64,000 nucleotides of DNA from an uncultured Dehalococcoidia bacterium. GTDB taxonomy: Bacteria; Chloroflexota; Dehalococcoidia; Lucifugimonadales; UBA1123. Numbering within the stretch: the first letter of the stretch is position 1; each line of letters begins with the position of its first letter. Positions 1-64,000 of the stretch are shown one piece after another. The stretch lies in NCBI GenBank assembly GCA_958296105.1, contig OY282441.1, forward strand, positions 124,001-188,000. The letters are read 5' to 3'. The position numbers and the translations under genes are program-made. The notes beneath the pieces were generated by a model. The model worked only from the letters and a program-made list of their open reading frames with translations. It ran no database searches and had not been told where the DNA came from.

Positions 1-1297
1 TGCAAGTGGTCCTATGCCGCCGAGTCCATCCAGCGAATACCCACCCTCATAAACATCGCCCTCAGAAGAGCCCTCGCCGGACGCCCCGGCCCCGTCTATC
101 TCGACCTGCCCGCCGAGATGATCTCCGGCTCCGTGGACGATGCCCACGTCCCCATACCCGTTCCCGCCCCCGAACCCGCCAGACCGCTCGCCGAGCCGGA
201 CAAGATCACACAGGCGTTGAAGATACTCCAAGACGCCGAGCGCCCCCTTCTCATAGTCGGCAAGGGCGCGGCGTGGTCATGGGCGGAAGATGAGCTGCTC
301 CAGTTCGTCGAAAGCGCGCAGATACCCTTCCTCACCTCCCCGATGGGCGCCGGAACGCTCCCTCCCGATCACCCCATGAACGTATCCGCCGCGCGCACGC
401 AGGCGCTCCGGGGCGCCGATACCGTCCTGCTGGTCGGCGCCAGGCTCAACTGGATATTCCACTTCGGACAGCCGCCCAGATTCGCCGAAAGCTACAAGCT
501 CATCCAAATCGACATCGAACCAGAGGAGATAGGCGTGAACCACGCCGCAGACGTCGGACTAGCCGGAGATGCCAAGATGGTAATGCGGCAGCTGCTGGAC
601 GCCCTCGAAGATACGCCCGTCGAATTCGGCGAAACCCCTTGGCTGGCAGGACTCAGAGAGAAGGTAGCCCAGAACGCCGCGTCCATCGAGCCTATGCTCA
701 ACGCCGATACCATGCCGCTCGGCTACTACCGCATCCTCAAGGAGATACGAGACTACCTGCCCAAAGACTCCATCCTAGTGGCGGACGGCGCATCCACCAT
801 GGACATCTCGCGCCAGGTCCGTCCCCGTCTGGAACCCGCGCCAGCGCGTAGACGCCGGAGTCGCCGGCTGCGTGGGCGTGGGCGTCCCATTCTCCATCGC
901 CGCCAAGGTCGTCCACCCGGACAAGCCCGTCATATGCCTGCAAGGAGACTGGGCATTCGGCTTCAACGGAATGGACATAGAGACCGCCGTTAGATTCGAT
1001 CTCCCCATCGTGTGGGTCGTCTTCCAGAACGCCAACATAGACAAGTGGGTGCGCCAGTACGTGGACGGAGAAGAAGACCCCAACGACTTCACCCCCTCGA
1101 TGCGCTTCGACAGGATGATGGAGGCATTCGGCGGACATGGCGAGTACGTGGAGCGCCCCGACGAGATCCGCCCCGCGCTGGAGCGCGCCTTCAACTCCGG
1201 CAAAGCCGCGCTCGTGAACGTCATAATGGATCCCGCCGCCAGCCGCCGCCCACAGCAGTTCGCATGGCTGGCGCGCGAAGGCCGCATGGGGTACTAG
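1..1297 (+). pseudogene. Thiamine-diphosphate-dependent decarboxylase/synthase, 5'-truncated by the window and frameshifted
   Basis: The reading frame is open from base 1, so the gene begins outside the window. It starts inside the central domain with the family hallmark GRPGPVYLDLPAEM (about 27-40 codons in). Frame 1 carries the middle domain to about base 819. Homology then continues in frame 2 from about 821 (VPVWNPRQRVDAG), through the Mg/ThDP-binding stretch GDWAFGFNGMDIETAVR and the conserved FQNANI, to the stop at 1297. A single-base deletion or insertion near 808-821 therefore breaks the gene. Family members (acetolactate synthase, oxalyl-CoA decarboxylase and relatives) decarboxylate 2-oxo acids or acyl-CoAs. 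The substrate cannot be told from this part; the C-terminal pattern recalls oxalyl-CoA decarboxylase only loosely. Sequencing error and real inactivation look the same here. Confidence 0.8.
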
Positions 1298-1304
1298 AGG
1301 GATA

Positions 1305-1763
1305 CTAGGTGACGTCCCTGTACGCTTGCCCCCGCCTGACCACGTCTTCCAGCGAGCTGAAGTCTCCGATGGCGACCTCGTTGCCCCTCGGCTGCGGCGG
1401 TCTGGGGTCTAGGCCAAGCGTCTCCACCACCGCCGGATTCGAGTAGTAGCCGTTGTAGGTGAAGCCCAGCAGCGCCTCGAAGAACTCCTTGCTCTCCGAT
1501 TCGATCTTGCGCAGCACCTGATCTTGCAGCTCGCCCCGAATATCCACGAACCTCGCCCCCCCTGCGCGCGCAGCCTCCATATCCACCAGATGAAGCCCGC
1601 TGGAGAACAGACGCGGAAGCCGTTTCGAGCCTGCGATCGCGCCGTCTATGTAATCCACCGTCCCCGCCTCGGACGCGCTGGGATGATCACCCTCAGCCGG
1701 AATCAGACGATCCACTATAGCCGTCATCTGCGCCCTCTGATCCGCTCCGAAATATCTCGACAT
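1305..1763 (-). CDS. Gluconate 2-dehydrogenase subunit 3-like protein (small partner of GMC oxidoreductase)
   Basis: A 152-residue protein from the ATG at 1763 (preceded by AGGATGGGG), beginning MSRYFGADQRAQMTAIVDRL. The early IVDRLIPAEGDHPSASEAG stretch and the later GFTYNGYYSNPAV stretch (about residues 98-110) are typical of the gluconate 2-dehydrogenase subunit 3 family, the small subunit of membrane-linked flavin dehydrogenases. It follows the GMC large subunit on the same strand after 58 bases, so the two form an operon. Many relatives carry a twin-arginine signal peptide, but none is visible from this start. A longer in-frame start at 1877 would overlap the upstream gene and adds only an Arg/Ser-rich stretch. 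No cytochrome c subunit is nearby, so the electron acceptor is unknown. Confidence 0.72.
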   Translation of the reverse strand: MSRYFGADQRAQMTAIVDRLIPAEGDHPSASEAGTVDYIDGAIAGSKRLPRLFSSGLHLVDMEAARAGGARFVDIRGELQDQVLRKIESESKEFFEALLGFTYNGYYSNPAVVETLGLDPRPPQPRGNEVAIGDFSSLEDVVRRGQAYRDVT

Positions 1764-1821
1764 CGCCCCATCCTGAATCCTGCTTGCCGTCGCATGTCCA
1801 TGCAGCCGCTGCACGCGCCCG

Positions 1822-3435
1822 CTACACGCGCATGAGCCTCGCGTCCCGCTTGAACTCCTCCGCCATGTGAAGCGCAACCGCCTGTATCGTAGACGTGGGG
1901 TTGACCGCCCCCGCCGTCACGAACACACTGCCGTCTATGATGTACAGATTATCCACGTCGTGCGTCTGCCCCGACCTCTTGACCACGCTCACGCGCGGAT
2001 CGTCGCCCATTCGCGCAGTCCCCAGCAGATGCCAGCCCCCCGCGCGCAGCAGCGGGTTGGCAGTAATCCTGCGCGCCCCCGCCGCCCTGAGCGCCTCGCC
2101 CGCGTTCCTGACCCCGTGATCCATCATGCGCCGGCTGTTCTCGCTCAGCCTGTAGCTCACCTTCGGCGCCGGAATCCCGTCACTGTCCACCAGAACCGGG
2201 TCTAGCGTAACCATGTTGTGTTCTTCCGGAAGATCCTCGCCGATTACCGCTATCGTGATCGTCCGCCCCAGACGCTCCGCCATAGCCGCGTGATGTTTCG
2301 CTCCCCACGCCAGCCGATGCCCGCCTATCCCCCCTCTGGCAGTCGACACAGGCCCCAGCCCGCGCGCCACCTGGAAGGCATACCCCCTGACGAAGCCCCT
2401 AGATGGGTTCGTCTCGTAGAACTCTTGGCTGATGATGCTCGCCCCCATCGGCCCCTTGTACCCTTCCAGCATCTCCTCGAACACCCCCGTAACCATCGCG
2501 TAGGGATGGAACATCAGGTTCCTGCCCACCAGCCCCGAAGAGTTCGCCAGCCCATCCGGGAATCTGGTCGATTTCGAGTTCAGCAGCAGGCGCGGCGTCC
2601 CTATGCCGTTGCACGCCATGACCACCGTGTTGGCTTTCTGCTCGTGAAGGTTTCCGTCCGCGTCGTAGTACAGAACCCCGTCCGCCAGCCCGTCCCTGCC
2701 TATGGATACCTCCCTCACGCGGCAGCGCGTCTTGAGCTGCGCCCCCAGCGCCAGCGCCTTGGGCCAGTAGGTGACGTCCGTAGACGCCTTCGCGCGGCGC
2801 GTGCAGCCGATGTCGCACGGACCGCAGTTGTTGCACGCCGCGCGCCCGTCATACGCGCTCGTCAGGATAGCCGAGTCCGAAGGCCACCAGTGCCAGCCCA
2901 GCTTGTCGAACCCACGCGCCATCGTCTGACCAACGCCCCCCAGCGGAATCGGCGGAGTCTGCCTCTCCGACTTCGCAGGATACGCCGTATCTCCCGTCAT
3001 CCCCGAAACGCCCATCATACGGTCGTTCAGATCGAAGTACGCCTCCAGCTCCGCATAGCTCAGCGGCCAGTCGTCCGCCACCCCGTCCAGCGTGCGCGTC
3101 CTGAAGTCTGACGGATGGAAACGCGGAAAGTGCGCGCTCCAGTGGATTGTGCTTCCGCCCACCGCGTTGTACATCAGCGGAGAGATCGGAGACTCCGAAT
3201 CGTTCACCGGATAGTCCTCGTCCAGCCCCCGAAAGTTGGGGTCCGGGTTGAAATCCGTCTGGCGATGAATCTCCCAGTCCTGCTCGATGGACGGATACCG
3301 CGAAGGATCCGTCCAGCCGCCCTGTTCCAGACACGTCACGCTGAACCCGTCTTTGACCAGGCTCCACGTAAACGCCGCGCCCGAAGCGCCGGCCCCTATC
3401 ACCAAGACATCTACCCGTTCATCAGATTCAGACAT
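1822..3435 (-). CDS. GMC-family FAD-dependent oxidoreductase (gluconate 2-dehydrogenase large-subunit type)
   Basis: A 537-residue flavoenzyme expected to oxidise an alcohol or sugar. The FAD dinucleotide-binding motif IGAGASG lies at residues 13-19, ending with the conserved acidic residue in CLEQG. A cysteine cluster CNNCGPCDIGCTRRAKAS near residue 200 is shared with the gluconate/fructose dehydrogenase branch. The C-terminal part has the GMC active-site signature WHLLGTARMGDDP and the closing GAVNPTSTIQAVALHMAEE stretch. Length is normal for the family. It is first in a two-gene operon with the small subunit at 1305-1763. No signal peptide is visible. The substrate cannot be inferred. Confidence 0.88.
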   Translation of the reverse strand: MSESDERVDVLVIGAGASGAAFTWSLVKDGFSVTCLEQGGWTDPSRYPSIEQDWEIHRQTDFNPDPNFRGLDEDYPVNDSESPISPLMYNAVGGSTIHWSAHFPRFHPSDFRTRTLDGVADDWPLSYAELEAYFDLNDRMMGVSGMTGDTAYPAKSERQTPPIPLGGVGQTMARGFDKLGWHWWPSDSAILTSAYDGRAACNNCGPCDIGCTRRAKASTDVTYWPKALALGAQLKTRCRVREVSIGRDGLADGVLYYDADGNLHEQKANTVVMACNGIGTPRLLLNSKSTRFPDGLANSSGLVGRNLMFHPYAMVTGVFEEMLEGYKGPMGASIISQEFYETNPSRGFVRGYAFQVARGLGPVSTARGGIGGHRLAWGAKHHAAMAERLGRTITIAVIGEDLPEEHNMVTLDPVLVDSDGIPAPKVSYRLSENSRRMMDHGVRNAGEALRAAGARRITANPLLRAGGWHLLGTARMGDDPRVSVVKRSGQTHDVDNLYIIDGSVFVTAGAVNPTSTIQAVALHMAEEFKRDARLMRV

Positions 3436-3606
3436 GGCACACTTCCTGCGATTTCGGCTTTTTCAGACTGAAGTATATCACCTTATGCCAGTCCAAATGC
3501 CAAGTTTACACCCATGCGCGGTAGCTGTAACATGTAAACATGCGGCTGAGAGAGACTCGGTTCACGCCCGCTCTCGGTCTTTTCGCTTATACTTCGGAGC
3601 GACGGC

Positions 3607-4077
3607 ATGACCCAGAGACAGAGATTCCTAACACCCGAAGGACACGCCCAGCTTCAGGCAGAGCTGACCGAGCTGAAGACCGTCCGCCGCCCTGACGTCT
3701 CCTCCCGCATCCACATCGCAGCCGCGAGCGGAGGCGCAGTCGACAACGCCGAGTACGAGGAAGTCAAGAACGAACAAGCATTCGTAGAGGGCAGAATCAG
3801 GGACATCGAGGAGATACTGTCCAACACCGTCGTAGCGCGCAGAAACCCTGACGTCCAGGACAAGGTCCAGTTCGGCTCCTCCGTAACCGTCAGAGCGCAG
3901 GACGGCAAGAGCCGCCACTACGTACTGGTCGGCAGCGCAGAAGCCAGACCCCTCGAAGGCAGGATATCCAACGAGTCGCCGGTCGGACAGGCGCTCCTCG
4001 ACAGGAGGGTAGGGGACGTCGTCGAAGTCTCCACCCCAGCCGGCATCCAGAAGCTCGTCATCGACCGCGTCCAATAG
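3607..4077 (+). CDS. greA: Transcription elongation factor GreA/GreB
   Basis: A 156-residue protein with the two expected parts. The first is an N-terminal coiled coil of about 75 residues (LTPEGHAQLQAELTELK onward) whose tip has acidic residues in DNAEYEEVKNEQ. The second is a C-terminal FKBP-like domain (VQFGSSVTVRAQDG to the end) containing ISNESPVGQALLDRRVGD, the hallmark of the family. It rescues backtracked RNA polymerase by stimulating transcript cleavage. It lies 62 bases upstream of lysS on the same strand. A TATACT hexamer at 3588-3593 would give a very short leader, but I see no matching -35 box. Confidence 0.93.
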   Translation: MTQRQRFLTPEGHAQLQAELTELKTVRRPDVSSRIHIAAASGGAVDNAEYEEVKNEQAFVEGRIRDIEEILSNTVVARRNPDVQDKVQFGSSVTVRAQDGKSRHYVLVGSAEARPLEGRISNESPVGQALLDRRVGDVVEVSTPAGIQKLVIDRVQ

Positions 4078-4139
4078 CCGCCCCCAAGCCCGCCACTGTT
4101 CCAGCCGTCTATATCTATTAATAAGGAGCGCGACCCCAA

Positions 4140-5621
4140 ATGACCATGCCGTCCGACGAGCTGTTCCTCGTTCGCCTGCGAAAGACCGAAAATCTGCGCA
4201 GCAGGGGCATAGACCCCTACCCCCGCAGCTACCACCGCACCCACACCGCTACGGAGGCGGTCGAGCAGTTCGAGCTGGCTGAGGTGTCCGGCGAGGGCGA
4301 AGCCGAGACCGACGAAGTCTCCATCGGAGGCCGCATCATCGGAATGAGAGGCATGGGACGGGTGACGTTCTGCGACATCCTCGACGGCTCTGGCAAGGTC
4401 CAAGCCATGTTCAGAAGCAACGCGCTGGGAGACGCATACGAAACCCTGAAAGACCTCGACCTAGGCGACTGGATCGGCGTATCCGGCGCCATGACGCGCA
4501 CGCGCAGGGGTGAGGTTACGATTCAGGCAAGCAGCCTAGCCGTCCTGTGCAAGTCGCTGCGCCCCCTGCCCGAAAAGTGGCACGGCCTCACCGATACCGA
4601 AGCGCGCTACCGACAGCGATACCTAGACCTCATCGCCAACCCCGAAGCTCGGCGCGTCGCCACCATCCGAAGCCGCATGGTCAGCGCCATCCGCCGCTTC
4701 ATGGACAGGCGCGGATTCATGGAGGTAGAAACCCCCATGCTGGTCCCAGTCCCCGCAGGCGGAATGGCGCACCCGTTCGAAACCCGACACAACGCCCTGA
4801 GCCGAGATCTGTTCCTCAGAATCGCAACCGAGCTTCACCTAAAGCGCCTCATAGTCGGCGGCATCGAGAAGGTCTACGAGATCGGAAGGATATTCCGCAA
4901 CGAGGGCATAGACGCCTCCCACAACCCCGAATTCACCACTATGGAGTCATACGAGGCGTTCGCAGACTACAACGACGTCATGCGCTTGGTCGAAGACCTC
5001 GTCAGCACAGTCGCCACCGAAGTCACCGGAAGCCCCATAGTAGAGTATGGAGACCAGCAGATAAACTTCTCCCCCACTTGGCCGCGCCTGAGCCTCGTGG
5101 ATCAGGTACAGAAGCACAGCGGCATCTCCCTGACTGAGAGCCAAACCATAGACAGCCTCAAGGCGAAGATGCGAAGCGCCGGCATAGACACCGCCAATCA
5201 GGTGAGCTGGGCAGGACTCGTAGACAAGCTCATCTCCACTGCGGTCGAGCCTCGCATCGTCCAGCCCACCTTTCTAGTAGACTACCCCGTTCAGGTATCC
5301 CCACTGGCGAAGCGCACCGCCCACGACCCGCGCCTAGTCGAGCGTTTCGAAGCATTCGCCGCAGGAATGGAGATCGCCAACGCCTTCACCGAGCTCAACG
5401 ACCCCGTAGACCAGCGCGCCAGATTCGAGGAGCAGGAACAGCTGCGCGCAGACCTCCCCCAAGAGGAATGGGACAGGCTGGACGAAGACTTCCTAATCGC
5501 CATCGAACACGGAATGCCCCCCACCGGCGGACTCGGCATGGGCATGGACCGCCTCGCCATGCTCCTGTCTGGCCAGCGCACCATTCGAGAAGTCGTCCTC
5601 TTCCCCCAGATGCGAAGTTAG
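4140..5621 (+). CDS. lysS: Lysyl-tRNA synthetase, class II
   Basis: A 493-residue class II synthetase that charges tRNA-Lys. An N-terminal OB-fold anticodon-binding domain (about residues 60-155, with VSIGGRIIGMRGMGRVTFC) is followed by the catalytic domain. Class II motif 1 is seen in YRQRYLDL and FMEVETPML, motif 2 in EIGRIFRNEGIDASHNPEFT, and motif 3 in GLGMGMDRLAMLL near the C-terminus. An AAGGAG sequence lies about 11 bases before the ATG at 4140. The gene sits between greA and gltX, all on the + strand. Length is normal for bacterial LysS. Confidence 0.96.
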   Translation: MTMPSDELFLVRLRKTENLRSRGIDPYPRSYHRTHTATEAVEQFELAEVSGEGEAETDEVSIGGRIIGMRGMGRVTFCDILDGSGKVQAMFRSNALGDAYETLKDLDLGDWIGVSGAMTRTRRGEVTIQASSLAVLCKSLRPLPEKWHGLTDTEARYRQRYLDLIANPEARRVATIRSRMVSAIRRFMDRRGFMEVETPMLVPVPAGGMAHPFETRHNALSRDLFLRIATELHLKRLIVGGIEKVYEIGRIFRNEGIDASHNPEFTTMESYEAFADYNDVMRLVEDLVSTVATEVTGSPIVEYGDQQINFSPTWPRLSLVDQVQKHSGISLTESQTIDSLKAKMRSAGIDTANQVSWAGLVDKLISTAVEPRIVQPTFLVDYPVQVSPLAKRTAHDPRLVERFEAFAAGMEIANAFTELNDPVDQRARFEEQEQLRADLPQEEWDRLDEDFLIAIEHGMPPTGGLGMGMDRLAMLLSGQRTIREVVLFPQMRS

Positions 5622-5675
5622 CGGGGCAGGGCGGCCCATTCCTGATTTTCTATCCCGCCCCCTCAGATGCTAACA

Positions 5676-5785
5676 TAGATGCTAAAATTCACCCTGTTAC
5701 GAATGCCCGGCCACATGGCGAATCAGCCGGCTTCCTTAGCTCATGGCGAGTAGATGCCAGAATTCACCCTGTTATGAACGCCCAG
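5676..5785 (+). repeat. Imperfect 75-bp-spaced duplication of the gltX start region
   Basis: The 34-base stretch at 5676-5709 (TAGATGCTAAAATTCACCCT...) recurs at 5751-5785 with few differences. The second copy contains the gltX start codon at 5774, where the first copy has ACG. Both copies lie in the same reading frame and would encode DA(K/R)IHPV(T/M)NA, so the lysS-gltX spacer was made by a short tandem duplication that kept the frame. Confidence 0.75.
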
Positions 5786-7258
5786 ATAAGACTCCGCTTC
5801 GCGCCCAGCCCCACCGGCAACCCTCACATCGGAAACGTGAGGACGGCGATCTTCGCGTGGCTGTTCGCGCGCAAGCGCGGCGGATCGTTCCTCATCCGAG
5901 TCGAGGACACCGACCAGAGCCGCAGGACGGAGGGCGCCGTCGAAGCGATGCTGGACTCGCTGCGCTGGGTCGGGATCGACTGGGACGAAGGCCCAGACGT
6001 GGGCGGCCCCCTCGCCCCCTATACCCAGTCCGAGCGCCTAGACCTGTACAGGTCCGAGACGCGCCGCCTTATAGATTCCGGCCGCGCCTACCCCTGCTTC
6101 TGCTCGCCCGAAAGACTGGCAGACGTCAGACGCGCCCAGCAGATGCGCGGAGACGAGACCATCGGCTACGATCGCCACTGCCTAGACATGACGCGCGCCC
6201 AACAAGACGCCTGCCGCGCCCGGGGAGTCCAGCCGGTCGTCAGATTCCGAATGCCGGATGAAGGCGTCTCCGTCATGGAAGACATCGTGTTCGGGCATCT
6301 CGAATTCGAGAACCGCCTGTACGATGACTTCGTCGCCCTGAAGTCGGACGGCTTCCCCACATACCATCTCGCCTCCGTCGTGGACGACCACCACATGGGG
6401 ATCTCCCACGTCACCCGCGCCAAAGAGTGGATGCCGAGCGTGCCGCGGCATGTCCAGCTGTACGCCGCGCTCGGCTGGGACATGCCCGCCTTCGCCCATC
6501 TGCCCGTCATACTCGCCCCCGACCGCTCCAAGCTCAGCAAGCGGCACGGCGCCGCCTCCGTCATGGACTACCGCGATATGGGCGTGCTGCCGGAAGCGCT
6601 GATGAACTACCTCTCCCTGCTCGGCTGGTCTCTCGACGGCAAGACAGAGATACTCACGCCCGAAGAGCTGATCGCCGCGTTCGACCTCGACCGCGTCAGC
6701 AGGTCGGACGCCGTGTTCGACTTCGACAAGCTCATGTGGCTAAACGGCCAGCACCTGCGCCGCTCGTCCGACACTCGCTTGGCGCGAGCCATCGACAAGT
6801 TCTGGAAAGACGCCCCGCCCCAGTTCGACGTCACGCCGGACGCCCGCGCCGCCGCGCGCATCGCCCCCCTCGTCAGGAACCGCCTCAAGACGCTCCAAGA
6901 CGCCGCGCCCCTCGTGAAGTTCTTCTTCTCCGAAGACCTCCACGTGGACGCCGAACAGCTGGTGCAGAGGGGCATGGACGCCGAACGAACGACAGCCTTA
7001 CTCCAATCCGCCCACGACGCGCTGGCGCAGCTCGACACTTTCGACGCCGAATCCATCGAGAGCCTGCTCAGGCCCCTCGCCGCCGATCTTGGCGTCAAAG
7101 TCGGACAGCTGCTCGGCTCGCTCCGCGTCGCCACGACAGCGCAGAAGGTATCCCCCCCAATGTTCGAGTCGCTCGAAGCCCTGGGCCCAGAGAGAACGCT
7201 CGAATCCATCCGAAAAGCCATCGCAAAACTCAGCAGCGCCGCAGGAAGCCCCAAATGA
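5774..7258 (+). CDS. gltX: Glutamyl-tRNA synthetase
   Basis: A 494-residue class I synthetase that charges tRNA-Glu. The HIGH-like motif is in FAPSPTGNPHIGNVRTA close to the N-terminus, and the KMSKS-like motif is DRSKLSKRHGAASV near residue 255. The C-terminal part is the usual helical anticodon-binding domain. The start at 5774 places the catalytic motif about ten residues in, as in other GltX proteins. In-frame sequence upstream belongs to the duplicated spacer and has no family similarity. No clear Shine-Dalgarno sequence precedes this ATG. The stop overlaps the next start (ATGA at 7255-7258). Confidence 0.95.
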   Translation: MNAQIRLRFAPSPTGNPHIGNVRTAIFAWLFARKRGGSFLIRVEDTDQSRRTEGAVEAMLDSLRWVGIDWDEGPDVGGPLAPYTQSERLDLYRSETRRLIDSGRAYPCFCSPERLADVRRAQQMRGDETIGYDRHCLDMTRAQQDACRARGVQPVVRFRMPDEGVSVMEDIVFGHLEFENRLYDDFVALKSDGFPTYHLASVVDDHHMGISHVTRAKEWMPSVPRHVQLYAALGWDMPAFAHLPVILAPDRSKLSKRHGAASVMDYRDMGVLPEALMNYLSLLGWSLDGKTEILTPEELIAAFDLDRVSRSDAVFDFDKLMWLNGQHLRRSSDTRLARAIDKFWKDAPPQFDVTPDARAAARIAPLVRNRLKTLQDAAPLVKFFFSEDLHVDAEQLVQRGMDAERTTALLQSAHDALAQLDTFDAESIESLLRPLAADLGVKVGQLLGSLRVATTAQKVSPPMFESLEALGPERTLESIRKAIAKLSSAAGSPK

Positions 7259-7704
7259 CCATGAAATCCAGACTGGACGAAGACCTAAAACAGGCAATGC
7301 GCGCCAGAGACCCCGTGCGGCGCGACGTGATCCGATACCTGCGATCCGAAATCCGCAACCAAGAGATTAGACTACAGAAAGACCTCGAAGATCAGGACGT
7401 GGTTCAAGTGCTGTCGCGTCAGGCGCAGCAGCGCCGAGACAGCATACAGGCTTTCAGAGACGCCGACCGCCAGGACCTCGTCGACAAGGAGGAGGCAGAG
7501 CTTGTCCTGATCTTGGAGTACCTGCCCCGACAGATGGACAGAGACGAGATCGAAAAGCTCGTCAGTCAGGTCGTCGCCGAAGTCGGCGCAAGCGGACCGC
7601 GCGACATGGGCAAGGTGATGAGCCGAATAATGCCCGAAGTCAGAGGCCGCGCCGAAGGCAGAGAAGTCAGCGCCATCGTCACCGAAACCCTGCGGAATAT
7701 CTAG
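7255..7704 (+). CDS. GatB/YqeY domain-containing protein
   Basis: A 149-residue protein with the YqeY fold, related to the tail domain of the GatB/GatE amidotransferase subunits. Recognisable stretches are [55 protein letters not shown] and [22 protein letters not shown]. The ATG at 7255 overlaps the gltX stop, so translation is probably coupled; a second in-frame ATG at 7261 is possible. Members are proposed to bind tRNA or assist amidation, but the role of stand-alone YqeY proteins is not settled. The next gene is purQ. Confidence 0.88.
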
Positions 7705-7720
7705 ACCGAGAGGAAGCAGC

Positions 7721-8434
7721 ATGGAATTCGGCGTAATCGTCTTTCCCGGCACGTGGAGCGACGCCGACTGTTTCCACGCCGTCACGGACAGGCTCGGACA
7801 GCGAGCGCGCTTCCTCTGGCACAAGGACACAGACGTATCAGGCATAGACTGCCTCATCGTGCCGGGCGGCTTCTCGTATGGAGACTACCTCCGCGCCGGA
7901 GCCATAGCCAGATTCTCCCCCGTCATGCGCTCCGTGGAGCGCTTCGCCCGCAATGGCGGACTCGTCATAGGCATATGCAACGGCTTCCAAATACTCTGCG
8001 AAGCCGGGCTGCTCCCCGGCGCGCTGATGCGAAACGACCACCTGCAATTCCGCTGCCAGTGGGTCAGCCTCAGAGTCGAGACCGAGCGCACCAGCTTCAC
8101 AAGCCAGTGCCGCCGCGGAGACGTCCTCTCCATCCCCATATCACACGGCGAGGGCAGCTACTACGCAGACGACGCCACCTTGGACTCGCTCGAAGCCAAC
8201 GGCCAGATCGTCTTCAGATACTGCGAAGAGGATGGCGAAGTCACCCCCGCATCGAACCCCAACGGCTCGCGGCGCGCCATAGCCGGCATCGTCAGCGCCG
8301 AAGGCAACGTGCTGGGCATGATGCCCCACCCCGAAAGATGCTGCGAAGACCTCATGGGCGGCGAAGACGGCCTGCTGATACTCCGCTCCATAGTCGAATC
8401 CCACCATCGAGCTTCGAGCGTCGACAGTGGCTGA
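7721..8434 (+). CDS. purQ: Phosphoribosylformylglycinamidine synthase, glutaminase subunit PurQ
   Basis: A 237-residue class I glutamine amidotransferase that supplies ammonia for the fourth step of purine synthesis. The nucleophile is Cys86 in GICNGFQIL, and the His/Glu of the triad are H203 and E205 in [26 protein letters not shown] is diagnostic of PurQ. GAGGAAG precedes the ATG. purL follows after 111 bases. The small PurS subunit that normally joins PurQ and PurL is not seen next to them. Confidence 0.95.
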
Positions 8435-8545
8435 CCGCCCCCCGTTGGGCGATGTCCGCTGAGGCTGAGCGGGCGACCCCTGTCCCCATCATATACGTTC
8501 ATATATGTATGACACCCTAGAACCGCATCCACTAGGCCGCCTCCA

Positions 8546-10774
8546 ATGACCATATCCCAGCAGACACTAGACCAGCTTGCCCTCACTAGCGGCGAGTATG
8601 AGGCGATAGTAGAGCGGCTCGGACGCGAACCCAACCCGCTGGAGCTTGGGCTGTTCGGCTCGCTCTGGAGCGAGCATTGCGGCTATCAGCACTCCAAACC
8701 CCTGCTCGGCATGTTCGACGCCCGCAGCGACCGCCTGCTGGTCGCCCCCGGCAGCGAGAACGCCGGCGTCGTGGACATAGGCGGCGGCTTGGCGGTGGTT
8801 ATGAAGGTCGAATCCCACAACCACCCCTCCGCAATCGAGCCTTACGAGGGCGCCGCAACCGGCGTAGGCGGCATCGTCAGAGACATATTCGCCATGGGCG
8901 CGCGCCCCATCGCCCTGCTCAACTCCCTTCGATTCGGCCCCCTCAGCGACAGCCGCAGCCGATACCTGTTCCAGGGAGTGGTCGCCGGAATCTCGGGCTA
9001 TGGCAACTGCATCGGAGTTCCGGACGTGGGCGGCGAGGTCTATTTCTCCCCCGCCTACTCCGGCAACCCGCTCGTCAACGCCATGTGCGTAGGCATCCTT
9101 CGACACCAAGACCTGAGACGCGCAACCGCCGGCGCGCCCGGCAATCTGCTGATGCTCGTCGGCGCAGACACCGGCAGAGACGGCATCCACGGCGCATCCG
9201 GCCTGGCCTCCCGCGCGTTCGAGGACGAGCGCGAGCTGCGCCCGACCGTGCAGGTAGGCAACCCGTTCATGGAAAAGTCGCTCATAGAAGCGTGTCTCGA
9301 AGCCGCCGAGAGCGACGCCGTCATCGGAATCCAGGACCTCGGCGCAGCCGGCCTGACCAGCGCCAGCGTAGAGGCAGCCGCCAACGCCGGAGTCGGAATC
9401 GAGATAGACGTGGCGCGAGTCCCCCGCCGCGAATCCGGCATGGCCCCTTACGAAGTCATGCTCAGCGAGTCGCAGGAACGAATGCTCATAGTCGTCGAGC
9501 GAGGACGCGAGGACGAAGTCCAAGCCGTATTCGATCGCTGGGACCTGCGCTCGGACATCATCGGAAAGACCACCGCGGACGGCATCGCCCGAATTCTGGA
9601 AGACGGCGAGCCTCGCGGCGAAGTCCCCGTCCGCCTCCTCTCCGATCCGCCGCTCTACCGCCCCCCGTCAGTCGAATCACCCTCGCTCGCAGCCCTGCGC
9701 GCCGCCGACCTCTCCGCGCTTCCACTTCCCCAGTCCACCCCAGCCGAAACACTGCTGCGCCTGCTGCGCTCGCCCAACATCGCCAGCCGCGAGTGGATAT
9801 TCAGACAGTACGACCACCACGTTCAGACCAACACCGTCATCGCGCCCGGCGCGGATGCCGCGCTGCTCAGAATACGGGGAACATCCAAGGGACTCGCGCT
9901 CTCCACAGACGGCAACGGCCGCCTGTGCTATCTCGACCCCTACGCGGGCGGCATGATAGCCGTGGGCGAGGCGACCCGAAACGTATCCTGCGTGGGCGCA
10001 ACCCCCATAGCCCTCACCGACTGCCTCAACTTCGGCAGCCCCGAGCGCCCCGAGATATACCACCAGCTCGAAAACGCCATAGCGGGCATGGCAGAAGCCA
10101 GCCGCCGCCTGCGCGCCCCCGTCGTCAGCGGCAACGTCAGCCTGTACAACGAGACGCGGGGCAGGGGAATCTACCCCACCCCTGTAGTCGGAGCGCTCGG
10201 CATCACAGAAGACGTTCGCGCCCACGCCACCCCCTCTTTCGACAGCGAGGGAGACGTGGTGGTTCTGCTCGGCCGCCGCTCGCTCGAAGCCGACGCCGCC
10301 GACCTGGCCGGCAGCGAGTACCTCGATCTCGTTCACGGCAGAGTAGAAGGCCAGCCGCGCATAGACTTGGATCTAGAAATCGCAGTCCAGAGCGCATGTC
10401 GCGCCCTCGTATCCAGTGGAATCGCCAAGTCCGCCCACGACTGCTCCGATGGCGGCATCGCCGTAGCCCTCGCCGAGTGCGCCATAGCCGGCGGAGTGGG
10501 AGCCACGATCGACGCGCCGCCCTGCGAAGGCGCTGAGCGCAGATGGGACGCCGCGCTGTTCGGCGAGGGCCAGTCTCGGATCGTCGTCACCGTCAGCCCG
10601 CCCGACCTCGCCCAGCTGAGAGACATATGCGAATCCGCCTCCGTCGCTTGGCTGCGGCTCGGCGAAGTCTTCGGCGCGGATCTGGTGATCGGAAACCTGC
10701 TGACCGTCCCCGTATCCCGCCTCGCCGCCGCCCACCGCAGCGGCTTGCCGCGCGCATTGGGATCGCTCGAGTAA
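8546..10774 (+). CDS. purL: Phosphoribosylformylglycinamidine synthase, synthetase subunit PurL
   Basis: A 742-residue small-type PurL that makes FGAM from FGAR, ATP and ammonia delivered by PurQ. Characteristic stretches are LFGSLWSEHCGYQHSKPLL near residue 38, the Mg/ATP site VMKVESHNHPSAIEPYEGAA, GGIVRDIFAMGARPIALL and, in the second half, GGMIAVGEATRNVSCVGATP and AHDCSDGGIAVALAE. Two AIR-synthase-like halves are present. The gene follows purQ and precedes the MmgE/PrpD gene by 15 bases on the same strand. Confidence 0.96.
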   Translation: MTISQQTLDQLALTSGEYEAIVERLGREPNPLELGLFGSLWSEHCGYQHSKPLLGMFDARSDRLLVAPGSENAGVVDIGGGLAVVMKVESHNHPSAIEPYEGAATGVGGIVRDIFAMGARPIALLNSLRFGPLSDSRSRYLFQGVVAGISGYGNCIGVPDVGGEVYFSPAYSGNPLVNAMCVGILRHQDLRRATAGAPGNLLMLVGADTGRDGIHGASGLASRAFEDERELRPTVQVGNPFMEKSLIEACLEAAESDAVIGIQDLGAAGLTSASVEAAANAGVGIEIDVARVPRRESGMAPYEVMLSESQERMLIVVERGREDEVQAVFDRWDLRSDIIGKTTADGIARILEDGEPRGEVPVRLLSDPPLYRPPSVESPSLAALRAADLSALPLPQSTPAETLLRLLRSPNIASREWIFRQYDHHVQTNTVIAPGADAALLRIRGTSKGLALSTDGNGRLCYLDPYAGGMIAVGEATRNVSCVGATPIALTDCLNFGSPERPEIYHQLENAIAGMAEASRRLRAPVVSGNVSLYNETRGRGIYPTPVVGALGITEDVRAHATPSFDSEGDVVVLLGRRSLEADAADLAGSEYLDLVHGRVEGQPRIDLDLEIAVQSACRALVSSGIAKSAHDCSDGGIAVALAECAIAGGVGATIDAPPCEGAERRWDAALFGEGQSRIVVTVSPPDLAQLRDICESASVAWLRLGEVFGADLVIGNLLTVPVSRLAAAHRSGLPRALGSLE

Positions 10775-10789
10775 GGAGCCCGGAGCCGA

Positions 10790-12160
10790 ATGACCCTTGC
10801 CGAAAAGATGGCGGAGTTCGTATTCCGCCTCGAAATGTCCGATGTTCCCGCTGCGGTCGAGCGCGCCGCGCGCCGCCACCTCGCCGATACGCTTGCGTGC
10901 GCCATTGGCGCGCTCCGACAGCCCCCCGTCCTGAGCCTCGTCGACTACGCCCGCGCTCGTCCATCGAGCGGCAGAGCCTCGATAATCGGACACCCAGACC
11001 ACACATCGCCCGCAATGGCGGCGCTGGTCAACGGAACGATGGTTCGCTATCTGGACGCCAACGACATATCATCGTTCGGCGGCGGCCACTTCAGCGACGG
11101 AATCCCGCCCCTGCTCGCGCTGGCGCAGGATCGCGCCCTCTCCGCCGCCGATCTCGTCAGAGCCGTAGTCGCGCTCTACGAGCTTCAGGGCGCGCTCGCG
11201 CTCGCGTTCGACTTCATGCCCAGAGGCTACCACGCGCTGACCCAAATTCCATGGACCGCCCCCATAGTCGCCGCCCACCTGATGGGCGCGGACGCCGAAG
11301 CGTCCGTCAGCGCCGCCGGACTGTCCGGCTCCACCGGCATGATCGTCAATACTTGGCTCAAGCCCGCCCATTTCATCCCTTCCATCAAAGCCGCCGCCGT
11401 CGGACTCGCCGGCCAGCGCGCCGTGGAGTCTGCGGAGCTGGCGGCGCGCGGGATCACCGCCCCCGCCGACGCGCTCGAATTCGCCATCGAAACCCTCTCG
11501 CGCATGGGCGCGCCAGCAGCCGACTTGACCGCGTTCGACAAGCTCGGCTCGCGCTGGACCACGCATCGGAACGTCATCAAGTCCTACCCGTCCCAGATAT
11601 ACACGCAGGCGGCCGTCCAGGCTGCGCTCTGGCTGAGCGCCAAGATCGGAAGCGCGCGCGAAGTGGACGCGATCACCCTGTACGGACACCGAAACGTCTG
11701 CGCCGGAGTTCAGGGATCCGCCCCCGCGTTCCGTCCCCAGAGCCGCGAGGCGGCAGACCACTCGACGCCGTTCGTCATGGCGGCGGCGCTGATCAGCCGG
11801 CGGCTCACCCCACAGGAGTTCGAGGGCGATGCTTGGCTGCGCCCAGACGTCCGCGCCGTCATGGATCGCATATCCCTGATCGTCGACCCCGACATGGACA
11901 GGGCATTCACCCAAGACCGCATATTCGGAGTCAGGCTGGAGGCGTCCCTGAGCGATGGCAGCGCGCGCGCCGTCGAAATCCATCAGCCCAAGGGACACCC
12001 TGACGATCCTCTGTTGGACGAAGAGCTTACCGCCAAGATCGCCCGCCTGACAGACGGCATCGCCCCCGCGCATCTTCCGCCCCGCCTGCTCGACCACTGC
12101 ATGAACATGACCAGCGAGCAAGACTTGGAGAAGCTGATCGAGCTGTGCGCGCCGCCGTAG
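10790..12160 (+). CDS. MmgE/PrpD family protein
   Basis: A 456-residue member of the MmgE/PrpD family, which includes 2-methylcitrate dehydratase, cis-aconitate decarboxylase and immune-responsive gene 1 homologues. The opening ARRHLADTLACAIGAL, then HPDHTSPAMAALVNGTMVRYLDAND and AAGLSGSTG, follow the family pattern. AAGGAG lies upstream of the ATG. It directly follows purL by 15 bases but has no obvious link to purine synthesis. No citrate synthase or 2-methylisocitrate lyase gene lies nearby, so the substrate is open. It converges with the Ldh-family gene. Confidence 0.88.
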   Translation: MTLAEKMAEFVFRLEMSDVPAAVERAARRHLADTLACAIGALRQPPVLSLVDYARARPSSGRASIIGHPDHTSPAMAALVNGTMVRYLDANDISSFGGGHFSDGIPPLLALAQDRALSAADLVRAVVALYELQGALALAFDFMPRGYHALTQIPWTAPIVAAHLMGADAEASVSAAGLSGSTGMIVNTWLKPAHFIPSIKAAAVGLAGQRAVESAELAARGITAPADALEFAIETLSRMGAPAADLTAFDKLGSRWTTHRNVIKSYPSQIYTQAAVQAALWLSAKIGSAREVDAITLYGHRNVCAGVQGSAPAFRPQSREAADHSTPFVMAAALISRRLTPQEFEGDAWLRPDVRAVMDRISLIVDPDMDRAFTQDRIFGVRLEASLSDGSARAVEIHQPKGHPDDPLLDEELTAKIARLTDGIAPAHLPPRLLDHCMNMTSEQDLEKLIELCAPP

Positions 12161-12176
12161 GCAGCCGCCCCGTCCT

Positions 12177-13277
12177 CTACGTCAGGTTATACGGAATATC
12201 CAGCTCGCTGGCAATATCCTGGAACCACTCGATCACCTCCGGGTGGAACGGAATTCCCCGCTCCGCCCTGATGATCTCCTCCTCCGACTCCGGCAGGCCC
12301 GGGAACAGAACGCGCTCGTGTCCCGGCGCGGGCGGCGTCTCGCGCAGCATCCTTAGAAAGTCGTCCATCGTGCGCTTGAACTCCGCAGCGTCCATGAACG
12401 CCTCTATGCTGTACGCCGTGACCATGTGGCCAAAGTTCGGCCTGCCCGGAACCATCCCGAATCCGCCCCCGGAAAGCACGCCCCCGAGTATATCCACCAT
12501 GCACGCGAGACCGTAGCCCTTGTGCGACCCCGACTCCCGGGTCCCTCCGACCGGCAGCAGGAACGATGACGCCCGACCCTCGTAGCCCGGCGTCGGCGGG
12601 TCCACCTCTTCCATTATGGGAACGCCTTCAGCGTCTCCCACCCAGCCGGGCAGAAGCGTATTGCCCAGACGCCGCGCAAGCCCGAGCTTGTTTCCCGCCA
12701 CCGTGCTGGTGGCGGCGTCGAACACGAACGGCGGCTCCTCGTCCGCCGGCGCAGCGAGAGCTATCGGGTTCGTCCCCAGCCTCGGCTCCGCCCCGAACGT
12801 GGGCAGCACCCCCGGCGGACACGACGTTACACACAGCCCGATCTGATCATGTTCCAGCGCCATCATCGCGTGGTAAGACGCCATCCCGAGGTGGCGCGAG
12901 TTGTGGATAGTCACCATGCCCACGCCCACGTTCTTGGCTTTCTCTATCGCTATCTCCATCGCCTTCGGGGTGACGATGATGCCCAGCCCCCGATCAGAGT
13001 CTATGTTCGCCGTGGCGGGAGTCTCGCGCGTGATTCGCCAGTTCGGATCGTTGTTCAGCTCGCCGCTGCCGTAACCCGCCACATACGAGCGCAGCATGTT
13101 CGATACGCCGTGCGTCTCCACGCCGCGCATATCCGCCTTGACCAGCACGTCGGTCGCCAGCTCGCTGTCGGCATGGCTCACGCCCATCTTGCGGAAAACC
13201 GCCGAAACCGTCTCCCGCAGAGGCTCCTCGCGCACCAGAACCGCCTCGTCTTCCGGTACCTTGAAATGCTCTAGCAC
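12177..13277 (-). CDS. Ldh-family (malate/L-lactate/ureidoglycolate-type) NAD(P)-dependent dehydrogenase
   Basis: A 366-residue member of the type-2 malate/L-lactate dehydrogenase family, unrelated to classical Rossmann LDH. Typical stretches are LVKADMRGVETHGVSNMLR, the catalytic-region SRHLGMASYHAMMA, FGAEPRLGTNPIALAAPA and SGSHKGYGLACMVDILGGVLSG. I chose the GTG at 13277 because AAGAAGGGGG lies just upstream and the protein then begins MLEHFKVPEDEAV; a longer in-frame start at 13346 would add residues overlapping the promoter. A promoter is visible at 13318-13346. The substrate within the family (malate, lactate, sulfolactate, ureidoglycolate) cannot be told. Confidence 0.86.
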   Translation of the reverse strand: MLEHFKVPEDEAVLVREEPLRETVSAVFRKMGVSHADSELATDVLVKADMRGVETHGVSNMLRSYVAGYGSGELNNDPNWRITRETPATANIDSDRGLGIIVTPKAMEIAIEKAKNVGVGMVTIHNSRHLGMASYHAMMALEHDQIGLCVTSCPPGVLPTFGAEPRLGTNPIALAAPADEEPPFVFDAATSTVAGNKLGLARRLGNTLLPGWVGDAEGVPIMEEVDPPTPGYEGRASSFLLPVGGTRESGSHKGYGLACMVDILGGVLSGGGFGMVPGRPNFGHMVTAYSIEAFMDAAEFKRTMDDFLRMLRETPPAPGHERVLFPGLPESEEEIIRAERGIPFHPEVIEWFQDIASELDIPYNLT

Positions 13278-13317
13278 TGCTGCCCCCTTCTTCGTTCTAT
13301 CCGTACAACTAGCTGAG

Positions 13318-13346
13318 ATTCTAAATAGGGCAGGGGTATAGCGCAA
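13318..13346 (-). promoter_or_regulatory. Sigma70-type promoter of the Ldh-family gene
   Basis: On the minus strand TTGCGC (13346-13341) and TAGAAT (13323-13318) are separated by exactly 17 bases, about 40 bases upstream of the GTG start at 13277. Confidence 0.55.
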
Positions 13347-13417
13347 GAGGAGAGAAGAATCGGGAGAGTCTTTTTCCGCCCGCTCTCGTTAGCAGTATCT
13401 AAGCAAAGCCTTTAGCG

Positions 13418-13446
13418 TTGACACATTACAGATATTAGTGCATACT
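13418..13446 (+). promoter_or_regulatory. Sigma70-type promoter of the iron-type ABC transporter operon
   Basis: A perfect -35 TTGACA (13418-13423), a 17-base spacer and a -10 CATACT (13441-13446) lie about 60 bases before the start of the substrate-binding protein gene. No clear Fur-like box was recognised. Confidence 0.7.
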
Positions 13447-13506
13447 TACTCCGCGAATTAAGCTAGACGTAATGGCTGTGAACAGGTGAATGGAAGGAGT
13501 CCCCAC

Positions 13507-14544
13507 ATGCCATCGAGAGCTTCGCTCATGTCCGCCGCTCCGCTCGCCCTGATTCTCGCCCTCGCCGCCGCCTGCGCTGGCGTCCAAGACACTGCGCCCG
13601 AACCGAGCGCGCCCGGGGATCGGGGCGGCCTCGTCCTCTACTCCGGACGCAGCGAGTCCCTCGTTGGCCCTGTCGTCCAGCAGTTCAGAGAAGCGTCCGG
13701 CATAGATGCGCAGGTCAAGTACGGCAGCACCTCGGAGATCGCCGCCACCATTCAGGAGGAGGGCGGCAGCTCCCCCGCGGATGTCTTCTGGGCGCAGGAC
13801 CCCGGCGCGCTCGGCGCGCTCGCCCCCCTGTTCGCCCCGCTGCCGGCCGATATGCTGGAAGCCGTCCCCCAGTGGGCAAGGCACGAGGGCGGCCGGTGGG
13901 TGGGAATATCTGGCCGCGCCAGAGTCATCGTCTACAACACCGAGCTGACCGAAGACCAGCTGCCCAAGTCGCTCCAAGAGCTGACAGACCCCAGATGGAA
14001 GGGGCGCGTGGGATGGCCTCCCGCCAACGCCTCCTTCAGAGTCATGGTAACCGCCATGCGCCATCTGTGGGGAGAAGACGAGACTAGGGCGTGGCTCGAA
14101 GGCATGATCGCCAACGATGTCAAGGTCTTCCCCAAGAACACCCCCATAGTCGCCGCCGCCGCCGCCGGCGAAGTCGACGTCGGACTGGTCAACCACTACT
14201 ACCTGCACAGGTTCTTGGCAGAGCGGGGAGACGAATTCGGCGCGCGCAACCTCTTCCTGAACGACGGCGGACCTGGCAGCCTCGTCATGGTGGCGGGAGC
14301 CGCCATCTTGGAGACTGGCAAGAACCGCGAGAACGCCGAGTCGTTTCTGAGATTCATGCTGTCCAGAGTCGCCCAGCAGTATTTCGCCGCTTCCACATAC
14401 GAGTACCCCTTGATAGAGGGAATCGACACACATTACCTGCTTCCGTCGTTGGATGTCCTCGCAGGCCCTGATATAGACTTCGCGCTCCTGAACGATCTGG
14501 AGGGCACCGAAAAGCTGCTCCGCGATACGGGCGTCATCCCCTAG
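13507..14544 (+). CDS. Iron(III)-type ABC transporter substrate-binding lipoprotein
   Basis: A 345-residue periplasmic-type binding protein with a lipoprotein signal: a hydrophobic stretch and lipobox ALAAAC place the lipidated cysteine at residue 23. The mature part begins with VLYSGRSESLVGPVVQQF, the strand-helix pattern of FbpA/AfuA-type iron binders, with GSTSEIAATIQEEG and DVFWAQDPGALG later. The start at 13507 is chosen because GGAAGGAG lies 7 bases upstream; an in-frame GTG at 13486 is less likely. It leads a three-gene operon with the permease and ATPase. Specificity for iron is inferred from the family and not proved; some relatives bind thiamine, polyamines or 2-aminoethylphosphonate. 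Confidence 0.88.
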   Translation: MPSRASLMSAAPLALILALAAACAGVQDTAPEPSAPGDRGGLVLYSGRSESLVGPVVQQFREASGIDAQVKYGSTSEIAATIQEEGGSSPADVFWAQDPGALGALAPLFAPLPADMLEAVPQWARHEGGRWVGISGRARVIVYNTELTEDQLPKSLQELTDPRWKGRVGWPPANASFRVMVTAMRHLWGEDETRAWLEGMIANDVKVFPKNTPIVAAAAAGEVDVGLVNHYYLHRFLAERGDEFGARNLFLNDGGPGSLVMVAGAAILETGKNRENAESFLRFMLSRVAQQYFAASTYEYPLIEGIDTHYLLPSLDVLAGPDIDFALLNDLEGTEKLLRDTGVIP

Positions 14545-14566
14545 TCATCCTTCGGAAGCCAGCAAG

Positions 14567-16240
14567 ATGCACAGCCACAGGATGCACAGCCACAGGATGC
14601 ACACGATAGCCCGGGTGAGAACCTCACTGGCATATCCGTTCATCCGCGCCCGTCCGTGCAGAGAGTGTAAAGACGACCGCAGCCCGCCCGCGCCCGCCCT
14701 CCTGCTCGTCCCCGCGCTCTTGGTTGGCGCGGCTATGGCGCTGCCGCTCGTCTACCTCGCCATGAGAAGCGTGGGCGCGTCATCCGAAGCGTGGGAGCTC
14801 TTCTTCCGTCTCAGGACGGCGCAGATACTCTGGCGCTCCGTCCAGCTCGTTCTGATCGTCTCGTTCGGATCGCTTCTGGTCGGGGTGCCGATGGCTTGGC
14901 TCACCACCCGCTCGAACGTCCCGATGCGCCGTCCGCTGTCCGTTCTCGGCGCATTGCCGCTGGTCGTGCCGACCTACGTAGGAGCCTTCCTCGCCATATC
15001 CGCGCTCGGCCCTCGCGGTCTGCTTCAGGACATGCTCGAACCGATCGGCGTAGACAGGCTGCCCGAGATCTACGGACTGCCCGGCGCAGCCGCCACCCTC
15101 GTACTCCTCAGCTACCCCTACGTATATCTCACCGTTCGCGGCGCGCTCGCCAGAATGGACCCCAGTCTGGACGAGTCCGCGCGCCTTCTCGGACAGGGAG
15201 CCGTCGCCGTCTTCTTCAAGCTCACCCTGCCGCAGCTTCGCCCCGCCATGATCTCCGGCGCACTTCTCGTGACCCTCTACACCCTCAGCGACTTCGGCGC
15301 AGTCTCGCTCATGCGCTACGAATCGTTCACGTGGGCTATCTACCAGCAGTACCAATCCGCATTCGACCGCACCGCCGCCGCCGTCCTGTCTCTGGGACTC
15401 GTCGGCTTGGCAGCCGCCGCGCTTCTCATCGAGAATCTGGCGCGCGGCAGGAGCCGCTACTACAGATCATCGTCCGGCGCGGCGCGCCCCCGCTCCCCGG
15501 TCGATCTGAAAGCGCTCAGATGGCCCGCCGCCGCGCTCGCTTGGCTGCTGCTCGCCTGCGCGCTCGGAATCCCCACAGCCGTACTCGCCTACTGGCTCGT
15601 CAGCGGCATTGCCGCCGGCGAGCCGCTCCTGCTGCTGTGGACAGCTGCCCGAAACGCCGTGAGCGTATCCCTGCTCGCCGCGCTCGCCGCCGCCGCGCTC
15701 GCCATTCCCGTCGCCGCCATGTCAGTCAGACATCCCGGCGCAGTCGCCGCCGCCCTGTACAGGATAAGCCACACCGGATACGCCATGCCCGGCATCGTGG
15801 TCGCCCTCGCCCTCGTGTTCTTCGGCAGCCGCCTGCTGACACCCGCCTATCAGACCATCTGGCTGCTGGTCTTCAGCTACGTCATCCTGTTCCTTCCCGC
15901 CGCGCTTGGCCCCGCGCGCTCGTCCCTGTTGCAGATCAGCCCCAAACTGGAAGAATCCGCCAGAATTCTCGGCGCAAGCCAATTGCGTGTTATACTGTCA
16001 GTTACCGGGCCGCTGATGCGCTCCGGACTGCTGATGGGGGGCGCGCTGGTATTCCTGATAACCATGAAGGAGCTTCCTTCCACCCTGATACTTGGCCCAC
16101 TCGGATTCGAGACGCTCGCCACCGCCGTGTGGTCCGCATCCGAGGAGGCGTTCTTCGCCCGCGCCGCCGCGCCCGCGCTTATGATCGTCCTCGTCTCGTC
16201 CATCCCAGTCGCAGTTATGATGATTAGGGAGCGTACCTAG
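14567..16240 (+). CDS. ABC transporter permease, fused two-domain iron type
   Basis: A 557-residue inner-membrane permease made of two fused binding-protein-dependent transport domains with about 12 membrane segments. Each half has an EAA-type loop that docks the ATPase: LDESARLLGQGAVAVFFKL and LEESARILGASQLRVILSV. This architecture is typical of FbpB/SfuB iron permeases. The N-terminus begins with a small repeat (MHSHRMHSHRMH) encoded by a duplicated 15-base unit. GGAAG lies 9 bases before this ATG, but a start at one of the next ATGs is possible. It ends 8 bases before the ATPase gene. Confidence 0.9.
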   Translation: MHSHRMHSHRMHTIARVRTSLAYPFIRARPCRECKDDRSPPAPALLLVPALLVGAAMALPLVYLAMRSVGASSEAWELFFRLRTAQILWRSVQLVLIVSFGSLLVGVPMAWLTTRSNVPMRRPLSVLGALPLVVPTYVGAFLAISALGPRGLLQDMLEPIGVDRLPEIYGLPGAAATLVLLSYPYVYLTVRGALARMDPSLDESARLLGQGAVAVFFKLTLPQLRPAMISGALLVTLYTLSDFGAVSLMRYESFTWAIYQQYQSAFDRTAAAVLSLGLVGLAAAALLIENLARGRSRYYRSSSGAARPRSPVDLKALRWPAAALAWLLLACALGIPTAVLAYWLVSGIAAGEPLLLLWTAARNAVSVSLLAALAAAALAIPVAAMSVRHPGAVAAALYRISHTGYAMPGIVVALALVFFGSRLLTPAYQTIWLLVFSYVILFLPAALGPARSSLLQISPKLEESARILGASQLRVILSVTGPLMRSGLLMGGALVFLITMKELPSTLILGPLGFETLATAVWSASEEAFFARAAAPALMIVLVSSIPVAVMMIRERT

Positions 16241-16248
16241 GCTGTAAC

Positions 16249-17307
16249 ATGACCGCTCCGGTAATACGGTGTCGGCGGCTCACCAAGCGCTTCGGATCCG
16301 TCTTGGCAGTAGACTCGCTCGATCTCGACGTCTGGCACGGAGAGATCGTCGCGATACTTGGAGGCAGCGGCAGCGGCAAGACGACCCTTCTGCGTCTCAT
16401 CGCCGGGTTCGAGCTGCCGTCCGACGGCGCCATCCACGTCGAAGACGTAGAGGTATCGAACCCCAGCAGCGCCACGCCGCCCGATCTGCGCAGCATCGGC
16501 ATGGTCGTTCAGGAATACGCCCTGTTTCCGCACATGACCGTTGAGCGCAACATCGCCTTCGGCTTGGACCGCCTGCCCGCCGCCCACAGAAGAGCGCGCG
16601 TCCGTGAGGCGCTGGCTCTCGTCCAGCTCCAGGACATGAGCGAAAGATACCCCTATGAGCTGTCCGGCGGACAGCAGCAGAGAGTCGCGCTGGCTCGCAC
16701 CCTGGCCCCCAGCCCCGTAACCGTGCTGCTGGACGAACCCTTCAGCAATCTGGACTCGTCCATGACGCGCCGGCTCAGGCTGGAGGTAGAGCGCATCCTG
16801 CGCTCGCAGCGCACCGCCGCCATATTCGTCACCCACGACCGCGAGGAGGCTTTCGCCATATCCGACAGAGTCGGAGTGATGGTAGACGGCAGGCTGCTTC
16901 AGATCGACACCCCCGAGCGCGTGTACCACTTCCCCGCCAGCCCCGAAGTCGCCGCCATAACCGGAACGTGCGACTTCATTCACGGAGTCGCCAGAGATCA
17001 CGGCAGAATCGTCACCGAGCTGGGGATGCTGCACTGCGTCTCCTCCGTCGACCGCCTCGCCCCCGGCCAGTACGCCACCGTTCTGATACACCCCGACGAC
17101 CTGGAGCTGATACCCGACCCAGACGGGCAGGGCGTCGTCGCATCCCGCGAGTTCAGGGGCGATGATGTCATCCTCACCGTGAGACTCGACTCCGGCGCCA
17201 CCCTCAGATCCAGAAGACGTTCGTTCTCCACACTGCCCGCAGGCTCCAGAGTCAGACCCAGCGCAGTCAAGACCATGCCCTTCATGGCATACCCCGCCGA
17301 CCCGTAG
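16249..17307 (+). CDS. ABC transporter ATP-binding protein, iron type
   Basis: A 352-residue ATPase that energises the importer. Walker A is GGSGSGKTT (residues 38-46), the Q-loop is in MVVQEYALFPHMT, the signature motif is LSGGQQQRVALARTLAP, Walker B is VLLDEPFSNLD and the H-loop is FVTHDREEAF. A C-terminal regulatory region of about 120 residues (TOBE-like) follows. It is the last gene of the operon starting at 13507. Confidence 0.93.
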   Translation: MTAPVIRCRRLTKRFGSVLAVDSLDLDVWHGEIVAILGGSGSGKTTLLRLIAGFELPSDGAIHVEDVEVSNPSSATPPDLRSIGMVVQEYALFPHMTVERNIAFGLDRLPAAHRRARVREALALVQLQDMSERYPYELSGGQQQRVALARTLAPSPVTVLLDEPFSNLDSSMTRRLRLEVERILRSQRTAAIFVTHDREEAFAISDRVGVMVDGRLLQIDTPERVYHFPASPEVAAITGTCDFIHGVARDHGRIVTELGMLHCVSSVDRLAPGQYATVLIHPDDLELIPDPDGQGVVASREFRGDDVILTVRLDSGATLRSRRRSFSTLPAGSRVRPSAVKTMPFMAYPADP

Positions 17308-17325
17308 CCCACTCCCTCGCCAGCC

Positions 17326-17519
17326 CTCACTTCGCGCGCATCCGTCTGTCATCAGGTCTTGGACGCTTGGACGATGGATAGAAGCGGCTCCGCCTCCCTC
17401 CGCCAGACCTCACTTCGCGCGCATTCGTCTGTCATCAGGTCTTGGACGCTTGGACGATGGATAGAAGCGGCTCCGCCTCCCTCCGCCAGACCTCACTTCG
17501 CGCGCATCCGTCTGTCATA
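17326..17519. repeat. 83-bp tandem duplication of the 3' end of the adjacent gene
   Basis: The sequence CTCACTTCGCGCGCATYCGT recurs with an exact spacing of 83 bases (cores at 17331, 17414 and 17497). The third copy is the true 3' end of the minus-strand gene ending at 17493; the other two repeat its last codons and stop (DRRMRAK then TGA) downstream. Two full units and part of a third are present. Confidence 0.9.
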
Positions 17520-18923
17520 GCTTCTCAGGTGGAGCATCAGCATTGGGCCTGCCGCTGCTATCGAGCCGCCTGCGATCACCTTCGCCATCCAGAGCGGAAC
17601 CGCGTTCTGCACCCACAGGAAGAACGAGAGCTCTATCAGAGCCACCAGCCCCACCAGCCCCACCAGAGCCCTCAGCGCCACGTCCAGCCTCGGCTGAGCC
17701 ATGGCGACCAAGACCGCGCTGAACAAGACTGCGCACAGCGCCGCTCCCACCTCGATGTTCGCGTGCGCGATGGTTTTTAGGCTGATGCCCCCGTCCCTCG
17801 CCCCGGACACGTACTCGGGGAACACCACCACGCTAACGACTGCCGTCGTGATGGCGATTGCCGCCATGCCCGACCCCAGTATCCTCCGAGTCGCTCCCCC
17901 TCGCCACGTGTCGGGAGTGTGGTAGCGGCGCGGAGCATCGGGAGGGTCCTCGGGCAGGGGAGGGATCGGGACCGGATGATCCGGCAGCGGCGGCCGTCTC
18001 CAGAACATCAGCGCCATCCCCAGCGGGATGGACGCCAGCACCGCCGGAATGGGGTAGAACACGAGCAGAACCCAGACGGGAATGGCCAGCACGGGCATCG
18101 GAAATATGATCAAGATGGTGTGCCACATCGCCCTTCTTTCGGTGAACAGCGCGGTGTTGGACAGAAGCAGCGCCATTCCGGTGAACTGGAGCGCCGCAGC
18201 CACCGCGAGCGCCTGAATCCCTACGTCTCGCAGCAGAATGAGCAGCTTGCCCGTAGCCGAAAAATCGGTCGGCGTGAAGCTCCCCAGCCCAACCCGGCTC
18301 CAGCTGCCGTCCGCGCGCCCCACCAGCGCCCCTTGCAGCCCCATCGCCGCGACCACGTTTCCGCTGCGCCCGTCGTATACCAGAGCCTTCGGAGACGTGG
18401 TGATCGTCCGCTCCTCCAAACTTCTGGTGGCTGCCGCCTGCGCCCGCCTGTTGTCTGGAGTTCTGAGATAGAAGCCGGAGTAGACAGTAGCGGCGCCGAC
18501 GCTAGTCTGGACGACTATGTCCGAGTTCTCGATGGAATACGTCCCGCGCGGGGTGACGACCGTCTGCCCGCCCCACGAGATCACCGCCTCGCCCAGCCTG
18601 TACGTGGCTGGAGAATCCGTCCACGTCTCCCCGCCGTCCTCGCTCAGACGCATGTCACCGGAGACCACGAACATTCCGTCCGCAGAGACGCCCACGCGGG
18701 TGATTCCCTCCACCGGAGGATACTCTTCGGGAAAGCACGCCGCGGACGACAGCGCCGCCATGACGGCCGCCAGCAGCGCGAAGCGCGCCCGCCCCCAGCC
18801 GCTCGGACTGCCCATCGCCGGCGTGAAGGGCAGGGACAGCTTGCGCGCCCAGCCGCCGCGCGACACAATCGCCGCGAACGCCATCGCCAATAGGCCGAGC
18901 AAGCGGTTCTCAGGCGCGTTCAT
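17493..18923 (-). CDS. Membrane protein with N-terminal lipoprotein-like signal and beta-propeller-like region; function unknown
   Basis: A 476-residue protein from the ATG at 18923 (a TTG at 18944 would overlap the preceding stop). Two hydrophobic N-terminal stretches occur, the second ending in LSSAACFPEE and resembling a lipoprotein signal if translation begins at the ATG at 18818. Residues of the next 150 or so (GVSADGMFVVSGDMRLSEDGGETWTD...) look like BNR or photosystem-stability-type blades. Then come about seven membrane segments separated by a Pro-rich loop (PPLPDHPVPIPPLPEDPP). It follows a thiamine-diphosphate enzyme gene after 13 bases on the same strand. I do not recognise a family for the whole chain. 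Confidence 0.7.
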   Translation of the reverse strand: MNAPENRLLGLLAMAFAAIVSRGGWARKLSLPFTPAMGSPSGWGRARFALLAAVMAALSSAACFPEEYPPVEGITRVGVSADGMFVVSGDMRLSEDGGETWTDSPATYRLGEAVISWGGQTVVTPRGTYSIENSDIVVQTSVGAATVYSGFYLRTPDNRRAQAAATRSLEERTITTSPKALVYDGRSGNVVAAMGLQGALVGRADGSWSRVGLGSFTPTDFSATGKLLILLRDVGIQALAVAAALQFTGMALLLSNTALFTERRAMWHTILIIFPMPVLAIPVWVLLVFYPIPAVLASIPLGMALMFWRRPPLPDHPVPIPPLPEDPPDAPRRYHTPDTWRGGATRRILGSGMAAIAITTAVVSVVVFPEYVSGARDGGISLKTIAHANIEVGAALCAVLFSAVLVAMAQPRLDVALRALVGLVGLVALIELSFFLWVQNAVPLWMAKVIAGGSIAAAGPMLMLHLRSYDRRMRAK

Positions 18924-18936
18924 GTCCCGTCGAAAT

Positions 18937-20535
18937 CTACCCAAACGGGTTCGGCATCATCCCCACGGGAACCTCGATCAGCGTTGGCTTCTCGATTGCC
19001 ACAGACTCGGCAAGCGCCGACTCCAGCCCATCCGCCCCCGACGCTCGGACTCCCCGAACCCCGTAGGCTTCCGCCAGCTTCATGAAGTCGGGGTTGTGCA
19101 GATCCGCCCCGATGGTCCGCCCCTCGAACCGCGTAGTCTGATCGCGCAGCACGTTTCCGTAGGCGCTGTCGTTGAACACCACCGCCACCGCGTTGATCCC
19201 GTACTTCACCGCGGTGGACATCTCCTGAGAGGCGAACATGAACCCCCCATCGCCCGATATAGCCACCACCGCCTTGTTCGGCTGCGCCACCTTCGCCCCC
19301 AGCGCCACCGGGTAGGCGTAGCCCAGATTGCCGTAGTACGAGCTGGTCAGATACGTGCGCGGCTCGTACACCGGATAGTTCACTCGGCTGTAGTATCCGA
19401 CCTGCGTCATTCCCGATATCACTATCCCATCGTCTGGAACTGCGCCCCGAATCGCCTGCGTAAACCCGTGCTGCGGCTCGATCTTCGGCAGCGCCGCCCC
19501 CCGCTCTTTGCGCAGCGCTCGCATCTCCTCCTCACGACTCGCGCGCGGACTCGTCACCTCTCCCAGCGCGGCGATCAGCTTGTCCAGCGTGTGGCGCGCG
19601 TCTCCGACAAGCCCAACCGTGTCCTCGTAGTTGCGACCGATCTCATCCGGGTCTATGTCTATCTGAAGCGCCTTCTGCGTCAGGAATCCCGGATAGGCGT
19701 TGCGCGTTCCGACCATGACCACCAGATCATGCTCGCTCCACCGCTCCATGTACGGATCCCCTCGCAGATTGAGACCGCCCAGAGATAGGTAGTGGCGATC
19801 CGAAAGCGCGCCCCTGCCCTCGGCGGTCATCACCACCGGAGCTTGGAGCAGCTCGGCGAAACGCCTCAGCGATTCGGATGCGTTAGACGCTATCGCCCCT
19901 CCGCCAGCCAGCAGTATCGGGTTCTTCGCGCCTGCGATCAGACGCGCCGCCGAGCCTATCTCCGAGTCTGGCGGCGTCTCCGCCGGATACATGCCGGACT
20001 CGAACAGATCAACGTCCGTCTCGTCCTCCAGCGTCTCCGGCGGAATCTCGATCTCCACCGGCCTGGGCCGCCCCGTCTTCAGCTGGCGGAACGCCTCGTG
20101 TACGGCGGACGGAATCTCCGCCGCGTCCAGAATGCGATGCGCCCACTTCGTGATCGGTTTGATCGTGTCCAGCTGGTCGTTCACCTCGTGCAGCATCCCC
20201 CTGTCCACCCCGATGAAGTCCCGCTGTATCTGCCCCGCCACCACCAGCACCGGAGACGATGCCGAATACGCCGTGCCTATGGCGGCGCTCGCGTTCTGAA
20301 GCCCCGGTCCCGGCACCACCAGCGCGGTGCCGATTCCGCCCGACGCTCTGGCGTAGCCGTCCGCCATATACGCCGTAGCCTGCTCGTGTCTGGTCGAGAT
20401 GAACCGAATTCCCGGCTCCTGCGCCAGACCGTCCAGCGCGTGATAGAGCTGAACCCCCGGCAGTCCGAATATGACTCGGACACCTTCGCGGTACAGAGAT
20501 CTGGCCAGAGCTTGGCCACCTGTCATTACTGGCAT
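18937..20535 (-). CDS. Thiamine-diphosphate-binding enzyme, acetolactate synthase large-subunit type
   Basis: A 532-residue complete three-domain ThDP enzyme. The catalytic glutamate lies in FISTRHEQATAYMADGYAR near residue 50, followed by the PGPGLQNASAAIGTAY stretch. The cofactor-binding part has GDGGFMFASQEMSTAVKYG and FNDSAYGNVLRDQ. The sequence from 20535 reads MPVMTGGQALARSLYREGV; the second Met is also possible. It is most like the biosynthetic-type or uncharacterised acetolactate synthase/benzoylformate decarboxylase group. No regulatory subunit (ilvN) or other ilv gene is adjacent, so a catabolic role on some 2-oxo acid is as likely as branched-chain synthesis. Confidence 0.87.
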   Translation of the reverse strand: MPVMTGGQALARSLYREGVRVIFGLPGVQLYHALDGLAQEPGIRFISTRHEQATAYMADGYARASGGIGTALVVPGPGLQNASAAIGTAYSASSPVLVVAGQIQRDFIGVDRGMLHEVNDQLDTIKPITKWAHRILDAAEIPSAVHEAFRQLKTGRPRPVEIEIPPETLEDETDVDLFESGMYPAETPPDSEIGSAARLIAGAKNPILLAGGGAIASNASESLRRFAELLQAPVVMTAEGRGALSDRHYLSLGGLNLRGDPYMERWSEHDLVVMVGTRNAYPGFLTQKALQIDIDPDEIGRNYEDTVGLVGDARHTLDKLIAALGEVTSPRASREEEMRALRKERGAALPKIEPQHGFTQAIRGAVPDDGIVISGMTQVGYYSRVNYPVYEPRTYLTSSYYGNLGYAYPVALGAKVAQPNKAVVAISGDGGFMFASQEMSTAVKYGINAVAVVFNDSAYGNVLRDQTTRFEGRTIGADLHNPDFMKLAEAYGVRGVRASGADGLESALAESVAIEKPTLIEVPVGMMPNPFG

Positions 20536-20593
20536 TTTTCTTAGAGCTCTTTCTGATTCAGTCTTGCTTTAGCCTGCCGACCATCTCGCGCCG

Positions 20594-21760
20594 TCATGTC
20601 GACCTCTGCGCGTCGTAGTCCGCAGACGCGCGCTCCATCGCCTTCGTCCTGAGATCCGCCAGATCCCCCCTGATGTCCCTGGACCACGCCTGAGACTGGT
20701 TCAGGCTGGCAATCGACCCTTGGAAGTGCGGCATCACGTAGCGCGACATCAGCTCGTAGCTGCGCAGAACCTGTTCGCGCGTTCCGAACTCCGTCGCCTG
20801 CACCAGCAGACCGCCGAAGCCCCCGGTCGACTCTTCCAGCTGGTATATCCTCTCGATCATGTCGTCGGGAGTGCCTACGCACCACGCGCCGCGCTCGACC
20901 ATCAGATCCACTATCTTGTCCTGTGGACAGTCCGTGGCGTCCGCGCCCAGCGTCTGCTCGAAGTATTCCCTCTGGAAGCGTCCAGCGCCCACCCGCGCCT
21001 GTTCCAGCGCCTCCCTCTTCGTATCCGCGAGGAACGCGATAGTCACCAGCCGCCACTCGTTGCGATCCACCGTGTTTCCGTACCGCTCCGCCGTCTCCTC
21101 CGCGATCTTCCAGAAGTCCTTCATATCTCGCGCATACGAGCCGCCGCGAACCACGCTCACCGACAGCACCCCCAGCCCGTACTTGCCCGCCAGCACCATG
21201 CCGGAGGGCGACTGCGCCGCCGCCACCGCCATAGGAAAGTGCGGCTTCGTATACGGACGCAGATGACACGTCGCCTCGCGCAGCGTGAACCACGAGCCTT
21301 CGTAGGTTATCGGCTCCGTCTCCGTCACCAGTCGCTTGATGATCCCCATAGACTCGTCCATCCGCCGCCGCTGCTCCACCGGGTCTATCCCCAGCATGTA
21401 GGCGTCCGTCGTCAGCGCCCCTGGCCCCACGCCCAGCATCGCCCTTCCGCGCGTCATGTGATCCAGCTGCACCATGCGGTTGGCGACCATCAGCGGGTGG
21501 TGATAGGGAAGGCTGATGACCCCCGTCCCCAGCTTGATGTGCTTAGTGCGCTCCGCCGCAGCCGCCATGAACAGCTCCGGAGAGGCTATCGTCTCCCACC
21601 CCGCGCTGTGATGCTCGCCTATCCATGCCTCGTCGAAGTCGAGATAGTCGAGCCACTCTATCAGCTCGAAGTCCCGCTCGTATGCCACCGTAGGGTTCTC
21701 GTTCTGCCAGTGGAACGGCGCCATGAATATGCCGAATTTCATGCGTTCTGGAAGAGCCAT
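20594..21760 (-). CDS. LLM-class (bacterial luciferase-like) flavin-dependent oxidoreductase
   Basis: A 388-residue member of the luciferase-like TIM-barrel monooxygenases, which use reduced FMN or coenzyme F420. The start at 21760 (MALPERMKFGIFMAPFHWQ) is chosen because AAGGGG lies upstream and family similarity begins there. Recognisable parts are FDEAWIGEHHSAGWETIASPELF, KLGTGVISLPYHHPLMVANRM and RAMLGVGPGALTTDAYMLG. Length suits the alkanal/limonene-type monooxygenase group. It lies upstream of the ThDP enzyme on the same strand, 58 bases apart, which suggests a shared catabolic operon. Substrate unknown. Confidence 0.9.
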   Translation of the reverse strand: MALPERMKFGIFMAPFHWQNENPTVAYERDFELIEWLDYLDFDEAWIGEHHSAGWETIASPELFMAAAAERTKHIKLGTGVISLPYHHPLMVANRMVQLDHMTRGRAMLGVGPGALTTDAYMLGIDPVEQRRRMDESMGIIKRLVTETEPITYEGSWFTLREATCHLRPYTKPHFPMAVAAAQSPSGMVLAGKYGLGVLSVSVVRGGSYARDMKDFWKIAEETAERYGNTVDRNEWRLVTIAFLADTKREALEQARVGAGRFQREYFEQTLGADATDCPQDKIVDLMVERGAWCVGTPDDMIERIYQLEESTGGFGGLLVQATEFGTREQVLRSYELMSRYVMPHFQGSIASLNQSQAWSRDIRGDLADLRTKAMERASADYDAQRST

Positions 21761-21950
21761 GCCTGCGACCCCTTGTTGGATGTGTTTGTGCCGTGAGCTG
21801 CGAACCGAGACGACCCGGAACCGCCCCGAGCTGCCGAGCTGCCTCAAAGATTCTAGCACGGGGCGCTGTACGTTGTCAGTCGCCTTGACGCAAGGCTATT
21901 CTCAGTTCGTGTGTATAGAGAACGTAATGCCAGCGCGAGCCGAGAATACC

Positions 21951-22012
21951 AAATCCCCTCTCCCTTCGAGGGAGAGGGCTAGGGTGAGGGTGACCTCCCG
22001 CCACAAAATCTT
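21951..22012. repeat. Dispersed palindromic intergenic repeat (CCCTCTCCC...GGGAGAGGG type)
   Basis: The palindrome CCCTCTCCC-TTCGA-GGGAGAGGG (21956-21978) is followed by CTAGGGTGAGGGTG and a short tail ending in CCACAAAATC. The same head and tail occur at 52600-52650, and shorter variants at 27092-27130 and 52491-52560. The rest of the 21761-22052 spacer shows no gene. Confidence 0.8.
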
Positions 22013-22052
22013 GGCATGTATGGCGCTGCCGTTGCTGGCTGGCATCCGCCCC

Positions 22053-22859
22053 TCAGCCTTCCCACCCCCGCGCAACGTCCACCGCGCGCGAGAACTCCAC
22101 CCCGCGAAACCCGCCAATGAAGTCCAGCAGCCGCTCCAGCATCCGAACCCGTCCCGGCCTGCCTATGATGTACGGGTGCATCGTCAGAACGAACGCCCGC
22201 CCGTAGTGATAAGCCCCCTCGAATCCGGACGACCACACGTCATACACCTGACCCGGGCTCGCCATGACCGGCCTCGCGCCCAGCGATGGAGCGTAGTTGA
22301 AGTACGGCGCGTCGTCCAGCTCCCAGTGGACGGGAATCTCGATCAGCGTCCGCTCGTCCACGTAGACGCGGTAGGGGACGTCGTCACCCATCAGGCTGGA
22401 GTCGTACACGAAATCTCGGTCTGCGAGAAGCTCCAGCGAATTCTCGCTCAGCTCCCAGCTTGGAGACCTGTACCCCGCCGGAGCCTCGCCCGTCAGCCCC
22501 TCCAGAATCTCGATACCCCTGTCCAAGACGTCCGCCTCGTCAGCGCGGCTCAGCGTCGCCGGCGGCTCGTGCATGTATCCGTGATGCGCCACCTCGTGGC
22601 CTCTGGCGTGAATGTCTTTCACCAGCCCCTCGTGCGTCTCCGCCACGTAGCCCGGAATGTAGAAGCTCGCCCTGATGTCGCGCCTCTCCAGGACGTCCAG
22701 TATCCTCGGCGTGGCGACCGAAGGCCCATACTCGCGCATAGACATCAGGCTTGGCAGATTCGCCGAAGCCGGATCCCTGTTGATCGCGCTCGAAACCCCG
22801 TCTATGTCGAACCCCAGCATCACCACGCAGCGCGTATCCCCGTGCCATATCCCGCTCAT
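22053..22859 (-). CDS. Polysaccharide deacetylase family protein (carbohydrate esterase 4 / NodB fold)
   Basis: A 268-residue protein from the ATG at 22859, which has GGAGGAG just upstream. The opening VVMLGFDIDGV supplies the first aspartates of the metal site. RRDIRASFYIPGYVAETH, GHEVAHHGYMHEPPATLS and GYRSPSWELSENSLELL follow the motif order of CE4 deacetylases, with the metal-binding histidines in HEVAHHGYMH. Members remove N-acetyl or O-acetyl groups from sugars, or hydrolyse cyclic amides such as allantoin (PuuE group). It diverges from the hydrolase gene at 22963 across a 103-base region. Confidence 0.87.
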   Translation of the reverse strand: MSGIWHGDTRCVVMLGFDIDGVSSAINRDPASANLPSLMSMREYGPSVATPRILDVLERRDIRASFYIPGYVAETHEGLVKDIHARGHEVAHHGYMHEPPATLSRADEADVLDRGIEILEGLTGEAPAGYRSPSWELSENSLELLADRDFVYDSSLMGDDVPYRVYVDERTLIEIPVHWELDDAPYFNYAPSLGARPVMASPGQVYDVWSSGFEGAYHYGRAFVLTMHPYIIGRPGRVRMLERLLDFIGGFRGVEFSRAVDVARGWEG

Positions 22860-22922
22860 GTTTCTCCTCCGCGCAGACTCGTTCACAGCGCGCCCATCGT
22901 ATATCGCCGCTGCCCATACTGC

Positions 22923-22942
22923 TATACTCTCTTGTCGACAAG
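22923..22942. promoter_or_regulatory. Divergent regulatory region: -10-like TATACT and a perfect 12-bp palindrome
   Basis: TATACT at 22923-22928 (+) is followed by the perfect palindrome CTTGTCGACAAG at 22931-22942, just upstream of the hydrolase start. The palindrome would overlap the transcription start and could be an operator; no regulator gene is adjacent and the -35 box is unclear. Confidence 0.35.
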
Positions 22943-22962
22943 TTAGCGAGGGGAGAGCCGAA

Positions 22963-23859
22963 TTGAGCCGCCTGTACAAGATATTCGCCGCGGCTGCGCT
23001 CGCGCTCGCCGTGTACCTCGGAATAGCCTACCGCATAGCGTCCGGAGTCACCGTCTCCGAGCGAGTCGATCTCGACGGAACACCCGCCGACTTCGGCAGC
23101 TGGTTCGAGGAGGTCAGGTTCATGTCTCGGCGCGGAGACGCGATGCTGGACGGATGGTTCCTGCCCGGCAGAGCGGATATGCCCGTCATCGTCTTCGTTC
23201 ACGGCATCAGCTCCACCAGAACCGGAGCCGGCATGACCGAGCTGGCGTCCATGCTCGGCTCGCGCGGATTCGGCGCGCTGCTGTTCGACCTGCGCGGACA
23301 CGGACGCTCCGGCGGCAGTCGCATGTCCGGCGGCTGGCACGAGCGCATGGACGTTCTCGGCGCATGTGATTACCTCCTCGCCAGAGGAATACCGCCCGGC
23401 GACATAGCCATTCACGGCCTCTCCATGGGCGCGGCCAGCGCCGCCCTCGCCGCCGCCGAGCAGCCGCAGGTCGCCGCCCTCGTGCTGGATTCCCCCTTCG
23501 CGCGCGCCTCCGAGCTGGTCAACAGAGAGACCGCCCTGATCCTGCGCCTGCCCGAGTGGTTCGTGGCAGTGTTCAAGCCCGTTGGCGTCATGCTCGCCAA
23601 GCTCCTGTACCAGATAGACGTGAACTCCATCTCACCCGAGGCGGCGATGACGCGCCTCGAATACCCCGTGCTGGTCATCTGCGGCGTGGAGGACGAGAGA
23701 ATCCCCCCGGAGCAGAGCCGCAGGGTTTACGATGCCGCCCCCGAGGGAAGCATGATCTGGACCATAGACGGCATCGCCCACGCCGCCGCCTTCTCCGACA
23801 ACAAACTCGAATACGCCGACAGAGTCGAGACCTACCTACTGGCGCGCCTGCGCCCCTAG
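22963..23859 (+). CDS. Alpha/beta hydrolase with N-terminal membrane anchor
   Basis: A 298-residue hydrolase. The TTG at 22963 is chosen because GAGGGGAG lies 6-13 bases upstream and it gives a natural N-terminus (MSRLYKIFAAAALALAVYLG), a membrane anchor or uncleaved signal. The fold is shown by VIVFVHGISSTRTG (oxyanion strand), LLFDLRGHGRSGG, the nucleophile elbow HGLSMGAASAALA, the Asp in CGVEDERIPPEQ and the His in GIAHAAAF. The last 24 bases overlap the convergent end of proS. The substrate is unknown; the family includes bacterial serine hydrolases of the BEM46/ABHD13 type. Confidence 0.88.
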   Translation: MSRLYKIFAAAALALAVYLGIAYRIASGVTVSERVDLDGTPADFGSWFEEVRFMSRRGDAMLDGWFLPGRADMPVIVFVHGISSTRTGAGMTELASMLGSRGFGALLFDLRGHGRSGGSRMSGGWHERMDVLGACDYLLARGIPPGDIAIHGLSMGAASAALAAAEQPQVAALVLDSPFARASELVNRETALILRLPEWFVAVFKPVGVMLAKLLYQIDVNSISPEAAMTRLEYPVLVICGVEDERIPPEQSRRVYDAAPEGSMIWTIDGIAHAAAFSDNKLEYADRVETYLLARLRP

Positions 23860-25545
23860 GAGCTCGTCCACCGCTTCCAGCGCGCCGTCCAGCGCAACCG
23901 TGACCGCGTCCGCCGCGCCGCGCCCCTTCACCTCCACGACCCCCTGATTGACGTTGCGCCTGCTGACCACCACGCGAACCGGCAGCCCGATCAGATCGGC
24001 GTCGTTGAACTTGACGCCCGCGGATCCCCCCCTGTCATCGTACAGAACCGAGCGCCCCGCGCCTCGAAGCTCATCGTAGAGCCTGTCGCCCGCGGCGCTC
24101 ACCTCCTCCACGTTCGTGTTCAGCGCCACCAGATGCACGTCGTAGGGCGCGATGGGAGCGGGAAACACTATGCCCCTCTCATCGTGGTTCTGCTCGATTG
24201 CCGCCGCCAGAAGACGCTCAACCCCTATGCCGTAGCACCCCATGATGATGGGATGCCGCCTGCCCTCTTGGTCCAGATACTGCGCGTTCAGCGCCTCGCT
24301 GTACCTCGTGCCGAGCTTGAACACGTGGCCCACCTCTATCCCCCGACCCTCGTACAGCTCGCCGCCGCACCGCGCGCACTCGCCGCCCGCCTGCGCCAGC
24401 GCGATATCCGCCACGATCTGCGCGCTGAAGTCCCTGGGGTAGTTGACGTTTCGCAGATGATGACCGTCCCTGTTCGCCCCGGCGAAGAAGTTCGAGCCGA
24501 GCGTCACAGAGTCGTCCGCGACCGTGCGCCTCTCCAGACCCACCGGCGAAGCCGACCCCGCCACTATCCCGGCGTCCCGCACCTCCGCCGCGCTCGCAAG
24601 CCGCAGCTCGCCGGGCTGTCCGAGCGCGTTGCTCAGCTTGATCTCGTTCACCTCCAGATCGCCCCGTATCACCACGAAGATCAGCTCCCCGTCCGCCACG
24701 TACAGCACCGCCTTGAGCGTCTTCGACTCCGCCACGCCCACGAAAGCCGCCAGCTCCTCGATGGTGCGCACGCCCGGCGTGTGGACCTCCTCCACCTGCC
24801 CCGCTCGCTCGCTCGGCTGCTGCGGCTTGGCCAGCTCCGCCTTCTCCGCGTTGGCGGCATACTCGCACCCGCCGCACAGTATGATTGTGTCCTCGCCCGC
24901 ATCCGCCAGAAGGATGAACTCCTGAGAATCCTTGCCCCCGATCGCCCCGGAATCTGCATCTACTATGATCGTGTTCAGCCCGCACCTTGCGAAGATGTTG
25001 CGATACGCCCGAACCATCGCCTCGTAGCTGCGGTCCAGCCCGTCCTGATCGGCGTCGAAGCTGTATGCGTCCTTCATGTCGAACTCGCGCACCCTGATCA
25101 GCCCGCCCCTCGGCCTCGGCTCGTCGCGGAACTTCGTCTGAATCTGGTACAGCGTCACCGGCAGGTCTCGGTAGCTGTGGACGTTCGCCCTGACGATCGT
25201 CGTCAGCAGCTCCTCGCACGTTGGAGCCAGCGCAAGCCACCTGCCGCGCCTGTCGGTCAGCCGCATCATGTCCGGCCCGTAGGACTCGTACCGCCCAGAC
25301 TGCTCCCAAAGCTCGCGCGGCTGGAGCTTGGACATGTGAAGCTCCTGCCCACCCGCCGCGTCCATCTCCTCGCGGATTATGCCCTCTATCTTCCTGATCG
25401 AGCGCCACGCCAGCGGCATGTAGCTGTACACCCCCGCCACCGTCTGATGGATCATCCCAGCCCTCAGCATCAGCCGATGGCTGTCCATCTCCGCCTCGGC
25501 GGGCGTATCCCTGAGTGTCTTTCCGAACGACTGTGAAAGGCGCAT
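23836..25545 (-). CDS. proS: Prolyl-tRNA synthetase, bacterial type with editing insertion
   Basis: A 569-residue class II synthetase for tRNA-Pro. Class II motifs are seen in GQELHMSKLQPRELWEQSGR and TKFRDEPRPRGGLIRVREF (motif 2 region). Between the motifs lies the YbaK-like editing domain of about 150 residues (VRTIEELAAFVGVAESKTLKAV onward). Motif 3 is PIIMGCYGIGVERLLAA, followed by the anticodon-binding domain (APYDVHLVALN). This long form is typical of bacteria. It is the last gene of the rpsB-ispG strand cluster, separated from ispG by a 391-base repeat-bearing spacer. Confidence 0.95.
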   Translation of the reverse strand: MRLSQSFGKTLRDTPAEAEMDSHRLMLRAGMIHQTVAGVYSYMPLAWRSIRKIEGIIREEMDAAGGQELHMSKLQPRELWEQSGRYESYGPDMMRLTDRRGRWLALAPTCEELLTTIVRANVHSYRDLPVTLYQIQTKFRDEPRPRGGLIRVREFDMKDAYSFDADQDGLDRSYEAMVRAYRNIFARCGLNTIIVDADSGAIGGKDSQEFILLADAGEDTIILCGGCEYAANAEKAELAKPQQPSERAGQVEEVHTPGVRTIEELAAFVGVAESKTLKAVLYVADGELIFVVIRGDLEVNEIKLSNALGQPGELRLASAAEVRDAGIVAGSASPVGLERRTVADDSVTLGSNFFAGANRDGHHLRNVNYPRDFSAQIVADIALAQAGGECARCGGELYEGRGIEVGHVFKLGTRYSEALNAQYLDQEGRRHPIIMGCYGIGVERLLAAAIEQNHDERGIVFPAPIAPYDVHLVALNTNVEEVSAAGDRLYDELRGAGRSVLYDDRGGSAGVKFNDADLIGLPVRVVVSRRNVNQGVVEVKGRGAADAVTVALDGALEAVDELLGAQARQ

Positions 25546-25549
25546 GTGA

Positions 25550-25830
25550 CCTGAAACCTCAGCGACTGATGGGAATGGCGCGGGAACGACGATTGTACCC
25601 CCGCGACCCCGTAAATCTCGACTCGGACTTTAGAACTTGGACATAGGCGGCGGCGCGGATGAGGAGCCTGAAACCTCAGCGACTGATGGGAATGGCGCGG
25701 GGAATGGCGATTGTACTCACTCCCGCGATCCCGTAGATCTCGACTCGGACTTTAGAACAGCGCCCCCGGCAAGCCCGACTGTCGCGCAGTCGAGCCGAGC
25801 GTTCTGGTATATAGCTGGTATATAGCTGGC
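25550..25830. repeat. Duplicated proS leader plus short TA-rich tandem in the proS-ispG spacer
   Basis: The segment 25550-25636, which ends 5 bases from the proS start codon, recurs at 25667-25758 with a few substitutions and small insertions; both begin CCTGAAACCTCAGCGACTGA and end GACTTTAGAAC. Beyond it, CTGGTATATAG occurs twice in tandem at about 25803-25825. The whole 25546-25936 spacer holds no recognisable gene. Confidence 0.8.
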
Positions 25831-25936
25831 TGCGCGCGATCAGCCAGCGAGACGCGCAATCAGCCAACGGACTATGACCGCGCCATTAGCTGAATAGGGC
25901 AGGCTTTGGACGCGCCCCCTCACTTCACTTCACCCC

Positions 25937-27076
25937 TCATCCAGCCCCCATCTCCGCTTCCACCTTGCCCACCTCGTCCATCAGAGCGGACAGCATCTCC
26001 GCTTCCGGCACTATGCGCGCCTTCCGCCCCTTGCGGAAGATGATCGCCCTGCCCGCGCCCGCCGCTATCCCCACGTCGGCGTCCTTCGCCTCGCCCGGCC
26101 CGTTCACCTCGCAGCCCATGACCGCAACCTTGATAGGCGATTTGGTTCTCTTCAGCAGACCGTCCACCTCGTTAGCCAGCCCCACCACGTCCACGTCAGC
26201 CCTGCCGCAGGACGGGCAGGCAACCAGCACCGCCCCCTCTTTTCGCAGCTCCAGCGCCTTCAGTATCTCGAACCCCGCATAGACCTCTTCGAGCGGATCG
26301 TCGCTCAGAGAAACTCGGATCGTATCCCCTATGCCCTCGTACAGCAGCGCCCCCAGCCCGATCGCGCTCCGTATGCTGCCGGATCTCGCCGTGCCAGCTT
26401 CGGTTATCCCCAGATGGAGAGGGTAGGGGACTAGCCTGGCCATTCGCCTGTAGGCTTCCACCGTCGTCTCTATGTCGAACGCCTTTAGCGAAATCTTGAT
26501 CAGGTCGAAGTCCAGATCCTCCAGTATGCCGATCTCCCAAAGCCCCGTCGCCACCATGTGATCGACCGCCGAGTAGCCGCCCTCGTCGCCCAGCCCCTTC
26601 GACAGCTCGTTCACCCCGTCGCGGTGGCGCGACAGCCCCCGCGTCTTGCCGATGCCGCCCACCGGCGGCAGGCTGCCGAAGTTGACGCCGATGCGGATTG
26701 GCACGCCCCGAATCTTCGCCTCGCGCGCCACCAGCTCCACCTTCTCCCGATCCCTTATGTTGCCCGGATTGAGCCGCAGACAGTCCACCCCTCCCTCCAG
26801 CGCCTTCAGCGCGAGCTGGTAGTGGAAGTGGATGTCCGCCACCAGCGGAATCCGAATCCGCTTTCTGATCTCCCCAAGCGCCTCCGCCGCCGCCATGTCC
26901 GGAACAGCCGACCTGATGATCTCACAGCCCGCCTCTTCCAGCTCCCGAATCTGGCGCGCCGTAGCCGCCACGTCCCGCGTGTCCGTCTTCGTCATCGACT
27001 GCACCGAGATCGGAGCGTCTCCGCCCACCTTGACCCCGCCAACGTACAGCGCTTTGGTCACTCGCCTTCTGATCAC
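25937..27076 (-). CDS. ispG: 4-hydroxy-3-methylbut-2-enyl diphosphate synthase IspG (GcpE)
   Basis: A 379-residue iron-sulfur enzyme of the MEP isoprenoid pathway. The N-terminal TIM barrel starts RRVTKALYVGGVKVGGDAPI with SMTKTDTRD; the C-terminal domain holds the 4Fe-4S ligands in CPSCGRADVDV and GCEVNGPGEAKDADVG. It is the short bacterial form without the plant-type insertion. It lies downstream of rseP, and dxr of the same pathway is two genes upstream in the cluster. Confidence 0.95.
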   Translation of the reverse strand: MIRRRVTKALYVGGVKVGGDAPISVQSMTKTDTRDVAATARQIRELEEAGCEIIRSAVPDMAAAEALGEIRKRIRIPLVADIHFHYQLALKALEGGVDCLRLNPGNIRDREKVELVAREAKIRGVPIRIGVNFGSLPPVGGIGKTRGLSRHRDGVNELSKGLGDEGGYSAVDHMVATGLWEIGILEDLDFDLIKISLKAFDIETTVEAYRRMARLVPYPLHLGITEAGTARSGSIRSAIGLGALLYEGIGDTIRVSLSDDPLEEVYAGFEILKALELRKEGAVLVACPSCGRADVDVVGLANEVDGLLKRTKSPIKVAVMGCEVNGPGEAKDADVGIAAGAGRAIIFRKGRKARIVPEAEMLSALMDEVGKVEAEMGAG

Positions 27077-27091
27077 TAGAGTCTTCCATTC

Positions 27092-27130
27092 ATCCCCCCT
27101 CCCGTCAGGGGAGAGGTCTTAGGGTGAAGG
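27092..27130. repeat. Copy of the dispersed GGGAGAGG-type intergenic repeat
   Basis: CCCCCCTCCCGTCAGGGGAGAGG followed by TCTTAGGGTGAAGG is a shorter relative of the palindromic repeat at 21951 and 52491. It lies in the 193-base rseP-ispG spacer, which otherwise shows no gene. Confidence 0.6.
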
Positions 27131-27269
27131 CCGCCGCGATAGGATGCGCGATAGGATGATCGATGATCCACACGCCCGCCCCGCATTCCGCAGGGCGAAG
27201 ATGTCGACACTTCCCTAAATTGGGACCCCGTGCCGAAGCCGTCTCCGCTCGCCGGCTGCTGATCTGAGC

Positions 27270-28460
27270 TTATCTTATAAAACTCTCGCCAGACAAGATA
27301 CGCACCACGTCGAAGTAGCTTATAATCACTATCAGCGCGATCAGCACGCCGAACCCCGCCAGATGCACCAGAGCCTCCCTGCGCGGCGAGATTCGCTTGC
27401 CCCTGCGCGCCCACTCTATCAGTGCGAACATCAGCCGCCCGCCGTCCAGCGCGGGAATGGGCAGTATGTTCAGAATGCCCAAGCTGATGCTGATGAGCGC
27501 CGTCAGCTCCATGAACGTCCTCACGCCAGACCGCGCCACCTCCCCGGTGACCTGCGCGATTCCGATGGGACCCGTCAGCGCGGGGCCTCCGCCGCCGCCA
27601 GCGAACATCTGCTGAATGCCGTTCTTCTGAACTACCAGCACCTCCCACATCCGCCCCAGCGCGTGGGGCGCGGACTGCCACGGCGACAGCCGCTCCTGCA
27701 CCACTCGACCGTTGGTTACGCCCAGTATTATGCCGATTGCCCCCTGCCTCAGCGTATCTCCCACCGCAAGCTCCGCCCTGTACCTGCGCGCCTCCCGCAG
27801 ACTGACCTGCGACCGCCGATCCGTCACCACCTCCACCACCTCCATACTCGGCGGATTCAGCCGCGGAACCACCGTCACCGTCTCCACCGCCGCCGTCTCC
27901 ATGGACTGCGGCAGCCCCGTCACTATGGATCCGCGCCGCAGGCTCAGCTCCGTCTCGTACCCGAGGTTGATCGTCACCTCTCTTATCAGCTCGCGCGGAT
28001 TCCGCACCTGCTCACCGTTCACCGCCAGCACCTGATCGCCCGCGCGTATTCCCGCATGAGCCGCAGGCGAGTCGGGAGCGACGCCCGTCACCGTCACCGT
28101 CCCGATCACCACGTCCCTAGGCAGCATGGAGAGCGCGGCGAAGATCACGAACGCCACCGCGAAGTTCATAAAAGAGCCGGCGCACAGAACGATGACCCTT
28201 CTCAGAACCGACTGCCGCGCCAAGCTGCGCTCGTCCGTCGGGTCCTCCTCCCCCAGAAGCCTGACGAACCCGCCCAGCGGAATAGCGTTGATGGAATAGA
28301 CCGTCTCCCCGTGCCGCACCCCGAACAGGCGGGGAGGGAAGCCGAAGCCGAACTCCAAGACCTTGATCCCGAAGCGCTTGGCAGCCACGAAGTGGCCCAG
28401 CTCGTGGACGAACACCAGAAACGCCAGAAGCGGAACGATCAGAAGCCAGGTAGGCATCAT
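27270..28460 (-). CDS. rseP: Site-2 protease RseP (M50 zinc metalloprotease)
   Basis: A 396-residue intramembrane protease. The zinc motif HELGH is at residues 19-23 inside the first membrane helix, and the third ligand lies in the late LDG motif (ILPIPALDGGRLMFALIE). One PDZ domain (GVAPDSPAAHAGIRAGDQVLAVNG) lies in between, and a further membrane segment closes the chain. The family cleaves anti-sigma factors and leftover signal peptides. Its ATG overlaps the dxr stop (28457-28460), so the two are translationally coupled. Confidence 0.93.
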   Translation of the reverse strand: MMPTWLLIVPLLAFLVFVHELGHFVAAKRFGIKVLEFGFGFPPRLFGVRHGETVYSINAIPLGGFVRLLGEEDPTDERSLARQSVLRRVIVLCAGSFMNFAVAFVIFAALSMLPRDVVIGTVTVTGVAPDSPAAHAGIRAGDQVLAVNGEQVRNPRELIREVTINLGYETELSLRRGSIVTGLPQSMETAAVETVTVVPRLNPPSMEVVEVVTDRRSQVSLREARRYRAELAVGDTLRQGAIGIILGVTNGRVVQERLSPWQSAPHALGRMWEVLVVQKNGIQQMFAGGGGGPALTGPIGIAQVTGEVARSGVRTFMELTALISISLGILNILPIPALDGGRLMFALIEWARRGKRISPRREALVHLAGFGVLIALIVIISYFDVVRILSGESFIR

Positions 28461-29605
28461 CCCTCCACAAGCTCGAAGACTCGCGCCTTGCCGTCTCGCC
28501 CCGCGTCCAGCACGTCGCCTATCTCAGGAATATCCACATTCCGATGACCTTCCAGCGCGGCGCGAATCACCTGCTCGATCTCCAAGAAGCCGATCCTGCC
28601 AGACAGGAACGCCTCCACCGCCGCGTCGTTCGCCCCGCTCAGCGCAGCGGGCCACGTCCCCCCGCGCCGCGCGAACCCTATCGCCATCTCGAAGCACGGG
28701 TAGCGCTCGCGCTCCCACTCCTGAAACGTCAGCGCCCCCGTCTCAGTCGGACGGAATCGCGCTATCTGCGGATTCGCCATCCGCTCCGGGTAGGCGAGCG
28801 CGTACTGTATCGGCAGCCGCATGTCCGGCGGGCTTAGCTGCGCCTTAACCGACCCATCCACGAACTCCACCATCGAATGGACGATGCTCTGAGGATGAAT
28901 CACTATCTCTATGTCGTCCCAGTCCACCCCGAACAGCCAGTGCGCCTCTATCACCTCGAACGCCTTGTTCATCAGAGTCGCAGAATCGACCGTGATCTTC
29001 CGCCCCATCTTCCAAGTCGGGTGCCTGAGCGCCTGGCGCGGAGTCACCGACTTCAGCTTGGCGATGGGCGTGTTCCTGAGCGCGCCGCCCGAAGCCGTGA
29101 TTATCAGCCTAGACACCGAAGACCCCTCACCCTCACCGCGAATGCACTGCCAGATCGCGTTCGGTTCACTGTCCAGCGGCAGGATGTCCACCCCGTTCAT
29201 CTCGGCGCGTTCGGTCACCAGCTCCCCGGCCATGACGACCGTCTCCTTGTTCGCCAGCGCGATCTGCTTGCCCGCGTCTATGGCTGCCAGAGTGGGTGCG
29301 ATCGCCACGTCCCCAGTCGTGGCGGTAACCACCACGTCCACCGCCTCCTCGCCGACCAGCAAGAGCGGATCGCGCTCACACGCGCCCGTCGCCGCGATCA
29401 GAGCCTTCTCGTCCGGCGCGCCGTTGCAGTGAAAATAGCGCGGCCCGAACTCGCGCGCCTGCCTGCCCAGCAGCTCAACGCTCCTGTCGCAAGTGAGGCC
29501 GACGACCTCGAACATCTCCGGAAACGACCTGACCACCTCTAGGGTCTGGGTCCCCACAGAACCCGTCGAACCCAGTATCGCCAGCCCCTTCTTCATAGCG
29601 CCCAT
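28457..29605 (-). CDS. dxr: 1-deoxy-D-xylulose 5-phosphate reductoisomerase
   Basis: About 382 residues; it converts DXP to MEP, the first committed step of the MEP pathway. The NADPH fold is AILGSTGSVGTQTLEV at the N-terminus. The metal/active-site region includes DSEPNAIWQCI, TASGGALRNTP and HPTWKMGRKITVDSATLMNK. The start is uncertain: ATGs at 29605 and 29596 are both close to the conserved fold and neither has a clear SD. The longer frame to 29758 is rejected because it runs into cdsA. It overlaps rseP by four bases. Confidence 0.93.
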   Translation of the reverse strand: MGAMKKGLAILGSTGSVGTQTLEVVRSFPEMFEVVGLTCDRSVELLGRQAREFGPRYFHCNGAPDEKALIAATGACERDPLLLVGEEAVDVVVTATTGDVAIAPTLAAIDAGKQIALANKETVVMAGELVTERAEMNGVDILPLDSEPNAIWQCIRGEGEGSSVSRLIITASGGALRNTPIAKLKSVTPRQALRHPTWKMGRKITVDSATLMNKAFEVIEAHWLFGVDWDDIEIVIHPQSIVHSMVEFVDGSVKAQLSPPDMRLPIQYALAYPERMANPQIARFRPTETGALTFQEWERERYPCFEMAIGFARRGGTWPAALSGANDAAVEAFLSGRIGFLEIEQVIRAALEGHRNVDIPEIGDVLDAGRDGKARVFELVEG

Positions 29606-29715
29606 AGCTTGCATCATACACAACAACGCCCGCCGTAACAATTTGTCCCCGTCGGCGCAGCCATCCCCAGATTGGCGGACAGCGCCAGCAGGGGAGCGAG
29701 CCGCGCCATGCCCCC

Positions 29716-30612
29716 TTAGACAGACAGACGAAACAGCGCCCCGAGCGCCGCGAGACACACGTAGATCAGCGCCACCACGTTGAACATGATCGAGTCCATC
29801 CGGTCCAGCGCCCCCCCGTGACCCGGAAAGACACTCCCCGAGTCGCCGAAGCCCGCCAGCCGCTTCAGCTTGGACACGTACAGATCCCCAAGCTGCCCCG
29901 TGACGGCGAGGATCGCCGCCGCCGCCATCAGCTGGCTCGCGCTCGGAAACGGATACTGAACCCAGCTGGACAGCGCCCCTTCAGCGCGCCAGTACACCCC
30001 GCCCATCGCATCGGGCGCGCCGAGACTCTGAACCCAGCCGAACATCGCCCCCGCGAACACCGCTGCGCCGAGCCCGCCTGCCGCCCCCTCCCACGTCTTG
30101 CGCGGACTGATCGAAGGCGCCAGCTTCCTAGAGCCTATCGCCCTGCCCAGCAGGTACGCCCCTGTATCCGTGGCGAAAGTCACGATCAGCGCGAACAGCA
30201 GCCACTTCAGCCCATCGTGACTGTGGCGGATCACCACCCCGTGGAACAGCGTCCCCCCGATCAGCGCGGCGATGCACACGGTCGCCAGAGCCGACCCCCG
30301 CCGTCCGCCGAGCCGATGCGCCATCGGCAGCAGACACGCCGCCGCCGCGCCGCCGCCTGCGACCGCGATCAGTAAGACCATGCCCGCGTCCAGCCCTGCC
30401 GCCACCTGCCCCGAAGCCGCGAGAAGAGCCGCCGCCGCCACCGCCGCGAGCATGACCGGACGCTGTCCCCATGCGCTCGCCATGCGGCACAGCTCCCACG
30501 CCCCCAGCCCCGCGATCAGCGCCGCGAACGCCGTGAACCAGTAGCCGCCGACCCACACTATCCCCAGCAGAACGGGAAGACCCACCCCCGCCGTGATCGT
30601 TCGACGCAGCAT
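29716..30612 (-). CDS. cdsA: Phosphatidate cytidylyltransferase
   Basis: A 298-residue multi-pass membrane enzyme that makes CDP-diacylglycerol. The C-terminal signature is SVFPGHGGALDRMDSIMF with the conserved Asp residues, and the central SPRKTWEGAAGGLGAA is also typical. About eight membrane segments are visible. It lies between uppS and dxr in the classic order. Confidence 0.93.
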   Translation of the reverse strand: MLRRTITAGVGLPVLLGIVWVGGYWFTAFAALIAGLGAWELCRMASAWGQRPVMLAAVAAAALLAASGQVAAGLDAGMVLLIAVAGGGAAAACLLPMAHRLGGRRGSALATVCIAALIGGTLFHGVVIRHSHDGLKWLLFALIVTFATDTGAYLLGRAIGSRKLAPSISPRKTWEGAAGGLGAAVFAGAMFGWVQSLGAPDAMGGVYWRAEGALSSWVQYPFPSASQLMAAAAILAVTGQLGDLYVSKLKRLAGFGDSGSVFPGHGGALDRMDSIMFNVVALIYVCLAALGALFRLSV

Positions 30613-30657
30613 CTCTACCCCGCGCCCGCAGAGCCTCGCCGAGAGCCGCGCCCGCCA

Positions 30658-31410
30658 TCAGCCATCCAGCCGACCGAACTTGCGCCTCCGACGTCTGTAC
30701 GCTTCGATAGCCTTTCCGACCTCGACGGAATCGAAGTCAGGCCACAGCACAGGCGTACTGTAGAACTCCGCATAAGCCGACTGCCACAGCAGGAAGTTCG
30801 ACAGACGCATCTCGCCCGCCGTCCGTATTATCAGGTCCGGGTCTGGGACGCCCGCAGTGTGAAGGCGCGCCGCGAACGTCTGCTCGTCGACCGATTCGGC
30901 ATCTACGCCCTCCCTCACTATGCGCCTCACCGCCTCCAGAATCTCCGCGCGGGCGCCGTAGTTGAACGCCACGCACAGCGTGAGACGGTCGTTGTTCTCG
31001 GTCAGCTCCACGCTCTCCTCTATCGCGCAGCGCAGCTCATCGGACAGACGTCCAAGACTGCCGATGTGCCGAATGCGAACCCCCATGTCGTGCAGATTCT
31101 CGGACTCCGGCCCGATCACCTCGTGGATGAGCGAAATCAGCGCCTCCACCTCCTCCGAGGGCCTCGCCCAGTTCTCGGTCGAGAATGCGTAGAGCGTCAG
31201 ATACTCCACGCCCTCCTGAGCGAACGCCTCGATAGCGCGCCTCACGTTCTCCGTGCCGGCGCGATGCCCTTCGGAGCGGCTCATCCCGCGGCTGGTCGCC
31301 CAGCGCCCGTTGCCGTCCATGATGATCGCAACGTGACGCGGAACACCCTCGCGTTCGAGATCGCCGAGCGCGCCGCCCCCTTTGACTGGAGTCGATGCCG
31401 GAAGGGTCAA
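30658..31410 (-). CDS. uppS: Isoprenyl transferase (undecaprenyl diphosphate synthase family)
   Basis: A 250-residue cis-prenyltransferase that makes the lipid carrier for cell-wall synthesis. The catalytic Asp is in VAIIMDGNGRWATSRGMSR; other motifs are YLTLYAFSTENWARPSEEV and DPDLIIRTAGEMRLSNFL. I place the start at the TTG at 31410, which overlaps the frr stop as TTGA and gives a normal-length N-terminus. No ATG or GTG fits between there and the conserved motif, and longer frames read through frr. Confidence 0.92.
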   Translation of the reverse strand: MTLPASTPVKGGGALGDLEREGVPRHVAIIMDGNGRWATSRGMSRSEGHRAGTENVRRAIEAFAQEGVEYLTLYAFSTENWARPSEEVEALISLIHEVIGPESENLHDMGVRIRHIGSLGRLSDELRCAIEESVELTENNDRLTLCVAFNYGARAEILEAVRRIVREGVDAESVDEQTFAARLHTAGVPDPDLIIRTAGEMRLSNFLLWQSAYAEFYSTPVLWPDFDSVEVGKAIEAYRRRRRKFGRLDG

Positions 31411-31970
31411 ATTTCCATGACCTCTTGCTCTTTTGCCCTCTTCATCTCGTCCATCTGCCCGATGTACAGGTCCGTAAGCTCCTGAAGATCGCTCTGCGCC
31501 CGCCGAGACTCGTCCTCCGAAATCTCCTTGCCCCTCTGCATCGACCTGAAACTCTCCACACCGGAGCGGCGGATGTTGCGCACCGCCACGTGACCGCCCT
31601 CCACCTTGCGCCCCACGAGGCGCACGAGGTCGCGCCTCCGCGATTCGGTCAGAAATGGGACGCTGAGACGTATGACGCTGCCGTCGCTGTTCGGGTTCAT
31701 GTCGAGATCGGACGTCATTATCGCCTTCTCGATATCTTTCAGCACCGACTTGTCCCACGGCTGTATCGTCAGCAGGCGCGCATCCGGCGCCGTGATCGAG
31801 GCTACGTGCTTCATCGGCGTGGGCGCGCCGTAGTAGTCCACCAGCAGGTTCTCCACCAGCTTGGGAGAGGCGCGCCCCGTTCGGATGCCCCCCAGCTCCC
31901 TCTCCAGAGCGCCCACCGACTTCTCCATTCGCCCGCCGGCGTCGTCCAAGACTTCATCAACGTCTGCCAT
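31407..31970 (-). CDS. frr: Ribosome recycling factor
   Basis: A 187-residue factor that splits post-termination ribosomes with EF-G. Hallmarks are LGGIRTGRASPKLVENLLVDYYG near the N-terminus, IQPWDKSVLKDIEKAI, and the C-terminal helix with DLTDLYIG-like residues. It lies between pyrH and uppS, as in many bacteria, but is separated from pyrH by about 220 bases of tandem repeat. Confidence 0.96.
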   Translation of the reverse strand: MADVDEVLDDAGGRMEKSVGALERELGGIRTGRASPKLVENLLVDYYGAPTPMKHVASITAPDARLLTIQPWDKSVLKDIEKAIMTSDLDMNPNSDGSVIRLSVPFLTESRRRDLVRLVGRKVEGGHVAVRNIRRSGVESFRSMQRGKEISEDESRRAQSDLQELTDLYIGQMDEMKRAKEQEVMEI

Positions 31971-31982
31971 CGCTCACAACCT

Positions 31983-32175
31983 CCAGCGCTTACCCGCTTA
32001 CCTTAGAGAATGCCGCCCACGCGGAAGCGGCGCGGCACTTGCCGATCCCCTCGCCGAAATCTTCCAGCGCTTACCTCGAGAATGCCGACCACGTGGAAGC
32101 GGCGCGGCACTTGCCGATCCCCTCGCCGAAATCTTCCAGCGCTTACCTCGAGAATGCCGACCACGTGGAAGCGTC
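31983..32175. repeat. 72-bp tandem repeat between pyrH and frr
   Basis: The core GAGAATGCCGMCCACGYGGA recurs at 32006, 32078 and 32150, exactly 72 bases apart, giving two full units and a partial third. The unit length is a multiple of three but no plausible protein is encoded. The repeat lies inside an operon of essential genes and would be transcribed with it. Confidence 0.9.
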
Positions 32176-32190
32176 AGGCGCGCGTCGCGC

Positions 32191-33449
<1,259 letters not shown>

Positions 33450-33486
33450 TGTATGGTAAAGCCTCTGAGGTCTACTTTGGACTCTG

Positions 33487-34323
33487 CTACCGCCCCATCG
33501 CCGCTTCGACCGCCCCTTCCTCTTCCTCCTCCTCTTCGGATGGAATCTCGCCCATCTCCAGCGACATCCGCCGGTTATGCCCTTCGATCATCGCCTCCGC
33601 CATCTTCGCCGTGATGAGCCTGATGGAGCGGATGGCGTCATCGTTTCCCGGAATCGGGTAGTCGATCAGATCCGGGTCACAGTCCGAATCCACCAGCGCC
33701 ACGATAGGCACGCCCACCTTGCGCGCTTCCGCGACCGCGATATGCTCCTTGCCTATGTCGACCACGAACAGCACGCCCGGCATCTCCGTCATCTCCTTGA
33801 TGCCCGAAAGATGGCGGTTGAGCCTGTTGATCGTGTCTTCCAGCTTGAGAGACTCCCGTTTCGTCAGCCGCGCGAACTCCCCCTTCGCCCTCTCGGTCTC
33901 CAGCTGCACGAGGTAGTCGATTCTCGACTGAATCGTCTTGAAGTTCGTCAGCGTCCCCCCCAGCCAGCGCGTGGTGATGTGGAACGCCCCGGAGCGCGTG
34001 GCTTCGTGGATGATCGTGGCGTGCGCCTGCTTCTTCGTGCCTACCATCAAGACACGGCTGCCCTGCGCGACCATCTCGGTCATAAAATCGGTCGCGCTGC
34101 CCAGCATCCGAAGCGTCTTCTGAAGGTCGATAATATGTATCCCGTTGCGGTGCGCGAAGATATAGCGCTTCATCTTCGGGTTCCATCGGCGCTTCTGATG
34201 GCCGAAGTGGACACCCGCTTCCAAGAGAGATTTCATCGTAACCGGCCCCTGCGGAGCCAGATATGCGTGCGGCGACTGGACTGCTGGCGGTGTTATCGGA
34301 GATTCGGACGCTATCTGAACCAT
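33487..34323 (-). CDS. rpsB: 30S ribosomal protein S2
   Basis: A 278-residue ribosomal protein. Hallmarks are [51 protein letters not shown] and [19 protein letters not shown]. An N-terminal extension of about 30 residues precedes the usual start of homology, and the C-terminus has a run of about eight Glu residues. It is the first gene of the rpsB-tsf-pyrH-frr-uppS-cdsA-dxr-rseP-ispG-proS cluster, with a promoter at 34467-34495 and a leader of about 135 bases. Confidence 0.95.
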
Positions 34324-34466
34324 ATACTTTCGGCATCCCTTTTCAGATACTGGTTATTGCATTAGGCATAGCGCGCTGTGCGCTCGCCGCCTGCTTCATT
34401 CTCGGCATTCCTCATTCGGATACTTGGTTATTGCAATAGCCGCCTGCGGCCACTAATGCCCATTGG

Positions 34467-34495
34467 AGTATAGCATAGCGCTATACCACCCTCAA
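34467..34495 (-). promoter_or_regulatory. Sigma70-type promoter of the rpsB cluster
   Basis: On the minus strand TTGAGG (34495-34490), a 17-base spacer and a perfect-looking TATACT (34472-34467) lie about 145 bases before the rpsB start. The predicted leader (about 34460-34324) contains two copies of an AT-richer element GCAATAACCA(A)GTATC, at about 34424-34436 and 34347-34358. Confidence 0.65.
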
Positions 34496-34568
34496 ATCTT
34501 CGACAGCAGAACCCCCTGTAAGCCCAGACGACCCTCTAGCCCCAGCGGCCCCGCGCGCGCCTCATACG

Positions 34569-34866
34569 TGCGAGAGTTCTCCCCCCTCATCAATAGAGGC
34601 CTGTCCCTCCCCCCCTCCCAGAGGGGGACACAGGGGGGAGAGAAACCCCCAAGTTGCGAAAGTTCTCCCCCATCAATAGAGGCCTGTCCCTCCCCCCCCT
34701 CATCAATAGAGGCCTATCCCTCCCCCCCTCTCAGAGGGGGGGACGCAGGGGGGGAGACCCCCCAAGTTGCGAAAGTTCTCCCCCATCAATAGAGGCCTGT
34801 CCCTCCCCCCCCCTCAGAGATAGAGGCCTATCCCTCCCCCCCTCCCAGAGGGGGGGAGAGAACCCC
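34569..34866. repeat. Clustered C-rich/G-rich repeats between rpsB and galE
   Basis: The unit ATAGAGGCCTRTCCCTCC occurs five times (about 34593, 34676, 34706, 34789, 34821). It is interleaved with palindromic CCCTCCCAGAGGGGG sequences and with a recurring CCCCCAAGTTGCGAAAGTTC. The block contains several long runs of C on + and G on -. No gene is supported in 34324-34867. Confidence 0.85.
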
Positions 34867-34867
34867 C

Positions 34868-35872
34868 TCATCCCAGCCCATTCGCGTCCGCAATACCCGC
34901 CCACTCGATCGCGTGCGCGAACGCCTCTTCGAGCGTGAGAGTCGGCTTCCATCCCAAAAGACGCATGGCTTTGTCCGCGCTCGCGTATGCGCCTGCCACG
35001 TCCCCCGGCCTCGGCGGAGCGTCCACCTTGCTGATCTCGGAGCCGTGAACCCGCTCGAACGCCGACACCATCTCCCTGACCGTCACCCCCGTACCCGTCC
35101 CTAGGTTGACGATCTCGAACCCCGCGCCGTCCGCGAATATCCCGTCCATCCTGTCCACCGCGCGCGCGTGCGCCAGCGCCAGATCCCACACGTGGACGTA
35201 ATCCCGAATGCCCGTCCCGTCCCGCGTGGGCCATTCCGTGCCGGTCACCCTGAACACATCTCGCTTCCCGCTCGCCACCTCCACCAGCACCGCCACGATC
35301 TGCGAAGCCTCGCGCTGAACCTGCCCCGAGCGCATCATCGGATCCGCCCCGATGGGATTGAAATACCTCAGCGCCAGACTTCTCAGCCCAAAGCTCGCCG
35401 ACATGTCTTCCAGCATCATCTCCGTCATCAGCTTCGTCCTCGCGTAGGGACTCTCCGGACTTACCCGCGACTCCTCGGTCACCATCACGCCCCCCGTCGC
35501 CCCGTACACAGACGCCGAGGAGCTGAATATGATGTCCCCGCATCCATGCTCCGCGAGCGTCTTGAACAGCTCCATCGAGCCTGCGACGTTGTTGCGATAG
35601 TAGTCGTAGGGCCTATTCACCGAGTCCGGCACGATAGCCAGCGCCGCGCAGTGGATCGCGCAGCCGATGTTCGGATGATCCTCGAACACCGCCGAGACGA
35701 TGTCAGGGTCGGCGATGTCCCCTCGGTAGAACGGAAGCCCTCTGGCAAGCTCCGCCCGCCCGTTCACCAGCGAATCCAGCACGATGGGCATATGCCCCGC
35801 GTCCTCCAGCGCCGAAACGATGGTGCTGCCTATGTACCCGCCGCCGCCTGTCACCAGAACCTCTTTGGACAT
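34868..35872 (-). CDS. galE: UDP-glucose 4-epimerase
   Basis: A 334-residue short-chain dehydrogenase-fold epimerase. The NAD-binding motif VTGGGGYIGSTIV is at the N-terminus, the catalytic YxxxK is YARTKLMTE with the preceding FSSSASVYGAT, and the PxDPSLM-like ALRYFNPIGAD stretch follows. The start at 35872 (MSKEVLVTGGGG) is preferred over 35899 because it matches the family N-terminus. It is isolated from other sugar genes; close relatives can act on UDP-GlcNAc or UDP-glucuronate. Confidence 0.91.
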   Translation of the reverse strand: MSKEVLVTGGGGYIGSTIVSALEDAGHMPIVLDSLVNGRAELARGLPFYRGDIADPDIVSAVFEDHPNIGCAIHCAALAIVPDSVNRPYDYYRNNVAGSMELFKTLAEHGCGDIIFSSSASVYGATGGVMVTEESRVSPESPYARTKLMTEMMLEDMSASFGLRSLALRYFNPIGADPMMRSGQVQREASQIVAVLVEVASGKRDVFRVTGTEWPTRDGTGIRDYVHVWDLALAHARAVDRMDGIFADGAGFEIVNLGTGTGVTVREMVSAFERVHGSEISKVDAPPRPGDVAGAYASADKAMRLLGWKPTLTLEEAFAHAIEWAGIADANGLG

Positions 35873-36187
35873 GTCTTCGGTATCCTCAATAGGTATCATT
35901 TATATTAATAGTCGAAAGAGTCGAGCCAGCCCATATCCCCCATATCCTAAGAGATGCGCCCCCTCGCGTTCAACGCCCGCGCCAGCCCTCGAAGCGCGCC
36001 TTCCCGCCCATCCGCAGGCGCGCGCCGCGCCCATGAGAGCGACCGCCGCGCCGTAAGCACGTCGCCAGCGCCTCGCCCAACCGCCGCAAGTGAAGCCGTC
36101 CACGGCGCGCATGTCGCCCCCAAGCGGTTCACAAACCCGCCGAGCCGTGTTAGTCTTCTCCTCGAATTCGACCGTGAGGAGGCGCAT
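35873..36187. other. 315-base spacer without a supported gene
   Basis: This divergent region between galE (-) and the NIPSNAP gene (+) holds open frames on both strands, but they are Arg/Ala-rich, unlike the neighbours, and have no recognisable motif. A GAGGAGG ribosome-binding site for the gene at 36188 lies at its right end. Confidence 0.5.
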
Positions 36188-36806
36188 ATGATCTATGAAT
36201 TCAGAACCTACGACCTCAAGCCAAGATCGGTGCCGGAGTTCGAGAGCCGCACCGCCGAGAAGCTAAAGGAAGGCAGACAGAGCTACTCCCAGCTGTTCGG
36301 CTTCTGGTACACCGAAGCCGGCCCCCTCAATCAGGTCGTCCACGTCTGGCCATACGAAGACATGAACCAGCGCCTGGACATACGCGGCAAGGTCCGCCGA
36401 AGATGGAGTGTGGCCCCCCAACAACTCGGAGTTCGTCAACAACATGCGCTCCGAGATATTCCTTCCCGCCCCGTTCATGCAAGACAGGGGAGAAGCCGAG
36501 CTGGGCCCCGTGTACGAAATGCGAATCTACACCTACGCGCCCGGCGACATCCCCGCCGTCATCGAGAAGTGGAGCGAGCATATAGAGGAGCGCGAGAAGT
36601 ATTCCCCCCTCGTCGGCGCTTGGTACTCCGAGCTTGGCGGCCTCAACACGTGGATCCACATGTGGGCATACCAGAGCTACGACCAGCGCGCGCAGGTCAG
36701 AGCCGAGACCAGAGCCAAGGGCGTCTGGCCGCCCCCCGGCGGAATCGCCCCCCTCCATCAGGAGAACAAGCTCCTCCTCCCCATGAGCTTCTCGCCCTTA
36801 CAGTAA
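36188..36806 (+). pseudogene. NIPSNAP family protein, interrupted by a frameshift
   Basis: The ATG at 36188 follows a GAGGAGG site. The first half reads MIYEFRTYDLKPRSVPEF and continues to VHVWPYEDMNQRLDIR, a complete NIPSNAP ferredoxin-like half-domain. Near 36390-36410 the frame shifts, and homology continues in another frame with VWPPNNSEFVNN, then a second half-domain (YEMRIYTYAPGDIPAVIEKW to LNTWIHMWAYQSYDQRAQ) and the stop at 36806. The expected intact protein is about 206 residues. NIPSNAP proteins are small dimeric alpha-beta barrel proteins of uncertain function. Sequencing error or true inactivation are both possible. Confidence 0.8.
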
Positions 36807-36876
36807 CGCCGGCGCGCGGCTTGTGAAGTCGCTGGCGCGATGTCTGGCATTATGACGGCAGCGCGCCCCCTCGGCG

Positions 36877-36906
36877 TTGACCGCCGACGCGCGCGGCGGC
36901 TATGAT
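36877..36906 (+). promoter_or_regulatory. Sigma70-type promoter of tatA
   Basis: TTGACC (36877-36882), an 18-base spacer and TATGAT (36901-36906) lie about 78 bases upstream of the tatA start. Confidence 0.65.
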
Positions 36907-36983
36907 GTTAGCCAAGATTGGGAGTACACACTGAAGCATACGCCCGCGCTTGGGCGCGTGAGAAGCGGCTAAGGAGTATTGCC

Positions 36984-37181
36984 ATGCCGTTCGCTGGTGG
37001 GGTAGGCATTCCCGAGCTGATCATCGTCCTAGTGATCGTAATGATCATCTTCGGCGTAGGTCGGCTGACCGAAATCGGCGGAGCGCTCGGAAAGTCCATC
37101 CGAGAGTTCCGAAGAGCGTCGGACGACGTGACCGACGTCGCCTCCGAATCGAAGAACAGGGCAGGGGACAAGACAGCCTAG
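36984..37181 (+). CDS. tatA: Twin-arginine translocase subunit TatA/E
   Basis: A 65-residue protein of the pore-forming TatA family: one membrane helix (GIPELIIVLVIVMIIFGVGRL) followed by the amphipathic helix GGALGKSIREFRRA and a short polar tail. The FG hinge motif is in IIFGVGRL. AAGGAG lies 9 bases before the ATG. It is convergent with tatC and tatB, with a terminator between. Confidence 0.93.
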   Translation: MPFAGGVGIPELIIVLVIVMIIFGVGRLTEIGGALGKSIREFRRASDDVTDVASESKNRAGDKTA

Positions 37182-37198
37182 CAAGACAGCCTGAGCCT

Positions 37199-37236
37199 GA
37201 ACGCCGCCCATACACGGGCGGCGTTCGCGCTTTTTG
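37199..37236 (+). terminator. Rho-independent terminator of tatA
   Basis: An 11-bp perfect stem (GAACGCCGCCC at 37199-37209 with GGGCGGCGTTC at 37216-37226), a 6-base loop ATACAC, then GCGC and five T residues (37231-37235), 18 bases after the tatA stop. Confidence 0.9.
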
Positions 37237-37259
37237 TGTCTGGGCCCGCTCTGCGCCCG

Positions 37260-38012
37260 CTACGCCTCTAGCGCCGCCCTCTTCTGCCGCCCCCTCGCCG
37301 CGAACTTCGCCAGCCACACGCTCGCCTCGTACAGCACGATTATCGGAGCCGCGACCAGCGTCTGGTTCAGCGGGTCGAAAGTCGGCGTGATTATCGCCCC
37401 CAGTATGAAGGCCATCACCAGGGCGTATCTCCGATTCCTAGACAGGAAGCTAGGCGACACCACCCCGATCTTCGCAAGGAAGAAGATCACCACCGGCATC
37501 TCGAAGATTATCCCCATCCAGAACAGCAGCCTCAGCATCAGGTTGACGTAGTTGCCAATCCTGATCATCGGTATGGCAACGTCGCTCCCGAACGTCAGCA
37601 AGAAGTTGACCATCGGAGGAAACAGCACACGGTAGCCAAACGCCGCGCCCGCCGCGAACGCCAAGAGACTGACCGGCATCAGGATGTACAGGTAGCGCCG
37701 CTCGCTCGGCTTCAGCCCCGGAGCCACGAACATAACTATCTGGTACAGCACGAACGGCAGCGAAGCGAACAGCCCCACCAGCAGAGACGTCTTGGCGGCT
37801 ATTCCGATGAACTCCGTCAGATCGGTGTAGATCGGCTTGCCCAGCGGCAGCTCCACGAACTGCTGCGCCGGCTCCATCAGCAGTTTGAGGATGATCTGGT
37901 GAAACGCGAACGCCGCAGCCGTCGTGACCAGCACCGCCACCGCCGAGTACGTCAGCCTTCGCCGCAGCTCCAGCAGATGCGACCTGATTGGCAGCGCTTC
38001 GTCTTTCATCAC
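37260..38012 (-). CDS. tatC: Twin-arginine translocase subunit TatC
   Basis: A 250-residue membrane protein with six membrane segments. The conserved N-terminal LPIRSHLLELRRRLTYSAVA contains the Tat signal-peptide-binding Glu region, and FASLPFVLYQIVMFVAPGLK with ERRYLYILMPVSLLAFAAG is typical. It binds twin-arginine signal peptides together with TatB. Its ATG overlaps the tatB stop (38009-38012). Confidence 0.95.
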   Translation of the reverse strand: MMKDEALPIRSHLLELRRRLTYSAVAVLVTTAAAFAFHQIILKLLMEPAQQFVELPLGKPIYTDLTEFIGIAAKTSLLVGLFASLPFVLYQIVMFVAPGLKPSERRYLYILMPVSLLAFAAGAAFGYRVLFPPMVNFLLTFGSDVAIPMIRIGNYVNLMLRLLFWMGIIFEMPVVIFFLAKIGVVSPSFLSRNRRYALVMAFILGAIITPTFDPLNQTLVAAPIIVLYEASVWLAKFAARGRQKRAALEA

Positions 38013-38359
38013 TCGCCGCCGCGCTCCGACTGCGCCTTCCGCCCCGCCGCATCCGACCCGCGCGAGAAGGCGACGGGCCCATCCGACTCCCCATCGTCTT
38101 CCGATTCGCCCGCGCCCGCGCCGCTCGCAGTCGTAGACTGAGGCTGTCCGCTGAGACTCGTCGTCTGCCCGCCGCTCACCAGCTTGATGTCGTCATCCTC
38201 CACCACCACCCGCGGCACCTGAGACGCCAGATTCCTGCCCTCTTGGACGACCTTGCCCAGCAGCCTGGCCGCGTCCACCATGCGCTCCGGCCCCAGAAAT
38301 ATGAAAGCGATAATCAGGATCAGGATAATCTCCATCATCCCCATCCCCAGAAAGCTCAA
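38009..38359 (-). CDS. tatB: Twin-arginine translocase subunit TatB (TatA/B family)
   Basis: A 116-residue TatA/B-family protein. From the TTG at 38359 it reads MSFLGMGMMEIILILIIAFI, matching the family start; GGGAG lies 5-9 bases before that TTG. The membrane helix is followed by FLGPERMVDAARLLGKVVQEG and a polar acidic tail of about 70 residues, longer than in TatA, which with the position next to tatC argues for TatB. The start lies one base after the maf stop. Confidence 0.87.
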   Translation of the reverse strand: MSFLGMGMMEIILILIIAFIFLGPERMVDAARLLGKVVQEGRNLASQVPRVVVEDDDIKLVSGGQTTSLSGQPQSTTASGAGAGESEDDGESDGPVAFSRGSDAAGRKAQSERGGE

Positions 38360-38360
38360 G

Positions 38361-39014
38361 TCACTCCCTCCCGACGCCCGCCAGTTTGCACCCCTCGCAC
38401 CTGTCATAGTACGGGATGGCGCGCGGCGGGCGCAATTCCAGCCGCCGCCCGAACCCCGCCATGAGCGTCTCCAGAAGGCACAGCGGCAGCCCGACCACGT
38501 TGAGATAGCAGCCCTCCACCCTGACTACGGGGCCAAACTCCTCGTCCTGCGCCGCGTAGCCCCCAGCCTTGTCGAACGGCTCCCCGCTGGCGATGTATGC
38601 CTCGATTGACTCGTCCGAGTAGTCGCGCGTCAGTACAGAGGATGTCTCGCCGCCCGTTCGCACCCTGCCGGAGCGCGTGTCCATCACCGCAACCCCAGTA
38701 GTCACCTCGTGCCGCCGATCTCTGAGCTGACGGAGCATCCACCTAGCCTCCTCGTCCGTGGACGGCTTCCCGAATATCCGCCCGTCCAGCGCCACCACCG
38801 TATCCGCGCCCACGATGTACCCGTCCGACCCCTCGCATGGCATATCTCCCAGCTTCGCCGCCGCCGCGCGCGTCGCGTATGCGATGGGCGATTCCCCATC
38901 GGCTGGGCGCGGCTCGTCCCCGCGCGAGTCCGATACCGATACCGGGTTGCAGATGGCGGAGACGATCTCCCGCCTTCTCGGAGAAGCCGAAGCCAGCGTG
39001 ATCCCCCAGCTCAT
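38361..39014 (-). CDS. maf: Maf-family nucleotide pyrophosphatase
   Basis: A 217-residue house-cleaning pyrophosphatase that hydrolyses non-canonical or canonical NTPs. The opening ITLASASPRRREIVSAI is the family signature, with YIVGADTVVALDGRIFGKP as the second motif and GGYAAQDEEFGPVVRVEGCYLNVVGLP as the third (given here in two joined parts of the active site). A C-terminal extension carries CEGC, unusual for the family. It overlaps the RNA methyltransferase stop by four bases and is followed by tatB. Confidence 0.91.
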   Translation of the reverse strand: MSWGITLASASPRRREIVSAICNPVSVSDSRGDEPRPADGESPIAYATRAAAAKLGDMPCEGSDGYIVGADTVVALDGRIFGKPSTDEEARWMLRQLRDRRHEVTTGVAVMDTRSGRVRTGGETSSVLTRDYSDESIEAYIASGEPFDKAGGYAAQDEEFGPVVRVEGCYLNVVGLPLCLLETLMAGFGRRLELRPPRAIPYYDRCEGCKLAGVGRE

Positions 39015-40285
39015 ACCCCAGCGCCCCTACGCCCCAGAATCGTCACCGATTCCACGTGGTACGTTTGCGGAAACATATCCACTGGAAGCGTCTCCGACGC
39101 CTCGTACCCTCCCCTCACGAGGATATCCAAGTCCCGCGCCAGCGAGGGCGGATCGCAGGACACGTAGGCGACCCTCCTCGGCGCCAGCGCCAGCAGAGAC
39201 TCCAGCGCGCGCGGGTGGCAGCCCACTCGCGGCGGGTCGAGGATGACCGCGTCCGGCGCTCCCTCCAGCCCGCACACCTCCCCCAGACACGCCAGCGCGT
39301 CCTCCGTCTTCATCTGAACGAACTCCACGTTGTCCAGCCCGCCCGCGTTCAGCCTGCCGTCCTCTATCGCGGAAGCCGACTCCTCTATCGCTATCGACCT
39401 TCCCACCCGCTCCGCCAGCAGAATGGCGAACACCCCAACCCCCGCGTAGGCGTCCACCAGCGTGTCCCCCGCGCTCAGCCGCAGACCGTCGCCGACCACC
39501 CCTATCAGCCTCTCCGCCTGCGCCGTGTTCACTTGGAAGAAAGACGGAGAAGCCACCCTCAGATCGCGCCCGCCCATCCGCTCCGTGTACCACTTCTGCC
39601 CCGTCCGAATCGCAATCTCGGGATTCTGAAACGTGGGCTGAACCAGCACGTCGCCCGTATTCGACCCCACGCGCACCGACAGATTGGACGTCTCCCCCGC
39701 CAGATCCTGCAAGCCGGCGAGCGTCGAGTTGATCGCCGCGTCCATCAGCATACAGTGTTCGATCCTGACGAACCGCCGCGTGACGCGATTGGAGAACCCA
39801 AGCTGTCCGCCCCGCCTGACCGTGAATCTGGCATGGTTGCGGTAATAATATCTCTTGTCCGATGCCAGCGTGGGCGTCACCCGAACCCCCGACAGCGATT
39901 CGTACTCGCGCAGATGCCTCTCCACGGACTGCCGCTTCAGCTCCAGCTGCTTCGGATAGGCGATGTGCTGCCACTGGCAGCCTGAACACGGCCCACAGTA
40001 GCCGCACTTCGGCGTCACCCGATCCGGCGATGGCGTGATCACCTGCCACACCATCCCCGACACCATCCGCCTGCGCCTGCGCCTGCGCCGCCTGCCCCTG
40101 TACCGATAGATGCGCGCCACCACGCGCTCGCCCGGAATCCCGCCCGCCACGTTGATAGTCCCGCCCTCGAACTCCGCCGTCGCGTCTCCGAGCGCGTCCA
40201 GCGGCCCCAGCAGAAGCTCCGCCAGCTCCGGCTCTTCCATGTTGCGATTGCTGAAGCTCATGCCGTATCTGTCCAAAATCTCCAA
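39011..40285 (-). CDS. Class I SAM-dependent RNA uracil methyltransferase (TrmA/RlmC/RlmD type) with Fe-S site
   Basis: A 424-residue enzyme of the family that makes 5-methyluridine in rRNA or tRNA. An N-terminal TRAM domain (about residues 20-65) ends in a run of Arg (RGRRRRRRRRRM). The 4Fe-4S cysteines are in CGYCGPCSGCQWQHIAYPKQ around residues 94-103, with a further Cys in RIEHCMLMD. The SAM-binding region is DTLVDAYAGVGVFAILLAERVG split by its loop, and the catalytic Cys is in VAYVSCDPPSLARDL. Which uridine is modified cannot be told. The start may be the later ATG at 40261. Confidence 0.9.
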   Translation of the reverse strand: MEILDRYGMSFSNRNMEEPELAELLLGPLDALGDATAEFEGGTINVAGGIPGERVVARIYRYRGRRRRRRRRRMVSGMVWQVITPSPDRVTPKCGYCGPCSGCQWQHIAYPKQLELKRQSVERHLREYESLSGVRVTPTLASDKRYYYRNHARFTVRRGGQLGFSNRVTRRFVRIEHCMLMDAAINSTLAGLQDLAGETSNLSVRVGSNTGDVLVQPTFQNPEIAIRTGQKWYTERMGGRDLRVASPSFFQVNTAQAERLIGVVGDGLRLSAGDTLVDAYAGVGVFAILLAERVGRSIAIEESASAIEDGRLNAGGLDNVEFVQMKTEDALACLGEVCGLEGAPDAVILDPPRVGCHPRALESLLALAPRRVAYVSCDPPSLARDLDILVRGGYEASETLPVDMFPQTYHVESVTILGRRGAGV

Positions 40286-40414
40286 GCAATCATCGAATTT
40301 ATCACACGTCCGCCCGCTGCGAATCTGGTATCATCGTTCCGAGAACCCCGCAAAGACCCTTCGCGCCTCTGCCGCGTTCTCTATACTAGGCTCATCGACT
40401 ATTGGGGGGAGCAA

Positions 40415-41293
40415 ATGCCCGTTCAGCGTCGCCTTCCGGAATGGTTCAAGGTCAGGATGCCCGGCGGCCCGAACTACTTGGACCTGCGCGAACGGCTCAG
40501 GTCAGAGCAGCTTCACACCGTCTGCGAGGAGGCGCGCTGCCCCAACATAGGCGAGTGCTGGGAGCGCGGCGCGGCAACCTTTATGATTCTCGGCGACATA
40601 TGCACCAGAGCCTGCGCCTACTGCGCGGTCACCTCCGGCGTTCCGCAGGGTCTCGACCTCGAAGAGCCGATCAGACTTGCCGAGACCGTCCAGCGGCTCG
40701 GACTGAAGTACGCCGTCATAACCGCCGTCAACCGAGACGACCTCCCGGACGGCGGCGCGTTCATCTTCGCCCAGTGCGTAACCCAGATCAGAAAGCGCAT
40801 CCCCGAATGCAAGATCGAGCTGCTCATCCCAGACTTCGAGGGCAATTGGGACGCGCTCGCATCCGTGATCCGAGTTCGCCCCGACACCCTGAACCACAAC
40901 ATCGAGACCGTCAGGCGCGTATTCAGAAGAGTGAGACCCAAAGGAGACTACGACCAGTCGCTGGAGCTCATCGCCCGCGTCAAGCCGCTCGACCCGCTCG
41001 CCGTCACCAAGTCGGGCATGATGGTCGGCTTGGGCGAGACTTGGGACGAGATAGAAGACACCATGCTCGACCTCAGAGCCGTCGACTGCGACCTGCTGAC
41101 CATTGGCCAGTACCTGCGCCCCTCCGCCAAACACGCCCCCATAGCCCGCTGGTACACACCCGACGAGTTTGACCAGCTGCGCCGGCTCGGTGAATCTTTG
41201 GGATTCCGCCACGTCGCATCCGGCCCGCTCGTGCGAAGCTCCTACCACGCCGACGAACAGCGCGCCGCCGCCTCGCGCCAGCTTGTCGGCTGA
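40415..41293 (+). CDS. lipA: Lipoyl synthase
   Basis: A 292-residue radical-SAM enzyme that inserts two sulfurs into octanoyl-lipoyl domains. The auxiliary cluster cysteines are in CEEARCPNIGECW, the radical-SAM motif is CTRACAYC, and the C-terminal RSSYHADE provides the conserved serine of the auxiliary cluster. GGGGGGAG lies just upstream of the ATG, and a TATACT -10 box is at 40382-40387 with a weak -35. No lipB or lipoylated enzyme gene lies nearby. Confidence 0.95.
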   Translation: MPVQRRLPEWFKVRMPGGPNYLDLRERLRSEQLHTVCEEARCPNIGECWERGAATFMILGDICTRACAYCAVTSGVPQGLDLEEPIRLAETVQRLGLKYAVITAVNRDDLPDGGAFIFAQCVTQIRKRIPECKIELLIPDFEGNWDALASVIRVRPDTLNHNIETVRRVFRRVRPKGDYDQSLELIARVKPLDPLAVTKSGMMVGLGETWDEIEDTMLDLRAVDCDLLTIGQYLRPSAKHAPIARWYTPDEFDQLRRLGESLGFRHVASGPLVRSSYHADEQRAAASRQLVG

Positions 41294-41387
41294 CACCCGC
41301 CCGTGAAGTCTCACCCTCGACGAGAGAGGACTGAGGAGACGAACAGCCGCCCCCTTTCCCACTCGCCGGAGCCGCCCTTGCGCCTCC

Positions 41388-41460
41388 TGACGTGATAGGG
41401 CTGGGGAGAGAGGGTAGGGAAGGGGCCTCCGCCCCTTGCGCCGTCAGTCCTATCACGTCA
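41388..41460. repeat. Long-range inverted repeat with nested hairpin
   Basis: TGACGTGATAGG at 41388-41399 is perfectly complementary to CCTATCACGTCA at 41449-41460, and the match extends to 15 of 16 bases. Inside lies AAGGGGC-CTCC-GCCCCTT (41420-41437). CGCCGTCAGTCC is also directly repeated at 41439 and 41469. It sits just past the 3' ends of lipA and the small protein at 41474, so it may serve as a terminator-like structure; the 41294-41473 spacer shows no gene. Confidence 0.6.
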
Positions 41461-41473
41461 GTCCCCTGCGCCG

Positions 41474-41617
41474 TCAGTCCGAAGACGGCAGCTTGCGCGG
41501 CTGCTGCACCGGCATCTCCGACTGGCAGCACAGGATCTCGCCCACGCCCGCCTTCGTGCAGAGAACCATCGTCCCGCACGTCTCGCACTGGTATCGTCGT
41601 CCAAGCTGATTCGGCAT
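41474..41617 (-). CDS. Desulforedoxin-like small metal-binding protein
   Basis: A 47-residue protein (ATG at 41617, GGAGGCAG upstream) that reads MPNQLGRRYQCETCGTMVLC and ends with LCCQSEMPVQQ. The C-x2-C ... CC spacing and surrounding residues match the FeS4 desulforedoxin domain at the N-terminus of desulfoferrodoxins. It lacks the superoxide reductase domain. It is the second of two such genes on this strand, downstream of a paralogue at 41681-41800. It may bind one Fe or Zn; a redox or structural role is not shown. Confidence 0.75.
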   Translation of the reverse strand: MPNQLGRRYQCETCGTMVLCTKAGVGEILCCQSEMPVQQPRKLPSSD

Positions 41618-41680
41618 CTGCTGCCTCCCCTGTGTGGATATCCAAGACCGCCCCACCGCTATCGTGAGAGCGTGCGATGG

Positions 41681-41800
41681 CTACTTCTTCGCCATCGGCT
41701 CACCGCAGCAGTAGATGTCTCCCTGCTCCGAGCCGCGCGTCACCACGAACTCAGCGCCGCACTTCGCGCAGAAATATCGCTTTCCCGTCTCAGTGGCCAC
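41681..41800 (-). CDS. Second desulforedoxin-like mini-protein
   Basis: A 39-residue protein starting at the GTG at 41800 with GAGG upstream, reading MATETGKRYFCAKCGAEFVV and ending CCGEPMAKK. It keeps the C-x2-C and CC pairs of the desulforedoxin fold. It lies between the MetF-like gene (58 bases upstream) and its 47-residue paralogue (63 bases downstream), all on the minus strand, so the three are probably co-transcribed. The frame is short, but the motif and the neighbouring paralogue support it. Confidence 0.68.
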   Translation of the reverse strand: MATETGKRYFCAKCGAEFVVTRGSEQGDIYCCGEPMAKK

Positions 41801-41858
41801 CTCTGAAACACCTCGCATCTATTGTTGGAGGAGATTATATCCACGCCGCCCGAACCAG

Positions 41859-42740
41859 TCAACGAAACCCCGATATATGCTCCATCAGCCGATTCGCCTT
41901 GTCGTAGTCGCGCGCCCCGCCTCCGAGAATAGGCGGAATGACGTAGAACCTTCGGCATCCCGACTCCCACAGCGCCTCCGCGTTCTGCATGGCGATATCC
42001 AGCCCTGCGCGGCCCGCGCCCAGATCGCGGCGCAGCCTTTCGGGAACGTCTCCGAACGCCACGCCGTCCGCATCCAGTATCTGCACGCCCGCGAACAGCT
42101 CCGCCGCCGGCCGCCCCTCGTCCGACCGCATCCGCGCCGCCAGCTCGCGCATCCTCTCCGCCTCGAAAGCCCCTTGACACAGCAGGAACTCCGCCCCCGC
42201 CTCCACCTTTCGCCGCGCCAGCGCCGCCTCTCGCGCCAGCCCCTTCGACAGGTCCGCGCTCGCGCCCGCGCAGAAAGCCGTCCCCCCTCGCAGCCTCAGC
42301 CCGCGAAAGTCGCACCCTCGGTTCATCCTCGATATGTCCGCCAGCAGCTCCGTAGTGGTGTAGTCGTTCACTTCCGATACGCGCTGACCGTCTCTGTCTC
42401 GCAGCGGATCGCCCCTGAGCGCCACCACGTTGTTCACCCCCATGGACGCCGCGCCGAGCAGCAGACTCTGGAGCGCAATACGGTTCATGTCCCGCGTTGC
42501 GATGTTGAACACCACGCGCTTCCCGAAGCGGCTCGCCAGCAGCGAGGCTGCGATCACCGTATTGACGCGCACCGACTGACCCGGACTGTACGCCACGCAC
42601 AGAAAATCGGCGCAGACGCCAGCCGCGTCCGCCAGCAGACCGGCGTCCGCCCCGCGCGGAGGCGAGACATCGCACACCATCAGCGCAGACCCCCCGGCCG
42701 ACCTGGCGGCATCTGCGACTGTAACGCTCTTCGAGAACAC
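41859..42740 (-). CDS. Methylenetetrahydrofolate reductase family protein (MetF-like)
   Basis: A 293-residue TIM-barrel protein of the MetF family, starting at a GTG. CDVSPPRGADAGLLADAA near the N-terminus, VNNVVALRGDPLRDRD in the middle and GGCDFRGLRL-like folate/FAD-site residues (NRGCDFRGLRLRGGTAFCAG) are typical. FAEAGAEFLLCQGAFEAERM corresponds to the catalytic-barrel stretch LLCQ. Proteins of this group may act as true reductases or as partners of other enzymes. The start codon lies within a 33-bp direct repeat. It is followed by two desulforedoxin-like genes. Confidence 0.8.
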   Translation of the reverse strand: MFSKSVTVADAARSAGGSALMVCDVSPPRGADAGLLADAAGVCADFLCVAYSPGQSVRVNTVIAASLLASRFGKRVVFNIATRDMNRIALQSLLLGAASMGVNNVVALRGDPLRDRDGQRVSEVNDYTTTELLADISRMNRGCDFRGLRLRGGTAFCAGASADLSKGLAREAALARRKVEAGAEFLLCQGAFEAERMRELAARMRSDEGRPAAELFAGVQILDADGVAFGDVPERLRRDLGAGRAGLDIAMQNAEALWESGCRRFYVIPPILGGGARDYDKANRLMEHISGFR

Positions 42741-42828
42741 TTTTCGAGCCTAACACTAGGTTTGATAGACTGTATGCAGGTAAGACGAGTATATGACGCT
42801 CTTCGAGAACACTTTTCGAGCCTAACAC
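42724..42828. repeat. Perfect 33-bp direct repeat over the start of the MetF-like gene
   Basis: The sequence ACGCTCTTCGAGAACACTTT...CTAACAC is identical at 42724-42756 and 42796-42828, 72 bases apart. The first copy contains the GTG start and first codons of the MetF-like gene, so the second copy is a duplicated start region upstream. Confidence 0.9.
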
Positions 42829-42832
42829 AGAT

Positions 42833-42866
42833 GGGGCCGGAGACATGCTGCCACGTCTCCGGCCCC
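42833..42866 (-). terminator. Strong hairpin after the zinc-ribbon gene
   Basis: A perfect 12-bp GC-rich stem (GGGGCCGGAGAC at 42833-42844 with GTCTCCGGCCCC at 42855-42866) and a 10-base loop, 24 bases after the stop of the gene at 42890. There is no T-run, so it may also work as an insulator or RNA-end stabiliser. Confidence 0.6.
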
Positions 42867-42889
42867 GCTGTTCCTGCTGTGTAGAGGGC

Positions 42890-43330
42890 TTACTTCCAGC
42901 CCATGCCGCCGTCCTTCTTGGGGATCAGGGATATCCTGTGTTCCTGTGGGCAGCGGTAGCGCTCCTCCCTCGGCTCGCTGCGCTTGCCGCTCAGAGAAGA
43001 CTGCTCCATCTGATGCGGGCAGAACGGGCAGGTGACATCGTAGACCACCCTGATCCCTATCCGCCGCAGCTGGACGTAAGCCAGCTTCTCCGCCATTTTC
43101 GGCTCGTCGCCGATGTACCGAAACACGAACATCGTCGCCGTGCTAATCATATTCCTCTTCCCGATGGTCGTGGGCGGGATATATGAGTAGTCCGCGAACC
43201 CGCACGTTAGGCATTCTGGTTCGTCATACGTGATTATCAGTCTCGTCTCGCAGCGAGGGCAAGCCCCCTTAGGCTTCGCAGCCGTATGTCCGTCGTTGCT
43301 GTCCGGCGCCTTCCAGGTCACCATCTGCAT
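42890..43330 (-). CDS. Two-zinc-ribbon protein of unknown function
   Basis: A 146-residue protein with two probable zinc ribbons: CPRCETRLIITYDEPECLTC at about residues 24-43 and CPFCPHQMEQ...RYRCPQEHR at about residues 99-131. The middle has no recognised domain. AGGAG lies 3 bases before the ATG at 43330 and 9 bases before a second ATG at 43324, so the second may be the real start. A hairpin follows the gene. No function can be named; DNA- or RNA-binding or a role in RNA polymerase or ribosome contacts would fit zinc ribbons in general. Confidence 0.7.
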   Translation of the reverse strand: MQMVTWKAPDSNDGHTAAKPKGACPRCETRLIITYDEPECLTCGFADYSYIPPTTIGKRNMISTATMFVFRYIGDEPKMAEKLAYVQLRRIGIRVVYDVTCPFCPHQMEQSSLSGKRSEPREERYRCPQEHRISLIPKKDGGMGWK

Positions 43331-43872
43331 TACTCCTCTCTCTAAGAGACGCGCCCCGACTCCGCCGAAAGGTGGCGCGCGTCCGCTGCGCGGAATTCTG
43401 GGCGCACCTATACTAGGGTCGGGCTGTCTGCTGTTTGCCGAATTGCATCGGCTCTACGATCGAGAGACTTGCGAGGGCGCCGCCGGAACGTCGCCCCCGC
43501 GCCGCCTCTGGCAATGTCTGCGATACTCGCCGAGAAGTCCACTGAACCCCTCGGACGAGTTGGCCAAGTCACGGGTATTGTAAACCCCGACACCATGAGC
43601 CTCGCTAGGCGGCTGAACTGTAAAAATTGGCAATTTTCTCGAATATTGCCTAGCCTAAGTACGAAAATCCAGCCAAACATCCGATATGTGTCAATCACGA
43701 CTTGCCCAGCAGAGCGCCTGCGTAATTCGACTCCTCTGCGCGCCCTTGGATATCCCCTTGCAAGCCCAGCCGCCCCCTCATCTCCCTATCTCGCAAAAAT
43801 TGACCGCCAGCCAGCCACTTCTGCCGCGCTTGCGTGGAATGTTCGCCCCCTCATCTCCCTATCTCGCAAAAA
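43331..43872. repeat. Gene-poor spacer with a 42-bp direct repeat and an AT-rich patch
   Basis: No supported gene lies in this stretch. A 42-base sequence starting CGCCCCCTCATCTCCCTATC occurs at 43771-43812 and again at 43844-43885 with one difference; the second copy supplies the -35 box of the sulfatase promoter. Around 43618-43680 the sequence is AT-rich (AAAAATTGGCAATTTT is nearly palindromic), unlike the rest of the window. Confidence 0.7.
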
Positions 43873-43901
43873 TTGACTGCCAGCCCATCCCGTCATAACA
43901 T
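43873..43901 (+). promoter_or_regulatory. Sigma70-type promoter of the sulfatase-fold gene
   Basis: TTGACT (43873-43878), a 17-base spacer and TAACAT (43896-43901) lie 33 bases before the start codon. The first copy of the repeat has TTGACC but no matching -10. Confidence 0.5.
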
Positions 43902-43934
43902 TAGCCCCGACACCCGCGCAGGAGTTGGAACACC

Positions 43935-45326
43935 ATGAACGTCATCTGGATCGTCGCCGATACATTCAGGCGAGACCACCTCGGAGCCTACGGAAACGAC
44001 TTCATAAAGACCCCCGCCCTAGACGCCCTCGCTCGGCGCGCCACCCTGTTCGAGAGACACTACGCCGGCGGATTCCCCACGATGCCCACCCGCGCCGACC
44101 ACGCCACCGGACGCTGGACCATGTCCTTCATGGGCTGGGAGCCTCTCCCCGAAGACACCGCCACACTCGCCGAGATACTCGCCGCTCGGGGCTACCACAC
44201 CGCCGCTATGGTAGACACGCCCTTCTACGTGCGCGGCGGCATGAACTACGATCAGGGATTCCAGACCTTCGTCATGTACTCCGGACAGGAGGGGTCAGCA
44301 ACCAGAGTCCAGCACATCGGCAGCCACGAGTCCAGAGACGTCCGCGCGCGCTGGCGCGTCGAGGAAGACTGCAACGCGCCCAGAACGTTCACCAACGCCC
44401 TCCAGTGGCTGGAGCGCCATTACAAAGAAGACTTCTTCCTGTACATCGACACCTGGGACCCCCATGAACCCTGGGACGCCCCCGCCTACTACACCGAAAT
44501 GTACATGAAAGACTTCGATGGCGAAGCCGTACAGCCCATCTATGGCTACTGGCAGGACGTCCCCGGATTCACCGAAGACCGCGTTCACAAGGCGCGCGCA
44601 GCCTACTGCGGCGAGATCACTATGGTAGACAGCTGGCTCGGACACCTCATGCGCCGAGTCGAGAATATGGGACTCATGGAAAACACCGCCTTCGTGTTCA
44701 CCTCCGATCACGGCTTCTACTTCGGCGAGCATGGCGGGCTTTTCGGCAAGATGACCTTCGCCAAGAGACCCGATGGAAGCCTCTACCAGCACGGAGACCC
44801 CGATTCCCAGTGGCAGCGCTCCCCCCTGTACGAGGAGCTGGTCCACATACCGCTCATCGTCTCCGTTCCCGGCATCGCCCCCAGCTCCTACAGCGGCATG
44901 ACCTCCGTGGTAGACGTCATGCCCACCGTCTTGGACGCGCTGAAAGTCGCCCCGCCCGAAGGACTCGACGGCCGCTCACTTCTGCCCGCCATGTCCGACC
45001 CCTCCGAGAAGGGCAGGGAGTACACCGTCAGCACCATCCCCTTCGCCAACCCCGGAGACCCCGTGCGCAGCGTGGACAACATCCGCCGCCAGCTTCAGGC
45101 GTCCCCCGTCACCACCCTGACCGCCGGAGAATGGTCGCTCCTGTACAGCATGGACCCCGGCATGTCCGAGCTGTACCATCTCCCGTCCGACCCTGCCCAG
45201 CAGACCAACCTGATAGCCACCAGCCAGACCGAAGCCCGCGAGCTTCACCGCCTGCTGATCCAGTTTATGAAAGACACCGGCGTAGCCCAGAACCTCCTCC
45301 AGCCAAGAATGGAGCTGCGCATCTGA
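43935..45326 (+). CDS. Sulfatase-superfamily hydrolase with Thr at the catalytic position
   Basis: A 463-residue alkaline-phosphatase-superfamily protein without a signal peptide. The N-terminal MNVIWIVADTFRRDHLGAYG supplies the first metal-binding Asp residues, TSDHGFYFGEHG near residue 256 the later Asp/His ligands. The sulfatase signature (Cys/Ser)-x-Pro-x-Arg appears as T49-M-P-T-R53 in PTMPTRADHATG. So the residue normally converted to formylglycine is Thr, which in this superfamily is the nucleophile of nucleotide pyrophosphatases/phosphodiesterases. It may therefore be a phosphodiesterase or phosphonate hydrolase and not a sulfatase. No formylglycine-generating enzyme gene lies in the window. 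Confidence 0.85.
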   Translation: MNVIWIVADTFRRDHLGAYGNDFIKTPALDALARRATLFERHYAGGFPTMPTRADHATGRWTMSFMGWEPLPEDTATLAEILAARGYHTAAMVDTPFYVRGGMNYDQGFQTFVMYSGQEGSATRVQHIGSHESRDVRARWRVEEDCNAPRTFTNALQWLERHYKEDFFLYIDTWDPHEPWDAPAYYTEMYMKDFDGEAVQPIYGYWQDVPGFTEDRVHKARAAYCGEITMVDSWLGHLMRRVENMGLMENTAFVFTSDHGFYFGEHGGLFGKMTFAKRPDGSLYQHGDPDSQWQRSPLYEELVHIPLIVSVPGIAPSSYSGMTSVVDVMPTVLDALKVAPPEGLDGRSLLPAMSDPSEKGREYTVSTIPFANPGDPVRSVDNIRRQLQASPVTTLTAGEWSLLYSMDPGMSELYHLPSDPAQQTNLIATSQTEARELHRLLIQFMKDTGVAQNLLQPRMELRI

Positions 45327-45507
45327 CCGCCCCCGCCAGCGCGTCACAGCCCCTTGGATGGGAGATGGTTAGGGTAGGTGGTTAGAGTCAAGACGCCAGT
45401 ATCGGCGCGAGGAAATGGTATTCTCGACTCGCGCTGGTATTACATACTTTCATTAGACTCACGAGCCGAGAATACGGAGGAAATGACAACGCCCGCGCCC
45501 CTCTCTG

Positions 45508-45537
45508 TTGACGCCCCTGAACAGCCCCTGCTATAGT
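45508..45537 (+). promoter_or_regulatory. Sigma70-type promoter of the etf operon
   Basis: TTGACG (45508-45513), an 18-base spacer and TATAGT (45532-45537) lie 54 bases upstream of the etfB start. The rest of the 45327-45590 spacer shows no gene; it holds a weak GGGAGATGGTTAGGGTAGG relative of the dispersed repeat at 45360. Confidence 0.65.
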
Positions 45538-45590
45538 CCAAATTGGCTTTCACGCATACAATACCCGATCTCACATGAGGTAGCTTCCCC

Positions 45591-46391
45591 GTGTCCATCA
45601 ACATAGTCGTGTGCGCCAAGCAGGTGGTGGATCCCGAAACCCCCGCCTCCGCATTCAGAATAGACTCAGACGCCAAGCGCGTCCTCCCCGCCGCCGGCAT
45701 TCCGCCCGTTGTCAACGGCTTCGACGAAAACGCAGTCGAAGCCGCCCTCCAGCTCAAGGAGACCGTTGGAGCCAGCGTCACCGTGCTGTCCGTCGGCAGC
45801 GGCTTCGTCATGGACGTCATGAAGAAGCCCCTCTCCATGGGCGCCGATCAGCTCGTCCTCGTGGACGACCCGCTGGTTGCCGACCTCGACTCCTTCGCCA
45901 CCGCGCGCGCCCTCGCCGAGTCCGTCAAGAAGCTCGGAGAGTTCGACCTAGTGCTGTGCGGAAGGCAGGCGTCAGACTGGGACAACGCCATGGCCCCGCT
46001 CGGCGTGGCGGAGATGCTCGGAATCCCCTGCGTCACGCTCGCCCAGAAGATCGAAGTCGAAGACGACGGCGGCATCGTCGTCCAGCGCGCCCTGACAGAC
46101 GGCTACGAGGTCGTCAGAGCCACGCTGCCCGCGCTCGTCACCGTCAGCAACGAGCTTGGCGAGCCGCGATACCCCACACTCAGAGGCATCATGACGGCAG
46201 GTAGAAAGCGCCCCACCGTCTGGAGCGCCTCCGACATCGGACTGCGCGCCTCCGACCTCGCCCCCAAGCTCCTCCTCGAAGATCTCTTCGTGCCTGTCAG
46301 CGATAGGCAGTGCGAGCTAATCGGCGGAGAGGACGACGCCGACGCCGGAAGGAACCTCGCCCTCAGACTGCGCGAGGCGAGGCTCATATAG
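45591..46391 (+). CDS. etfB: Electron transfer flavoprotein subunit beta
   Basis: A 266-residue subunit that, with EtfA, carries electrons from flavin dehydrogenases to the quinone pool. It starts at a GTG with GAGG upstream and reads MSINIVVCAKQVVDPETPAS. The AMP-binding region includes LCGRQASDWDNAMAPLGVAE, and LPALVTVSNELGEPRYPTLR is the family signature. It leads an operon with etfA and two small genes. Confidence 0.94.
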   Translation: MSINIVVCAKQVVDPETPASAFRIDSDAKRVLPAAGIPPVVNGFDENAVEAALQLKETVGASVTVLSVGSGFVMDVMKKPLSMGADQLVLVDDPLVADLDSFATARALAESVKKLGEFDLVLCGRQASDWDNAMAPLGVAEMLGIPCVTLAQKIEVEDDGGIVVQRALTDGYEVVRATLPALVTVSNELGEPRYPTLRGIMTAGRKRPTVWSASDIGLRASDLAPKLLLEDLFVPVSDRQCELIGGEDDADAGRNLALRLREARLI

Positions 46392-46466
46392 CATGTCTTT
46401 CACCAGCCCCGCCTGAAGCCTTAGAACCCCACTCTGACAGCCATTAGAACTTGGAGCTTGCTGAAC

Positions 46467-47459
46467 ATGTCGGGCATTCTGGTATTTGGAGAGATGAACC
46501 CAGACGGTCTGGGCGGCGTGACCGGCGAGCTGCTCGCCCTCGCCAGATCATTGGCAGCCGACACCGGAGATGAAGTCACAGTCGCCCTTCAGTCCGACTC
46601 GGTCGGCAGCGAGGCTGAAGAGGCCGTCGCGCTCGGCGCGGATATTGTACTCAAGGTCGAGAGCGAAATCCTCGCCGAGCCGCAGATAGACGCCCACCTG
46701 GCCGCCTTCGAACAGGTTTGCAGGGCTGTCGATCCCGGCGTGGCGCTTCTGGGCCGCACCCCCTTGGGAAGAGACGTAGGCCCCAGACTGGCGTTCCGCA
46801 TCGGCGCTGCGGTGGCGCAGGACTGCGTCGAAGTCTCTGTAAACCCAGACACAGGCCGCATCCTCGCCACCCGCCCAGTATACGGAGGCAGCGCCATCTC
46901 CAGGGTGTCGTTCTCCGGAGACGGAGCGCAGGTCGTCATCGTCAGGCCCAAGACGTTCGAGCCGCTCGATCCGGACGCATCCCGCAGCGGCGACGTTCGG
47001 GATTTCCCCGTGACGCTCGACGAGTCCGCCATCCGCGCCCGCCTCGTGGATACCGTCACCCAGCAGGCAGAGGGCGTTCGCCTCGAAGACGCCAGCATCG
47101 TCGTCAGCGGAGGACGCGGACTCGGCGGGCCGGAGCCGTTCCAACAGCTTCAGTCCCTCAGCCATCTGCTCGGCGGCGCGCTTGGAGCGTCCCGCGCCGC
47201 GTGCGACGCCGGCTGGATAGATCACAGCCATCAGGTCGGACTAACAGGCAAGACCATAACCCCAGACCTCTACATCACCATCGGCATATCCGGCGCCAGC
47301 CAGCACATGGCAGGCTGTTCAGCTTCCAAGAACATCGTCGCCATCAACCGCGACGAGGACGCCAACATCTTCAAGTCCGCCACCTTCGGCGTCGTGGGAG
47401 ACTGGAACAGAGTACTGCCCTCGTTCATCGAAACCGTTAGAGAGCTGAGGGACGGCTGA
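46467..47459 (+). CDS. etfA: Electron transfer flavoprotein subunit alpha
   Basis: A 330-residue subunit with an N-terminal half paralogous to EtfB and a C-terminal FAD-binding domain: VSGGRGLGGPEPFQQL, GASRAACDAGWI, QVGLTGKTITPDLYITIGIS and GCSASKNIVAINRDEDANIF. The ATG at 46467 is preferred over an in-frame TTG at 46458 because GGAG lies about 10 bases upstream. The partner dehydrogenase and the quinone oxidoreductase (EtfQO or FixC) are not adjacent. Confidence 0.94.
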   Translation: MSGILVFGEMNPDGLGGVTGELLALARSLAADTGDEVTVALQSDSVGSEAEEAVALGADIVLKVESEILAEPQIDAHLAAFEQVCRAVDPGVALLGRTPLGRDVGPRLAFRIGAAVAQDCVEVSVNPDTGRILATRPVYGGSAISRVSFSGDGAQVVIVRPKTFEPLDPDASRSGDVRDFPVTLDESAIRARLVDTVTQQAEGVRLEDASIVVSGGRGLGGPEPFQQLQSLSHLLGGALGASRAACDAGWIDHSHQVGLTGKTITPDLYITIGISGASQHMAGCSASKNIVAINRDEDANIFKSATFGVVGDWNRVLPSFIETVRELRDG

Positions 47460-47482
47460 CCCCCCAGACAGTTGAGGCTGAC

Positions 47483-47929
47483 ATGGAAGGCAACTTCCTC
47501 TTCGACATCGAAGAGATGATCCAGAACATAGACGACGCCGAGGTCATGTCGGTGTTCTTCCCGACGTTCCGACGCTCGCTCATCATAGACACCCGCTTCG
47601 ACGACTCCGCCGGGCCGTTCGTCAAGCTCATGCCAATGGCGCGCTCCCCCCAGGACCGCATGAGGTCCATCCGCAGAATGAGGCCCCAGTTCCCCAGACC
47701 CGCCAACCTGACACTCATCCCGTGGCAGCGATACGTCGCCAGCCTCGTCGAATCCGGCGTGTGGGACAGAATCCTCGGCAGAGTGCGCGAGTCCGGAGAC
47801 GAGACCGCCATCGCCGCCTGCAAGACCGCCCTAAGCCAGCTCGAATCCCTCGAACGAGAAGAGCTAGTCGCCGCCATCACCGGCGATAACTACCATACCC
47901 TCTGGTCCATAGAAGAAGACAACGGCTGA
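47483..47929 (+). CDS. Conserved-looking 148-residue protein of the etf operon; function unknown
   Basis: An acidic N-terminus (MEGNFLFDIEEMIQNIDDAE) is followed by a basic middle (SPQDRMRSIRRMRPQFPRPA) and a helical C-terminus rich in Glu and Leu. No membrane segment, signal or metal motif is visible. GTTGAGG lies just before the ATG, and the gene starts 24 bases after etfA. I do not recognise a family. Its codon use matches the neighbours and the frame is intact, so it is probably real, and its position suggests a role linked to the electron transfer flavoprotein. Confidence 0.72.
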   Translation: MEGNFLFDIEEMIQNIDDAEVMSVFFPTFRRSLIIDTRFDDSAGPFVKLMPMARSPQDRMRSIRRMRPQFPRPANLTLIPWQRYVASLVESGVWDRILGRVRESGDETAIAACKTALSQLESLEREELVAAITGDNYHTLWSIEEDNG

Positions 47930-47936
47930 CCATTCC

Positions 47937-48221
47937 ATGCTGACCGTCACCGCCGACGCCAAGCGCGAGCTGAAGCGAATCCTCGATCAGCGCAGACTCG
48001 GCGCCGGCCGCTGTCTCAGGCTCGCCATACCCCCCGCGTGGCCCGGCCCCGGCGACTTTGGAATCGTCGTCGACCAAGAGAAGAGCGACGACATGACAGT
48101 CACCCTTCGCGGAATCAAGGTCCTCCTGCTCAAGCAGGATCTCGCCCCCCAGCTCTCGACCTCCGTCCTCGACTATAAAGACACCCCCCAGGGCCTCGCA
48201 TTCACACTGGACGTGTACTGA
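47937..48221 (+). CDS. HesB/IscA-fold protein lacking the cluster-binding cysteines
   Basis: A 94-residue protein 8 bases after the previous gene. LTVTADAKRELKRILDQRR at the start, GIVVDQEKSDDMTV in the middle and GIKVLLLKQDLAPQLSTSVL with LDYKDTPQGLAFTLD at the end follow the A-type carrier (HesB/IscA) secondary structure. But only one Cys is present (in GRCLRLA) and the C-terminal CGCG of true carriers is absent. It may be a structural relative that does not carry a cluster. The assignment rests on pattern only. Confidence 0.6.
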   Translation: MLTVTADAKRELKRILDQRRLGAGRCLRLAIPPAWPGPGDFGIVVDQEKSDDMTVTLRGIKVLLLKQDLAPQLSTSVLDYKDTPQGLAFTLDVY

Positions 48222-48241
48222 CCCGCCCTCTATATATAGTC

Positions 48242-49006
48242 TTATATAGTCACCTTCACCTCGTCCCCCGCCGACACCACGCCCGCCAGCTCCACTATCC
48301 CATACACCCCCAGGTACGCCGCCCTCGGATTTGGGCGATAGCTCAGAATCAGCCGCAGCGTGTCGAAATCGCGCTCTCCGCTGCGCGGGTCCAGCGTAGT
48401 GATCGCACAGCGCGGATCCCGCGACACCAGCCGCAGCCGCAGCCGATCCCCGATCGAGAGACCCTTCCCGAGCCACGAGTCCTCCTCGTGCGCCTCGCAC
48501 CCCGAAAGAAGCAGCGTAGGCCTGAACCTCTCCGCCTCGAACACCTTGGCGCCGCCGCTCATCCCGCTCAGACGGTCTATCGAAGCCTGCGATATGAGCG
48601 AGATGGGATACTCGTCGAAACACGCGCCCGGCGTGTCGGACTTCATCAGCGTCAGCTTCGATCCGCAGAAATCCGACAGCGCGTCCGCCCACTCGCCCCT
48701 GACGTTCCGCCCCTGCACGATTCGCCCCCACAGCAGCGACGCGCTCGGCTCGCCGAGCTCGGGCCGACCCGACACGACGCGCCCGCCCGGAAACGACATG
48801 CTCAGCGTGTCGGATTCGGACTCGTACTCTGCCCGAACCTGCGTCAGCCTGCCGATCTGCCGCTGCGTAACCACCCGTCCCGCCGCGTCCAGCACCATGA
48901 ACCTTCTATCCTCCGCCAGCCCTCTCGCGGTGACGGTCGCCCGCTCCGCGCTCAGCAGCGCCAGCGACTTCACAGGCGAAAAGTGTATGGATTCGACAAT
49001 CGCCAC
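48242..49006 (-). CDS. MOSC domain-containing protein (YcbX-type molybdenum cofactor enzyme)
   Basis: A 254-residue protein with the N-terminal MOSC beta-barrel (FSPVKSLALLSAERATVTAR, GLAEDRRFMVLD) and the C-terminal MOSC domain (RFRPTLLLSGCEAHEEDSW, LSIGDRLRLRLVSRDPRCAI). The Cys in SRDPRCAITTLDP is the conserved cofactor-binding residue. The GTG at 49006 is chosen over the TTG at 49021 because GGAGG lies 8 bases upstream of it. Related proteins (YcbX, mARC) reduce N-hydroxylated compounds. It is convergent with the etf operon. Confidence 0.85.
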   Translation of the reverse strand: MAIVESIHFSPVKSLALLSAERATVTARGLAEDRRFMVLDAAGRVVTQRQIGRLTQVRAEYESESDTLSMSFPGGRVVSGRPELGEPSASLLWGRIVQGRNVRGEWADALSDFCGSKLTLMKSDTPGACFDEYPISLISQASIDRLSGMSGGAKVFEAERFRPTLLLSGCEAHEEDSWLGKGLSIGDRLRLRLVSRDPRCAITTLDPRSGERDFDTLRLILSYRPNPRAAYLGVYGIVELAGVVSAGDEVKVTI

Positions 49007-49027
49007 CGCTCGCGCCTCCAATCATAA

Positions 49028-49297
49028 TCACCAGCCGCCAGCCACTGCCCCCGCAAGCCGATCCACCTGATCCAAGCTCGCGTCGCGCGGCCACAGCAGG
49101 AACTCGCCCACGCCCACACTCTCGTAAGCCGCCAGAGCGTCGCGGATTCGATCCGGCGTCGACGGCGACGCGCCAGCCACCACAGCGCCCATCTGCGGCA
49201 TGAAGCCGTAGTAGTCGCTGATATACGCCTCTATGCGCGAATCCGCGTCCGCCCCCAGCGCGAAGTACGCCGCCGCCACGAAGCGCGGCCCTCGCCT
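49028..49297 (-). pseudogene. 5'-truncated remnant of an LLM-class flavin oxidoreductase
   Basis: The open frame has a GTG at 49279, but homology-like sequence begins a few codons earlier (GPRFVAAAYFALGADADSRI). It then continues as PDRIRDALAAYESVGVGEFL to the end, about 90 residues resembling the C-terminal part of luciferase-like enzymes. A full enzyme would need about 200 more residues, but the hydrolase gene ends immediately upstream, so the rest of the gene has been lost. Without an intact barrel it cannot be active. Confidence 0.65.
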
Positions 49298-49994
49298 ACG
49301 GCAGCAGCAGCCGCGCCAGCTCCTCCGGGTGGCTCAGCATCGGGTAATGCCCCGCGTCCATCTCATGCCAGTCCGCGCCCAGCTTCTCCGCAGTCCGCCG
49401 CTGGTGCGCTTCCGGCGGATTCTGACTCAGACGGCAGCGAATCACCCGCGCCCGCCAGCGCTGCGCCCAGAACCCATCCAGCTCGCCCGGCGCGTCCGAC
49501 GCCTCGACCGGGTGCATCGTCGCCCGCTCCACCGCCCACGCCTTCGTCTCCGCGTCCAGATCTGCGAACAGGCGGCTTTCCAGCTCCTCCCGAGTCGGCC
49601 CGCGAGCAAGCCCCGCAGTCGGCATCGGAGGCGTCCCCGCCGCCCTCTGGACTATCTCCGACACCCGTTCGCCCGGCTGCGGCGCCAGCGCGTCCACGAA
49701 CACCAGACGGCTTATACGCTCCCGCGCCAGCTCCGCCGTCTTGCACGCCACCAGCCCGCCCGTGCTGGTAGCCACCAGAGCCACGTCGAACAGATCCTCG
49801 TAGAACATCATGTCCGCCACCTCTCGCGCTTGAGCCGCGATGGTGATGCCCGGACGGATCAGGTGGCTGCGCTCGGCGCACCCGTCCAGCGTGGGCGCGT
49901 ACACCGTATGCCCCCCCTTCCGCAAGACCTCCGCCGCGCGCTTCCATATCCAGCCCCCTTGAAACGAGCCATGCACCAGAACGTAATTCGCCAT
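49296..49994 (-). CDS. Alpha/beta hydrolase of the methylesterase/hydroxynitrile-lyase type
   Basis: A 232-residue hydrolase from the ATG at 49994 with GGGAGG upstream: MANYVLVHGSFQGGWIWKRA is the typical opening of this subfamily. The nucleophile is Ser in VALVATSTGGLVA (T replaces the usual first G/H of the elbow), the Asp lies around FVDALAPQPGE and the C-terminal His is in DAGHYPMLSHPEELA. Longer frames upstream run antisense to the molybdopterin subunit gene and are rejected. Substrate unknown. Confidence 0.88.
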   Translation of the reverse strand: MANYVLVHGSFQGGWIWKRAAEVLRKGGHTVYAPTLDGCAERSHLIRPGITIAAQAREVADMMFYEDLFDVALVATSTGGLVACKTAELARERISRLVFVDALAPQPGERVSEIVQRAAGTPPMPTAGLARGPTREELESRLFADLDAETKAWAVERATMHPVEASDAPGELDGFWAQRWRARVIRCRLSQNPPEAHQRRTAEKLGADWHEMDAGHYPMLSHPEELARLLLP

Positions 49995-50150
49995 TCGTCC
50001 CTCCCGTCTGCCTGCGCCTAGAACCTCCGCGCCATCATACCACCAAGAACGAGCAGCCTGTACAGCCGCCACCGTCAGTGCGCCTTTCCTCGTCCCTCGA
50101 TGTGATACATTACGCCTGCGAGAAACCCACATCGTCACCGGAGGCGACAC

Positions 50151-52463
50151 ATGACGACCCAGACCTACGAACCCAACTTGGTGCTGTCCAGCCGAGAGTA
50201 CGACACCATAGGCACCCGCCCCATTCGGCACGACGGACTGGACAAGGTGACGGGCAGGGCGCGGTACAGCGCGGACGTCCACCTGCCCGGGATGCTCCAT
50301 GGCAAGCTGCTTCGCAGCCCCCACGCGCACGCCAGGATCCTGTCCATAGACTGCGCCCGCGCCCTCGATCTGCCCGGCGTCAGGGCGGTCGTCACCGCCG
50401 CCGACATGCCCGAAGTCTCGGCCGAGTTCACCGACCAAGCCGAAGGCGCGATGGTCAACTACGGCTTCTACAGCCGCAACGTCATCGCGCGCGAAAAGGC
50501 GCTCTACAGGGGACACGTCATCGCCGCCGTCGCCGCCACCGACCCCGCCGCGGCAGAGCAGGCGCTCGACCTGATCGAAGTCGAATACGAAGTCCTGCCC
50601 CCGGTCCTCACCGCCGAGGACGCCCTCGCCGAAGACGCCCCCATTCTCCATGAGCGTCTGCTGACCATGCACAGCCCCACCCTGAGAGCCGGCGCGTGGG
50701 GCGACGGCGAGGAGCGTACCAACTTGGCAAACAGGTTCGAGTTCCGACTCGGAGACGTCGAAGCCGCCTTCGAAGAGGCGGACGTGATCATAGAGCGCGA
50801 GTTTCGCACTCGGCCAGTCCATCAGGGATACATCGAGCCGCACGCCGCCACCGCGCACTGGGCAAGCGATGGCTACATAACCGTCTGGTGCAGCAGCCAG
50901 GGCCACTTCGCCGTCCGCGACCACACCTCCAGCATACTCGGAATTCCCGTCTCCAGAGTGAAAGTCATCCCAATGGAGATCGGCGGCGGCTTCGGAGGGA
51001 AAGGGCAGGGCGGACTGTACCTCGAGCCGCTCGCCGCCAAGCTCTCCCAGAAATCCGGCCGCCCCGTCAAGATCGTCATGAGCAGGGAGGAGGTCTTCAT
51101 CGGCACCGGCCCAACCTCCGCCGCCCACATGACCGTGAAGATAGGCGCGACCGATCGCGGACGCATCACCGCCGCCGAAGCCCACCTGACATACGAAGCC
51201 GGCGCGTTCCCCGGCTCCCCCGTCGCCTCCGGGTGCAGAACCATGTTCGCCCCATACGACATCCCCAACGCCCTCGTGGAGGGCGTGGATGTTCTCGTGA
51301 ACAAGCAGAAGGCGGCGGCCTACCGCGCACCCGGCTCCCCGGCCGCAGCCTTCGCCGCCGAGCAGGTCATAGACGAGCTGGCGAGACGGCTGGACATCGA
51401 CCCCATCGAGCTGCGCCTCTTGAACACGTCCAGAGAGGGCAGCAGACAGGTAGCCGGCCCACGCTTCCAGCGCATAGGCAACCAGGAGATACTCGAAGCC
51501 GCAAGAGAGCATCCCCATCTACAGACCCCAGTGGAAGGCAGGTTGCGCGGACGCGGCGTCGCAGGCGGAGCGTGGTTCAACGGCAGCGGCCCCGCCAGCG
51601 CAGTAGCCTCGATCAACCCGGATGGCACCGTCAGCCTGATAGAGGGATCCCCAGACATTGGCGGCAGCCGCGCCGCCATGGCCATGCACGTGGCGGAAGT
51701 ACTCGGCATCTCCGTAGAGGACGTCAAGCCCGCCATAGCCGATACGGACTCCATCGGATACAGCTCTGGCGCTGGCGGAAGCGGCGTCACCTTCAAGATG
51801 GGACGCGCCTGTTACGAGGCGGCACATGACGCCCGCCGCCAGCTGATCGAGCGCGCCGCGCGCATCTGGGACATCTCCCCCGAAGACATCGAGTTCGAGG
51901 ACGCCACCCTGCGCCACCGACAGGACACCGAGCTGACCATGACCTTCGGCGAGCTTGCCGCCCAGCTCAACGGCACGGGCGGCCCCATCGTCGGACGCGC
52001 CACCGTCAACCCCGGCGGAGTCGGCAGCGCCTTCGCCCTGCACGTGGTGGACGTAGAGGTAGACGCTGAAACCGGCAAAGTCGAGATACTGCGCTACACC
52101 GCCTTGCAGGACGCCGGCAAAGCCATCCACCCCAGCTACGTAGAGGGCCAGATACAGGGCGGAGCGGTGCAGGGGATAGGCTGGGCGCTCAACGAGGAGT
52201 ACTACTTCGGAGACGATGGCGCCATGCACAACTCCACCTTCTTGGATTACCGTATGCCCACCAGCTTGGACCTGCCCATGATAGACACCGTAATAGTGGA
52301 GGTAGCCAACCCCGGCCACCCCTACGGCGTGCGCGGAGTCGGCGAGGTGTCTATCGTCCCCCCCATGGCCGCCGTCGCCAACGCCATCCACGACGCCACC
52401 GGAGTTCGCCTAACCCAGCTCCCCATGTCCCCTGGAGCAGTAGCAAGCGCCCTGCACCAATAG
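50151..52463 (+). CDS. Xanthine dehydrogenase family molybdopterin-binding subunit
   Basis: A 770-residue large subunit of a molybdenum hydroxylase. RHDGLDKVTGRARYSADVHL and RSPHAHARILSIDCARA are the N-terminal domain, MEIGGGFGGKGQGGLYLEP the first cofactor loop, and AAAYRAPGSPAAAFAAEQ the second. The catalytic Glu is expected in GVRGVGEVSIVPPMAAVA near the C-terminus. GGAGG precedes the ATG. The partner FAD and 2Fe-2S subunits are not adjacent: the gene is flanked by a hydrolase and by repeats. Possible substrates include purines, aldehydes, nicotinate-like rings or CO, and none can be chosen. Confidence 0.92.
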   Translation: MTTQTYEPNLVLSSREYDTIGTRPIRHDGLDKVTGRARYSADVHLPGMLHGKLLRSPHAHARILSIDCARALDLPGVRAVVTAADMPEVSAEFTDQAEGAMVNYGFYSRNVIAREKALYRGHVIAAVAATDPAAAEQALDLIEVEYEVLPPVLTAEDALAEDAPILHERLLTMHSPTLRAGAWGDGEERTNLANRFEFRLGDVEAAFEEADVIIEREFRTRPVHQGYIEPHAATAHWASDGYITVWCSSQGHFAVRDHTSSILGIPVSRVKVIPMEIGGGFGGKGQGGLYLEPLAAKLSQKSGRPVKIVMSREEVFIGTGPTSAAHMTVKIGATDRGRITAAEAHLTYEAGAFPGSPVASGCRTMFAPYDIPNALVEGVDVLVNKQKAAAYRAPGSPAAAFAAEQVIDELARRLDIDPIELRLLNTSREGSRQVAGPRFQRIGNQEILEAAREHPHLQTPVEGRLRGRGVAGGAWFNGSGPASAVASINPDGTVSLIEGSPDIGGSRAAMAMHVAEVLGISVEDVKPAIADTDSIGYSSGAGGSGVTFKMGRACYEAAHDARRQLIERAARIWDISPEDIEFEDATLRHRQDTELTMTFGELAAQLNGTGGPIVGRATVNPGGVGSAFALHVVDVEVDAETGKVEILRYTALQDAGKAIHPSYVEGQIQGGAVQGIGWALNEEYYFGDDGAMHNSTFLDYRMPTSLDLPMIDTVIVEVANPGHPYGVRGVGEVSIVPPMAAVANAIHDATGVRLTQLPMSPGAVASALHQ

Positions 52464-52483
52464 CCCGCCCAATTTGCCCGTCA

Positions 52484-52650
52484 GCACAGAACCCCCTCTC
52501 CCCAAGATGGGAGAGGGCCAGGGTAGGGAAGCCCCCTCTCCCCGACGGGAGATGGCGAAGCCCCGCCCCAACTTGGTCAGCAGTACAGAAGCCCCCTCCC
52601 TCGAAGGAAGAGGGCTAGGGTGAGGGTGACGTCCCCCTCCCCACAAAATT
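52484..52650. repeat. Three copies of the dispersed palindromic repeat, and the left boundary of the ankyrin island
   Basis: CCCTCTCCCCAAGATGGGAGAGGG, CCCTCTCCCCGACGGGAGATGG (given here as short arms) and CCCTCCCTCGAAGGAAGAGGG occur in a row at about 52494, 52533 and 52594, each followed by AGGG-type tails. Between the second and third lies CTTGGTCAGCAGTAC (52572-52586), the left copy of the 26-bp sequence that recurs at 57050-57075 on the far side of the ankyrin genes. Confidence 0.8.
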
Positions 52651-52732
52651 GAAACAGGCCCTGCCCGTAGGAGGCGAGGTGGCGTCAGACAGGGACGCGT
52701 GGTAGTGTCATTCTGACGAAGGGAGCGATGCG

Positions 52733-52798
52733 ATGCCATTTCTTGGACTTCAAGAAGCGCGGGTTGGAGAACATAAAGTCCAGGGAGGTCAGAGATGA
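52733..52798 (+). CDS. Possible 21-codon upstream frame overlapping the first ankyrin gene
   Basis: An ATG at 52733 with GGGAG upstream opens a 21-residue frame (MPFLGLQEARVGEHKVQGGQ plus R) whose TGA overlaps the ankyrin start codon as ATGA. This would couple translation. It may be chance: the peptide has no recognised motif. Confidence 0.25.
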   Translation: MPFLGLQEARVGEHKVQGGQR

Positions 52799-53991
52799 AT
52801 GAATTCGGTATCGGTATGACGCCACTCCATCATGCAGCAGAGGAGGGCGATATCCGAACCGTGCGTACCCTTATCGCCAAGCGCGCCAACCTCGAAGCAC
52901 GGGACGAGAGTGGCTGCACACCCCTGCACTTGGCGGCTAACGCGGAAGTCGCGCAGGCGCTCATCACCGCAGGCGCCAACGTCAAAGCACGGGCCGAGTA
53001 TGGCTACACCTACACCCCCCTGCACTTGGCGGCGTATATGGGCCGTACTGAAGTCGCGCAGACGCTCATCACCGCAGGCGCCAACGTCGAAGCACGGGCC
53101 GATGACGGCGAAACACCCCTGTACTTGCCGGCGTATATGGGCCGTACTGATATCGCCAAGCACGCCAACGTCGAAGCATGGGCCGAGGATGGCGAAACAC
53201 CCCTGCACTTGGCGGCGTATATGGGCCATACTGAAATTGTTCAGACGCTCATCAATGCAGGCGCCAACGTCGAAGCACGGGCCGAGGATGGCGAAACACC
53301 CCTGCACTTGGCGGCACGTCGGGGATATACTCAAATCGCGCAGACACTCATCGAAGCAGGCGCCAACGTCGAAGCACGGGACGAGGATGGCGAAACACCC
53401 CTGCACCGGGTGGATAATGCGGAAATCGCGCAGACACTCATCGAAGCAGGCGCCAACCTCGAAGCACGGGCCGAGGATGATTGCACACCCCTGCACTCGG
53501 CGTTTTTTATGAACAATGCGGAAGTCGTGCAGACGCTCATCAGCGCAGGCGCCAACCTCGAAGCACGGGACAATCGTGGGCGTACACCCCTGCACTTGGC
53601 GGCTACTAATATTATGAACAATGCGGAAGTCGTGCAGACGCTCATCAGCGCAGGCGCCAACCTCGAAGCACGGGACAATCGTGAGCGTACACCTCTGCAC
53701 ACGGCGGCTTTTTGGGGCTATACTGAAATCGCGCAGACGCTCGTCACCGCACGCGCCAACCTTGAAGTACGGGACGGGAATGGACGTACACCCCTGCACT
53801 TGGCGGCACGTTGGGGCTATACTGAAATCGCGCAGACGCTCATCACCGCAGGCGCCAACATCGAAGCACGGGCCGAGGATGGGGAAACACCTCTAGCCTA
53901 CGCAAGAAAGCGGGGCAATCGGCAAGTAACCGCAGTGCTCTTAACCGCCGGTGCAGGCTCTCGTCAGCGCTGGTGGCAGCGTTACCTGTGA
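52795..53991 (+). CDS. Ankyrin repeat protein, about 11-12 repeats
   Basis: A 398-residue protein built almost wholly of about 33-residue ankyrin repeats with the TPLHLAA and GANVEARAEDGE consensus. No signal peptide or membrane segment is visible. GGGAGG lies 7 bases before the ATG. The first repeat (MTPLHHAAEEGDIRTVRTLI) is the head shared with the next genes. The last is a capping repeat (ETPLAYARKRGNRQVTAVLL) with the tail GAGSRQRWWQRYL. Repeats are nearly identical at DNA level (about 99 bases). Ankyrin proteins mediate protein binding, and in symbionts they are often host-directed; that role is inference here. Confidence 0.9.
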   Translation: MNEFGIGMTPLHHAAEEGDIRTVRTLIAKRANLEARDESGCTPLHLAANAEVAQALITAGANVKARAEYGYTYTPLHLAAYMGRTEVAQTLITAGANVEARADDGETPLYLPAYMGRTDIAKHANVEAWAEDGETPLHLAAYMGHTEIVQTLINAGANVEARAEDGETPLHLAARRGYTQIAQTLIEAGANVEARDEDGETPLHRVDNAEIAQTLIEAGANLEARAEDDCTPLHSAFFMNNAEVVQTLISAGANLEARDNRGRTPLHLAATNIMNNAEVVQTLISAGANLEARDNRERTPLHTAAFWGYTEIAQTLVTARANLEVRDGNGRTPLHLAARWGYTEIAQTLITAGANIEARAEDGETPLAYARKRGNRQVTAVLLTAGAGSRQRWWQRYL

Positions 53992-54002
53992 GGGAGAATG
54001 GC

Positions 54003-54383
54003 ATGACACCCCTACACCAGTCGGCGCTTGTGGGAGACATCCAAACCGTGCGTACCCTTATCGCCAAGCGCGCCAACCTCGAAGCACGGGCCGAGATTGG
54101 CCGCACACCCCTGCACTCGGCGGCTAATGCGGAAGTCGCACAGGCGATCATCGAAGCAGGCGTCGACGTCGAAGCACAGGACGGGAATGGACGTACACCC
54201 CTGCACAGCGCGGCTAATGCGGAAGTCGCGCAGGCACTCATCAACGCACGCGCCAACCTCGAAGCACGGGACGAGAATGGGGATACACCTCTAGACTACG
54301 CAAGAAAGGAGGGCAATCGGCAAATAACCGTAGTGCTCTCAACCGCCCGTGCAGGCTCTCGTCAACGCTGGTTGACAACATGA
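54003..54383 (+). CDS. Small ankyrin repeat protein (head and tail nearly adjacent)
   Basis: A 126-residue protein starting 11 bases after the previous stop, with GAGGGAG between, so translation is likely coupled. It keeps the head (MTPLHQSALVGDIQTVRTLI), two short internal repeats missing part of the consensus (SAANAEVAQAIIEAGVDV) and the capping tail (DTPLDYARKEGNRQITVV) ending RQRWLTT. The stop differs from that of the first gene because of a one-base change in the tail. Confidence 0.85.
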   Translation: MTPLHQSALVGDIQTVRTLIAKRANLEARAEIGRTPLHSAANAEVAQAIIEAGVDVEAQDGNGRTPLHSAANAEVAQALINARANLEARDENGDTPLDYARKEGNRQITVVLSTARAGSRQRWLTT

Positions 54384-54389
54384 GCGTAT

Positions 54390-54744
54390 ATGGGCAATAC
54401 CGAAGTCGCGCAGGCACTCATAGACGCACGCGCCAACCTCGAAGCACGGGACGAGTATGGGGGTGCACCTCTGCACGAGGTGGATAATGCGGAAGTCGCG
54501 CAGACGCTCATCAACGCACGCGCCAACCCTTGAAGCACGGGACAAGTATGGGCGTACACCCCTGCATCGGGCAGCGTATATGGGCCATACTGAAGTCGTT
54601 CAGGCACTCATCGAAGCAGGCGCCAACCTCGAAGCCCAGGACTGGAATGGGGATACACCCCTAGACTACGCAAGAAAGAAGGGCAATCGGCAAATAACCG
54701 CAGCTCTCTTGACCGCAGCAGCGCGGGACAGTAGCTCAGACTGA
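54390..54744 (+). pseudogene. Headless, frameshifted ankyrin fragment
   Basis: From an ATG at 54390 the sequence reads MGNTEVAQALIDARANLEAR, a mid-repeat entry point without the usual head. After 47 codons an extra C in GCCAACCCTTGAAG (others have GCCAACCTCGAAG) makes a TGA at 54531. Ankyrin homology continues in the +1 frame (LEARDKYGRTPLHRAAYMGH) to the capping repeat DTPLDYARKKGNRQITAALL and a stop at 54744, with the RQRWWQRYL tail lost. Confidence 0.85.
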
Positions 54745-54785
54745 AGTCGCGCAGGCACTCATCAACACCTGTGAGGGAGAATGGC

Positions 54786-56942
54786 ATGACACCCCTACAC
54801 CAGTCGGCGCTTGAGGGCGATATCCAAACCGTGCGTACCCTTATCGCCAAGCGCGCCAACGTCGACGCGCCGAACAATTATGGGAGTACACCTCTGCACT
54901 TGGCGGCTAACGCGGAAGTCGCGCAGGCGCTCATCAGCGCAGGCGCCAACCTCGAAGCACTGGACGAGGTTGGCTGCACCCCCCTGCACTTGGCGGCTAA
55001 TGCGGAAGTCGCGCAGGCGCTCATCAGCGCAGGCGCCAACCTCGAAGCGCTGGACGCGAATGGCTACACCCCCCTGTGCTTGGCGGCTAATGCGGAAGTC
55101 GCGCAGACACTCATCACCGCAGGCGCCAACTTCGAAGCGCGGAACAAGAAGGATGATCGCACGCCCCTGCACGCGGCGGCGTTTAGGGGCCGTGCGGAAG
55201 TCGCGCAGGCGCTCATCGAAGCAGGCGCCGACGTCGACGCGCTGGACGCTGATGGCTACACCCCCCTGCACAGGGCGGCTAATGCGGAAGTCGTGCAGGC
55301 GCTCGTCACCGCAGGCGCCGATGTCGACGCGCGGAACGCGAATAGCTACACCCCCCTGGGCTGGGCGGCGTTTATGGACAATACTGAAGTCGCGGATGCA
55401 CTCGTCAGCGCAGGCGCCAACCTCGAAGCACGGAACAAGAAGGATGATCGCACACCCCTGCACACGGAGATATTTCGGGGAAATACCGAAATTGTGCAGT
55501 CGCTCATCAGCGCAGGCGCCAACGTCGAAGCGCTGGATGCGGATGGGCGTACACCCCTGCACCGGGCGGCGTATATGGATCATACTGAAATCTCGCAGTC
55601 GCTCATCAGCGCAGGCGCCAACGTCGAAGCGCTGGATGCGGATGGGCGTACACCCCTGCACTCGGCGACATTTCGGGGAAATACCGAAATTGTGCAGTCG
55701 CTCATCAGTGCAGGCGCCAACGTCGAAGCGCGGAACGAGTATGAGCGCACACCCCTGCACTTGGCTAATGCGGAAATCGCGCAGACGCTCATCGAAGCAG
55801 GCGCCAACGTCGAAGCGCTGGATGCGGATGGGCGTACACACCTGTACTCGGCGGCGTCTATGGGCATACTGAAAATTGTCCAGACGCTCATCAGCGCAGG
55901 CGCCAACCTCGAAGCGCTGGACGCGGATGGGCGTACACCCCTGCACTCGGCGGCGTCTATGGGTCATACTGAAATTGTTCAGACGCTCATCAGCGCAGGC
56001 GCCAACGTCGAGGCGCTGGACGCGGATAGACGTACACCCCTGCACTCGGCGGCGTCTATGGGCCGTACTGAAGTTGTGCAGTCGCTCATCACCGCAGGCG
56101 CCAACCTCGAAGCGCGGGACAAGTACGAGCGTACCCCCCTGCACCGGGCGGACCTGCACCCGTCGGAGCTGCGCCCGCTGGCGTTTATTGACCGTAGTGA
56201 AGTTGTTCAAACGCTCATCGAAGCAGGCGCCAACGTCGAAGCGCGGGACGAGGATGGTGACACCCCCCTGCACTTGGCGGCGTCTATGGGCAATACTGAA
56301 GTTGTGCAGACGCTAATCGAAGCAGGCGCCAACCTCCAAGCGCGGGACAAGTATGGACGTACACCCCTTCACCGGGCGGACCTGGACCAGGTGGCTATGC
56401 ACTCGTGTTTCCTCCCGGACTGGGAGGAGGTTGCGGACCGTACTAAAACTGTTCAGACGCTAATCGAAGCAGGCGCCAACCTCCAAGCGCGGGACGAGAA
56501 TGGGGATACACCTCTAGACTACGCAAGAAAGAAGGGCAATCAGCAAGTAATCGCAGCGCTCTCAACCGATCGTGCAGTCTCTCGTCAGCGCTGGTTGACA
56601 ACGTTACCCGTGAGGGAGAATGGTATGACACCCCTGCACCAGTCGGCGCTTGGGGGAGATGTTGAAATCGCGCAGGAGTTCATCAACGCAGGCGCCGATG
56701 TCGACGCGCGGAACGAGGTTGGCGAAACACCCCTGCACTTGGCGGCGTCTGAGGGCCATGCGGAAGTCGCGCAGGCGCTCATCAACGCACGCGCCAACCT
56801 CGACGCACGGGACGAGAATGGCAAAACACCCCTAGACTACGCAAGAGAGAATGGCAATGGGCAAATAACCGCAGCGCTCTTGACCGCCGGTGCAGGCTCT
56901 CGTCAGCGTTGGTGGCAACGCTGGTGGCAACGTTACCTGTGA
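54786..56942 (+). CDS. Large ankyrin repeat protein, a fusion of two cassettes
   Basis: A 718-residue protein of about 20 ankyrin repeats. GAGGGAG precedes the ATG. Repeats include irregular ones with insertions (TPLHRADLHPSELRPLAFID and TPLHRADLDQVAMHSCFLPD). Near residue 605 a complete tail (DTPLDYARKKGNQQVIAALS, then RQRWLTT) runs in frame through LPVRENG into a second head, MTPLHQSALGGDVEIAQEF, beginning at Met614 (base 56625) with its own GAGGGAG. The chain ends with another tail, GAGSRQRWWQRWWQRYL. No signal peptide. Confidence 0.9.
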   Translation: MTPLHQSALEGDIQTVRTLIAKRANVDAPNNYGSTPLHLAANAEVAQALISAGANLEALDEVGCTPLHLAANAEVAQALISAGANLEALDANGYTPLCLAANAEVAQTLITAGANFEARNKKDDRTPLHAAAFRGRAEVAQALIEAGADVDALDADGYTPLHRAANAEVVQALVTAGADVDARNANSYTPLGWAAFMDNTEVADALVSAGANLEARNKKDDRTPLHTEIFRGNTEIVQSLISAGANVEALDADGRTPLHRAAYMDHTEISQSLISAGANVEALDADGRTPLHSATFRGNTEIVQSLISAGANVEARNEYERTPLHLANAEIAQTLIEAGANVEALDADGRTHLYSAASMGILKIVQTLISAGANLEALDADGRTPLHSAASMGHTEIVQTLISAGANVEALDADRRTPLHSAASMGRTEVVQSLITAGANLEARDKYERTPLHRADLHPSELRPLAFIDRSEVVQTLIEAGANVEARDEDGDTPLHLAASMGNTEVVQTLIEAGANLQARDKYGRTPLHRADLDQVAMHSCFLPDWEEVADRTKTVQTLIEAGANLQARDENGDTPLDYARKKGNQQVIAALSTDRAVSRQRWLTTLPVRENGMTPLHQSALGGDVEIAQEFINAGADVDARNEVGETPLHLAASEGHAEVAQALINARANLDARDENGKTPLDYARENGNGQITAALLTAGAGSRQRWWQRWWQRYL

Positions 56943-56953
56943 GGTAGAATGGC

Positions 56954-57045
56954 ATGACACGCTTACACCAGTCGGCGCTTGGGGGAGACATCCAAACCGT
57001 GCGTACCCTTATCGCCAAGCGCGCCAACCTCGAAGCAATGTTGCC
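56954..57045 (+). pseudogene. Ankyrin head without a body
   Basis: Eleven bases after the stop of the large ankyrin gene, an ATG opens MTRLHQSALGGDIQTVRTLI and continues to AKRANLEA, then leaves the ankyrin consensus exactly before the right copy of the 26-bp boundary repeat (57050-57075). The open frame goes on into the antisense of the PIG-L gene and is not a real continuation. Confidence 0.8.
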
Positions 57046-57081
57046 CATCTTGGTCAGCAGTACCGAAGCCCCCTTGAGCCC

Positions 57082-57804
57082 CTACCGCCTGAACGATATC
57101 TTCTTGAAAGACTCCGAATACAGCATCCCCGTTCCCACCGACCCGCGCCGCCGCCACTCCTGCATTCGAGGCAGCAGATCCTCCCAGCTCCGTCCCCCCG
57201 TCTGCGTAGTATGCTCCGCCAGCGCCTTGACCGCCGTCTCCATGTGATCCGTCACGTCCACGAACACGTCCGGCTCCGGGTGTCCCATTATCCACACCTC
57301 CGCCACCTTGTGCGGCTCGAACCCGTCCTTCATCAGATCCGGAAAAGTCATGTGGTCCCGCGCCGTTGGGAACACCGCCGCCAGCGCAGCCTCGCCCGCC
57401 GCCATGTGATCCGGATGCCCAACGCCCCATCCGCCGTCCAGAACCCGCATCGGATACTGGCAGATCACCACGTCCGGCCTGTACCTGCGGATCTCGCGCG
57501 CTATGTCCTTTCGCAGCCCCAGCGTGGGCTCCAGATAGCTGTCCGCATAGCCCAGAAACGCCACGTCCTTCAGCCCCAGCGCCTCGCCCGCGCTGATCTG
57601 CTCACGCCGCCGCGTCTCCGACAGCTCCGCCTCGCTGATCTCCCGGTCCGAACTGCCCTTGCTGCCGTCCGTACAAAGAACGTAGGTCATCTCCCAGCCC
57701 TCCGCGCACAGCTTGGCAACCGTGCCGGAGCAGCCGTACTCCGCATCGTCCGCGTGAGCTATGACCACCATCCCGCGAGAGTATCCGTTATCCGCAGTGG
57801 ACAT
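57082..57804 (-). CDS. PIG-L family deacetylase
   Basis: A 240-residue zinc-dependent LmbE-type deacetylase. The metal motif is VVIAHADDAEYGCSG (H-x-D-D) near residue 14, the third ligand lies in GWGVGHPDHMAAGEAALAAV. GEALGLKDVAFLGYADSYL is typical of the BshB/MshB-like group. TAGGAG lies before the ATG. Family members deacetylate GlcNAc-malate, GlcNAc-inositol or other N-acetyl sugars; no bacillithiol or mycothiol genes are adjacent. Its 3' end borders the ankyrin island. Confidence 0.9.
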   Translation of the reverse strand: MSTADNGYSRGMVVIAHADDAEYGCSGTVAKLCAEGWEMTYVLCTDGSKGSSDREISEAELSETRRREQISAGEALGLKDVAFLGYADSYLEPTLGLRKDIAREIRRYRPDVVICQYPMRVLDGGWGVGHPDHMAAGEAALAAVFPTARDHMTFPDLMKDGFEPHKVAEVWIMGHPEPDVFVDVTDHMETAVKALAEHTTQTGGRSWEDLLPRMQEWRRRGSVGTGMLYSESFKKISFRR

Positions 57805-57864
57805 CTGAACTCCTATGATTCGTCCGAAAGCTGGCTGACTTGCAATCCGACCTGACCCCTCCGC

Positions 57865-58581
57865 TCATTCCGGCTCCAGCGTACTTATCGGTATCCGATA
57901 CCAGGAAGCCTCCTCGTTGTCGAAGACCCTCTGAACCTCTTCGGACAGCAGCACACTCGCCACCGCCGCCAACGCCCGCTCCCCCGTAAATCTGGTCAGG
58001 AACTCTGCATTGCGGATTGCCCTGTCGGAGTCGCGCCTGTGCGCCGTGAAGGAAATTTCGAGCGCGACCCAGATGCTCCTCCCCTCTTGGTCCGTGGCTT
58101 CGATCACCGCGTCCGCGCGCATGAAACTGTCCAAATCCCCCCGGTCGATGCCGGAGACGTCCCCGTCCCGCACCATGTCTATGAGGTCGACCCGACTCAG
58201 AAGCCGCCTGTACCTGTACCCCATTTCGTAGATGATGAGCGGAGCCTCTTCCAGCGCGGTCGTGGCTGCCATCCAGCCGTTCAGCCTGCCGACTTGGGTG
58301 CGCAGGTCCACGAACTGCCTGTCAACGTCCTCGAAGCGCCGGCTGGTGGTCTCGATGAACCTTTCCAGAGTGGCTTCCAGAGCTGCCAGCCGTCGCTCGA
58401 CCGCCTCGAACCGTCGGTCTATCGCCTCGAACCGCCTCTCAGTGGCGGCTTCGAACTCCGCCAGCCGTTCCGGAAGCTCCATCAGCTCGCGCGTCAGCAG
58501 GCGCGCGCGCAGCTCATCGAGCATCGAAGGCTCTGCGTCTATAGCGGCTATTATGTCCTGTATGGTGATAGCAGTCGCCAT
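57865..58581 (-). CDS. Coiled-coil protein with a nuclease-like C-terminal domain (DUF3782-like)
   Basis: A 238-residue protein; the ATG at 58581 has GGAGGA upstream. Residues about 30-100 form a heptad-patterned coiled coil (ERRFEAIDRRFEAVERRLAA). The C-terminal half has an Asp in SFMRADAVIEATDQEG and a Glu in IWVALEISFTAHRRDSDRAI, the layout of PD-(D/E)xK-like folds, but the last residue of the motif is Ser and not Lys. Such proteins are common and often multicopy in some bacteria and have no established function. It sits between the PIG-L gene and nuoN. Confidence 0.7.
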   Translation of the reverse strand: MATAITIQDIIAAIDAEPSMLDELRARLLTRELMELPERLAEFEAATERRFEAIDRRFEAVERRLAALEATLERFIETTSRRFEDVDRQFVDLRTQVGRLNGWMAATTALEEAPLIIYEMGYRYRRLLSRVDLIDMVRDGDVSGIDRGDLDSFMRADAVIEATDQEGRSIWVALEISFTAHRRDSDRAIRNAEFLTRFTGERALAAVASVLLSEEVQRVFDNEEASWYRIPISTLEPE

Positions 58582-58624
58582 ATGTTTCCTCCGCCCCAAT
58601 TATACAGCGTGGGACGGCGCGATT

Positions 58625-60112
58625 CTAACCCCCCGCGCCCATCAGCAGCGCCTCGCTCGCGTACTCGATCGCCCACGTCAGCGCCGAAGGATAGACGCCC
58701 AGCGCAACCATCCCAGCCAGCAGCGTCCCCAGCAGCCCCACCGTCAGACGCGGCAGACGAATCGGGCTGGCGTCCACCGCCGGCTCGATGAACACCTGCC
58801 TCAGCGCCTGCAAGTAGTAGTACAGCGAGATCAGGCTGGTGAAGATGGCGATTCCCGCCAGCCACAGCAGCCCCTGAGACGCCACCGCGCTGAACAGGTA
58901 GAACTTGCTCACGAACCCCGCGAACACCGGCAGCCCAGCCAGCGAGAACAGAGACGCCGCCAGCGCCATTCCCAGCAGCGGCGACCGCCTCGCAGCCCCC
59001 GCGAAGTCCGCTATGTCGTCCTTGCCCGTGGCATTGTAGAACGCCGACAGGCACAGGAACGCCGCGAAGTTCGTCACCCCGTAGGCGATCAGATGCAGAA
59101 TCAGCCCGTTGACCGCCAGATGCGAAAGCTCCGTCCGCGCCTCTCCGTCCGGCCCCACCGCCGCCAGCGCCGCCACGCCCATCAGCAGGTATCCCACGTG
59201 GCTTATGCTCGAATACGCCAGCAGACGCTTGAAGTTCGTCTGCGCCAGCGCAATCAGGTTGCCCACCGTCATCGTCAGCGCCGCCATCCCCGCCACTATC
59301 ATCCGCCAGTCGCCCACGGCCGGCATCAGCCCTTCCGAGAACAGCCGCAGCATCAGCGCGAAAGCCGCCGCCTTCGACGCCACCGCCAGATACGCCGTAA
59401 TCGGAATCGGCGCCCCCTCGTACACGTCCGGCGCCCACATGTGGAACGGAACCGCCGCAACCTTGAACCCAAGCCCCGCCAGTATCAGCCCCAGCCCGAC
59501 TATCGCGCCCGGAGCGATCCCGTCCGCCACCCTCAGCGCCTCCGCCATCTCATCGAACCGAGTCGTACCGAACAGCCCGAACACCTGGCTTATCCCGAAC
59601 AGCAGCAGCGCAGACGAGACCGCCCCAAGCAGGATGTACTTCGTCCCAGCCTCGTTCGACTTCGGGTTGTACCTGTCGAACGAAACCAGCGCGTACAGCC
59701 CGAAGCTCAGCAGCTCCAGAGAGATGTACGCCGTCAGCAGCTCGCCTGACGCCGCCATCAGCATCATCCCCACCACCGTGAAGATCATAATGGCGTAGTA
59801 CTCGCCCGCGTAGCCGAGGTTCCTGTGGACGTACTCCACAGAAGACAGGATCGCCACCGCCCCCATCAGCAGGAAGAGCGCCCTGAAGAACAGCGTGTAG
59901 CCGTCTATGGACAGCATCCCGTCATACAGGCTGCCGCTGACCCCCCACTGCCAGATCAGCGTCACGGCGAGCGTGACTGCCAGCCCCGCCGCCGCCACGA
60001 ATCCGAGCCAGCGCTTGCGCTCGCCCTTCAGGAAGAAGTCCAGCGTCAGCACCCCGAACGCCAGCCCCGTCGCCATGAATTCGGGAATCAGCAGCAGAAA
60101 GTCGTTGCTCAT
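58625..60112 (-). CDS. nuoN: NADH-quinone oxidoreductase subunit N
   Basis: A 495-residue antiporter-like membrane subunit of complex I, with about 14 membrane helices. ELLSFGLYALVSFDRYNPKS, YILLGAVSSALLLFGIS, GLGFKVAAVPFHMWAPDVYE and LLAYSSISHVGYLLMG are the conserved proton-channel stretches, with the Lys in GFKVAAVPFH. The ATG at 60112 overlaps the nuoM stop. It is the last gene of the nuo cluster in this direction; nuoL and the rest are not in the window. Confidence 0.95.
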   Translation of the reverse strand: MSNDFLLLIPEFMATGLAFGVLTLDFFLKGERKRWLGFVAAAGLAVTLAVTLIWQWGVSGSLYDGMLSIDGYTLFFRALFLLMGAVAILSSVEYVHRNLGYAGEYYAIMIFTVVGMMLMAASGELLTAYISLELLSFGLYALVSFDRYNPKSNEAGTKYILLGAVSSALLLFGISQVFGLFGTTRFDEMAEALRVADGIAPGAIVGLGLILAGLGFKVAAVPFHMWAPDVYEGAPIPITAYLAVASKAAAFALMLRLFSEGLMPAVGDWRMIVAGMAALTMTVGNLIALAQTNFKRLLAYSSISHVGYLLMGVAALAAVGPDGEARTELSHLAVNGLILHLIAYGVTNFAAFLCLSAFYNATGKDDIADFAGAARRSPLLGMALAASLFSLAGLPVFAGFVSKFYLFSAVASQGLLWLAGIAIFTSLISLYYYLQALRQVFIEPAVDASPIRLPRLTVGLLGTLLAGMVALGVYPSALTWAIEYASEALLMGAGG

Positions 60113-61641
60113 CCCCCATCCCCGATTATGGCTAGAATCTCGAACGCCCCCACCTCTATCACCCTGACGAACGGGAAGGGGAACAGGCCGACCAGCAGGA
60201 TGAACCCCGCCAGCACCAGGGACGAGAAGCGTTCGCGCCCGTTCGCGTCCGTCTGATCTTCCCACCGCTCGCCCAGCGGCCCGAAGAACACCCTCGACAT
60301 CAGCCGCAGTATGTACACCGCCGTGATCGCCGCCCCCACTATTCCGAGCGCGCCCAGCAGGGGATAGGTCTGGAACAGACCGAGAAACACCAGCAGCTCC
60401 GCCACGAACCCGCTCAGCCCCGGAAGGCCGAGCGATGCCATGCCCGCGATTGCGAACAGCGTCGCCGTGAAGCCCATCCGCTTGCCCAGCCCGTTCAGCG
60501 CGCCGATGTCCCGCGTGTGCGTTCGGTCATAGACCACGCCCGCCACCGCGAAGAACAGCGCCGTCATCACCCCGTGGCTGAACATCTGAAGCACGCCCCC
60601 GCTCAGCCCGAGCGGATGCAGCGTGGCTATGCCCATCATCACGTATCCCATGTGGCTTACGCTCGAATAGCCAATGACGTACTTCAGATCCGTCTGCCCC
60701 AGCGCCGACCACGCGCCATACAGCACGTTCACCGTCCCCAGCCCGATGAGCAGCGGCATCCAGTCCTGCGCCCCGTCCGGCATCAGCGTCATGCCTATCC
60801 TGATGATTCCGAACGCCCCCAGCTTCATCAGCACCCCGGCGTGTACCATGCTCACCGCCGTAGGCGCCGCCACGTGACCGTCCGGAGACCACGTATGAAA
60901 CGGCCACAGTCCGGCAAGCGCGCCGAAGCCTATCATCAGGAACGGGAAGAACACGCGCTGAAAGCCTTCCGAGAACTCCACCTGCTGAAGCGCCACGATG
61001 TCGAACGTTCCCAGCCCCGCCTCCACGAAGACCGCCAGAATCGCTATCCAGATCAGAACACTGCCCGCCACCAGATAGATCATCAGCTTCATCGCGCCGT
61101 ACTCTTTGGCGCGGCTGAAGGTCGGGAACCTCGAGCTGCTTCCCCACACCCCGATCAGCAGGTACATCGGCATCACCGCAAGCTCGTAGAAGAAGAAGAA
61201 CAGGAACATGTCCAGCGTGACGAACACCCCGAACACCCCTGCGAGCAGCAGCAGGTACAGAACGAAGAAATCCTTGCCCCTGTCCTCTATGTTCCACGAG
61301 ATCAGCGCCCCCGTGAACAGCACTATCCCAGTCAGCAGCGCCATCGGAGCCGCTATCCCGTCCACGCCGAGATGAAGCGTGACCGCGCTCTCTCCCATCT
61401 GCCATGGGCCGGGCATCGCCAGCCACTGCCACGACCGCTCGAACTGCATCCCCCCCGCCTCGTGGTCGTATGCCGCGAACACGTAGAACGACAGCAGCAT
61501 CGCCGCCAGCCCCACGCCGGAGGCAGTCCAGCGTATCGCGCGCGCGTTCGCGCCCGGAATGCACAAGATCGCCGCCGCCCCCGCCAGCGGCAGGCAGATC
61601 AGCGAAACGAGCGCGTATGAGTCCAAGAATTCCAAAGACAT
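60109..61641 (-). CDS. nuoM: NADH-quinone oxidoreductase subunit M
   Basis: A 510-residue antiporter-like subunit of complex I. FFFFYELAVMPMYLLIGVWG carries the conserved Glu of helix 5, and GFGALAGLWPFHTWSPDGH, MVHAGVLMKLGAFGIIRIG and VIGYSSVSHMGYVMMGIAT follow. Length and order match NuoM. A 490-base spacer with tandem repeats separates it from the GIY-YIG gene upstream; no other nuo gene is seen upstream on this strand within the window. Confidence 0.95.
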   Translation of the reverse strand: MSLEFLDSYALVSLICLPLAGAAAILCIPGANARAIRWTASGVGLAAMLLSFYVFAAYDHEAGGMQFERSWQWLAMPGPWQMGESAVTLHLGVDGIAAPMALLTGIVLFTGALISWNIEDRGKDFFVLYLLLLAGVFGVFVTLDMFLFFFFYELAVMPMYLLIGVWGSSSRFPTFSRAKEYGAMKLMIYLVAGSVLIWIAILAVFVEAGLGTFDIVALQQVEFSEGFQRVFFPFLMIGFGALAGLWPFHTWSPDGHVAAPTAVSMVHAGVLMKLGAFGIIRIGMTLMPDGAQDWMPLLIGLGTVNVLYGAWSALGQTDLKYVIGYSSVSHMGYVMMGIATLHPLGLSGGVLQMFSHGVMTALFFAVAGVVYDRTHTRDIGALNGLGKRMGFTATLFAIAGMASLGLPGLSGFVAELLVFLGLFQTYPLLGALGIVGAAITAVYILRLMSRVFFGPLGERWEDQTDANGRERFSSLVLAGFILLVGLFPFPFVRVIEVGAFEILAIIGDGG

Positions 61642-61672
61642 ATCAGATGCGGAAAGCGTCCAAACACCCTAT

Positions 61673-62120
61673 CGCAGACAACGACTACCCCCGTTCGATC
61701 CAGTCATTCCCGCCCCGCCATTCCCGCGCAGGCGCGAACCCAGACATTATCGCAGACAACGGCTACCCTGTTCGATCCAGTCATTCCCGCCCCGCCACTC
61801 CCGCGCAGACGAGAACCCAGACATTATCGCAGACAACGGCTGTCCTCGTTCGATCCAGTCGTTCCCGCCCCGCCATTCCCGCGCAGACGAGAACCCAGAC
61901 ATTATCGCAGACAACGGCTACCCCCGTTCGATCCAGTCATTCCCGCCCCGCCATTCCCGCGCAGACGAGAACCCAGACATTATCGCAGACAACGGCTACC
62001 CCGGTTCGATCCAGTCATTCCCGCGCAGGCGAGAACCCAGACATTATCGCAGACAACGGCTGTCCTCGTTCGATCCAGTCGTTCCCGCGCAGGCGAGAAC
62101 CCAGACGTTGGCATGTAACG
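61673..62120. repeat. 78-bp tandem repeat array (six units, one shortened)
   Basis: CGCAGACAACGG-type cores recur at 61673, 61751, 61828, 61906, 61984 and 62048, so units are 77-78 bases except one of 64 that lacks a 14-base CCCGCCCCGCCATT segment. Each unit contains TTCGATCCAGTCRTTCCCGC and CATTCCCGCGCAGRCGAGAA. The latter belongs to the widespread class of inverted intergenic repeats seen in many bacteria. There are no unique spacers, so this is not a CRISPR array. No gene is supported in 61642-62134. Confidence 0.93.
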
Positions 62121-62134
62121 GCAGTCGCCTTCTC

Positions 62135-62512
62135 TCATCCCTGCCTGCTCACTCCGCGAGAGTTGCACTCCGGCCGCCACTCCTGTATCAGTGCCGCTTC
62201 CAGCTCCCGCGCCGCCGAGCGCGCCAGCGCCACCGAGAACTCCGCCGCGCCGCCCTTGAACAGCCCGCGCCTGCCGATCTTGTCGTACAGACACGGGTTC
62301 CTGCCCCTGTCCGAGTTGTTGAGATGTCCGAGCAGACGGCTGCGCACGCACGCCTCCGACATGCCCACGTATACAGCCTCGCCCAAGACCCATATGGCAT
62401 ACACCCCGCTCATGCCTTTGGGCAGCTCCCTGACCGTCTCGGAGTCGAACGGGCGCAGGTCGCGCCGCATCGAGTACTGAAGACCGAAGTAAGAAGGCTC
62501 GTATTCGCTCAT
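62135..62512 (-). CDS. GIY-YIG domain protein
   Basis: A 125-residue protein. The GIY-YIG core is GMSGVYAIWVLGEAVYVGMS (G-V-Y ... V-Y-V-G), followed by the conserved Arg in SRLLGHLNNS, a Glu in AARELEAALIQEWRPECN and the closing Asn. That is nearly the whole nuclease domain, with a 33-residue N-terminal extension and no extra DNA-binding domain. Its ATG overlaps the stop of the upstream DNA methylase (62509-62512), so the two are translationally coupled. It may be a nuclease acting with the methylase; this is inference. Confidence 0.78.
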   Translation of the reverse strand: MSEYEPSYFGLQYSMRRDLRPFDSETVRELPKGMSGVYAIWVLGEAVYVGMSEACVRSRLLGHLNNSDRGRNPCLYDKIGRRGLFKGGAAEFSVALARSAARELEAALIQEWRPECNSRGVSRQG

Positions 62513-64000
62513 ACCCCCGTCATCCTACCCTGCTCGCCCTCGGGCGCCGGCCTGTTCTTCGCTATCGTTATCCTGTCCCACTCCGCGCCCAGCGTGTTGA
62601 ACATCTGCGCGTTCCGAGCGTCTCCGCGCCTGTCGTAGTGGTTGTACAGCGCGTGTTCGAGCATCTTGACCGACTCGAACATTTCCCCGCTCATATCCCT
62701 AGCCACCGCTCCCGCGCCCTCCGTGCCGTCCGCGCCGTCGCGGTTGCCCATGTGCCACGCCATGCGGAAGTACCCCTCCCACGCCGTGCGCGCTGCGCGC
62801 TCCGACCCGTCCGCCGCGTACTCCTCCGGCGGCTTCAGCCGCACCGCGCCGCCCTGAGCCGACAGCAGACCGTGTTCGTCCCGCAGCGTCTCTATCGCCA
62901 CGTTCTTCGACTGCGCCAGCAGCTCCGCCGTCCCGTACTCCCCATCGCGCCAGCCCAGCTGCTTCAGCCACGCCATGCAGAAGCGCGTCTCCGAGTCGAA
63001 ATTCCCCTCTCCGCGCTCCTCGTACTCCGCTATCTCGCTGTTGATCAGCGTCAGCGCGTCCCGCACCGTGACAGGCCTTCCGTCCAGCGTCTCGATGCTG
63101 CTGTAACGCGAGTATATCTCCATACCCGGCCCGATCGCCGCCTGCGCCAGATCCACAGGCGCAACGTGACCGCCCCGCGTCAGATCGTCCAGACGACGCG
63201 GCATCTCCTGCCTCATGGCAGCGATAAGCTGCCCCCGCGTCGCCCCCGGCGCGTCTTCCGCGCGCGGACGACATACCAAGACGACGGAGGAGGCGAGCGA
63301 ATTAGCGCTCAAAGCCGACGCCCTTGCGGATCGCTCCGTCCGCATAGGCCAGGTGCCGACTATGCAGAAGCCCGAGTCCACCAGCGCCGAAAGCATCGTC
63401 TCCCAGCCTGTGGACGTCTTGCCGTTGCGCGACTCCTCCTGTTGCTTGTAAGCGTAGAATATGGACGATGGAAACTCCGGGCTGGAACGCTGCCGTATCA
63501 GCCGCAGCGTCTCGTTCAGCAATTCCTCGAATCTCTCTCGCGGGCTCTCGAACCTGAATGGTGTAGCTATCATCTCCTCTAACTTGGGAGTTGCGATACC
63601 TGCGAAAAGATTGGGATGTATATTGCGCAGCGCGTGACGCAGCCACACATAGAAGAAATCGGAGAGGTCGGCGTAACCGATATTGTCGTAGTAGGGCGGA
63701 TCGGTGACGATAACCGGGCCATCGTCCGCGTAGATCGTGGTCGACGCGTCGGCTTGGTGCGCCTGTCCAGGGTTGACTTGTGCAGGAATACGATTAACCG
63801 TTCTGGTAACCCATTCGACTTGCCCCATCCAATTTTGAGTCGACGCGGAAAAAAAATTCGCTTCCGCAAAATCCCAAACCATCGGAATTGCTTGAAGCGC
63901 GAAAACTCCGGCGACAAAGTCGCCGGAGTTTTGCCATCGTGCATAGCTACATCCACTGTCAGCGGATTTCCCGACGGCGATCGCAAGGTAAGTGCAGACA
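62509..64000 (-). CDS. DUF1156-type adenine-specific DNA methylase, C-terminal part (5' end outside window)
   Basis: The frame is open to the window edge, so the N-terminal part is missing. At the edge it reads KSADSGCSYARWQNSGDFVA and then ALQAIPMVWDFAEANFF, the pattern of the DUF1156/COG1743 DNA methylases. VTDPPYYDNIGYADLSDFFY carries the DPPY catalytic motif of N6-adenine methylation. The rest, about 370 residues, is the long C-terminal domain of this family. An internal ATG at 63882 is not the true start. Such methylases occur in defence loci together with DUF499 and helicase genes, which would lie beyond the window. Confidence 0.85.
   Translation of the reverse strand, partial: VCTYLAIAVGKSADSGCSYARWQNSGDFVAGVFALQAIPMVWDFAEANFFSASTQNWMGQVEWVTRTVNRIPAQVNPGQAHQADASTTIYADDGPVIVTDPPYYDNIGYADLSDFFYVWLRHALRNIHPNLFAGIATPKLEEMIATPFRFESPRERFEELLNETLRLIRQRSSPEFPSSIFYAYKQQEESRNGKTSTGWETMLSALVDSGFCIVGTWPMRTERSARASALSANSLASSVVLVCRPRAEDAPGATRGQLIAAMRQEMPRRLDDLTRGGHVAPVDLAQAAIGPGMEIYSRYSSIETLDGRPVTVRDALTLINSEIAEYEERGEGNFDSETRFCMAWLKQLGWRDGEYGTAELLAQSKNVAIETLRDEHGLLSAQGGAVRLKPPEEYAADGSERAARTAWEGYFRMAWHMGNRDGADGTEGAGAVARDMSGEMFESVKMLEHALYNHYDRRGDARNAQMFNTLGAEWDRITIAKNRPAPEGEQGRMTGV

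Follow-up and report, generated by a model that had tools for sequence, protein, structure and literature searches.

At positions 52795 to 57045 of the window (the whole stretch of 64,000 nucleotides that was analysed), the first and last repeats of ankyrin (ANK) proteins recur several times. A preliminary description read these as the heads and tails of shuffled cassettes that might constantly produce new ankyrin proteins. Does the locus call for such a mechanism? In our view the array very probably consists of lineage-specific tandem ANK genes that were inserted between two convergent housekeeping genes and evolve by ordinary birth and death. It displays, in one sequence, how an ANK family grows and decays through copied seams, partial duplications and in-frame fusions, and its main use is that it accounts for "cassettes" by known processes.

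Heads, tails and reading frames

Five heads begin at 52795/52819, 54003, 54786, 56625 and 56954. Five tails (TPLAYAR or TPLDYAR) start at 53887, 54285, 54655, 56508 and 56826 and end near 53991, 54383, 54744, 56600 and 56942, as the preliminary description had placed them. Heads and tails correspond to the N- and C-capping repeats of ANK proteins, and they recur along the array through head-to-tail duplication of the gene. Some 6 nt 5' of the ATG at 52795, 54003, 54786 and 56625 there is a Shine-Dalgarno-like GAGGGAG or GGGAGG. This motif had been ascribed to all five heads, which does not hold at 56954, where the sequence is GAGGTAG.

Three plausible ORFs (398, 126 and 718 aa) are present, all on the forward strand. 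ANK gene 1 (52795..53991, 398 aa) comprises the first head (H1), ten body repeats and a tail (T1) ending in RQRWWQRYL. ANK gene 2 (54003..54383, 126 aa; Pfam Ank, E 9.9e-23) has H2, two body repeats and T2. It is followed on the same strand by a headless fragment with T3 (54384..54744), whose in-frame stop at 54531-54533 follows a C run that differs in length by one base and whose last 69 aa match Pfam Ank_4 (E 1.4e-16). ANK gene 3 (54786..56942, 718 aa, or 723 aa when read from 54771) is the last two copies fused, with H3, body, T4, H4, body and T5 in one frame. H4 is joined in frame to T4 because a 1-nt length difference shifts the stop out of frame. The truncated head H5 (56954..57037, forward strand), with its altered Shine-Dalgarno sequence, is joined to unrelated flank. 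The tail without a head and the last head without a body are thus both real.

Pfam matches to the Ank clan were far above cut-off for ORF 1 (Ank_2, 317.7 bits against a cut-off of 27.3, E 1.4e-96) and ORF 3 (Ank, 470.5 bits against 21.1, E 2.5e-147). AF2 modeled gene 1 as an ANK solenoid with a mean pLDDT of 90.4, and Foldseek matched that model to AnkB R13-24 (TM 0.86, rmsd 2.5). The AF2 model of the fused ORF fell below a pLDDT of 50 at residues 594-611, which is the T4/H4 seam. No promoter above background was found at the array. PADLOC matches to PDC-M72A, Ankyrin and MzaA overlap the ANK repeats; we judged them generic and rejected them as a defence assignment. Matches to Wolbachia phage WO and Leptospira phages were likewise generic, involving ANK genes that are 30-36% identical.

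Copied seams, partial copies and diverged repeats

Near-copies of one seam occur at four heads, each with a tail end, a stop overlapping the next Shine-Dalgarno sequence and the start MTPLHQSAL. The first (53984..54086, forward strand) joins the end of T1, a TGA overlapping GAGGGAG, and H2; a 47-nt exact match links positions 53984 and 54767. Related to it are the seams at 54767-54869 (84%), 56602-56708 (69%) and 56934-57037 (95%). The H2 and H5 seams are 95% identical over 122 nt, after which the likeness ends. Sequence upstream of H1 and downstream of H5 is unrelated to the internal seams, so that the internal junctions are alike and the outer ends unique, as expected of tandem duplication.

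The headless fragment represents a second copy, 78% identical, of a segment of about 0.7 kb that starts in the body of gene 1. BLAST aligned 53613-54280 with 54389-55063 at 79%. The heads themselves are mosaic: the first 45 nt of H1 are only 57-71% like the other heads, its next 39 nt match H2 and H5 exactly, and H4 resembles the body repeats in its second half. These mosaics show exchange beyond simple duplication. Broken copies, the mark of birth and death, are present as a frameshifted fragment, a truncated head and fused copies, and the breakpoints of the partial copies fall at different places. Head, body and tail units and recombination among them were therefore described correctly, and it is the cassette mechanism that is not supported.

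The repeats had been described as near-identical and 99 bases long. We found spacings from 84 to 147 nt and pairwise DNA identities with a median of 0.76, a 95th percentile of 0.85 and a maximum of 0.93; most pairs are 20-25% diverged. The longest exact repeat in the array is 72 bp, and recent exact duplications measure 72 and 67 bp. A repeat's nearest neighbour lay in the same gene at a frequency of 0.65 versus 0.36 by chance (P 0.0045), with some nearest neighbours in other genes, and identity dropped with distance (rho -0.21). Both patterns are what local tandem duplication predicts. However, pS is low and the third positions of framework codons hardly vary, so some homogenisation is ongoing or recent; like the mosaic heads, this counts against the explanation we favour.

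Under that explanation, one ANK gene would have been duplicated head to tail, and its seam of tail, stop, Shine-Dalgarno sequence and head copied along with it. Body length could then have been altered by unequal exchange, probably through general recombination, among homologous repeats that had diverged. The same process may have produced the partial duplication seen as the headless fragment, the in-frame fusion of two copies and the truncation of the last copy. The intact ORFs may be translated as an operon, given that the stop of one overlaps the ribosome-binding site of the next. Their ANK solenoids presumably bind partner proteins, whether of a host, of a competitor or of the cell itself.

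Genomic setting and a second locus

The array lies between two convergent genes, each with orthologs in all seven family members. Upstream is a xanthine-dehydrogenase/CO-dehydrogenase-type large subunit (50151..52463, forward strand, 770 aa; orthologs 71-85% identical), and downstream is a PIG-L-type deacetylase (57082..57804, reverse strand, 240 aa; orthologs 75-85%). These two genes adjoin without the array in five of the seven (G001, G004, G005, G006 and G007). DNA searches of 40 relatives and then of 250 genomes of the order found no ortholog of the array. A search of genome contigs with the 718/723-aa protein returned one distant ANK gene, from a Sedimentisphaerales MAG, which did not help with synteny.

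A 31-bp direct repeat flanks the array on the forward strand, and its left copy (52567..52597, CCCAACTTGGTCAGCAGTACAGAAGCCCCCT) is 94% identical to the right copy (57044..57074). In the whole genome the 21-nt core of the repeat has exact copies at these two sites alone, and one further site matches it with two mismatches. A REP-like flank pattern, GAAGCCCCCTCNCCC...GGGAGAGGG, had no match in the genome, so membership of a dispersed repeat family is not supported for the flanks. The direct repeat may be an insertion scar or may have survived by chance.

Duplication and decay as in the main array are also seen at a second ANK locus, at 1.656-1.662 Mb of the same genome. Two adjacent ANK genes there share a tail and the following non-coding DNA, and one copy is stopped and frameshifted. 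Elsewhere in the order, ANK loci (L049-L054) contained no clear tandem head/tail arrays of this kind and showed internal repeat amplification in single genes, such as a 1218-aa gene of genome G080.

Contact positions, rival readings and known systems

At the canonical ANK contact positions, which are those randomised in DARPins, pN/pS was 1.86 (bootstrap 1.45-2.25; P 0.0003 versus random positions), a value drawn from non-independent repeats of one genome. Among closely related pairs it was 2.57 at the second locus and 1.86 in a gene of G080. The repeats thus change fastest where they would touch a binding partner, which is consistent with diversifying selection. This excess is the sole mildly unusual feature of the array. 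If it were confirmed between strains, it would suggest that bacterial ANK binders are under diversifying selection for their targets.

One could go further and see here an actively diversifying recognition locus, in which homologous recombination keeps reshuffling contact residues between repeats and the resulting variants are retained by selection, as in the repeats of fungal NLRs. The mosaic heads and the recent exact duplications fit this reading, as does the excess of pN over pS. However, the array includes two broken units among its five, the codon test takes non-independent repeats as its units, and comparable patterns have been reported as a general property of protein repeats (PMC5120217). 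The fungal repeats with high internal conservation (HIC), such as the WD repeats of Podospora hnwd and the ANK repeats of Pa_3_8560 (PMC2873952, PMC4986451), do share with the array homogenisation, changes in repeat number and an excess of change on the concave surface used for binding. But they are C-terminal domains of NOD receptors whose instability was shown experimentally, and HIC is defined by more than 85% identity over at least 100 aa (PMC4986451). The array encodes stand-alone ANK proteins, and most of its repeat pairs fall below that identity at the DNA level. We therefore consider continual diversification unlikely. It is equally doubtful that the locus parallels, in a prokaryote, the diversification of fungal NLR repeats, as a bacterial tandem array of stand-alone binders whose recombining repeats diversify contact residues and whose stop/Shine-Dalgarno seams let new genes arise by unequal crossing-over.

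A collapsed or chimeric assembly, offered earlier as a possible refutation, is very improbable. Repeats do complicate assembly, and a sequencing error could underlie the single frameshift, in the C run at 54527-54533, but the whole genome is one 3.18-Mb contig, exact repeats of at most 72 bp can be spanned even by short reads, and the second locus has the same anatomy independently.

The head and tail units are reusable and partial copies occur, which might also suggest a programmed cassette system, whether integron-like, DGR-like or of the silent-donor kind known from antigenic variation, that has recombination machinery of its own. This is scarcely credible given that no site-specific breakpoint was seen, that several units have their own Shine-Dalgarno sequence and start, against a single expression site, and that the genome has just two tyrosine recombinases, neither of them within 200 kb of the array (nearest match about 215 kb). 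A diversity-generating retroelement was rejected for lack of any RVT_1 (reverse transcriptase) match genome-wide. Integron gene cassettes were rejected for lack of suitable inverted repeats and of a linked IntI tyrosine recombinase; a search for attC-like sites and RNA elements in the array gave no Rfam match and one weak inverted repeat only. With diverged repeats, broken units and none of this machinery, the proposal that the locus constantly produces new proteins is unsupported.

Related bacterial ANK proteins have been described. Sponge-associated Chloroflexi symbionts also carry stand-alone, eukaryotic-like ANK proteins, for which host contact has been proposed; the parts of that paper drawn on here give no description of the tandem seam anatomy found in the array (PMC6306507). 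Closer is Wolbachia WD0766, a single gene with length alleles and documented strain variation, whereas the array, known here from one genome, has tandem gene copies, a copied stop/Shine-Dalgarno seam, fusions and broken units. In WD0766 orthologs the first and last ANK repeats are conserved; between them, one or several repeats at a time are tandemly duplicated or lost, and now and then repeats change order, so that size differs between strains (PMC3287509). A variable body enclosed by constant outer repeats is thus already described, although the preliminary description knew of no system with such cassette logic.

Anatomy of the array and its copied seams

The source genome is one contig of 3.18 Mb (the window is G000:C1:124001-188000). 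An ankyrin (ANK) coding run of 4.2 kb has a xanthine-dehydrogenase-type (XDH-type) gene on its left (50151-52463, +) and a gene for a PIG-L-type deacetylase on its right (57082-57804, -). Its reading frames resolve into gene 1 (52795-53991, 398 aa) and gene 2 (54003-54383, 126 aa), then a headless fragment (54384-54744) interrupted by a stop at 54531-54533. After these come a fused gene (54786-56942, 718 aa), inside which lie tail T4 and head H4, and a truncated last head, H5 (56954-57037). Pfam confirmed ANK repeats in genes 1 and 2, the headless fragment and the fused gene. The five first repeats (heads, H1-H5) and five capping last repeats (tails, T1-T5) were all present where the preliminary description had placed them.

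The DNA running from tail end through stop and Shine-Dalgarno (SD) sequence into the next first repeat, here called a seam, is copied between units. The seams at 53984 and 54767 have 47 identical bases in common, those of H2 and H5 are 95% alike across 122 nt, and the DNA upstream of H1 and downstream of H5 is unrelated to the seams. Copied seams with unrelated outer ends are the signature of whole-gene head-to-tail duplication, which, on this sequence evidence, is how the heads and tails came to recur. Since the TGA of unit 1 (53989-53991) overlaps GAGGGAG, the array genes are probably translationally coupled.

A second tandem ANK locus (L017, G000:C1:1654500-1665000; ANK genes at 1.656-1.662 Mb) comprises a 1334-aa gene followed by one of 455 aa. 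The tail, together with about 100 bp of non-coding DNA after it, is common to both units (240 nt at 91%). The first, 1334-aa unit has a stop and a frameshift ahead of its tail. Because this locus repeats the anatomy of the array, tandem duplication and decay appear to be the ordinary way in which ANK genes grow in this genome. Six sampled ANK loci of other genomes of the order had internal repeat amplification, not clear gene arrays.

Origin of the shuffled appearance

The units had been described as shuffled, and the tailed, headless fragment does exist. The fragment with T3, H3 and the next repeats aligns with a stretch made up of gene 1's end, T1, H2 and the repeats that follow H2 (78% over 694 alignment columns; 79% in a second comparison). 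A partial tandem duplication begun inside a gene body leaves a tail without a head, so one such event accounts for the fragment. Tails 2 and 4 have the RWLTT form in common, and at tail 4 a shifted frame reads through the seam, joining two units. H4 is head-like for about 45 nt and then body-like, and H1 equals H2 and H5 across 39 nt, its preceding part being only 57-71% like other heads; exchanges inside the first repeat have thus also taken place. Breakpoints differ from one case to the next, as general recombination would predict.

No sign of a dedicated recombination system emerged: a genome-wide search found no reverse transcriptase, the genome's two tyrosine recombinases are both far from the array, no Rfam element was found at the array, and its one inverted repeat is weak.

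Constant reshuffling of whole cassettes through near-identical repeats, as first proposed, gains little support. Near-identity does not hold: DNA identity between pairs of the 31 repeats has a median of only 0.76 (95th percentile 0.85, maximum 0.93). No more than three exact repeats are 50 bp or longer, and the longest two (72 bp, 53507/53612, offset 105; 67 bp, 55496/55595, offset 99), each inside one gene, are recent within-gene duplications. For 65% of repeats the nearest neighbour belongs to the same gene, where chance would give 36% (P 0.0045); identity also drops as distance grows. This pattern fits local duplication with occasional between-gene exchange.

Nor is the arrangement without precedent, as had been thought, since Wolbachia WD0766 has a conserved first and last repeat and a variable middle (PMC3287509). 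Fixed end repeats around a variable middle are therefore already known; the locus here is a gene-level version, adding copied stop/SD seams, fusion and decay. We file the array as tandem ANK paralogs under birth-and-death evolution.

The flanking gap in relatives

The XDH-type and PIG-L-type genes are convergent neighbours without an ANK gene in five related genomes (G001, G004, G005, G006 and G007), 37 to about 1,170 bp apart, and are separated from each other in G002 and G003. No array ortholog turned up when 40 relatives, and 250 genomes of the order, were searched at the DNA level. ANK content is patchy: Ank_2 matches within the genus number 48, 12, 3 and 0, and across the order 19 of 39 genomes contain at least one. 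A 31-bp direct repeat, its core almost absent elsewhere in the genome, brackets the array. In G006 an IS630-like transposase occupies the gap (about 3840-4960 of locus L027), so the gap takes insertions in more than one species.

Between the PIG-L and NADH dehydrogenase (NuoN) genes sits a 244-aa ORF (57865-58599, -) with no Pfam match and a coiled-coil-like N-terminal half. PIG-L directly adjoins NuoN in G002, G003 and G004, which makes the ORF a further lineage-specific insertion beside PIG-L. Tandem repeats also occur at 61670-62106 (78-bp period, 4.6 copies, 93% match, its end adjoining nuo genes) and at 34581-34857 (113-bp, C-rich units).

Predicted structure and contact positions

The 398-aa protein is predicted to form a continuous ANK solenoid (mean pLDDT 90.4) ending in a long helix (376-397); the closest structures are ankyrin-B repeats 13-24 (TM 0.86) and DARPins. 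In the 718-aa fused protein, prediction confidence drops sharply across residues 594-611, where the internal tail meets the head; this suggests two solenoids joined by a linker.

For contact positions we took the five positions randomised in DARPins. In the array their pN was 0.458 against a pS of 0.246 over all sites (ratio 1.86, bootstrap 1.45-2.25), with a pN of 0.182 at non-contact positions; five random positions matched the contact value with P 0.0003. Among pairs at least 80% identical, the contact pN/pS was 1.84, with 2.57 at L017 and 1.86 for an unrelated ANK gene from G080, another genome of the order. Since repeats cannot be treated as independent and the test is complicated by homogenisation, this excess is consistent with diversifying selection and not proof of it. 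The pattern agrees with reports for protein repeats in general (PMC5120217) and for fungal NLR ANK repeats (PMC4986451).

Three ANK proteins end in short, basic, aromatic C-terminal tails: RQRWWQRYL (window 53988), GRGWLPSWFPRF (end of L017 gene B) and KGKRGIFGWL (position 4279 of L054, an ANK locus of another genome of the order). These could possibly be a shared targeting or membrane-contact motif. Elsewhere in the source genome (about 61.4-62.4 kb; L018 1423-2376), a 317-aa protein carries C-terminal ANK repeats behind an N-terminal half that we take to resemble a retropepsin-like aspartic protease.
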